This document shows, piece after piece, positions 1 to 25,785 of a DNA stretch of 25,785 nucleotides. Source of the DNA: a virus. The stretch spans positions 1 through 25,785 of IMG/VR virus record IMGVR_UViG_3300001848_000583; one strand, written 5' to 3'. The position numbers were made by a program, and so were the translations under genes. How positions within the stretch are numbered: the stretch's first letter is position 1; each line of letters starts with the position of its first letter. The notes under the pieces are model-generated. The model had not been told where the DNA came from, searched no databases, and saw only the letters and a program-made list of their open reading frames with translations.

Positions 1-305
1 TTCGTGGTATGTCTTTTGATGACGCCATCATCATTGTGGATGAAATGCAGAACATGACCTTTGAAGAAATTGATACAGTTATGACACGTGTTGGTTATCG
101 TTCTAAAATTATTTGGTGTGGCGATTATCGTCAGACAGATTTAAATAAGAAAAAGAATGATGTGTCTGGTATTTTAAAGTTTTTTGACATTGCATATCAT
201 ATGAAAGCATTTACCAAGATTGAGTTTGATGTGGATGATATTGTTCGAAGTAGTTTGGTCAAAGACTACATTGTAGCTAAATTAAAGTATGAAGATATTA
301 CCTGA
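1..305 (+). CDS. phoH: PhoH-like P-loop ATPase, C-terminal part (5' end outside window)
   Basis: This is the C-terminal part of a PhoH-family ATPase; the reading frame is open to the left edge (Arg-Gly precede the first visible Met at 9), so the gene starts outside the window. The Walker B region IIIVDEMQNM is diagnostic for PhoH, where the usual form is a hydrophobic stretch followed by DEAQN. It is followed by a GDYRQTD stretch corresponding to the family's sensor loop (GDxxQxD). PhoH-like genes are common in T4-like phages of aquatic bacteria. The family is predicted to be an RNA- or nucleotide-acting ATPase, and its role in infection is not settled. The Walker A motif must lie upstream. 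The stop is followed 8 bases later by the next gene on the same strand, so the two are probably co-transcribed. Family assignment is secure; the function in this phage is inference. Confidence 0.88.
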   Translation, partial: RGMSFDDAIIIVDEMQNMTFEEIDTVMTRVGYRSKIIWCGDYRQTDLNKKKNDVSGILKFFDIAYHMKAFTKIEFDVDDIVRSSLVKDYIVAKLKYEDIT

Positions 306-313
306 GGTTTATT

Positions 314-1027
314 ATGTTTTTCTTTAAAAGAAATAAGATTCATTTAGATTGTTTTACACCATTTAAACATGTGTATGAATATACACCAATTGAAAAAGCA
401 ACGAAGTTTTTACCTGATTGGTGGAAAAAAACCGAAAAAGGTGGTACAATCAAAACTTGTAGCGGTATTATAGACTTCCACAAAGAATCCATTAGTTTGA
501 ATATGTGGTGTGATTTGTCAGTATCAATGAGTTTTTTTGAACCACAAAAATTTCCAACAAATCGTTGCATCTTTTCTGATAAAGTTACTGTGGCTACACT
601 ACATGATAGAAAACAATATAGTCATTTTATTGATGCTGAATATACACACATGAAGATAAATTCACCATGGGCATTTAAAACAAAAGAAAATATAAATTGG
701 GTTTGGGTTTCAAACACTTGGCAAAAAAATTTAAACGACAATTTTACAGTTTTAAATGGTGTTGTAAATTATCATCATGTATCTGCAACACACGTAAACA
801 TAATCATCAAATGCGAAAAAAATAAAACGAAAGATTTTATTATAGAACACAACACACCTTTGGTGAATATTTTTCCTATGTCTGAAAAAGAAGTTGTTAT
901 ACACAACCATTTAATTGATGAGAAAAAGTTTGCGGAAATGATAACGTTTCGACAATTAAAGTTCAATAATTCATATCCTTATCAAGTAAAATTAAAAGAA
1001 AAGAGTGGTTGTCCATTCCACAGATAA
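314..1027 (+). CDS. Conserved phage protein of unknown function
   Basis: I do not recognise this 237-residue protein. It is soluble, with no signal peptide or membrane segment. Visible features are an N-terminal block FLPDWWKK followed by GGTIKTCSGIIDF, many Trp/Tyr/His residues (WAFKTKENINWVWV), and a C-terminal half rich in Ile/Val strands and His pairs. The aromatic pattern and the PDWWK..GG.I..C.G motif resemble short conserved hypothetical proteins of T4-like marine phages, but I cannot name a family. It sits between phoH and an exonuclease gene, 8 bases after the former and with its stop directly before the next ATG. This suggests one transcription unit with nucleic-acid metabolism genes. 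No function is assigned. Confidence 0.75.
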   Translation: MFFFKRNKIHLDCFTPFKHVYEYTPIEKATKFLPDWWKKTEKGGTIKTCSGIIDFHKESISLNMWCDLSVSMSFFEPQKFPTNRCIFSDKVTVATLHDRKQYSHFIDAEYTHMKINSPWAFKTKENINWVWVSNTWQKNLNDNFTVLNGVVNYHHVSATHVNIIIKCEKNKTKDFIIEHNTPLVNIFPMSEKEVVIHNHLIDEKKFAEMITFRQLKFNNSYPYQVKLKEKSGCPFHR

Positions 1028-1028
1028 T

Positions 1029-1682
1029 ATGTTTACCTTTTGCCCACCAAAACAAATTGATGATTTGAAATCCGAAACTTTTCCTGACGGGAAAAGATAC
1101 TATACTTTACAGGATGGCACTCGTTTACCATCTGTTACAACTGTTATTGGTGCAAAGAAAAAAGAAGCAATCATGGCTTGGCGCAAACGTGTAGGTGAAG
1201 AAACGGCAAACAAAATATCAAAACAAGCCACATCACGTGGTACCAATGTGCATACGTTGTGTGAAAGATATATTCGTAATGAACCATTAGGTCAAATTAT
1301 GCCAGATGCGTTGGAAATGTTCAAGAGCATCAAGCCTTACCTACATAAAATAAATAATATACACTATCAAGAGCAGGCACTATGGTCTAAAAACATACAG
1401 ATGGCTGGTCGTGTTGATTTAATTGCGGAATGGGAAGGTAAACTTTCTGTAATTGATTTCAAAACATCCAAGAAAATTAAGTATGCAGAGGACATTCAGG
1501 ATTATTTTGCCCAATGTACCGCATATTCATGTATGTACGAAGAATTGGTTGGTAATCCAATCGACCAGATTGTTGTTTTGATGGCTGTAGAAAATGAAAG
1601 CCCTTTGGTTTTCATTGAAAAAACAGGGGATCACCTAAATAATTTGATTGAACACATCAAGTTCTATAAAGAAAACAAATAA
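1029..1682 (+). CDS. PD-(D/E)XK exonuclease, MGME1/RecB-nuclease-like
   Basis: Single-strand DNA exonuclease of the PD-(D/E)XK superfamily, the MGME1/Cas4/RecB-nuclease-like type common in T4-like phages. Counting from the ATG at 1029 (217 residues), the core motifs are visible: LPSVTTVIG near residue 35, the helix RGTNVHTLCERYI near 71-83, GRVD at 127-130 giving motif-II Asp130, and IDFKTSKK giving Asp143 and Lys145. A C-terminal Gln-Tyr motif (AQCTAYSCMY) follows, as in RecB-type nucleases. I chose the ATG at 1029 because it follows the upstream stop directly and gives the MFxFxPPK start typical of relatives. A GTG at 1005 would add eight residues and overlap the upstream gene, and cannot be excluded. 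A role in DNA recombination or host DNA degradation is inferred from the family. Confidence 0.85.
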   Translation: MFTFCPPKQIDDLKSETFPDGKRYYTLQDGTRLPSVTTVIGAKKKEAIMAWRKRVGEETANKISKQATSRGTNVHTLCERYIRNEPLGQIMPDALEMFKSIKPYLHKINNIHYQEQALWSKNIQMAGRVDLIAEWEGKLSVIDFKTSKKIKYAEDIQDYFAQCTAYSCMYEELVGNPIDQIVVLMAVENESPLVFIEKTGDHLNNLIEHIKFYKENK

Positions 1683-1691
1683 TTGGGTGTG

Positions 1692-1699
1692 TATAAATA
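1692..1699 (+). promoter_or_regulatory. T4-type late promoter core (TATAAATA)
   Basis: Exact match to the T4 late promoter consensus TATAAATA, recognised in T4 by the gp55 sigma factor with gp33 and the gp45 clamp. It lies 27 bases upstream of the tail-fibre ATG at 1727, so initiation about 10 bases downstream would give a short leader. It directly follows the stop of the exonuclease gene, where an early/middle to late switch is expected. A gp33 homologue is encoded in the window, which agrees with T4-style late transcription. Confidence 0.8.
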
Positions 1700-1726
1700 T
1701 CTAATCTAACATAATTATTTAAAAAA

Positions 1727-3553
1727 ATGCCTTTACCATCATCAGGTACAATAACAATCGGTCAAATTGCTGCTCAATTCAGTTCTGTAGCTAGCGGTTA
1801 TTCATTGAGTTCTTACAACGGTGTCACTTGGTGGCTGGGTGGCGGTCCAGATGACGGTACATTAAATGGAACATTCGGCCGACCAACATCAATGTCTGCG
1901 TTTTATAACAAACAAGGTAACCAACCAGGTCCATGGATGGTCTGGATGGCTATCGGTGGTGGTGGCGGTGGAGGTGGAGGTTCTAACCCTTCATTTCCGG
2001 GGACCCCAAGAGGCGGCGGTGCCGGCGGCGGTACATATCCAGTAGCACCAGCAGGAACATTTAAAAGATGGGCATTTGGTACCGCTAGCGTCACCGTTGG
2101 AGCCGGCGGCACAGGAGGAACCTCAGCTTCAGGAGGATCAAACGGATCAGCTGGAGGTTCAACGAGTGTCACCATTGCAGGATCAACATACACAGCTCCC
2201 GGCGGAAACGGCAATAACGGTTCGGCCGGCGGCACAACACCACCTGGCGCATATTCTGGTGGCGCAGCGGGTCCATACGGAGGCGGCGGTGGTGGAAGCG
2301 CAGTTGCCAACGGCAGCGCCGGCGGACCCGGCAGTTCAGGATACGCCGGCGGACCTGGCGCAGCCGGTATTAGTTCTTGGTCGAATTTCTCAAGTAGTTT
2401 CCCCGGTTTTACAAATTTCGGCGGCGGCGGCGGAGGAAACTCATCAGTCAACGGAAACAATACGCCCTACCAAGGTGGATACAGCGGCACACCAAGTCCA
2501 ATCTATGATAAGGGCCGAGGTGGATGGTCAGGTCAAGACCAGTACGGTTATATAACATATTCCAGCACTCAAGTCACAACAGACGTTATTGGTGCGGGCG
2601 GCGGCGCAGATACTACTCTTGGCAATCACGTAGGTGGAACTGGCGGTCCAGGAGGCGTTGTCATTTCTGTCGCTTCAACTGCTGGTGGACTAAATTATGA
2701 TGGAAACTATTTTGGTTTCGTTTATGGTTCAAACACTTATTACGTATTACAATCAAGCGGAACAGTAACAACACATTTTAAACCAACAGGAACTGTAGCA
2801 TCTACAAGCGCTGGCATGAACGGTTCAAACGGTTATGTTGGCGGCAAACCAAGTTTCACTAATACAAACGGAACAACTTTCACCGGATCGTTTGTGTATC
2901 AAGGTGCTAACGGCAGTTGGTCTGTTATATTGCCTAGAAATACTGACACCGGTTCAGGATTTAGTGGTAACCAAGTTGTTGGTGTGCATCCAAGTAGTAA
3001 CTGGTCAACCGCTGAATTGGCTGAACTTGGAATTACCAGTCCCGCTTATGGTTCAAGATACCAACTTAAATATTTTGGTGTTAACCAAGATCGTGGAACA
3101 GTTATGTCATACGGAAAAATGACAAGAACTGCATATCTTGCTGCTAAGGCTGCAGGTGGAGGAAACGTTGCAATATCTGTTTTCAATAACTTCCAATCTG
3201 GCGGTAACTTTGACGGCAACTATCAAGGCGGCAACGCACTTATTCCTTGTGTTCTTTGGTCACACCATCAACCCGGCGGTCGTGGTTATGCTAACTGGTA
3301 TTATTTGAATCCGGATGATCGAACACTTGATCAAACATGGAAAACAGGAGCAGATACACTTTGGCCAAATTTCACAAGTGGATATGCATGGTCTTGTCCT
3401 GGTACTCGTCAAGGTGCAAACGGACAACCTTTGTTACCGATTTTGAGTGGTTATGCATGGACAATTGGCACAGACGATATTGTTTTCCCAGTTTGTGATG
3501 ACCAGAACGCTGGTGGTTCAAGTAACATGTATATAAGATGTAACGTTTTCTAA
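1727..3553 (+). CDS. Glycine-rich tail fibre / adhesin
   Basis: A 608-residue virion surface protein, probably a tail fibre tip or adhesin. Residues 1-65 (MPLPSSGTITIGQIAAQF...) match the N-terminal module often seen in phage fibres. Residues about 75-320 are extremely glycine-rich, with runs of 8-9 Gly and repeated GGxGG, GAGG and NGSAGG units. This resembles the polyglycine repeats of T2/T6-type gp38 adhesins and other Gly-rich receptor-binding domains. The C-terminal 290 residues are Trp/Tyr/Asn-rich, with two related DGNYxG segments, and are probably the receptor-binding or trimerisation domain. The Gly-rich part is visibly GC-richer (GGCGGC codons) than its AT-rich surroundings, so local recombination is possible. 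A late promoter lies just upstream. Shine-Dalgarno is weak (an A-run). Receptor and exact fibre type are not determinable here. Confidence 0.82.
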   Translation: MPLPSSGTITIGQIAAQFSSVASGYSLSSYNGVTWWLGGGPDDGTLNGTFGRPTSMSAFYNKQGNQPGPWMVWMAIGGGGGGGGGSNPSFPGTPRGGGAGGGTYPVAPAGTFKRWAFGTASVTVGAGGTGGTSASGGSNGSAGGSTSVTIAGSTYTAPGGNGNNGSAGGTTPPGAYSGGAAGPYGGGGGGSAVANGSAGGPGSSGYAGGPGAAGISSWSNFSSSFPGFTNFGGGGGGNSSVNGNNTPYQGGYSGTPSPIYDKGRGGWSGQDQYGYITYSSTQVTTDVIGAGGGADTTLGNHVGGTGGPGGVVISVASTAGGLNYDGNYFGFVYGSNTYYVLQSSGTVTTHFKPTGTVASTSAGMNGSNGYVGGKPSFTNTNGTTFTGSFVYQGANGSWSVILPRNTDTGSGFSGNQVVGVHPSSNWSTAELAELGITSPAYGSRYQLKYFGVNQDRGTVMSYGKMTRTAYLAAKAAGGGNVAISVFNNFQSGGNFDGNYQGGNALIPCVLWSHHQPGGRGYANWYYLNPDDRTLDQTWKTGADTLWPNFTSGYAWSCPGTRQGANGQPLLPILSGYAWTIGTDDIVFPVCDDQNAGGSSNMYIRCNVF

Positions 3554-3576
3554 TTTTATATTTTTGTTATTTAAAA

Positions 3577-4665
3577 ATGATGTATTATTATTGTTCCGAT
3601 GGAACAAAATTTGATTCAAAAATAGAAGCAGTAGAACATAGTAATAAAAACAAAGTTCAATTAAATTTTTATTACTATGATCACATCTATGAAAAATTAG
3701 ATTGGACAATAGAACCGCCACATTCACTAGATTATTACTATCTAGAGCAAGCCAAAAGAATCCGTGACGCATATGATTATGTCATATTGTGTTATAGTGG
3801 TGGTTATGATTCGACCAACATACTTGAAACATTTCATTTCAATAATATCAAATTAGATAAGATTGTATCTGTTGGTGCGTTTGACCAAGATACGATCAAA
3901 TTATCTGATGAAAATCACAACGGTGAAATTTACCATAATGTGATTCCATATGTAAAACAGTTAGGACTTGGAGACATATTACAGGTCATCGATTATACAA
4001 AGCTGTTCGACAACACCAAAAACTTTTCTATACTAAATCAAAACCAAAATTGGATCGATTTGTGTGGTGCATGGTTTAGTCCACACAATTGGTTTTGGTA
4101 TGACATAGAAAAGTTTGTTGTGCCTGAGGAATATAAAAACAAAAAAGTTGCCATAATATTTGGTAAAGATAAACCTACTTTGTTTTTTTCTCAAAACGGT
4201 GCAACATTACCGGATGGAAAAATAGAATTAAATGCATTTTGTTTTAGAGATACCCCAGTACTATCTTATGCTTCCACGGAATACAAAAGAAAGCTTCACG
4301 GCAACATCAAAAGAATAGATTTTTATTGGGATCCTGAATTTCCAAATATTTTGTTAAAACAGTTGCATGTTTTGTATAGATATCATAAAATTACATATGA
4401 ACATTCCTACAAAAAAGAAGAAGGTGTACAGAAGCTTGGAGATAAATCAATCAACGCTTTGATATATAATTTACGCAAACCAATACTTTTTAAATCTCCT
4501 AAAAGTGGTGCGTTTAGTTTAAGTTTAAGAGATAATTTCTTAAAAGAAAAAACAAATAACGACATACATGAAATGCATCAAAAAGGTATATGGGAACTTC
4601 GTTATAGAATTGGGATGGATGAACCTATTCCAATACAATCCAAATATTATAGTATAACAAAATGA
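3577..4665 (+). CDS. PP-loop ATPase superfamily protein 1
   Basis: A 362-residue protein of the PP-loop (adenine nucleotide alpha-hydrolase) superfamily. These enzymes adenylate a substrate before thiolation, amidation or reduction, as in QueC, TilS, ThiI, PAPS reductase and Asn synthetase. The signature CYSGGYDST sits at residues 72-80 (SGGxDS at 74-79), after a hydrophobic strand (YDYVIL), which is the classic ATP pyrophosphate loop. The N-terminal 70 residues and the region around the motif are clearly paralogous to the protein at 8438-9532 (LxFYxxDxxYxxLxW, then YDYxILxxSGGxDS). The rest matches no named subfamily that I recognise: I see no zinc cysteines of QueC and no TilS C-terminal domain. 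It is the first gene of the accessory operon and overlaps the next by ATGA. Substrate unknown. Confidence 0.82.
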   Translation: MMYYYCSDGTKFDSKIEAVEHSNKNKVQLNFYYYDHIYEKLDWTIEPPHSLDYYYLEQAKRIRDAYDYVILCYSGGYDSTNILETFHFNNIKLDKIVSVGAFDQDTIKLSDENHNGEIYHNVIPYVKQLGLGDILQVIDYTKLFDNTKNFSILNQNQNWIDLCGAWFSPHNWFWYDIEKFVVPEEYKNKKVAIIFGKDKPTLFFSQNGATLPDGKIELNAFCFRDTPVLSYASTEYKRKLHGNIKRIDFYWDPEFPNILLKQLHVLYRYHKITYEHSYKKEEGVQKLGDKSINALIYNLRKPILFKSPKSGAFSLSLRDNFLKEKTNNDIHEMHQKGIWELRYRIGMDEPIPIQSKYYSITK

Positions 4666-5474
4666 CAAAGAATAATTGGTTCTCAACCAATCTTAAAGAC
4701 AGAACAACAACAAACTTTTGCGATTTTGAAATACGAATATCGCCCTATGAATTCAATCACGATTCTTTTATCAACCAAGCCAAAAGAGTGGCACATGAGT
4801 TGGCAGAAAAACATGATGACCTCTATGTTTGTTATAGTGGTGGATTAGATTCAGAATTTGTATTGAAAACCTTTTATGATGAAGGTTTGCCAATTACACC
4901 GATATTAATAGATACACCTTATAATCAATTTGAATCTGAATGGGCATACAATTTTTGTAAAGAAAAAGGAATAAAACCAGAAGTTTTAACTTTTTCTAAA
5001 AATGAAATTATAGATAGACTGAAACAAAAAACAATAGATAGAAATTTGTTTTCTTTACTCGGTGGTCTTCCTTTGATTGTGTGTGATGAGGTGAATAAAC
5101 AATCAGGTAAAATTATAACTGGTTATGGAGATCCATTTGTTGTTCAAGATGGAAATATTCAAGATGAAATGATACTGGATAGATTACAGTTTTGTGAATG
5201 GGACTACTATCTTGATGATTATGACAACACACATCCTTCTGGTTTTTTTACCTATGATATAGGATTGTTTTTTGCACTTATATGTGAAATAGATATGTTT
5301 TGTCCTTCACAACAAGCCAAAACAAAATTATATGAATTGCCATATAGAATCAAAATGTTTTGGAAAAAAGAATTCTATGAAACTTTTCATGAAATGAAGT
5401 TGAACATTGAAACGCCTTACTGTTTTATGGAAAAATCCGATTTGATTTCAAACTTAAATCAATTTATAAAATGA
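4662..5474 (+). CDS. PP-loop ATPase superfamily protein 2
   Basis: A 270-residue second PP-loop protein, more compact than its neighbour. The motif CYSGGLDSEFVLK has SGGLDS at residues 59-64, followed by a strand-helix pattern (ITPILIDTPYNQFESEWA) resembling the PAPS-reductase/ThiI/ExsB fold. The start ATG overlaps the upstream stop (ATGA at 4662), so translation is coupled, and its own stop overlaps the next start the same way. The C-terminal half is rich in Phe, Tyr and acidic residues and shows no recognised extra domain. Coupling to a divergent PP-loop paralogue suggests the two may act as a hetero-complex or in consecutive steps, but that is inference. Reaction and substrate are unknown. 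Confidence 0.8.
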   Translation: MTKNNWFSTNLKDRTTTNFCDFEIRISPYEFNHDSFINQAKRVAHELAEKHDDLYVCYSGGLDSEFVLKTFYDEGLPITPILIDTPYNQFESEWAYNFCKEKGIKPEVLTFSKNEIIDRLKQKTIDRNLFSLLGGLPLIVCDEVNKQSGKIITGYGDPFVVQDGNIQDEMILDRLQFCEWDYYLDDYDNTHPSGFFTYDIGLFFALICEIDMFCPSQQAKTKLYELPYRIKMFWKKEFYETFHEMKLNIETPYCFMEKSDLISNLNQFIK

Positions 5475-5914
5475 TCTATGTATTTTATTTTTTCTTGTGG
5501 ACTTTCGTGCTTTATTGGATACATCGTGCAACTCATAAGATTAAATTCGTCAACAGATACCACTCTAAACACCATTCGTTTATCAATAAAAATATAAGAT
5601 TGGGCAATCAAAATAAATGGCATTGGAACAATCTTTTTTTGTTCAATGATGATCTGGAAAGCACGATTGATTTGTGGATAACAGAAGTTATACCAACATT
5701 GATATTTTCTTTGGTCACAGGCCATTGGTGGATTTCAGTATTTTACTATGTGTGGGCAGCCTTCATACAAGAGTCGGTGGAACATAACCTAAATATTGAT
5801 TATCCACTATTACTAAATGGAAAAAGACATTTAATTCATCATGAATTACCAAATAAAAATTTTGGATTATTTTTTCCTATATGGGACCAACTATTCAAAA
5901 CTTACCAAAAATGA
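5471..5914 (+). CDS. Membrane fatty acid hydroxylase / sterol desaturase-like di-iron protein
   Basis: A 147-residue integral membrane protein of the fatty acid hydroxylase superfamily. These enzymes use a non-haem di-iron centre held by histidine clusters to hydroxylate lipids or carotenoids. All expected clusters are visible: HRATH (His18, His22), HSKHH (His31, His34, His35), a lone ESVEHN (His105) and HLIHH (His120, His123, His124). Hydrophobic segments at about 1-17 and 73-99 would be the membrane spans. It is short for the family (often 200 residues or more) but keeps the complete ligand set, so activity is plausible. It is translationally coupled by ATGA overlap to the PP-loop gene upstream. 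In context it might modify a host-membrane lipid or act on a cassette product; the substrate is unknown. Confidence 0.8.
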   Translation: MIYVFYFFLWTFVLYWIHRATHKIKFVNRYHSKHHSFINKNIRLGNQNKWHWNNLFLFNDDLESTIDLWITEVIPTLIFSLVTGHWWISVFYYVWAAFIQESVEHNLNIDYPLLLNGKRHLIHHELPNKNFGLFFPIWDQLFKTYQK

Positions 5915-5923
5915 GGTTAAAAA

Positions 5924-6301
5924 ATGGCAGAAGTAAAAACTGTTTACAACAGAGAAAATCCAGATATTGATTGGTTTGTAATTAATCCTGCAACAGTTCA
6001 ACAAGATTTTACAAAAAAAGAATTGGAAATACTTTCAAAAGATTTGGATAAATTGAGAAATCCTGAAGGACTGATTTCAAAACATGATGAATTTCCTGAT
6101 GCACAAACAAAATATACAATTCTAACTTTTGATACATTAGATAATGCTAATACAGCTTATGAGATGTTGACTAAAAGAATGACAGAAAGAATAAATCTAT
6201 TAACACAAAAAAGAACAGCTCTTGGCCAAAATATTGTTCGAATTTTTGTTATTGATGATGAAGGCAATATCATTAATTCTGATTGGCCTGAATTCATTTA
6301 A
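5924..6301 (+). CDS. Small protein of unknown function, possible dimeric alpha/beta fold
   Basis: A 125-residue soluble protein that I do not recognise. It has an acidic, charged N-terminal half (DFTKKELEILSKDLDKL) and a central strand-helix unit (YTILTFDTLDNANTAYEML) followed by a second strand (NIVRIFVIDDEGNI). That alternation resembles a ferredoxin-like or dimeric alpha/beta-barrel fold. There is no signal peptide, no membrane segment and no cysteine. The start is supported by AGGTTAAAAA just upstream. It lies directly before a radical SAM gene within the same operon, so it could be a partner or, less likely, a substrate of that enzyme. No function is assigned. Confidence 0.7.
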   Translation: MAEVKTVYNRENPDIDWFVINPATVQQDFTKKELEILSKDLDKLRNPEGLISKHDEFPDAQTKYTILTFDTLDNANTAYEMLTKRMTERINLLTQKRTALGQNIVRIFVIDDEGNIINSDWPEFI

Positions 6302-6319
6302 TTTTTTTATTTTTATATT

Positions 6320-7660
6320 ATGTTTCATAAAGATACTTTTTGTATATTGCCTTGGTCATCCATTCAAATAAATCCATCAGGTGATTTTAAAATTTGCGGT
6401 TTTTCTGGAGAAACCGGTGAAGATGGTAAAAGCCTGAATCATGGAATGTGCCTTGATGAAAACGGCAAAACGATGAATGTGATGACACATTCTATCATGG
6501 ATGCTCTGAATAGTGAAACGCACAAAAAGATTAGACTTGCACAATCCAGAAATGAAAGACATCCTATGTGCAAGGTTTGTTGGGACAGGGATGACGCCAA
6601 CAAAAACAACGAAATCTCATCTTCTCTAAGATTTTTCAGATCATTCAAGCAAATTCATGATTTGGAAGGCGTCATCAATTTTGAAAAAGTTTCTGATCAT
6701 TTAACGGAAGATGGAAGCGTAGAACAAATACCAATAAGTCTAGAACTCAGATTGAACAATACTTGTAATATGAAATGCATCATGTGTAGTTCAATATACA
6801 GCAACTTGTGGTATGAAGATGAATATAAATTGTATGGGACCAAAAATATAATTCTTGATGGTAAAATATACAATATAAAACAAGAAAATGGTGTTTGGAA
6901 ATCCGATATGCAAGTTTGGCATGAATCGGAAAATTGGAAAAAACAATTCGAACTAATTAAAAGAAATATAAGACACCTTTATATCATGGGTGGAGAACCT
7001 TTTGTAATTAAAGGTCACGATGAACTATTAGAAAATTTAATTGAATCCGGTTGTTCAAAAAATATCATATTAGAGTATGACACCAATTTAACCGTAATTA
7101 ACAAAAAAATATTAAATAAATTTGAGAATTTTAAAAAAGTTGTTTTGTCTGTAAGTTGTGATGATATTAACGAACAGTATGAATACATCAGATATCCTGG
7201 AAAATTTAATGTAATGACAAAGAATTTGGAATTATTAAAAGAACACGGTATAAAAATTCGTAATCTTTCTACTTGTATTGGAATATATTCAATATATTCT
7301 CCAATCAGAATGTGTGAATACTTTACAAAATTAGGTTACACACCAGAATCTTCTTTATATGGTAAAGAAATGTTTTCTTTGAGATTTTTAAGATGGCCAT
7401 CACATTCAAACGTTGCACTATTACCAAAAGAATTAAAATTAAAAGTTATAGATTTGTATAAAAATTCCAGTTTATCTGAGAGATGGAAAAATTTCTTATG
7501 TGATTATATCGAAAATAATATGAATACATTTTCGGAAGAAGTTTGTGTTCAGTCCGTTAAAGAACACATAAATTATTTGAATAGATTGGACGAAATAAGA
7601 GGCACCAATTGGAAAAAAACTTTTCCAGAAATTGTTGAATTATTGAAAGATTATGTATGA
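6320..7660 (+). CDS. Radical SAM protein with auxiliary (twitch/SPASM-like) cysteines
   Basis: A 446-residue radical SAM enzyme. The [4Fe-4S]-binding motif CNMKCIMC (Cys149, Cys153, Cys156; CxxxCxxC) follows a strand LELRLNNT. YIMGGEPF at 221-228 is the GGE motif that contacts S-adenosylmethionine. An N-terminal block FCILPWSSIQINPSG with KICGF, then CKVCW at 84-88, gives further cysteines typical of the phage twitch-domain radical SAM proteins, which place this auxiliary-cluster-like module before the barrel. Such proteins occur in T4-like aquatic phages with unknown substrates. The stop overlaps the next gene start (ATGA at 7657). Neighbouring PP-loop and hydroxylase genes suggest a shared biosynthetic or modification pathway (inference). 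No clear Shine-Dalgarno precedes the start, only a T-rich leader. Confidence 0.85.
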   Translation: MFHKDTFCILPWSSIQINPSGDFKICGFSGETGEDGKSLNHGMCLDENGKTMNVMTHSIMDALNSETHKKIRLAQSRNERHPMCKVCWDRDDANKNNEISSSLRFFRSFKQIHDLEGVINFEKVSDHLTEDGSVEQIPISLELRLNNTCNMKCIMCSSIYSNLWYEDEYKLYGTKNIILDGKIYNIKQENGVWKSDMQVWHESENWKKQFELIKRNIRHLYIMGGEPFVIKGHDELLENLIESGCSKNIILEYDTNLTVINKKILNKFENFKKVVLSVSCDDINEQYEYIRYPGKFNVMTKNLELLKEHGIKIRNLSTCIGIYSIYSPIRMCEYFTKLGYTPESSLYGKEMFSLRFLRWPSHSNVALLPKELKLKVIDLYKNSSLSERWKNFLCDYIENNMNTFSEEVCVQSVKEHINYLNRLDEIRGTNWKKTFPEIVELLKDYV

Positions 7661-8436
7661 AAAAACTGTTTATTGTGTTGGCCTTACTGGCCAGTATATG
7701 TCATGGTCAAACGATTGAATTTGTTGTAAAATCCTCTCCCGGAGGTCCTGATGATACAATTACACGTAAAATTGTAGAACATTTGGAGAAAACAACATCT
7801 TTAGATTTTGTTGTAATGAATAAACCTGGTGCTGCACACCTTATTGGTTACACACACTTTGAAAATAATGTTGGACCCAGTTTAATTATTGCCGATGCCA
7901 ACATTCAACTACATCCCGTATACCATAAATCAGAAAATCTTTTCACGTTGGGTGAGTTTACCAACATTTTATTTGTTAGAAATGGAAGTGGTATAGAACA
8001 TGTAAATGATCTTTATGAAATTTCCAGTAAACGTGAGATTAAATTTGGCCACGGCGGCGAAGGAACATTTAGTCATACCGCAGCAGTTAAGTTGTGTGAA
8101 CAAGGATTGCGTTGTCTATATGTTCCATACAAATCTGGCGCACCAGGTATGATTGATTTGATGAGTGGTACTATCGATGCATTTGCTATAGCATCATATG
8201 GTTCAACACATCATCTATCAAACAACAAACTCAAAGCAATCATGTTGTATTCAAATACAAAACATCCAAAGATGGATGTGTCTTTGTTGCCAAACAATCT
8301 AAAGAAAATAGAAATTAGAAATTCTATTATGATATACTCACGCAATTTATCTGAAAAGCAAACTAAAGAAATCAAAAAATCACTTTCGTCTTTAGATAAA
8401 GATTTTTTGATTGAATCTGGTCTTTGGGTTAAATGA
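7657..8436 (+). CDS. Bug/TctC-type periplasmic solute-binding protein 1
   Basis: A 259-residue exported protein of the Bug family (the TctC receptor family of tripartite tricarboxylate transporters), which binds small carboxylates or related solutes in the periplasm. Residues 1-17 form a signal peptide (KKLFIVLALLASICHG, cleaved before QTIEF). Then come SSPGGPDD, matching the family's N-terminal binding loop, and VPYKSGAPGMIDLMSGTID at about 160-178, the family hallmark. It is shorter than cellular Bug proteins (about 320 residues). No TctA or TctB membrane subunits are visible, so it would have to use host permeases or work differently. Bug proteins are hugely expanded in Betaproteobacteria, a hint to the host. 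Coupled by ATGA overlap to the radical SAM gene. Ligand unknown. Confidence 0.85.
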   Translation: MKKLFIVLALLASICHGQTIEFVVKSSPGGPDDTITRKIVEHLEKTTSLDFVVMNKPGAAHLIGYTHFENNVGPSLIIADANIQLHPVYHKSENLFTLGEFTNILFVRNGSGIEHVNDLYEISSKREIKFGHGGEGTFSHTAAVKLCEQGLRCLYVPYKSGAPGMIDLMSGTIDAFAIASYGSTHHLSNNKLKAIMLYSNTKHPKMDVSLLPNNLKKIEIRNSIMIYSRNLSEKQTKEIKKSLSSLDKDFLIESGLWVK

Positions 8437-8437
8437 T

Positions 8438-9532
8438 ATGATTTATTATTCCGTCAATAACAAACAATTCAGTAATGAATTTCTAGCACAATACGAGTCT
8501 TATAAAAGTGGTTGTTCAATTAAATTTTATTGCAATGATGATCTATATGATAACTTAAATTGGCTTAACGAACCAGAAGAAAGTATGGATGTGTTGATGG
8601 ATATACATGCTTTAAATTTGAGGCAGAAATATGATTACATCATTTTAAATTGGTCTGGTGGTACAGACAGTCATACCATATACAATGTTTTTAAACGAAA
8701 CAATATTCACATAGATGAAATTGTGGCAAAATATACTCTTACTGATTTTTTTCCAAAAAGAAACGTTGAATGGATACAAGAAAACCATTGGGATCCAACT
8801 ACAAAGATAACCGTTATTCGTGACCATGAAAAAATAAAAAGAAAAACAGCCACATACGATGAAAATTGGTTGTTTGATGATTCGTCATCATTTAAAAGAT
8901 TTGGATTTAGTGGCGTTGATTCAAGTGATATAAGAGTGGCAGAAGATAATTATGGACATAAAAATTGGTGTATAATTGTCGGATTTGAGAAACCTTATTT
9001 GATTAACATAAATTCATCTTATTACAGTACGATTCCCGATAATAGTGTGCGAGCCGTTATAGGGAGCAATTCTAGAATAGAATGTTTTTTCCTTGAACCT
9101 AAAATACATCTTAAACAATCACATTTACTAAAAAAATATTTGAAAAATAATCCTAATGTGGATATGAAGGACCCTTATGGATATAGAGATGATGTTTTTA
9201 AAAGATATAATATAATATCAAGTGCTATAGGTAGACATGATGAGTTATTTTTTGGTGTAAGTGCGACACAAAAAAGTATCAATAAAAAAAGAATACAGAA
9301 TACGGTAATAACAGATAACGTTAAATTGATAGATTTCAATTCTAATGACGTTTTCTTGGATGAAAAGTTAAGAGATGGTGATGAGATGGCTTTGAATTAT
9401 CTAAAAGGTTTTTATAATTTAAAATCGGATAGCAATTTTTGGAAATTTCTAAACGATAATTCGTTTAAAACACCAAACGGTGTATTTACTTCTAAACCTA
9501 TTTTTTCAAAATTCTATAATATTGGAAATTAA
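8438..9532 (+). CDS. PP-loop ATPase superfamily protein 3
   Basis: A 364-residue protein paralogous to the PP-loop protein at 3577-4665. Both begin with MxYY and share IKFYxxDxxYxxLxWxxEP, then YDYIILNWSGGTDS here, with SGGTDS at residues 73-78. I placed the start at the ATG at 8438, one base after the upstream stop, because it reproduces the paralogue's N-terminus; an upstream TTG at 8411 would overlap the Bug gene. The C-terminal 200 residues differ from the paralogue and are Lys/Asn-rich without a recognised domain. It sits between two Bug-type genes with 1-base gaps, so the whole set is evidently one operon. It is likely an ATP-dependent adenylating enzyme of unknown substrate. Confidence 0.8.
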   Translation: MIYYSVNNKQFSNEFLAQYESYKSGCSIKFYCNDDLYDNLNWLNEPEESMDVLMDIHALNLRQKYDYIILNWSGGTDSHTIYNVFKRNNIHIDEIVAKYTLTDFFPKRNVEWIQENHWDPTTKITVIRDHEKIKRKTATYDENWLFDDSSSFKRFGFSGVDSSDIRVAEDNYGHKNWCIIVGFEKPYLININSSYYSTIPDNSVRAVIGSNSRIECFFLEPKIHLKQSHLLKKYLKNNPNVDMKDPYGYRDDVFKRYNIISSAIGRHDELFFGVSATQKSINKKRIQNTVITDNVKLIDFNSNDVFLDEKLRDGDEMALNYLKGFYNLKSDSNFWKFLNDNSFKTPNGVFTSKPIFSKFYNIGN

Positions 9533-9533
9533 A

Positions 9534-10379
9534 ATGAATAAATTTTTATTTTTGTTAATATTTTGTTTAACTGCACATGCAGAGCCAATTAATATTGTAA
9601 TGCCTGTTTCTCCTGGAGGAAATGTTGATGTTTTCGCTAGGGCTTTTAGTAAGGTATTGACAGATAATTCAATCGAAAACGTCATAACATACCAAGCCGG
9701 AGGACAAGGTGATATAGCTTACAATGCAGTAATGAATAAACCGGATACATCTATTCTTATTGGAGCATTACACACGTTTGTTTTCAGCCATGTATTCCAA
9801 GACAGAGAAAACATTCATTCCAAAAATATGAAACTCTTTGTTCCTATGGTTGAAAATCCATTCACATTTATAACGACACCAAACGGATTCAGTTCATTTA
9901 AAGAAATGATAGAGTATGCCAAGAAAAACGTCCTTCCATGCGGAGTCAGTAATGCCAACAGTATGGAGCTAATTCGAATAAATAAAGAATATAAAACAAA
10001 ATTTGAACCCATTCCGTACAAAGGAACTGCACAAATTAAAACGGATCTTTTGGGTAATCATATAAAATGTGTATATGATGGTGCAGGTGCATATATGCAT
10101 GATAATATTAAATATCTAGCATCTAATATCAATATTAAAGATATTCCGAAAATTTCTTCTGTTTTGACAAATTACAATTTTAATATGTGGCTTGGTGTTG
10201 GAATACCAAATGATAGTAAATTGTTGAAAAATGAAAAGTTATTAAATGTGATTGATACATTAAATCAAAACAAGGAATATATACAAAAATTAAATGATCA
10301 TCAACTGTTTATAAATTCATATAATAAATCAAATGGCACAGTTGATAGGATTACCGAACAATATAGGGCTTTACAATAA
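9534..10379 (+). CDS. Bug/TctC-type periplasmic solute-binding protein 2
   Basis: A 281-residue second Bug-family protein. From the ATG at 9534 it has a clear signal peptide (NKFLFLLIFCLTAHA, cleaved before EPINI). Then come VMPVSPGGNVDVFAR, the family's N-terminal ligand loop, and PIPYKGTAQIKTDLLGNHI, the characteristic YKG segment followed by a hydrophobic helix. I rejected an in-frame GTG at 9480 because it would bury the signal peptide inside the preceding gene. The two Bug proteins of this operon are divergent, so they may bind different ligands. It ends the accessory operon; a sigma-70-like promoter and a new gene follow. Exported host-type genes of this kind in a phage are candidate auxiliary metabolic genes; ligand and effect are unknown. 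Confidence 0.85.
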   Translation: MNKFLFLLIFCLTAHAEPINIVMPVSPGGNVDVFARAFSKVLTDNSIENVITYQAGGQGDIAYNAVMNKPDTSILIGALHTFVFSHVFQDRENIHSKNMKLFVPMVENPFTFITTPNGFSSFKEMIEYAKKNVLPCGVSNANSMELIRINKEYKTKFEPIPYKGTAQIKTDLLGNHIKCVYDGAGAYMHDNIKYLASNINIKDIPKISSVLTNYNFNMWLGVGIPNDSKLLKNEKLLNVIDTLNQNKEYIQKLNDHQLFINSYNKSNGTVDRITEQYRALQ

Positions 10380-10398
10380 TACAAATTTGTTGTATAAT
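10371..10398 (+). promoter_or_regulatory. Possible sigma-70-type promoter
   Basis: A perfect -10 hexamer TATAAT (10393-10398) stands 16 bases after a weak -35-like TTACAA (10371-10376), overlapping the end of the upstream gene. A good Shine-Dalgarno (AAGGAG, 10407-10412) and the ATG at 10419 follow. It could drive the small exported protein, the tmRNA and the outer-membrane gene with host RNA polymerase. The poor -35 keeps confidence moderate. Confidence 0.5.
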
Positions 10399-10418
10399 CC
10401 AATGCAAGGAGATTACAA

Positions 10419-10724
10419 ATGCGTAAAGTAATACTTTCAGTAACACTCACACTAGCCGCAATGTCTGCTAATGCACAATGGCATCATCACCAACACTATT
10501 ATCATGGCGGCGGTGGTATCGGTTGGGCTTTTCCTGCATTAGTTGGTGGTGTTATTGGATATGAAATCGCAAGGCAACCTGCACCTGTTGTGGTTCAACC
10601 ACCAGTTGTAGTTCAGCCTCAAGTAGTTACTGATCCTAATCTTGTAATTGTAAACGGTGTTTTATATCGCAAGGTTATGATGCAAGTAAATGGCACTTAT
10701 CAGGAGGTCCTGGTAAGACCATAA
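10419..10724 (+). CDS. Small exported His/Gly-rich protein
   Basis: A 101-residue exported protein. The signal peptide covers residues 1-19 (KVILSVTLTLAAMSANA, cleaved before QWHHH). Next are a His-rich patch (HHHQHYYHGGGG), a hydrophobic Gly-containing segment (FPALVGGVIGYEIA) resembling one glycine-zipper span, and a Pro/Val-rich stretch (APVVVQPPVVVQP). The C-terminus is a short strand-rich region (VIVNGVLYRKVM). Similar small glycine-zipper proteins occur in Gram-negative envelopes. I cannot name a family and assign no function. The start is supported by AAGGAG seven bases upstream. Its stop lies immediately before the tmRNA acceptor piece, so it may share the tmRNA precursor transcript. 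Confidence 0.72.
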   Translation: MRKVILSVTLTLAAMSANAQWHHHQHYYHGGGGIGWAFPALVGGVIGYEIARQPAPVVVQPPVVVQPQVVTDPNLVIVNGVLYRKVMMQVNGTYQEVLVRP

Positions 10725-10789
10725 TATGGTTGTATGAAGCAACTTGAAACGTGTTCAAGACGCCGGTTCGACTCCGGCCTGGTCCACCA
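10725..10789 (+). ncRNA. tmRNA acceptor piece
   Basis: Holds the T arm and aminoacylation end: T stem GCCGG (10762-10766), loop TTCGACT (10767-10773), T stem CCGGC (10774-10778), acceptor strand CTGGTCC (10779-10785), discriminator A (10786) and an encoded CCA (10787-10789). A G-U pair in the acceptor stem is present, although the usual alanyl-tRNA synthetase determinant is the third pair: here G10884-T10783 is exactly the third pair, as alanine charging requires. The 5' boundary is uncertain because the upstream gene stops at 10724. A local alternative hairpin CTTGAA/TTCAAG (10743-10759) competes with P2. Confidence 0.9.
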
Positions 10790-10881
10790 TAAAACACATT
10801 GACTGGCCTCTAGGTAATAGTCAACATGAAGCCGAGCAAGGATGCAGAGTCTCGGATTAAAGACTAAGTGTGTTTTATAAT
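10790..10881 (+). other. tmRNA intervening segment (predicted to be excised)
   Basis: This 92-base segment separates the acceptor and coding pieces. It is structured: ATAAAACACA (10789-10798) pairs with TGTGTTTTAT (10869-10878), extending the acceptor helix after a small mismatch. Inside lie two hairpins, TTGACT/AGTCAA (10799-10824) and CCGAG/CTCGG (10832-10855), giving a three-way junction. In known permuted tmRNAs this segment is removed, with RNase P making the 5' end of the coding piece. Pairing is directly visible; processing is inferred. Confidence 0.75.
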
Positions 10882-11053
10882 GGGCCAGTCATTGGTTTCG
10901 ATTGGGCAAATAGTATAGAAGTGGACAACTCGACACAGAGAGTCGCTAAAAGTAAATCAAGTAAATGCAAATGATGAAAAGTTCGCATTGGCTGCCTAAG
11001 TAAAGGCACCTAGGGTTTTGGTGATTGTACCTCGTAACAGAATCAATCACCAA
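10882..11053 (+). ncRNA. tmRNA coding piece with tag ANDEKFALAA
   Basis: Starts with the acceptor strand GGGCCAG and the D-loop analogue TTGGTTTCGATTGGG, closely matching bacterial tmRNA 5' domains (GGATTCGACGGG in E. coli). A pseudoknot-1-like hairpin CGAC/GTCG lies at 10931-10945. The tag frame runs 10967-10999 with resume codon GCA and reads Ala-Asn-Asp-Glu-Lys-Phe-Ala-Leu-Ala-Ala-stop, close to E. coli ANDENYALAA and ending in the LAA degron read by ClpXP. A P5-like hairpin (TGCC/GGCA) spans the tag stop. A 10-bp stem TTGGTGATTG/CAATCACCAA (11018-11053) closes the 3' part. The 3' end is approximate. Confidence 0.92.
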
Positions 11054-11076
11054 CATGTTCAACTATAGGAGAAAAT

Positions 11077-11637
11077 ATGAAAATTAAAAACGTAATTTTG
11101 GCAAGTTTGCTTGCAGTCGGATCCACCGCATTTGCTCAATCAGTAACAATTGGTTACGCATTGCGTGATTTGGCCACAGGTCAACAAGAACACCAAAATA
11201 GTTTTTCGGTTAAATCACCAAGTTTTGGTTCATTGACAGGTGATGTTGGTGTTTCAGCTTCACAAAATGACAAAACTTTTGTTTTGACTAATCGTTATGA
11301 AATTGGTGTTACACACAGTCAACCTTTGCCTGCCGGACTTTCAGGTGATTTCCGTGTAGCCCAAGGATGGAAAGCAAAATCTGGTATTGATACCACAACA
11401 TATTATGTTTTGGAACCTTCTTTGACAAGTAAAATTGCAGGAACTCCTGCTTCTGTAAAAGTTGGTTATCGTGTGCGTAATGCATGGGATTCCAACGTTG
11501 CAGACAACTCCAAGACCACTCGTCTAGCAGTTGCATACGATTTGACTAAACTCGATAAAGTTAGTCTAGGTCGTGATTGGCAGCGTGGTGATGGTGCTTT
11601 GCAACAAACCACATTGCAATATACCAGAGCATTCTGA
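11077..11637 (+). CDS. Small outer-membrane beta-barrel protein
   Basis: A 186-residue exported protein with signal peptide KIKNVILASLLAVGSTAFA (cleaved before QSVTI). The mature part (about 166 residues) alternates hydrophobic and polar residues in 7-8 strand-like units (SVTIGYALRDL, VSASQNDKTFVLTNRYEIGV, TYYVLEPSLTSKIAG, SVKVGYRVRNAW, TTRLAVAYDLT, TTLQYTRAF). It ends in a terminal Phe, the classic BAM-recognised beta-signal of outer-membrane proteins. It resembles small porin-like 8-stranded barrels of Betaproteobacteria. Start supported by AGGAG (11064-11068). It directly follows the tmRNA. Possible roles are modification of the host surface, nutrient uptake or superinfection exclusion; none is shown. 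Confidence 0.75.
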   Translation: MKIKNVILASLLAVGSTAFAQSVTIGYALRDLATGQQEHQNSFSVKSPSFGSLTGDVGVSASQNDKTFVLTNRYEIGVTHSQPLPAGLSGDFRVAQGWKAKSGIDTTTYYVLEPSLTSKIAGTPASVKVGYRVRNAWDSNVADNSKTTRLAVAYDLTKLDKVSLGRDWQRGDGALQQTTLQYTRAF

Positions 11638-11651
11638 TGAAATGAGTTTTT

Positions 11652-11675
11652 AGGTGGTTCTCTAAAAAACCACCT
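11652..11675 (+). other. Intergenic hairpin
   Basis: Perfect 8-bp inverted repeat AGGTGGTT / AACCACCT with an 8-base A-rich loop, between the beta-barrel gene and the hydrolase gene. No T-run follows on the plus strand, so it is not a standard rho-independent terminator; it may stabilise the upstream mRNA end or attenuate. Confidence 0.55.
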
Positions 11676-11694
11676 CAATCAACAAAGGAAAACA

Positions 11695-12252
11695 ATGCGA
11701 AGTAGGCCTATACTTCTAATGTTAGTTCTGTCCACAATCGTGTTGATGTTGAACGCAATCAATATTAACATAAACAATAAATTCCCAATCAAAGCATCAT
11801 ACAGTCAACTCACAAAAGATGCACAAAAACAAGTGACATGTTTGGCAGAAAACATTTATTTCGAAGCTGCACATGAGCCTACACAAGGCAAGATGGCAGT
11901 AGCATTTGTAACAATCAATCGTGTTCTGACCGGCAATTATGCTGGTAATATATGTGATGTTGTATACCAAAAAACTGGAAACACATGTCAATTCTCCTGG
12001 TATTGTGACAAAACATTTACCGATAGACGCTTGACAATCAAGAGCACTTCATTATATAATGACATTCGTGAGTTAGCAACAAACATCGTTGTTAATTTCG
12101 AAAGAATCGAGGATGTAACATATGGAGCAACCTATTACCACGCCGACTACGTTAGACCCGGTTGGAAATTGGACAAAGTTGACCAAATTGGTCGACACAT
12201 TTTTTACAAAAGAAAAGGTGATGAAATTGACAGAAACAAGGAGTTCTACTGA
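11695..12252 (+). CDS. SleB/CwlJ-like cell wall hydrolase with N-terminal membrane anchor
   Basis: A 185-residue peptidoglycan hydrolase of the SleB/CwlJ (Hydrolase_2) family, lytic-transglycosylase-like. The family block is clear: CLAENIYFEAAHEPTQGKMA followed by VAFVTINRV (about 49-77), with catalytic-type Glu57, then NICDVVYQ and CQFSW (86-102), and near the C-terminus ATYYHADYVRPGW and IGRHIFY. Residues 4-22 (RPILLMLVLSTIVLMLNAI) form one hydrophobic segment that could act as a signal anchor, as in SAR-type endolysins. The start is supported by AAAGGAA just upstream. It is followed after one base by a small membrane protein gene, a lysis-module-like pairing. It could be the endolysin; the lysozyme-domain protein at 16826-18190 is probably tail-borne instead. 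Confidence 0.85.
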   Translation: MRSRPILLMLVLSTIVLMLNAINININNKFPIKASYSQLTKDAQKQVTCLAENIYFEAAHEPTQGKMAVAFVTINRVLTGNYAGNICDVVYQKTGNTCQFSWYCDKTFTDRRLTIKSTSLYNDIRELATNIVVNFERIEDVTYGATYYHADYVRPGWKLDKVDQIGRHIFYKRKGDEIDRNKEFY

Positions 12253-12253
12253 A

Positions 12254-12484
12254 ATGCCTATGAATAGTAATTCTACATTTATTACAATCGTGGTTTGTGT
12301 TATGATTATGTGTATGACAGGAATTATTTCCGTGTCTTTGAATTATATCAATGATCGTAATAACATGGCCAAGAACGTTGAGGCAGCAATCAATAAGGGT
12401 GTTGATCCTCTTGCAGTTAAGTGTGCTTATGAAACCAATCCTACTGCTACTTGTATTTCTTATGCATTGAATGTGAAAAAATAA
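12254..12484 (+). CDS. Small single-pass membrane protein
   Basis: A 76-residue protein with one strong hydrophobic segment (FITIVVCVMIMCMTGIISVSL, about residues 9-28), then a soluble tail with two cysteines (VKCAYETNPTATCISYAL). I chose the ATG at 12254 because AAGGAG lies ten bases upstream (12238-12243) and because earlier in-frame starts would overlap the hydrolase gene widely. It has no recognised family. Lying directly after the SleB-like hydrolase, it could be a holin-like or regulatory lysis partner, but one span and the cysteine-bearing tail do not prove that. Topology would be N-in with the tail in the periplasm by the charge pattern, or the reverse. Confidence 0.62.
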   Translation: MPMNSNSTFITIVVCVMIMCMTGIISVSLNYINDRNNMAKNVEAAINKGVDPLAVKCAYETNPTATCISYALNVKK

Positions 12485-12485
12485 T

Positions 12486-13109
12486 ATGTATGAAACTAAA
12501 ACAAATGAACTTAGGGTAAATTGTATATTTCCTGTAACGATCTGTGATATTGATATTGACCGTGATTTTACTGAAGAAGAATTGAAGTTTGTTTCTAAAC
12601 ATAAAGAATTAACTACTGAAAATACTCTGAATAAAACAAGTCAAAACACATTCATTTTAAATTCGGATGAAATGACGGATATCAGGCAGTTTTGTTTGTT
12701 AAACACATCAAAATACTTTCATGAAGTGTTAAAGGTACACCCTGCTACAAGTTTGTATATCACACAATCTTGGTTGAATTTTTCCGGAAATCAACAAGGA
12801 CACCATACACATTCTCATCCGAACAGTATTGTGAGTGGTGTTTTTTATTTTGAATCTGATGAGAATGATAAAATAAAATTCCACAGGTCCTATGATTCAG
12901 ATCCTTTTCCGAAAACTGAATATGATATTTTAAATTCCGAAACATGGTGGTTTCCTGCCACAAAGGGTAAACTAATATTGTTTTCATCAAAGACGGTTCA
13001 TTCTGTTGACATTAGGGAAAGTAATGTTCCTAGAATAAGTTTGTCCTTTAATACATATTTCAAAGGACAAATTGGACATCCTTCTCATTTGAATTATTTG
13101 AAACTTTAA
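12486..13109 (+). CDS. 2-oxoglutarate/Fe(II)-dependent oxygenase, phage type
   Basis: A 207-residue protein of the 2OG-Fe(II) oxygenase superfamily as found in T4-like aquatic phages. The strand YITQSWLNFSGN is followed by the iron-site block HHTHSHPNSIVSGVFYF (from His106), then a jelly-roll half ending with WWFPATKGKLILFSS and the distal His172 (KTVHSVD). Arg183 in VPRISLSFNT is the probable 2-oxoglutarate contact. These enzymes hydroxylate protein, nucleic-acid or small-molecule substrates; the phage version's substrate is unknown. It is the first gene of a run leading into gp33, gp59 and gp32, with 1-2 base gaps, so it is probably co-expressed with replication and late-transcription functions. 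No clear Shine-Dalgarno. Confidence 0.82.
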   Translation: MYETKTNELRVNCIFPVTICDIDIDRDFTEEELKFVSKHKELTTENTLNKTSQNTFILNSDEMTDIRQFCLLNTSKYFHEVLKVHPATSLYITQSWLNFSGNQQGHHTHSHPNSIVSGVFYFESDENDKIKFHRSYDSDPFPKTEYDILNSETWWFPATKGKLILFSSKTVHSVDIRESNVPRISLSFNTYFKGQIGHPSHLNYLKL

Positions 13110-13111
13110 TT

Positions 13112-13333
13112 ATGCCTACGAAAACAGAAATCCAAGAATTTAGTGATGCTATCGTAAAGATGGCCGAAGAAACACGTGAACCTATCATGGATACGATTGT
13201 ATCTTATTGTGAAAAAACGGGTCTAGAGATTGATATTGCTTCTACACTTATTTCTAGTTCCTTAAAATCAAAAATTCGTGAAGAAGCACAAGAGTTAAAT
13301 CTTTTAAAGAAAACCGCAAAACTTCCAGTATGA
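13112..13333 (+). CDS. 33: gp33-like late transcription co-activator
   Basis: A 73-residue protein interpreted as T4 gp33, the small adaptor that binds the RNA polymerase flap and, with the gp55 sigma factor and the gp45 clamp, activates late promoters. Evidence is a central helix pattern TIVSYCEKTGLEIDIASTLI followed by LKSKIREEAQELNLLKK, as seen in gp33 proteins of T4-like aquatic phages, and the strict T4 gene order 33-59-32 that follows. It is shorter than T4 gp33 (112 residues). The stop overlaps the gp59 start (ATGA at 13330). The C-terminus is not visibly the hydrophobic/acidic clamp-binding tail of T4 gp33, a point that weakens the call slightly. Confidence 0.68.
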   Translation: MPTKTEIQEFSDAIVKMAEETREPIMDTIVSYCEKTGLEIDIASTLISSSLKSKIREEAQELNLLKKTAKLPV

Positions 13334-13941
13334 ACTTTGTTTTTCAAGAGCGGAATGGTTACTCTGCTTTTGCTTTGTATAATTCGTTGAAACTTCACTT
13401 CAGTTCACCATCATACGATTACTTCAGGTATCATGGCAAAACAAACATAAGTGAAAATTCATTCATGTTGAGGAAAGACAAATATTCTTTCTATAAATTG
13501 TCACGCAAGTATAATCTTGAGGAGTTGAAAAACTTCTACATTTCCAATTTGTTGGAAAAAGATATCAAGTGGATTGGTGATATCATGGGACCCGAGGGTG
13601 AGGAAAACTACAAGTCCTGGAAAAAACGCAAAGAAAGCTTGACATACCAGTTCGAACAAGATATAATACACCTATTCGATTCATCTGGTAATTTCCTGTA
13701 TGTTGATAATGGTTCTTATCCGTACCTATTGACTATGATGTTACAAGGTGAAGTGATGATTGAAACCGTGGCCATACTAAATGACATGATGGGGTTCTTC
13801 CCTATGTGGGAAAGAAAGATAACTGATGATATCATTTGGCCAAATTGGAAACTAAAGATTGAAAAGTATACACCGTTTATACAATATGATAAACAGAAAT
13901 TCAAGTCTATTGTGAGAGAAAGCCTACATGAAAATATCTAA
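13330..13941 (+). CDS. 59: gp59-like loader of replicative helicase
   Basis: A 203-residue homologue of T4 gp59, which loads the gp41 helicase onto gp32-coated forked DNA during recombination-dependent replication. Visible correspondences are an N-terminal FALYNSLKLHF (T4 VYKLYLMIKQH), then RKDKYSFYKLSRKYNLEELK (T4 RRDKYFFQKLSEKYKLKELA), FYISNLLEKDIKWIGDI (T4 FISNLVANQDAWIGDI), and a C-terminal helical half ending near a WPNWKLKIEKY strand (T4 WNNYSIKLKAY). Length is close to T4 (217). It is coupled to gp33 by ATGA overlap and its stop overlaps the next start by 14 bases. The assignment is strong from both sequence and synteny. Confidence 0.9.
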   Translation: MNFVFQERNGYSAFALYNSLKLHFSSPSYDYFRYHGKTNISENSFMLRKDKYSFYKLSRKYNLEELKNFYISNLLEKDIKWIGDIMGPEGEENYKSWKKRKESLTYQFEQDIIHLFDSSGNFLYVDNGSYPYLLTMMLQGEVMIETVAILNDMMGFFPMWERKITDDIIWPNWKLKIEKYTPFIQYDKQKFKSIVRESLHENI

Positions 13942-14407
13942 AATTTATGTTGACATGGATGGTGTTCTTTGTGACTTTGAAAAGCGATACAAAGAATTGT
14001 ATGGCAATATTAAAGAACACGACCGTAGAAAAACATTCAGGCCAAACTTTTTCGATTTTATTGAATCCAATCAGTTTGCAACTTTGGATCCTATGTCCGA
14101 TTTTTCAACATTGAAAACATTTTTGGATTCTATTGATGTGCCTAAAGAGATTCTATCTTCAACAGCATACGAAGAAACATACCAAACAATTTCAAACCAG
14201 AAAAATATTTGGTTACAAAAACATGGAATCAATTGGGCACCCAATTTTGTTCCAGGCAAACGACACAAATATAAGTTTGCCACAACAGATTCGATAATCA
14301 TTGATGATACCTTGAGTGTCATTGAAGATTGGCGAAAAGCAGATGGTAAAGCCATCTGGCACAATAACGCATCTTCTACCATTACTCAGCTAAAAATGTA
14401 TGTTTAA
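13928..14407 (+). CDS. HAD-superfamily 5'(3')-deoxyribonucleotidase-like phosphatase
   Basis: A 159-residue HAD-superfamily hydrolase most like the NT5C 5'(3')-deoxyribonucleotidase family. Motif I YVDMDGVLCDF carries the nucleophile Asp9 and acid/base Asp11. Motif II is in LSSTAYE (about 74-80), Lys residues in GKRHKYKF fit motif III, and IIIDDTLSVIEDW holds the metal-binding Asp pair of motif IV. Such enzymes dephosphorylate deoxynucleoside monophosphates and may adjust nucleotide pools during replication. The gene is inserted between gp59 and gp32, which are adjacent in T4, and overlaps the gp59 end by 14 bases. The substrate is inferred from family resemblance only. Confidence 0.82.
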   Translation: MKISKIYVDMDGVLCDFEKRYKELYGNIKEHDRRKTFRPNFFDFIESNQFATLDPMSDFSTLKTFLDSIDVPKEILSSTAYEETYQTISNQKNIWLQKHGINWAPNFVPGKRHKYKFATTDSIIIDDTLSVIEDWRKADGKAIWHNNASSTITQLKMYV

Positions 14408-14411
14408 AATG

Positions 14412-14419
14412 GATAAATA
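14412..14419 (+). promoter_or_regulatory. Possible T4-type late promoter core (GATAAATA)
   Basis: Matches the T4 late consensus at seven of eight positions, 72 bases upstream of the gp32 ATG and just after the HAD gene stop. It would allow late expression of gp32 separately from the upstream operon. Single-match evidence only. Confidence 0.45.
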
Positions 14420-14448
14420 TACATATATGATGAATAAAGTGGATAATA

Positions 14449-14481
14449 CGTTTACACTCCGTTTATACTCCGTTAATACGA
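14449..14481 (+). repeat. Three tandem 11-base repeats in the gp32 leader
   Basis: Three consecutive units CGTTTACACTC, CGTTTATACTC and CGTTAATACGA lie just upstream of the gp32 ribosome binding site (AAAGGAAAA, 14481-14489). The first two differ at one position, the third is more degenerate. T4 gp32 represses its own translation by cooperative binding to an unstructured leader next to a pseudoknot, so these repeats may be an operator; that role is inference. Confidence 0.6.
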
Positions 14482-14491
14482 AAGGAAAATT

Positions 14492-15367
14492 ATGAGCTCA
14501 TTTGCATCTCTAAAAAAATCTTCAGGCAATCTGGAGACACTCACTAAAGCCATTGAGAAACTCAACATCTCAGATAGTGGCAAATCCGAAGATAAATTCT
14601 GGCGTCCAGAAGTAGACAAAGCTGGTAACGGTATGGCAACTTTCCGTTTCTTGCCTGCACCTCCTCAAGATGGTGATGACGGTCTACCCTGGGTCAAAGT
14701 CTTTTCTCATGGATTCCAGGGTCCTGGTGGCTGGTTGATTGATAACTGTTTGACAACCAAGAACCAACAATGTCCAGTTTGTGAACACAACAACCGTTTG
14801 TGGAACTCTGGCATTGAGGCCAACAAGGAAATCGTGCGTAAACAAAAACGCAAACTCAACTACATTGCCAACGTTTATATCGTCAGCGATCCAAAACATC
14901 CTGAGAACGAAGGACAAGTTAGATTGTTCAAGTTTGGTAAGAAAATCTTTGACAAGATTAACGAAGCAATGAATCCTGCTTTTGAGGATGAAACACCTAT
15001 CAATCCATTTGATTTGTGGAAAGGTGCAAACTTCAAATTGAAGATTCGTAAAGTTGATGGCTACCAAAACTATGACAAGTCCGAATTCGAATCACCATCT
15101 GCATTGATGAGTAACGATGAAGAACTTGAAAAGATTTGGAATCAGGAACATTCTCTACAAGATTTGGTTTCCGATAAAGAATTCAAGTCTTATGATGACC
15201 TGAAAGCTCGTTTGGATAAAGTTTTGGGTGCTACTGATGTACCTAAGACTACTGTTGAACAGGCTCGTGCAAAAGTGCCTTCACTTCCTCCAAGAGCTGA
15301 ACATGATATCGCATCAGACGATGATGATGATATGGCTTATTTCAGCAAGTTGGCTGAACAAGACTAA
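14492..15367 (+). CDS. 32: gp32 single-stranded DNA-binding protein
   Basis: A 291-residue homologue of T4 gp32 (301 residues), the cooperative ssDNA-binding protein of replication, recombination and repair. The zinc site is conserved: His73, Cys86, Cys94 and Cys97 (HGFQ...DNC...CPVC), with His-Cys and Cys-Cys spacings close to T4 (His64, Cys77, Cys87, Cys90). The core includes FRFLPAPP and KRKLNYIANVYIVSDP, as in T4-type SSBs. The N-terminal FASLKKSSGNLETL carries the basic 'LAST-like' segment for cooperativity, and the C-terminus is acidic (DIASDDDDDMAYFSKL), the protein-interaction tail. Strong Shine-Dalgarno AAAGGAAAA. It follows gp33-gp59-HAD and ends at a strong terminator, so it closes this operon. 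Confidence 0.95.
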   Translation: MSSFASLKKSSGNLETLTKAIEKLNISDSGKSEDKFWRPEVDKAGNGMATFRFLPAPPQDGDDGLPWVKVFSHGFQGPGGWLIDNCLTTKNQQCPVCEHNNRLWNSGIEANKEIVRKQKRKLNYIANVYIVSDPKHPENEGQVRLFKFGKKIFDKINEAMNPAFEDETPINPFDLWKGANFKLKIRKVDGYQNYDKSEFESPSALMSNDEELEKIWNQEHSLQDLVSDKEFKSYDDLKARLDKVLGATDVPKTTVEQARAKVPSLPPRAEHDIASDDDDDMAYFSKLAEQD

Positions 15368-15390
15368 AAACAACTTCTTATGTTGTTGCA

Positions 15391-15414
15391 ACCCCGCCTA
15401 GTGCGGGGTTTTTT
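15391..15414 (+). terminator. Rho-independent terminator after gp32
   Basis: GC-rich stem ACCCCGC / GCGGGGT with loop CTAGT, followed by an uninterrupted T-run. A preceding AT-rich hairpin (AACAAC/GTTGTT) lies at 15369-15387. It ends the plus-strand operon; the minus-strand gene stop lies two bases beyond, so it also separates convergent units. Confidence 0.92.
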
Positions 15415-15415
15415 A

Positions 15416-16822
15416 TTACACCAATCGGGTGGAACCCATAATCATTCGCATGAATGTTGGTTCATCATTGTGTACGGCAATCTCACTTAACTTAGAAATT
15501 CTTTGTTGCTGATTGTTTTTATTTTGTATTACATTATTTACTGTAGTTTGCGCTTGTTTGTTTGGTACTGATGGTAAATTAGCTGCAACATTTTCTGCCA
15601 TAACTGTATTCAATGCGTTTGATGTTGTGGGCATTGATGCTGCATTTTGTCTGGCTAATCTTGCTGTTTCTGCATCAGTTTCATTAGGCATTGCAGTTGC
15701 GGCTGGTTTAACTGGTTCTGCGCTAGATTTTTTAATTGGATTTGCATTTTCATCCAATCGAATATAACCCTGTTTCTTTTCCTGTTCAGTTAAACCAGTT
15801 TTCTCATCAAAACCAAGTTCTTCAAGATATTTTTTTTGTAAATCACTATCTTTCCAAAATGCAAAAGACTTCTTATTTGAAGGTCTTTCGGAAAGCAATT
15901 TGTCTTTTCTTTTTTGCACAACGTTTTCATCTGATGGTTCTTGTGCTGCCATTATAGCTGCACCTTCAGTTGAAACATCAGCAGCCTTAGATAATCCTTC
16001 TGCTGTTTTTTTGTTTGCTTCCTCTGATGATTGACTAATCAACCAGTAAGCTAAAGCACCGGCAGCTGCCATACCCAAAACTACAGGATTCATAAGAATA
16101 AGTCGGAACAAATTGCTACCTAAAAATTGCAATAGAGGTCCCGCAAGAGAAGAAAGGTTTTTCAACCAAGAAAAAGGACTTAGTGCAGTATCAATTATGC
16201 CTTGTACCATTTCTTTTATTTTCGATAGAATACCTTCAACTAAACCACCAAAATCAAAACCATCTTTTTGTTCCGTTTTTGTCACAGCCTGTGCTGTTGA
16301 TTTACCTGTTTTTAATTTTGTGAGTGCTTCGATAAATTCTTTATGTCGTTTTTCCGATTCAATTTCTCTTTCTTCTTTAAAGTTTTCTTCTTTTTCTTTT
16401 CTTCTGATATCCTTATCAGTAGATGTTTTTAGAAAACTATAAATCTTCAACAGTTGTTCGTTGATACCTTCTATATCACCACCTTCACCAACACCTGATG
16501 TTATTCTTGATGCAGTTCCTTTTCCAGCAACACGAATCGGTCTGTTACGACCAGTAAAATATTCAATATCACGTATATCACGACCCATCAATCTACCAAG
16601 TAAAGCAGGCGCAAGTTTAGAACCACCTGTCAAAAACTTTGCAATATTTAAAGGATCAAACTTTTCTTTGATGCCTTTTATCTTTGACTGTGCTTTTAAT
16701 GATATAGTTCGACCAACCGCTTTAGTGATTGATTTTTCATAGAGTAATTGGTCTGCCAATAAATCGGTTACTTTTGTACCACGAATTCTTCTGGCTTTTT
16801 GATATGTTAAACCTTGATCCAT
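15416..16822 (-). CDS. Putative tail/baseplate-associated structural protein with hydrophobic core segment
   Basis: A 468-residue protein I cannot name securely. The basic N-terminus is followed by AKFLTGGSKLAPALLGRLMG (61-80) and a charged coiled-coil-like block (139-170, RRKEKEENFKEEREIESEKR). A long hydrophobic stretch follows at about 226-263 (LAGPLLQFLGSNLFRLILM, VVLGMAAAGALAYWLI), then a Lys/Gln/Ala-rich tail ending in NNVIQNKNNQQQ and DEPTFMRMIMG. The block at 139-170 and the C-terminal NNV..N...D...F.R pattern recur in the upstream lysozyme-domain protein, so the two are partly paralogous. Hydrophobic and coiled segments and position in the baseplate operon fit a tape-measure-like or hub-associated protein ejected into the host membrane. 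That role is inference. Confidence 0.68.
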   Translation of the reverse strand: MDQGLTYQKARRIRGTKVTDLLADQLLYEKSITKAVGRTISLKAQSKIKGIKEKFDPLNIAKFLTGGSKLAPALLGRLMGRDIRDIEYFTGRNRPIRVAGKGTASRITSGVGEGGDIEGINEQLLKIYSFLKTSTDKDIRRKEKEENFKEEREIESEKRHKEFIEALTKLKTGKSTAQAVTKTEQKDGFDFGGLVEGILSKIKEMVQGIIDTALSPFSWLKNLSSLAGPLLQFLGSNLFRLILMNPVVLGMAAAGALAYWLISQSSEEANKKTAEGLSKAADVSTEGAAIMAAQEPSDENVVQKRKDKLLSERPSNKKSFAFWKDSDLQKKYLEELGFDEKTGLTEQEKKQGYIRLDENANPIKKSSAEPVKPAATAMPNETDAETARLARQNAASMPTTSNALNTVMAENVAANLPSVPNKQAQTTVNNVIQNKNNQQQRISKLSEIAVHNDEPTFMRMIMGSTRLV

Positions 16823-16825
16823 TTT

Positions 16826-18190
16826 TTAACCTTTTGTTACTCGTTCGAAAGCGGATCTATCATCCACTTTAACTGGTGCTGTTTGAGAAGATTGAGAAGA
16901 ATTCACAGTAACATTGTTTATTGTTCTTTCCATGGCACTTTGATCTTTCATACTGTTTTTTGTATCTTTGTTTTCTGTGGACATAGAATCAACTTTTTGT
17001 CCAGTTGTTGGTGTAATTACATTTGGTCCGGTTGTTTGAATTTTTTTACCATTACGAATCATATCAACAATTTTTACTGCACGATTACCTACTTGTTTAT
17101 ACCAAAGACTATCTTTTAATCCATCAGCTGCCTTATCGAAATTACCAGATTCTAAAGCGGCAACTGTATTTTTCCATAAGAGTTCATTATTATTTTTATT
17201 CTTTATTGCGAACCAACTTCCCATATTATATGTCAAATCTATCATAGCTGCTTGACCTGTTTCATTGGCTAAAGCCCAACCAGGAGTTTTCATGGCCATT
17301 GCTTTATGTTTTTCATAATCATCATCAAATAACTTTTGTATTTGTTCATTTGTCATTGCAGGCGTTGTATTATTTTTCTTATCGTTGGGTCCGCCGTTGT
17401 TTTTATATGCTTCGTATTCTGGAGGCAATGATTTGCCGTCACCAATAAGATGGCCAACACCAATGGTCCATAAACCTTTTGTATCTTTATAAGGATAATT
17501 AACAACACCTTCATGTTGCATAATCATTTTTTTAGTTGCAGCTTCTGTTCCGGATGGAATAACAGGTTTAACTGGTTCTACCTTAGGTGTTGGCTTAGTT
17601 GGTTCTACCTTGGCTGGAGGTTTAGGAGCTTCAGGTGGTTTGACAGGTTCGACCTTTGGTTTTGGAATCTCAGCAGGTTTAACTGGTTCTGCCGTTGGCT
17701 TTACTTCCGGCTTTACTTCAGGTTTTGCCGCAGGCTTTGGTGCTTCAGCTTTAGGTGTAGGTTTTGCTGCTTCAGGTTTTGCCGCAGGCTTTGGTGCTTC
17801 TGGCTTTTCAGCTGGTTTAGGTAGTTCTGCTTTTGGTTTTGGTGCTTCAACAGGCTTTTCTACCTGTTTTGCTTTTTGTTCCTGTTTTACTTTCTTTGTT
17901 TCTTTTTCTATCTTTTTCTCGATAGTTTTTTTAGCAGGTCTTTTGACAGTCAGAGCCTTTAATATTTCTCTGTGTCTTTGTTTTTCTAAGCGTTCTTCCG
18001 CTTTACTATTTTTAAGATTATCTTTATATTCTTTATCTCTAAAATCTTCTCTTTGAACAAGCATTTTATGAATGCCAGAAATTATCTCTGTGCTTGAAGA
18101 ATTTGGACCAATAGAATCCTTGGGCTTTCTACTGAATAGGCCCATCATTTTACCAAAAATTCCCTTGCTTTTATCAGATACTTCAGGCAT
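16826..18190 (-). CDS. Tail-associated protein with T4-lysozyme-type (GH24) domain and Pro/Ala/Lys linker
   Basis: A 454-residue modular protein. Residues 1-82 hold a charged helical region ending in RLEKQRHREILKALT, shared with the downstream gene product. Residues about 110-212 are a low-complexity linker of PKPAAKPE-type repeats, like rigid TonB-style spacers. Residues about 214-385 are a GH24 lysozyme: HEGVVNYPYKDTKGLWTIGV places Glu227, Asp236 and Thr242 with exactly the T4 lysozyme spacing (Glu11, Asp20, Thr26), and MIDLTYNMG and NRAVKIVDM fit later helices. The C-terminal tail ends in INNVTVNSS and DDRSAFERV. In T4 the tail lysozyme is the middle domain of gp5; here it sits alone, inside the gp26 operon. 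It is probably virion-borne and locally digests peptidoglycan during injection. Confidence 0.85.
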   Translation of the reverse strand: MPEVSDKSKGIFGKMMGLFSRKPKDSIGPNSSSTEIISGIHKMLVQREDFRDKEYKDNLKNSKAEERLEKQRHREILKALTVKRPAKKTIEKKIEKETKKVKQEQKAKQVEKPVEAPKPKAELPKPAEKPEAPKPAAKPEAAKPTPKAEAPKPAAKPEVKPEVKPTAEPVKPAEIPKPKVEPVKPPEAPKPPAKVEPTKPTPKVEPVKPVIPSGTEAATKKMIMQHEGVVNYPYKDTKGLWTIGVGHLIGDGKSLPPEYEAYKNNGGPNDKKNNTTPAMTNEQIQKLFDDDYEKHKAMAMKTPGWALANETGQAAMIDLTYNMGSWFAIKNKNNNELLWKNTVAALESGNFDKAADGLKDSLWYKQVGNRAVKIVDMIRNGKKIQTTGPNVITPTTGQKVDSMSTENKDTKNSMKDQSAMERTINNVTVNSSQSSQTAPVKVDDRSAFERVTKG

Positions 18191-18379
18191 TTACTTTCTC
18201 ATTCGTTCTTTTAGTTTTCTATTTTCTTCTTCAAGATACTGAATTAACAAAGTCACATAAATGTCCCGTTCCCACGGTATCATATTTTCAAGTTCAGTTA
18301 GACTATATTTGTGGTGTTGTATCAATCCAAAATTAGTCTTATAGTAATTCTTTAAATCATCATAACAAATTAAAATACG
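18191..18379 (-). CDS. -1 frameshift extension of gp26 (tail-chaperone 'T'-like segment)
   Basis: A 62-codon frame directly following gp26 and reading in its -1 frame, ending one codon before the lysozyme-gene ATG (TAAATG). It encodes YYKTNFGLIQHHKYSLTELE followed by NMIPWERDIYVTLL and a charged helix ending KERMRK. The pattern FGLxxHHxYSLxELExMxPWERxxY looks conserved rather than random. There is no usable start codon before the conserved part (the only ATG is inside ENMIPW). It would be made by slippage on TTTTTTC at 18379-18385, giving a fusion of about 302 residues, analogous to lambda gpG/gpGT. The frame and heptamer are seen; the frameshift is inferred. Confidence 0.72.
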   Translation of the reverse strand, partial: RILICYDDLKNYYKTNFGLIQHHKYSLTELENMIPWERDIYVTLLIQYLEEENRKLKERMRK

Positions 18380-19098
18380 AAAAAATTTTCAAGACCCTCA
18401 ACTTCCATGTTGTGTATAAAACCACACTTTGAACATGTCAACATAATGTTTTTCTTCATCTTTGGTAGGTTCTCAAAAAACTTTTCAATCTTTTCAAATT
18501 GAGCCTGGTTTAATTGCTCAATAAATTCCAACAATTCTTCTTTCGTTGTTTCTTTTGCATAATAAAACTGTTCGCCATCATAAATGTATTCAATAGAACT
18601 TGCAATCATATTAAATGTTACATCAGTAACGTTATCAATATTTACAGAATCTTTGATGATGCCAAACTTTGGATATCTCATTTTCACAATAAGTTTATCT
18701 GTAATTTTTATTTCAGGATCAACCTTTTCTTCCCACTCCGGTTTAATTGTGGTAAGATCAATTTTGGTTTCCATAATATTACCACACTCTTTATCACCAA
18801 GATCGTTGTTACAACGGTATTTTGATTCTACCACTTCACCCACGGATTTAGCACGGAGGTTAATGAAGTAATACTCAACATCAAGTATTGGAAAATCGTC
18901 TATATCGATTCCTGGCGTCAGGGTACATACATTTAATATCTCTCTGACATTATATTGTATTGTCTCTGCATCACCGGATTCCATGGCCATCATCAAGTTT
19001 TTTTGTTCCTTGACTAGGAATGGTCGGTATTTAATTTTCTTTCCAGAAAGTGGCAATTCAAGTTCATATGTTGGCACTTCAAGTTTTGGTAAAGCCAT
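18370..19098 (-). CDS. 26: gp26-like baseplate protein / putative tail assembly chaperone
   Basis: A 242-residue protein of the T4 gp26 (T4 baseplate protein) family. The N-terminus LPKLEVPTYELELPLSGKKI followed by KYRPFLVKEQKNLMMAMESGD is the family hallmark. Then come DIDDFPILDVEYYFINLRAKS, a cysteine pair region (RCNNDLGDKEC) and a C-terminal CSKCGFIH, possibly a zinc ribbon. T4 gp26 (208 residues) is described as a hub component. The architecture of this gene plus its -1 extension suggests a chaperone-type role, as for lambda gpG. Strong Shine-Dalgarno (GAGGAG before ATG on the minus strand). The zero-frame protein ends ENFFVF, five codons after the slippery heptamer begins. Confidence 0.85.
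   Translation of the reverse strand: MALPKLEVPTYELELPLSGKKIKYRPFLVKEQKNLMMAMESGDAETIQYNVREILNVCTLTPGIDIDDFPILDVEYYFINLRAKSVGEVVESKYRCNNDLGDKECGNIMETKIDLTTIKPEWEEKVDPEIKITDKLIVKMRYPKFGIIKDSVNIDNVTDVTFNMIASSIEYIYDGEQFYYAKETTKEELLEFIEQLNQAQFEKIEKFFENLPKMKKNIMLTCSKCGFIHNMEVEGLENFFVF
18379..18385 (-). promoter_or_regulatory. Canonical -1 ribosomal slippery heptamer U UUU UUC
   Basis: On the minus strand the gp26 codons read GAA AAT TTT TTC GTA TTT TAA. The last T of AAT plus TTT TTC forms T_TTT_TTC, a canonical X_XXY_YYZ slip site in the correct phase. Slipping by -1 gives TTT TTT CGT ATT and enters exactly the open frame that runs to 18191. No strong downstream stem or pseudoknot was obvious. 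Confidence 0.75.
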
Positions 19099-19112
19099 AA
19101 TATCTCCTCAGT

Positions 19113-19652
19113 TTAAATGACAAATGTTCTATTGAACCATCTTGTATAAGCAAAAGTTACAGTTAATTTATGATAACCATCAGCAGCCCAATCTAAATCC
19201 ATCTGATTGATGGACATTGGATAACATTCGTAGAAATCAGCTGCATATGTTAATTTGTTTTGATTGTCGTATTGGTTGACAGTCAAGTATGTTGCATAAT
19301 CAGATTTATATTTAAAGTTGTTTGTAAAAGCAGGATTGATGTATTCCATCCATGTATCAAAGATATATTTCTGGTTCATTTCAGAATCAACAATGAATGT
19401 TAAATCTAAATCATTGTATGTTGTTAGATATGGATGTTTTTCGATTGGACCGTATGTTTTTTGTTCTGCCGTTGCAAACGTTCTGCTTGGCAATTGTGCA
19501 TTTTCACAACTGTATTTTAATGTTCTGTTTGCGTTTGGTTGACCAGCAAAAACAGATAATACGGGAGGAATAACAATATTAACATCAAAACGATGTGGTC
19601 TTGCAAGTTCCTTTTTAAAATTGGCTCTGAATTCTGATATGCTTCCTGCCAT
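19113..19652 (-). CDS. T4 tail-tube-superfamily protein (gp54/gp19-like)
   Basis: A 179-residue protein from the ATG at 19652 (an upstream in-frame ATG at 19688 would overlap the previous gene and lacks a Shine-Dalgarno, while AAGGAC stands before 19652). The N-terminus SISEFRANFKKELARPHRFD, the strand pair LKYSCENAQLPSRTFAT, DLDLTFIVDSEMNQKYIFDT with WMEYINP, and the final strand KLTVTFAYTRWFNRTF are typical of the T4 gp19 tail-tube fold. Tube proteins of this superfamily also include the gp54 initiator and gp48 cap. Because it sits in the baseplate cluster rather than next to the sheath gene, gp54 (tail tube initiator) is the better guess, but it is as short as gp19. Overlaps the upstream stop by one base (TAATG). 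Confidence 0.78.
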   Translation of the reverse strand: MAGSISEFRANFKKELARPHRFDVNIVIPPVLSVFAGQPNANRTLKYSCENAQLPSRTFATAEQKTYGPIEKHPYLTTYNDLDLTFIVDSEMNQKYIFDTWMEYINPAFTNNFKYKSDYATYLTVNQYDNQNKLTYAADFYECYPMSINQMDLDWAADGYHKLTVTFAYTRWFNRTFVI

Positions 19653-20272
19653 TATATTGTCCTTATTTGTTCTACTGATTCTTGCCAAACTGTTTTGGCA
19701 CTTTCTTTTTTAAATTGTTGTATTGGTAAATATAACGCAATATCCCACTCTTGTGGTTCAATCGATAGAATTTTGGACCTGATGTGGCTATACAGATATT
19801 TTTTGATACAAGGCCTAAATTCTCTATATCTCTTTGATGAATCTAATATTGGATACGTAATTCTTATTCTTTTAATTTCATCTTCATCATTATAAATGGC
19901 CAACGGCATCAACTTTCTCATAAAATTGATACGATATTTGATTGGCAGATAATGTAGGTTTAAACCAATAAAACCATCTGGTTCTCTTTTCAATGGCATC
20001 ACCAATGGAAAGGTATCATAATATGGCAACTCGGCTTTTGTTTTTGGATTGTAAAAGAAATAGTACAATCCACCAATCAAAAACTTTTGTCTGTCACTTG
20101 CTCGAACATAACGATGTGTTTCTTTTGTCAAAGGTCTAACCATCGTATAAGGATTTCTTAGACTTTGCACTCTTTTCATCAACCAATTCAAAGACTCACG
20201 GCTCATCGTGTTGTATTGAGCCGCCAGTTTTTCGTCTGATAATGTGGTAAGTATAGAAGGTTTTGTAGCCAT
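19652..20272 (-). CDS. Conserved T4-like virion protein, possibly gp2-like DNA end protector
   Basis: A 206-residue protein with a recognisable T4-like aquatic-phage pattern: SLNWLMKRVQSL near the N-terminus, FLIGGLYYFFYNPKTKAELP then YYDTFPLVMPLKREPDGFIG and LNLHYLPIKYRINFMRKL (about 85-135), and a basic C-terminal half (YREFRPCIKKYLYSHIRSKI). Proteins of this type lie beside gp4 in related phages. In T4 the order is 3-2-4-53-5, so gp2 (DNA end protector, a head-completion protein) is a candidate. gp53 is excluded because it is found elsewhere (21767-22366). The name is a context-based suggestion; family membership among T4-like structural proteins is firmer than the specific role. Confidence 0.6.
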   Translation of the reverse strand: MATKPSILTTLSDEKLAAQYNTMSRESLNWLMKRVQSLRNPYTMVRPLTKETHRYVRASDRQKFLIGGLYYFFYNPKTKAELPYYDTFPLVMPLKREPDGFIGLNLHYLPIKYRINFMRKLMPLAIYNDEDEIKRIRITYPILDSSKRYREFRPCIKKYLYSHIRSKILSIEPQEWDIALYLPIQQFKKESAKTVWQESVEQIRTI

Positions 20273-20285
20273 TACAATATTTAGG

Positions 20286-20720
20286 TTAGAGTCCTAGATG
20301 ATCTTCTGTCAGAATTTTAAACTCCCAACCACGGTCTTTACAATATTCTATGGCTGATTTCCATTTGGCTTGATTGACACCCCATGTGGCAACTTCAGTA
20401 ATGTACTGTTTTGTGACACGTTTCTTTTTTTCTGGTGGTTGTGTCTGTTTTTTTGGTTTAACCTCTAACATCATTGTTCTGGTCTTTCCATCTTGTGTTT
20501 TTACTTTTACAAGAAAGTCTGGAAAGTAACGATGCCACTTATTGTCCACAGGAGAATGATATGGAATGGCGATTTCTTCCGATGCCCATGTCACTATACT
20601 TGGATTTTTATCGAGCCAGGTCATCACCCTCGCTTCCCATGTAGAGCGATAAATGATATTGTTAGGGTCTCCTGCGTATTTACCAGGGTTTTTGGGTCTG
20701 AATGTTCCGGAATATGCCAT
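20286..20720 (-). CDS. 4: gp4-like head completion protein with TnsA-type nuclease fold
   Basis: A 144-residue homologue of T4 gp4 (150 residues), a head-completion protein with a TnsA-like PD-(D/E)XK nuclease fold. Motifs: GTFRPKNPGKYAGDPNNIIY with RSTWEARVMTWLDKNPS (the N-terminal Glu of TnsA-type nucleases in WEAR), HRYFPDFLVK (metal-binding Asp in PDF), then MMLEVKPKKQT (catalytic Glu-x-Lys). The order WE..PD..ExK is the complete active site. It is the first gene of the minus-strand operon. Its ATG shares bases with a late promoter core on the plus strand, so the two divergent operons start within about 35 bases of each other. Confidence 0.85.
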   Translation of the reverse strand: MAYSGTFRPKNPGKYAGDPNNIIYRSTWEARVMTWLDKNPSIVTWASEEIAIPYHSPVDNKWHRYFPDFLVKVKTQDGKTRTMMLEVKPKKQTQPPEKKKRVTKQYITEVATWGVNQAKWKSAIEYCKDRGWEFKILTEDHLGL

Positions 20721-20725
20721 AAATA
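20718..20725 (+). promoter_or_regulatory. T4-type late promoter core (CATAAATA)
   Basis: Seven of eight match to the T4 late core, 27 bases upstream of the gp48 ATG at 20752, the same core-to-ATG distance as at the tail-fibre late promoter. It overlaps the start codon of gp4 on the other strand. This positional repeat supports a real late promoter for the plus-strand baseplate operon. Confidence 0.68.
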
Positions 20726-20734
20726 GTATATATA

Positions 20735-20748
20735 TTTTTCCGGAAAAA
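20735..20748. repeat. 14-bp perfect palindrome between divergent baseplate operons
   Basis: TTTTTCCGGAAAAA is perfectly self-complementary and lies centrally in the short divergent region between gp4 (minus) and gp48 (plus). It could bind a dimeric regulator or form a 5' hairpin in either transcript; the GGA inside is also the best Shine-Dalgarno candidate for gp48. Function unknown. Confidence 0.6.
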
Positions 20749-20751
20749 ATA

Positions 20752-21765
20752 ATGGCAGTTTCAATAATTCAAAACTATGGCATCGGTAATAATCCGTCAG
20801 ATCAAGCTTTTGCTGGTCCTTTGGCGGCTTTGTATAATAACCGTTATGCTTTTGATTCTTTACAATACCCTAGAGACTTAGGTTCAAGTTATAAGGGACA
20901 CATTGTAAAATTTGATATCTATGAAGTTATTCCAAAAACATTAAATGAAATAAAAGATTATGTGATTTCAGCAGCAGAAGCTGGTGCAAAAGCCACCGCA
21001 AATGGCGTTGTTGCAGGTGTCCAAGCCGTAGGATCGGTTGCTACAACCGCTTATGATAAAGGTGTAAGTGCAGCGGCTGAACAAATCGGACAATCGGTTG
21101 CACAAGGATGGGATAAATTAACATCAGGACAACTTACGAGTACAACAATACAGATCAGTCCTCAGATTTCTGGTGTCAAAGCATCAATTTCACTTTATAT
21201 GCCAGACACAGTAGAATTCCAATATGCATCACAATATAACAATTTGTCTTTGGCTGATGCCGCAGGTTCTTTGCCCCTTGTTGGTAGTATTGCAAAAGCG
21301 ATTACCTCAGGTGAATATGGTGTTGGTAATAATGCTGCACTCAAACTAGGTTTAAATGCAGCAGGTTATGTGTTTAACCCCCAACAACAATTATTGTTTG
21401 AAGGTATCGATTTTAGAACATATAATATGTCTTTTACATTCACTCCAAGTTCTCCACAAGAATCAGAAAATGTAAAAAACATCATTCAAACATTTAGAAA
21501 ATACGCTGCACCGACTGTTGTTACAGGTGCAGCAGGTTTCTTTTTCAATCCTCCCGGTATGGTTGATGTAAGTTTCTTATATAATGGCACTAAAAATCCA
21601 AATTTGAATTATATTAAAAGAAGTGTTATTGAGAATATTGATGTTAATTATGCACCAAACGGATGGGCTGCACATGAAGATGGTGCACCTGTGCAAACAA
21701 CAATCACAATACAATTCAAAGAAATGTTCTTGGTAGATAGAAAAGCTATAGAACAAGGTTATTAA
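20752..21765 (+). CDS. 48: gp48-like baseplate tail tube cap protein
   Basis: A 337-residue structural protein with the signature of T4 gp48-type tail tube caps. It starts MAVSIIQNYGIG, with LQYPRDLGSSYKGHIVKFDI near residue 40. An inserted Ala/Gly-rich helical stretch (about 65-115, VISAAEAGAKATANGVVAGV) follows. The tube-like domain then has ISLYMPDTVEFQYASQYNNL, FEGIDFRTYNMSFTFTPSSP, PGMVDVSFLYNG and a closing strand VQTTITIQFKEMFLVDR. In T4 gp48 caps the baseplate hub and gp54 starts tube polymerisation. I placed the start at 20752 since the upstream in-frame extension overlaps gp4. First gene of the plus-strand baseplate operon; the next gene starts after one base. gp54 is the alternative assignment. 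Confidence 0.78.
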   Translation: MAVSIIQNYGIGNNPSDQAFAGPLAALYNNRYAFDSLQYPRDLGSSYKGHIVKFDIYEVIPKTLNEIKDYVISAAEAGAKATANGVVAGVQAVGSVATTAYDKGVSAAAEQIGQSVAQGWDKLTSGQLTSTTIQISPQISGVKASISLYMPDTVEFQYASQYNNLSLADAAGSLPLVGSIAKAITSGEYGVGNNAALKLGLNAAGYVFNPQQQLLFEGIDFRTYNMSFTFTPSSPQESENVKNIIQTFRKYAAPTVVTGAAGFFFNPPGMVDVSFLYNGTKNPNLNYIKRSVIENIDVNYAPNGWAAHEDGAPVQTTITIQFKEMFLVDRKAIEQGY

Positions 21766-21766
21766 A

Positions 21767-22366
21767 ATGAAATATTTTCAACAATTACCTAAACTTTTGG
21801 TAACGGATAAGACTGGTGTTTCTTCTTTATACACCAACATTATGGCACGTGCAAGCATTATCAACAGTTTGTTAGATAATCCTGTATTGTGTTATACATA
21901 CGACATACAAGATGGTGACACACCAGAAATTATTGCCGATAAATTTTATGGTGATAGTTATCGTTATTGGTTGGTTATGTTTGCAAATCAAATGTTAGAC
22001 CCACAATGGGACTGGCCATTGAATTCAAAAAACTTCAATGATTATATTGCAAACAAATACACAGAATTTGATCCGTACAGTAGTGTATATCAATTTGAAA
22101 AAGTGGTTACACAATATGAATCATCATCAAAAACAACAACGGTAAATACTTATGTGATCGATGAACACACTTATGATACTTTATCGGAATCTACCACATC
22201 ATATACATTTCCTTCAGGTACCACAACAATCACCATTTCAAAGAACGCAAAAAGTTATTTTCAACACGAACTTGAAACAAACGAAGCAAAAAGAAATATT
22301 AAATTATTGAAAAGAGATTATGCTCTACAAATTGAAAATGAATTTAAAACATTGATGGGTACATAA
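21767..22366 (+). CDS. 53: gp53-like baseplate wedge protein
   Basis: A 199-residue homologue of T4 gp53 (196 residues), a baseplate wedge subunit that joins wedges around the hub. The family block is clear: CYTYDIQDGDTPEIIADKFY followed by GDSYRYWLVMFANQMLDPQW, matching T4 YYIKGSPRPEELAYAIYGNP and QLYWVLLMCNDNYDPYYGW, a LysM-like fold. The insert of about 50 residues (SSSKTTTVNTYVIDEHTYDT) is Thr/Ser-rich, and the C-terminal helix (ETNEAKRNIKLLKRDYALQI) matches T4 ENEKLRQIKII. Its stop overlaps the next start by one base (TAATG). Confidence 0.88.
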   Translation: MKYFQQLPKLLVTDKTGVSSLYTNIMARASIINSLLDNPVLCYTYDIQDGDTPEIIADKFYGDSYRYWLVMFANQMLDPQWDWPLNSKNFNDYIANKYTEFDPYSSVYQFEKVVTQYESSSKTTTVNTYVIDEHTYDTLSESTTSYTFPSGTTTITISKNAKSYFQHELETNEAKRNIKLLKRDYALQIENEFKTLMGT

Positions 22367-23745
22367 TGGCAGAAGAAAACGTAGATAATTTAGTTGAAAC
22401 ACCGTTAGATACGGCCTACTATTCTCAAGATGCAAGTATAGATAAGTTACAGATTATTACTGTGACTGGTCAAGCAATTGATGTTAAAAAATTATTGATT
22501 GAATTTTCATATTATGAGGATATTTTTAATTTTGTGGTTTCTGGTTATATTATACTCAGAGATGCGATAGGTTTAATTGAGAAGTTACAGTTAACTGGTA
22601 AAGAATTTATTGAAATAAGTTTTGGTAAAGCCAGAGGTCTTAATACAGTAAACAACGATTTTGTTTTTAGATTGTATGCGATTCCAAAAAGAACGCCAAG
22701 TGGTAACTTAAACGCAGAATATATCAAATTGCACTTTTGTTCAGAAGAATTGTTGTTATCAGAACAAATCAAAGTAACAAAATCCTATTCTGGAAAACCA
22801 ATATATTCAAATGTTTATGATGTATTGGTAGATAAACTCAAAGTAAATCCTAAAAGAGTTATTGTTGAACAAACAGAAGGCAACTACGATTTTAATGTCA
22901 ACACATTAAGACCCTTTGAGGCCATCAGTTGGATGTCCTGTTATGCAAGACCATCAATTAATAATACGGTTGGTGCAGATATGTTGATGTATGAAACAAG
23001 AGATGGATTCAACTTTAGATCAATCAGTTCTTTGTTAAAACAGCCAATTTACAAAACATATACATATCAACCTAAAAACTTAGAAAATAGTGATTTTGGT
23101 AATCAATTAAATACAGTTTTAGAGTATGAATTTATTAAAACGTTTAATTCGTTAGATGACATAAATTCAGGAACATTTGCAAATCGTTTGATATCTTTGG
23201 ATCCTCTAAACAGAACGGTAAAAGTTACAAACTTTGATTATGAAAAATATCTCAATCAAACTGGTGGTAAAACAAGTGCTTTAGCAACAGCACCAAACAG
23301 ATTGGGTCTGACACAAAATCAGGCTTATACAGGAACATTAAAACTTGGTGTTACCAACTCTGAACAGAAATTAAGACCATATGTTCAACAGGGTGTAGGC
23401 TCATTGGCGAATGATATATACTTTGAGAAGTTTGTTCCTAACAGAACAGCACAACTTTCATTAGCAACATACACAAAGGTAAAATTAAAAATACCTGGTG
23501 ATTCCGCAATTACTGTTGGAAAAACTATTGATTTTAATTTGATGACCTTAATGCAAACTGATGAAACAGAAAAGGGTTTTGATCGTTACTATTCTGGAAA
23601 ATATTTGGTTACCGCTGTGAGACATATTATACAATCACAAGGTGCATTTCAGACGATACTTGAAATTGCAAAAGAAAAACCAGATAATGCTTACAGTTCA
23701 GTAAGTCCAAACAATATTAATTATAAACAGGCATTATTTGAATGA
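22366..23745 (+). CDS. gp27-like baseplate hub protein
   Basis: A 459-residue structural protein read as the hub subunit equivalent to T4 gp27 (391 residues). Its two halves show the duplicated beta-barrel pattern of hub proteins. The N-terminal part has LLIEFSYYEDIFNFVVSGYI, then FVFRLYAIPKRTPSGN and YIKLHFCSEELLLSEQI. The middle (FEAISWMSCYARPS) corresponds to the gp27 segment FENYLSYVREVA. The C-terminal part KLKIPGDSAITVGKTIDFNL and YYSGKYLVTAVRHII resembles gp27 LTPGVKIIFN...FYVDEVIHEL. Its stop overlaps the start of the gp5 OB-domain gene (ATGA at 23742), the expected partner of gp27. The identification rests on pattern and context, not close identity. Confidence 0.72.
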   Translation: MAEENVDNLVETPLDTAYYSQDASIDKLQIITVTGQAIDVKKLLIEFSYYEDIFNFVVSGYIILRDAIGLIEKLQLTGKEFIEISFGKARGLNTVNNDFVFRLYAIPKRTPSGNLNAEYIKLHFCSEELLLSEQIKVTKSYSGKPIYSNVYDVLVDKLKVNPKRVIVEQTEGNYDFNVNTLRPFEAISWMSCYARPSINNTVGADMLMYETRDGFNFRSISSLLKQPIYKTYTYQPKNLENSDFGNQLNTVLEYEFIKTFNSLDDINSGTFANRLISLDPLNRTVKVTNFDYEKYLNQTGGKTSALATAPNRLGLTQNQAYTGTLKLGVTNSEQKLRPYVQQGVGSLANDIYFEKFVPNRTAQLSLATYTKVKLKIPGDSAITVGKTIDFNLMTLMQTDETEKGFDRYYSGKYLVTAVRHIIQSQGAFQTILEIAKEKPDNAYSSVSPNNINYKQALFE

Positions 23746-24086
23746 ACTTTAAGAATTTTTTAGGTAAAGATGGCTTTTACTGGTGGGTCGGTGTTATAGA
23801 AAACCGAATAGACCCTCTTGCTCTAGGCCGATGCCAAGTTCGTATCTTTGGACACCATGATGATGGAAGTTTAGATTCAAAAGTAAAGATACCAACAAGT
23901 GATTTGCCATGGGCAACACCTTTATATCCATGTAATACAGGAACAAAAACCTTTAGTGTTCCTGAGTTGGGTGATTGGGTTGTTGGTTTCTTCTTTGATG
24001 GCCAAGCAGGACAATTTCCGGTGATGATGGGTGTATTGCCTGGTTATAATCCGACACTAGAAGATAAAGCTAAATCGGTAGGATAA
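23742..24086 (+). CDS. 5: gp5 N-terminal OB-fold domain as a separate protein
   Basis: A 114-residue protein equal to the N-terminal OB-fold domain of T4 gp5, which binds the gp27 trimer. The family sequence is plain: WWVGVIENRIDPLALGRCQV, RIFGHHDDG, IPTSDLPWATPLYPC, LGDWVVGFFFDGQAGQFPVM and MGVLPGYNP. In T4 gp5 a lysozyme domain and a triple-stranded beta-helix follow in the same 575-residue chain. Here the gene stops (TAA at 24084) shortly after the OB fold. A helical protein follows after four bases and a beta-helix protein follows that; the lysozyme is on the other strand. A sequencing frameshift is unlikely because the next gene has its own ATG and an unrelated N-terminus. Confidence 0.9.
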   Translation: MNFKNFLGKDGFYWWVGVIENRIDPLALGRCQVRIFGHHDDGSLDSKVKIPTSDLPWATPLYPCNTGTKTFSVPELGDWVVGFFFDGQAGQFPVMMGVLPGYNPTLEDKAKSVG

Positions 24087-24090
24087 ACTT

Positions 24091-24990
24091 ATGGAAAATT
24101 TACCAGACGATTATTACAGTAATACTGGAAAGTATGACATAATCAATTTCAAGGTGGTTGAAAAACTTCCACCTAATTCTTTGTATGCAAAATTAATGGG
24201 TTCACCTGGTGTTCAAAACACACCATCGTTGGCCAGAGGTAACTTGAACAACTCCATCATTCAAGTTATGAATGGTAATCTTGCACACGCCTGTGATTTC
24301 AAATTTATTTTTAATGCAAATGTTGATTTATTTACAGGTTTGACCAATCCAATTACTGCAATTCAAAAAGCAATCAGAGGTGCACAACTAAAAGCAACCG
24401 AAAGACTTAGACAGTTGGTACAAGGTGCAGCGCAAAATTTTAGAAAAGCAGTAGAAGCATTGGTAAATTTAATGGGATTGGATCCTTCTGGCCAAATTTC
24501 TTATTATTTTTCTTTGGGTAAAGATATTTTGAGAAAAGTTAATGAAGCAATTGAAGAAGTTGCTAAAATTACGGAAACTGTACTTGAATGGGTTTTCTTT
24601 GCACAACAGATTCAACAACTAATTAATTGGATCAATAGTTTGCCAGGAAAAATAAAAAATTTGATATTGACTTGTTTGAATAGTTTTACGAATTCAATTA
24701 AAGCTATTGCAAATAACATACAATCTCTACCAAATCAAATTACTGGTGCAACAACAGCACAAATACAGGCAATTGCAAACCAATTTACCGCTGCTGCACA
24801 AACAGCTGCATCTGCCGCACAAGATGGTTTTAACTCAAATAATTCAAATTTACCTGCTGGTGTTGTTGCTGCAATCAAAGATCCGTCAATAGACTTAAAT
24901 AGTTTAGGTACCAATTTTTCTTCTGATTCCGCCAATACAGCATTACAGAATTCGACAAGTACTCAAATGGCACAAATGAAAGCACCTTGA
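24091..24990 (+). CDS. Helical, Ala/Gln-rich hub-associated structural protein
   Basis: A 299-residue protein that I do not recognise as a named family. The N-terminus LPDDYYSNTGKYDIINFKVV and VQNTPSLARGNLNNSIIQVM are followed by long amphipathic helices (AIQKAIRGAQLKATERLRQL; DILRKVNEAIEEVAKITETV) and a hydrophobic segment (VLEWVFFAQQIQQLINWINS). An Ala/Gln/Ser-rich low-complexity tail follows (AAAQTAASAAQDGFNSNN). It lies between the OB and beta-helix parts of gp5. In related aquatic T4-like phages such a segment may be part of a long gp5 polypeptide; here it is free. It is probably a virion hub component. Confidence 0.68.
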   Translation: MENLPDDYYSNTGKYDIINFKVVEKLPPNSLYAKLMGSPGVQNTPSLARGNLNNSIIQVMNGNLAHACDFKFIFNANVDLFTGLTNPITAIQKAIRGAQLKATERLRQLVQGAAQNFRKAVEALVNLMGLDPSGQISYYFSLGKDILRKVNEAIEEVAKITETVLEWVFFAQQIQQLINWINSLPGKIKNLILTCLNSFTNSIKAIANNIQSLPNQITGATTAQIQAIANQFTAAAQTAASAAQDGFNSNNSNLPAGVVAAIKDPSIDLNSLGTNFSSDSANTALQNSTSTQMAQMKAP

Positions 24991-24991
24991 T

Positions 24992-25785
24992 ATGGCAGAT
25001 AAACCAAGTTTTGTAACCACATGGATTGAACCTGAATCGGCTGCTAATACAAACTATCAGCCAGTTTATCCATATAATAATGTAACTCAAACCAAAGGTG
25101 GACATTCATTTGAAATGGATGATACACCAACACGTGAACGTATACGTCTGCAACACGGCAAAGGCACATTCGTTGAAATGCATCCAAATGGTGACCAGGT
25201 CACCAAGATTTTGGGTGATGGTTATACAATTATTCTTGGTGACCATAACATTTCAATTGGTGTTGATGATGGACAAAATAAAAAGAAATTAAACATCACA
25301 GTTTATGGTGATGTGAGTATGCATGTTACAGGTAATAAAGTCGAACAAGTTGATGGTAATGTAGAACAATACATTAAGGGCAATTATAGACAAACAGTTG
25401 AAGGATTGCACACCGTATCATCGTTCGGTAATATGGAAATCAACGCAGGAGCATCAATTTTAGGTAAATTGACAGTAAATGTGCCAGATTACGTAAAAAT
25501 AAACGGTGACTTGGCTGTTTCTAGTGAAATCAAAGGTCAAAAAATCACTTCGGAGACTAGAGTTGATGCAGGAACAGGCATTTCTGCTGGCGCTCTTGGT
25601 TTTGTGTCAATAACGGGAGGTTTGTCTATTGGCATACCCGCAGCACTTCCATCAAATATAATTTGTGCTGGTCCTATCACATCTTTCTCAAGTGTTAATG
25701 CGCCTTTGGGAAATTTTGGCATTTCAAAGAGTATTTTGGCCACAGACATTATAAATCAGTTAATCCGATCTTTTCACTTTCATAT
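24992..25785 (+). CDS. gp5-type C-terminal beta-helix (tail spike needle) protein, 3' end outside window
   Basis: An open frame from the ATG at 24992 to the right edge (at least 264 codons, no stop). The N-terminal 75 residues (KPSFVTTWIEPESAANTNYQ; ERIRLQHGKGTFVEMHPNGD) match the region before the gp5 beta-helix in T4-like and VgrG-like spikes. It is followed by octad-type strands (ITVYGDVSMHVTGNKVEQVD; GNVEQYIKGNYRQTVEG) with Val-x-Gly spacing, the signature of the triple-stranded gp5C needle. The second half has repeated Gly/Ala/Ser-rich short strands (INAGASILGKLTVNVPDYVK). It probably forms the membrane-puncturing needle under gp27-gp5OB. The ATG is one base after the upstream stop. Confidence 0.85.
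   Translation, partial: MADKPSFVTTWIEPESAANTNYQPVYPYNNVTQTKGGHSFEMDDTPTRERIRLQHGKGTFVEMHPNGDQVTKILGDGYTIILGDHNISIGVDDGQNKKKLNITVYGDVSMHVTGNKVEQVDGNVEQYIKGNYRQTVEGLHTVSSFGNMEINAGASILGKLTVNVPDYVKINGDLAVSSEIKGQKITSETRVDAGTGISAGALGFVSITGGLSIGIPAALPSNIICAGPITSFSSVNAPLGNFGISKSILATDIINQLIRSFHFH

Follow-up and report, generated by a model that had tools for sequence, protein, structure and literature searches.

A conserved, modular cassette of PP-loop ATPases, an oxygenase and solute-binding proteins in uncultured water-borne tailed phages

Gene Organization of the Cassette

Does a run of eight closely spaced genes behind a phage tail-fibre gene encode one conserved function, and if so of what kind? 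The question was raised by IMG/VR record IMGVR_UViG_3300001848_000583, positions 1 to 25,785, and the window is this whole stretch of 25,785 nucleotides. The cassette occupies positions 3577-10379, with all eight genes on the + strand in the order PP1, PP2, FAH, small protein, radical SAM, Bug1, PP3, Bug2. The features of the locus were as follows:

1692..1699, + strand: TATAAATA, a T4-type late promoter motif 35 bases upstream of the tail-fibre gene and unique within the window
1727..3553, + strand: tail-fibre/adhesin-like gene, Gly-rich, leading into the cassette, kept in the relative L005
3577..4665, + strand: PP1, PP-loop ATPase of an unnamed phage family, with an SGGYDS motif and an asparagine-synthetase-like fold without glutaminase domain
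4662..5474, + strand: PP2, PP-loop ATPase with an SGGLDS motif, core resembling NAD synthetase, LarE and TtuA (AF2, Foldseek, profile match)
5471..5914, + strand: FAH, membrane di-iron hydroxylase of the fatty-acid-hydroxylase family (Pfam PF04116; invariant His)
5924..6301, + strand: small protein family of unknown fold, a regular cassette member (iterative HMM)
6320..7660, + strand: radical SAM protein with N-terminal twitch domain, an optional member (NF033640, CxxxCxxC)
7657..8436, + strand: Bug1, exported TctC-type solute-binding protein, short form of 259 aa (TctC profile, signal-peptide-like N-terminus)
8438..9532, + strand (ATG at 8438): PP3, PP-loop ATPase, paralogue of PP1, with SGGTDS and GxEKP motifs
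9534..10379, + strand: Bug2, exported TctC-type solute-binding protein (signal-peptide-like N-terminus; TctC match weak)

Five of the seven cassette junctions were overlaps or 1-base gaps: ATGA overlaps occurred at PP1/PP2, PP2/FAH and radical SAM/Bug1, and 1-base gaps at Bug1/PP3 and PP3/Bug2. The small gene was flanked by gaps of 9 and 18 bases. Upstream lay the Gly-rich tail protein, for which no PHROG or Pfam match was found, and downstream a permuted betaproteobacterial tmRNA. The initial annotation had described an eight-gene coupled operon in this order between a tail-fibre gene and the tmRNA, and the gene calls, tight junctions and flanks upheld that description. All six genes that could be compared with the nearest relative, L005, were under purifying selection (dN/dS 0.04-0.25), which indicates that the cassette ORFs are functional genes rather than chance ORFs.

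In this AT-rich window about three copies (3.2) of TATAAATA were expected by chance and one was observed, so the scan is merely suggestive and the count is no proof. The motif was also present upstream of the tail gene in relatives, at 36 bases in L005, 27 bases in L027 and 76 bases in L032, L034, L041, L047, L052 and L055. Read-through from this promoter, ahead of the tail-fibre gene, would transcribe the cassette late in infection.

PP-loop Proteins

The AF2 model of PP1 (pLDDT 76, pTM 0.82) had AsnB as its best Foldseek match (4.7e-4). Only ~50 residues precede its PP-loop domain, and the criterion for an N-terminal glutaminase domain was not met. The PP2 model (pLDDT 94, pTM 0.92) matched LarE by Foldseek (4.9e-7), and profile matches were obtained to NadE (1.1e-5) and TtuA (9e-4); its Pfam and NCBIfam matches were weak, and the LarE equivalog (TIGR00268) was not reached (17.7 bits vs. 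a cut-off of 150). Neither PP1 nor PP3 matched any Pfam or NCBIfam family, nor any solved structure by sequence (PDB sequence profiles); both are enzyme families missing from Pfam. Asn_synthase (PF00733) was likewise unmatched by PP1 and PP3, and marine PP2 scored 14.7 bits, below the cut-off of 21. Foldseek TM-scores were low throughout (0.2-0.46). Without sequence-matched structures for PP1 and PP3, and with such TM-scores, amide formation is merely the reaction most often found among the nearest folds. The sulfur transferases LarE and TtuA are no more distant from PP2, which counts against the amide reading.

Oxygenase, Small Protein, Radical SAM and Binding Proteins

FAH scored 62.5 bits against Pfam FA_hydroxylase (PF04116; cut-off 31), and the His clusters expected for a di-iron site (H18, H22, H31, H34, H35, H105, H120, H123, H124) were invariant in 18 sequences. 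By profile and His clusters it belongs to PF04116; hydroxylation of a lipid is only an inference from sequence alone. The iterative HMM of the small protein recovered 34 ORFs in cassette loci. The radical SAM protein passed both N_Twi_rSAM (NF033640; 280.5 bits vs. an NCBIfam cut-off of 170) and Pfam Radical_SAM (47.3 vs. 29.5) and carries its CxxxCxxC motif as CNMKCIMC.

Bug1 exceeded the TctC (PF03401) cut-off of 27 with 35.5 bits, and its C-terminal part is shortened relative to homologues of about 300 aa; Bug2, at 23.5 bits, fell under the same cut-off. By a crude rule, 62 of 65 Bug homologues in the PP3 set had a signal-peptide-like N-terminus. The DctP partners of PP3 in other phages had a signal peptide in none of 21 cases, and the binding proteins therefore need not serve transport. 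TctC and DctP, the binding families that accompany PP3, and TctA are carboxylate-handling families. The window lacked a TctA or TctB gene; TctA was present in the relatives L009 and L183, and a TctA-like gene in L049.

Conservation across Phage Contigs

PP1 was found in about 40 distinct IMG/VR contigs (41 loci), and the PP3 family in 336 viral contigs. Co-occurrence was counted in the 29 PP1 loci with at least 4.5 kb of downstream sequence. PP2 followed in 27, a Bug protein in 24, PP3 in 23 and the hydroxylase in 20, and PP2, PP3 and a Bug protein occurred together in 23. Most core-core junctions (82 of 92) were overlapping or no more than 3 bases apart, and genetic distances between cassette parts were correlated (r 0.52-0.80, Mantel p 0.001). 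In 71 of 79 loci, a PP-loop gene lay no more than three genes away from FAH, compared with 31 (maximum 44) for random genes from the same loci. Of 53 loci outside the cassette set, 30 had a solute-binding protein gene immediately beside PP3, where 7 were expected (maximum 14). The cassette genes thus travel together, tightly coupled and under purifying selection, with their catalytic motifs kept.

Independent occurrence of the genes in related phages would have refuted the initial claim of a conserved multi-gene function. This was checked in the IMG/VR loci; the association was conserved and statistically clear, and the claim held. The implied core status of the radical SAM gene and the second Bug gene failed: both are optional, the former being present in 5 of the 29 loci. 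The core comprises PP1, PP2, PP3, a solute-binding protein, an O2-dependent oxygenase and the small protein, and recurs with swaps. Its carriers are many uncultured water-borne tailed phages, in which the cassette stands right behind the tail-fibre gene.

Conservation of gene order is partly due to the phages' common descent. Two loci, L043 and L044, retained PP1 alone of the cassette, so PP1 may act alone.

A GTDB scan did not find PP1, and tblastn with PP1, PP2 and PP3 found no relatives among 50,697 cultured-phage records. With no match to its PP-loop proteins among cultured phages, the cassette has escaped study. The sole FAH match in cultured phages was an Acinetobacter phage record at 25% identity, and the DctP matches obtained in cultured-phage searches resembled host sequence.

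Enzyme Swaps and Accessory Genes

A Rieske oxygenase was encoded at exactly the usual position of FAH in some loci: 32 had FAH, five had the Rieske enzyme and none had both (chance 1.7e-4, uncorrected for phylogeny). Amidoligase_2 replaced PP3 and Bug in L046, L047 and L050. FAH-PP2 and PP3-binding-protein pairs were found in further phages, including away from tail genes, and the genes beside them encoded desaturases, P450, carbamoyltransferase, TctA, ATP-grasp, ACP and tryptophan halogenase. Accessory enzymes were of tailoring type (NodU-type carbamoyltransferase, ATP-grasp, P450, FA desaturases, Asp hydroxylase, ACP, thioesterase, Trp halogenase), and some relatives encoded 2OG oxygenases. 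Retention of the cassette in about 40 phage contigs and of its parts in hundreds more, with enzyme swaps at fixed positions, implies that phages gain from a specific, apparently undescribed chemistry.

Comparison with Known Systems

No description of the cassette was found in the literature searched, and to that extent the initial statement that no named system has this composition held, though something similar has been proposed for jumbo cyanophages (PMC7824862). Of the systems described so far, the cassette comes nearest to a secondary-metabolite cluster predicted in jumbo cyanophage S-SSM6a, which contains carbamoyltransferases, 2OG oxygenases, a halogenase, cupins and methylases; its product is unknown and was read as a metabolite or surface decoration (Iyer et al., 2021; PMC7824862). 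Both are phage-encoded multi-gene tailoring sets, and genes for a carbamoyltransferase, for 2OG oxygenases or for a Trp halogenase are present in some cassette relatives. However, neither the carbamoyltransferase nor the halogenase of the S-SSM6a-type core is in the window cassette (each is in some relatives), and the PP-loop ATPases, FA hydroxylase and solute-binding proteins that form the core here are not named in the passage on that cluster.

Asparagine synthetase B, beta-lactam synthetase and carbapenam synthetase share the PP-loop motif and are the nearest solved folds for PP1, with CarA also among the nearest to PP2. Unlike AsnB-type synthetases, PP1 has no glutaminase domain and does not reach Pfam Asn_synthase. 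The core of PP2 aligns with NadE, LarE and TtuA, but the likeness is limited to that PP-loop core (TM-scores 0.3-0.46). Bug1 resembles the TTT receptor TctC in passing its cut-off, and TctA occurs in two relatives; unlike the TTT system, the window has no TctA/TctB, and Bug1 is shortened and paired with a cytoplasmic PP-loop enzyme. SUP05 viral contigs encode tctA (TTT-transporter domain) and 2OG oxygenase genes of unknown role (Roux et al., 2014; PMC4164917), but these were reported separately, and the relevant passage does not mention a PP-loop cassette.

Proposed Function and Alternative Explanations

The best explanation, held with no more than evenly balanced confidence, is that the cassette is a conserved, late-expressed, modular phage biosynthesis making or tailoring a carboxylate-derived small molecule whose product is unknown. 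PP1, PP2 and PP3 would adenylate a carboxylate, or a comparable oxygen function, with ATP and so lead to an amide or similar bond, a step for which asparagine synthetase, beta-lactam synthetase and NAD synthetase are the chemical precedent. FAH would hydroxylate an intermediate, a role that a Rieske or 2-oxoglutarate oxygenase would take in other phages; the radical SAM enzyme would contribute an optional step, and the Bug proteins would bind the carboxylate substrate or product in the periplasm. The initial proposal of a small-molecule, lipid or glycan modification pathway is supported by the tailoring-type accessory and swapped genes, with the product class undecided among free metabolite, lipid and glycan, and no substrate or product known. 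A bolder reading, which we consider slightly more apt to be wrong than right, is that uncultured aquatic phages encode a large, so far unrecognised class of specialised-metabolism systems. Its core would be PP-loop enzymes paired with carboxylate-binding proteins (TctC, or signal-less DctP) plus an exchangeable oxygenase, and its product, formed late in infection, an amidated or oxidised compound of unknown identity.

Surface decoration remains possible and is the main rival. The cassette would amidate, hydroxylate or otherwise edit a host surface glycan or lipid (an O-antigen sugar acid, lipid A or another envelope lipid), and the altered receptor would keep progeny from being lost to debris or block superinfection by rivals. 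The position behind an adhesin gene, the membrane-bound hydroxylase, the desaturase partners and the NodU-type carbamoyltransferase among relatives favor it, as do the described LPS-modifying gene clusters of jumbo cyanophages (PMC7824862) and locus L062, in which genes for a UDP-sugar dehydrogenase and for a cytidylyltransferase lie close to FAH-PP2. Against it, neither the window cassette nor the core revealed a glycosyltransferase, flippase or acyltransferase, the solute-binding proteins are left unexplained, and late transcription is a poor fit to early superinfection exclusion. In virion modification, the enzymes would act on a tail product of their own late transcript, either the Gly-rich adhesin or some other tail protein. 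This would suit the invariable placement of the cassette immediately after tail-fibre and tail-fibre-assembly-like genes, the shared late promoter motif, and PP1 standing alone behind tail genes in L043 and L044. It is unlikely, as the export of the Bug proteins and the membrane location of the hydroxylase are at odds with it, and FAH-PP2 and PP3-Bug pairs also exist away from tail genes.

Nutrient scavenging, in which the Bug proteins would aid carboxylate uptake by the host's TTT transporter and the remaining genes would be metabolic cargo with only a loose association, is also doubtful. Bug/TctC and TctA occur in several loci, the periplasmic binding protein PstS is known in phages (PMC6359870) and tctA lies on SUP05 viral contigs (PMC4164917), but linkage is far above chance, Bug1 is shortened, 21 DctP-like proteins lack a signal peptide, and TctA/TctB are missing from the window. 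Unlinked cargo was rejected on the co-occurrence counts and neighbour controls. A deazaguanine pathway, in which PP2 would take the part of QueC and supply modified guanines to the phage DNA, could draw on the weak QueC similarity of PP2 and on QueD/FolE/QueE-like genes near FAH-PP2 in L059, L062 and L093. It was rejected and is all but ruled out: the QueC score was 12.5 bits against a cut-off of 22, QueD (PTPS) was missing from the cassette contigs of 105-158 kb to which L034, L045, L051 and L055 belong, and Bug and FAH do not fit.

A PP-loop gene adjoining a TctC or DctP gene provides a search rule for related phage pathways. In favor of the preferred reading of a carboxylate-derived small molecule, a parallel cluster was observed on a chromosomal-looking Bdellovibrionaceae contig, comprising PP2, FA desaturases, Asp_Arg_Hydrox and a GNAT-like gene.

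Gene Layout and Flanking Regions

The cassette comprised eight co-directional genes in the order PP1, PP2, FAH, small protein, radical SAM protein, Bug1, PP3, and Bug2, where PP1–PP3 are PP-loop ATPases, FAH is a fatty-acid-hydroxylase-family protein, and Bug1 and Bug2 are TctC-type solute-binding proteins. The junctions were three ATGA overlaps, two 1-base gaps, and gaps of 9 and 18 bases. The gene order, coordinates, and coupling proposed in the initial annotation all held. Between the window and its nearest relative (locus L005), dN/dS was 0.04–0.25 for six genes. The window is an IMG/VR record of 25,785 bases. Its T4-type genes, identified with PHROGs, encoded a single-strand binding protein, tail tube, baseplate tail-tube cap, and baseplate hub. 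The cassette and the features around it were:

1727-3553: Gly-rich tail protein, 5' flank of the cassette; no library match
3577-10379, + strand: eight-gene cassette
10682-11090: permuted (two-piece) tmRNA, betaproteobacterial type, phage-encoded, 3' flank of the cassette
12486-13109: 2OG-Fe(II) oxygenase (phrog_81, 3.4e-31), 3' of the tmRNA and an endolysin-like gene

We take the Gly-rich tail protein to be akin to the T-even gp38-type adhesins. The 2OG-Fe(II) oxygenase may be an outlying pathway member. In L005, PP1 was duplicated in tandem (6413-8605), the copies being 81% and 52% identical to the window PP1.

The sole window copy of the T4-type late promoter motif, TATAAATA, was 35 bases 5' of the tail-fibre gene; the motif also preceded the cassette-leading tail gene in L005, L027, L032, L034, L041, L047, L052, and L055. 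Because about three copies are expected per window by chance, this evidence is merely suggestive. Even so, the most economical reading is that the cassette and the tail fibre are transcribed together late in infection.

Conservation of the Cassette

The PP1 profile matched 41 IMG/VR loci, and a pattern scan found no PP1 relatives in GTDB genomes. Co-occurrence was counted only in the 29 PP1 loci whose downstream sequence extended 4.5 kb or more. PP1 was accompanied by PP2 in 27/29, Bug in 24/29, PP3 in 23/29, FAH in 20/29, and radical SAM in 5/29; PP2, PP3, and Bug were found together in 23. Core genes overlapped or were ≤3 bases apart at 82 of 92 core-core junctions. Inter-phage distances of the cassette parts were correlated (r 0.52–0.80, Mantel p 0.001), the pattern expected for co-inheritance.

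One large group usually had the order tail fibre, Gly-rich adhesin, 140-aa protein, PP1, FAH, PP2, small protein, PP3, and Bug, followed on the opposite strand by 2OG oxygenases and a further solute-binding-like protein. A second group, which included the window, carried a beta-type tmRNA 3' of the cassette (in permuted form also in L005, L010, L012, L013, L024, and L028), which points to Burkholderiales-type hosts by inference.

Two substitutions were observed. A Rieske oxygenase lay between PP1 and PP2 in five loci, the position held by FAH in most others. Altogether, 32 cassettes had FAH, five had Rieske, none had both, and four had neither (chance 1.7e-4, assuming independent loci). An Amidoligase_2 (Pfam) protein replaced PP3 and Bug in L046, L047, and L050. 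Both swaps preserve the reaction type (O2-dependent hydroxylation and amide formation, respectively), as a fixed-step pathway would. Individual cassettes also contained a carbamoyltransferase (L013), ATP-grasp (L049), TctA (L009), methyltransferase (L036), or QueC (L040).

Protein Families and Structural Neighbors

FAH, the radical SAM protein, and Bug1 passed curated cut-offs, and Bug2 scored slightly under its cut-off. PP1 and PP3 were paralogues falling outside every Pfam and NCBIfam family; the single match for PP3 was a weak one, to a PHROG annotated as PAPS reductase. PP-loop signatures were unbroken in PP1 (SGGYDS), PP2 (SGGLDS), and PP3 (SGGTDS). The structures closest to the PP1 AlphaFold model (pLDDT 76, pTM 0.82) were asparagine synthetase B, beta-lactam synthetase, carbapenam synthetase, and LarE. 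Those closest to the PP2 model (pLDDT 94, pTM 0.92) were LarE and carbapenam synthetase, all with low TM-scores, and NH3-dependent NAD synthetase aligned with the PP2 profile (1.1e-5). The only close structural relatives of PP2 were uncharacterised proteins from uncultured phages. By analogy with these nearest folds and profile matches, the closest chemistry would be carboxylate adenylation and then amide formation; the other option is sulfur transfer.

Modules Outside the Cassette

FAH was found on 126 viral contigs. A PP-loop gene was within three genes of FAH in 71/79 fetched loci, compared with 31/79 when genes were drawn at random from those loci (maximum 44 in 2,000 draws), and PP2 directly followed FAH in 31/56 FAH clusters. 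Neighbors of FAH-PP2 in other phages included desaturases, B12-type radical SAM, P450, Asp/Asn hydroxylase, TauD, ACP, and thioesterase. Three large phage contigs (L079, 348 kb; L065; L080) carried two FA desaturases, FAH, PP2, and PP3, with B12-type radical SAM in L079 and L065 and P450 in L079; these could be larger biosynthetic clusters. Near FAH in L067, L091, L098, and relatives was a further AsnB-like PP-loop family (354–357 aa, start YIPHRL) with a conserved ~208-aa companion.

PP3 was found on 336 viral contigs and directly adjoined a solute-binding protein in 30/53 loci outside the cassette set (7 expected, maximum 14). These proteins were TctC-type or DctP-type (PF03480, E ~1e-54). 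TctC and DctP are carboxylate-binding families, the main clue that PP3 acts on a carboxylate. A signal-peptide-like start was seen in 62/65 TctC-type proteins (crude rule) and 0/21 DctP-type proteins. The latter are apparently cytoplasmic relatives of a periplasmic family, and their lack of an export signal argues that binding, not import, is the role that counts. Signal-less DctP-type (TRAP) proteins directly followed PP3 in L183, L186, L191, L209, and others. In L186 (3123-9291), two PP3 genes flanked a tryptophan halogenase (PF04820, 2.8e-52), with Bug and DctP outside; L187 and L189 had the same arrangement.

Proposed Function

Our best reading, for which confidence and doubt are evenly balanced, is a late-expressed phage pathway for a carboxylate-derived compound. 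The PP-loop enzymes would carry out activation and condensation, the oxygenase would hydroxylate, and the binding proteins would hold substrate or product. Surface decoration is the strongest rival, and whether the product is a free compound, lipid, or surface glycan is undecided. Deazaguanine modification as a general role is unlikely, as QueD was missing from the large contigs, though these are perhaps incomplete.

No comparable cassette was found in the literature searched, and the cassette possibly represents a new class. Nearest in concept is the S-SSM6a cluster of jumbo cyanophages, for which either synthesis of a halogenated secondary metabolite or capsule decoration has been predicted (PMC7824862); its stated core differs. 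Viral tctA has been reported on SUP05 contigs with no role given (PMC4164917).

A Bacterial Parallel

The only GTDB match to the PP2 profile was a Bdellovibrionaceae MAG contig (L056), whose remaining genes, in our reading, are likely chromosomal; pathways of this type are therefore probably not exclusive to viruses. The cluster on this contig (2400-7553) resembled those of the phages. Downstream of PP2 came a protein that may resemble the cassette small family, then two FA desaturases with an Asp/Asn hydroxylase between them; upstream, a GNAT-like gene accompanied another Asp/Asn hydroxylase.

Follow-up and report, generated by a model that had tools for sequence, protein, structure and literature searches.

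Phage lambda makes gpG as a short tail assembly chaperone and gpGT as a minor -1 long form, the slippage taking place on G GGA AAG, late in the short gene and close to the tape measure gene. Vladimirov, Gautam and Davidson reportedly found frameshifting to be conserved in several T4-like groups and the T4 group to have separate genes instead. The passage of PMC12846349 that cites Vladimirov et al. 2022 refers to poly-T slippery sequences in the TAC-N genes of T4-like phages, and the corresponding passage of PMC10885494, citing the same paper, refers to some T4-like phages with one short gene, one fused long gene and no frameshifting. T4 gp26 and gp51 were listed as hub assembly chaperones in a 2010 review (PMC3004832). 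The TAC locus of Vandenendeviridae and Andersonviridae (PMC12846349) is like the one described below, in that TAC-N carries a conserved GTTTTT slippery motif and an open -1 frame, but it belongs to other phage families and its motif is a different one.

The window analysed here is a stretch of 25,785 nucleotides from an uncultivated phage (IMG/VR record IMGVR_UViG_3300001848_000583). With lambda gpG/gpGT, and with the -1 frameshift conserved among tail genes of dsDNA phages (Xu, Hendrix and Duda 2004), its gp26 gene shares a short form, a predicted minor -1 long form and a slippery site close to the end of the short gene, and it is very probable that gp26 and the -1 frame at its end are one gene for both tail assembly chaperones of this phage (TAC-N and TAC-NC). 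The grounds for this interpretation are the sequence architecture and its conservation, the coding constraint seen in the -1 frame, the fact that T4-type gp51 is an in-frame fusion, and the TAC-like fold predicted for gp26. The features of the locus are collected in the table.

Table. Features of the gp26 locus in the window
Feature	Position	Strand	Remarks
gp26 homologue, zero frame; predicted short tail assembly chaperone (TAC-N)	19098-18370	minus	242 aa
-1 slippery heptamer T TTT TTC	18385-18379	minus	in phase with gp26
-1 frame, predicted C-terminal extension (TAC-C; gp51 of cyanophage annotation)	18385-18191	minus	
Tail tube (gp54/gp19-like) gene, just upstream of gp26	19113-19688	minus	phrog_45, E 1.1e-41
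Pro/Ala-rich protein with lysozyme domain, begins right after the -1 stop	16826-18190	minus	PF00959, E 8.6e-10
GAGGG, possible weak internal Shine-Dalgarno-like element (tentative)	18395-18399	minus	9 nt upstream of heptamer

Profile searches matched the window's gp26 to PF12322 (T4_baseplate, E 1.2e-59) and phrog_150 (gp26, E 4.5e-64). Codons 238-243 of the gene, on the minus strand, read AAT TTT TTC GTA TTT TAA, the stop being the third codon past the heptamer. From the heptamer the -1 frame continues for 62 codons, from CGT (18379) to AAG (18194), and closes with a TAA (18193-18191), straight after which the next gene begins with its ATG at 18190 (TAAATG). Neither ATG nor GTG occurs near its beginning; the first TTG (18325) and the first ATG (18283) both lie well within the conserved domain. 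An in-phase heptamer with a stop three codons on, a 62-codon frame ending at the next ATG and the lack of an upstream start had all been reported in the preliminary description, and each was found to be exact. The predicted gp26-51 fusion comprises 240 + 62 = 302 aa and would contain the junction-spanning peptide ...ENFFRILICYDD.... The probability that a 64-codon frame would be open by chance was p ~0.019 under a window-wide Markov model and p ~0.0008 under a region composition model; the length of the open frame is not conclusive by itself, and conservation is decisive.

The heptamer and the -1 peptide are both conserved in the nearest 80 IMG/VR loci (64-100% identity), with T TTT TTC 9-12 nt ahead of the stop in 80/80. 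In a wider set drawn from IMG/VR loci, isolate phages and further scans, which leaves out KpS110, SKML-39 and Vibrio D509 as lacking the heptamer, an in-phase T TTT TT[C/T/G] was present 6-15 nt ahead of the stop in 177 of 178 distinct gp26 sequences; a look for the heptamer in other T4-like phages had been suggested in the preliminary description, and its bearers span 26-100% protein identity. At the site itself the one exception (L188) does not differ in its DNA from a near-identical relative, but its frame is already off before that point, probably through an upstream indel. Outside the heptamer, gp26 phenylalanine is encoded by 594 TTT and 309 TTC codons. Given this usage, a uniform TTT TTC in 46 clusters (80% identity) has p ~1.6e-30, a value that conveys scale and is not a test: TTT TTT or TTT TTG occurs in about 5 of 82 sequences, and the clusters are related by descent. 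The heptamer with its -1 frame is the rule for gp26/gp51 across Kyanoviridae and in several further T4-like groups, and is not peculiar to the window phage.

The -1 frame was compared beyond the gp26 stop among 26 cluster representatives. Differences at codon positions 1, 2 and 3 numbered 2476, 860 and 6275, and single-base differences comprised 4433 synonymous and 1228 nonsynonymous changes. Together, the third-position bias and the synonymous excess indicate that purifying selection acts on the protein encoded by the -1 frame.

The -1 peptide belongs to the gp51 family: it matched phrog_634 (gp51, labelled ‘baseplate hub assembly catalyst’) with E 2.3e-28, as well as the C-terminus of phrog_150 (columns 231-276, E 1.5e-7), which T4-type gp51 proteins match across its full length. 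Homology to the T4 gp26/gp51 family (PF12322, phrog_150, phrog_634) was thus found for both parts of the window gene. In T4, gp26 (208 aa) and gp51 (249 aa) are separate, divergently transcribed genes whose products share 20% identity over 161 residues and are both covered by PF12322 as full proteins. A profile of 94 -1 peptides matched the C-termini of gp51 from IME13, Phi1 and T4, from residue 197-200 onward, and reported none of the gp26 proteins of T4, Phi1 and IME13. In these three phages gp51 consists of a PF12322 domain and an in-frame -1 domain, joined about where gp26 ends. As the profile matches the gp51 C-termini but not gp26, T4-type gp51 looks like the long form carried in one gene and T4-type gp26 like the short form. 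The T4 genes and the window gene therefore have PF12322 in common, with the extension on gp51; they differ in that T4 has two divergent genes and no frameshift.

It is conceivable that the two frames are a product of chance, or of a sequencing indel that split one long gene, as the gp26-51 fusion does exist as one open frame in T4-type gp51. This explanation was rejected because the arrangement is conserved in independent genomes, the same two-frame layout being found in 178 distinct sequences with isolate genomes among them, and its probability is negligible. Slippage might also occur during transcription of the T run, producing an mRNA subpopulation in the other frame. RNA polymerase can slip on runs of 8 T, and such runs are found in some relatives (HTVC008M and Melnitz-2), but in most members, as in the window, the run is no longer than 6 T, and it is the phase and the tandem XXXYYYZ pattern, T TTT TT[C/T/G], that have been conserved; a transcriptional origin is extremely unlikely.

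Alternatively, the -1 frame could be a small gene in its own right, gp51, translated after reinitiation or from a start codon belonging to it, which is how it is annotated in S-PM2, P-SSM2 and others; in other phage records the region is left unannotated. The start codons bear on this differently in different clades. In the P-SSM2-like clade (L106-L185), an ATG lies within the first 15 -1-frame codons in 74/74 distinct sequences, which fits the 57-aa gp51 annotated there and counts against a frameshift, and both S-PM2 and P-SSM2 have gp51 annotated with an ATG. SKML-39, where the heptamer is absent, has an ATG that overlaps the gp26 stop. However, ATG or GTG was found within the first 15 codons in 0/63 distinct sequences of the window's own clade, 36 of which lack TTG there as well, and the earliest candidate starts of the window fall inside the conserved domain. 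The heptamer is retained in the P-SSM2-like clade even alongside the early ATG, so both expression routes are possible in that clade, and T4-type gp51 is an in-frame fusion. A separate gp51 gene is accordingly very unlikely in the window phage, and in most of the T4-like phages sampled gp51 is probably not free-standing.

The fold of gp26 was predicted with AlphaFold2 from 60 sequences (mean pLDDT 88.5), and solved chains were ranked by Foldseek and then compared with the model using VIA-align. Residues 1-88 of the model matched 3klu (YqbN), a PBSX/skin-type tail protein, with Z 6.9, and the HK97 tail assembly chaperone 2ob9 with Z 6.5, over 84-86 aligned residues. The PICI protein 5ir0 followed with Z 5.0, all three matches lying within residues 1-93, and every other chain was clearly separated at Z <=2.7. 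These values, being under 8, give moderate support to a TAC-like fold for the modelled protein. A search of the PDB with the gp26 model by Foldseek alone returned nothing significant (E ~1 for 2ob9), and neither gp26 nor T4 gp51 had a relative among solved structures when these were searched by sequence. In contrast to HK97 gp13, gp26 is about twice the size and has extra domains that include a CxxC pair; the match to the known TAC fold is confined to residues 1-88. The gp26 proteins of the window's clade keep four cysteines (C96, C105 and the CxxC at 222-225), possibly a zinc site, and marine relatives such as P-SSM2 lack part of this set.

The role of gp26 as a frameshifted tail chaperone, proposed in the preliminary description, is supported by the conservation of the heptamer, the gp51-family -1 peptide, the in-frame T4-type gp51 and the TAC-like fold. 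On this basis, most ribosomes would stop at 18372 and release the 242-aa short chaperone, TAC-N, and a minority would shift back by one base at U UUU UUC to produce the 302-aa TAC-NC, comprised of gp26 and the gp51 domain. If lambda gpG/gpGT is taken as the model, TAC-N would cover the tape measure protein, and the added domain of TAC-NC would bring in subunits of the tail tube.

Elements that might stimulate slippage were also sought. Downstream RNA structure was absent from the window site (z -0.99), which counts against a frameshift, and no conserved downstream structure was detected in an alignment of 27 sequences. In many relatives a GGAGG-like stretch 9-10 nt upstream of the heptamer shows good anti-Shine-Dalgarno pairing, and in 25 of 46 cluster representatives it falls among the lowest 5% of gp26 windows; part of this pairing is accounted for by the conserved VEGL peptide. 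The GAGGG of the window is weak (-6.1 kcal/mol, synonymous percentile 0.66), which also counts against a frameshift. An internal Shine-Dalgarno stimulator was therefore not accepted: compared with other gp26 windows it is enriched in relatives, but not clearly beyond what the encoded VEGL requires, and the copy in the window is weak.

Among the phage records sampled, three, KpS110 and SKML-39 (both Ackermannviridae) and Vibrio D509, carry a -1 extension but lack an XXXYYYZ heptamer (L094 3770-3970, L098 3710-3900, L097 3630-3850), which counts against a frameshift. Vibrio D509, like SKML-39, has an ATG over the gp26 stop. A TTTTCA ahead of the stop is common to the gp26 homologues of Ackermannviridae and Vibrio D509, and no relatives came up in IMG/VR when it was scanned with gp26 of Vibrio D509. 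The extension in these three phages would appear to be made in another way or by an unrecognised slip site. It is a tentative and rather doubtful suggestion that T4-like phages make one chaperone pair in three ways: by frameshifting at the kept heptamer (most), from separate genes (T4), and in a third, heptamer-less group (Ackermannviridae and Vibrio D509-like) that keeps the -1 extension. The third mode is perhaps single-tRNA slippage at the shared TTTTCA, or TAATG coupling, and may be new, on three records only.

By all indications, the gp26/gp51 genes are the same chaperone genes already identified in T4-like phages (Vladimirov, Gautam and Davidson, Virology 2022, 566:9-15), as far as that paper is represented in the works that cite it; so represented, its T4-like TACs have the same short and long forms as the window phage, which is an uncultivated relative. 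Because that paper, as cited, covers the TAC genes of T4-like phages, the present finding is an accurate rediscovery, made independently and in a new, uncultivated phage, and is not new in kind; the chaperone idea itself is already in print. The gp26 and gp51 proteins look like short and long tail chaperones, and the labels ‘baseplate hub subunit’ for gp26 and ‘hub assembly catalyst’ for gp51 look misleading in many phage records. The role of T4 gp26 and gp51, an old question, becomes directly testable.

The order of tail tube gene, gp26 and -1 frame in the window is that of other T4-like phages. In HTVC008M and Cr30, annotation and profile searches place tape measure-like genes one small gene past gp26 and its -1 frame. 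Profile searches of the window identified no clear tape measure gene adjoining gp26; the next genes after the -1 frame encode the lysozyme-domain protein and then a 468-aa protein without a family match. The lysozyme-domain gene and the gene that follows it (15416-16822, minus) share a charged stretch that looks similar by eye (REDFRDKEYKDN.../RRKEKEENFKEE...), the second having a hydrophobic segment, and the two may be tape measure or hub pieces. On the strand opposite gp26, a 299-aa protein (24091-24990, plus) has a weak match to a tape measure family (phrog_1535, E 2e-8). Elsewhere in the window, a radical SAM protein (6320-7660, plus) has a weak QueE-like match and is perhaps the product of a nucleotide modification gene.
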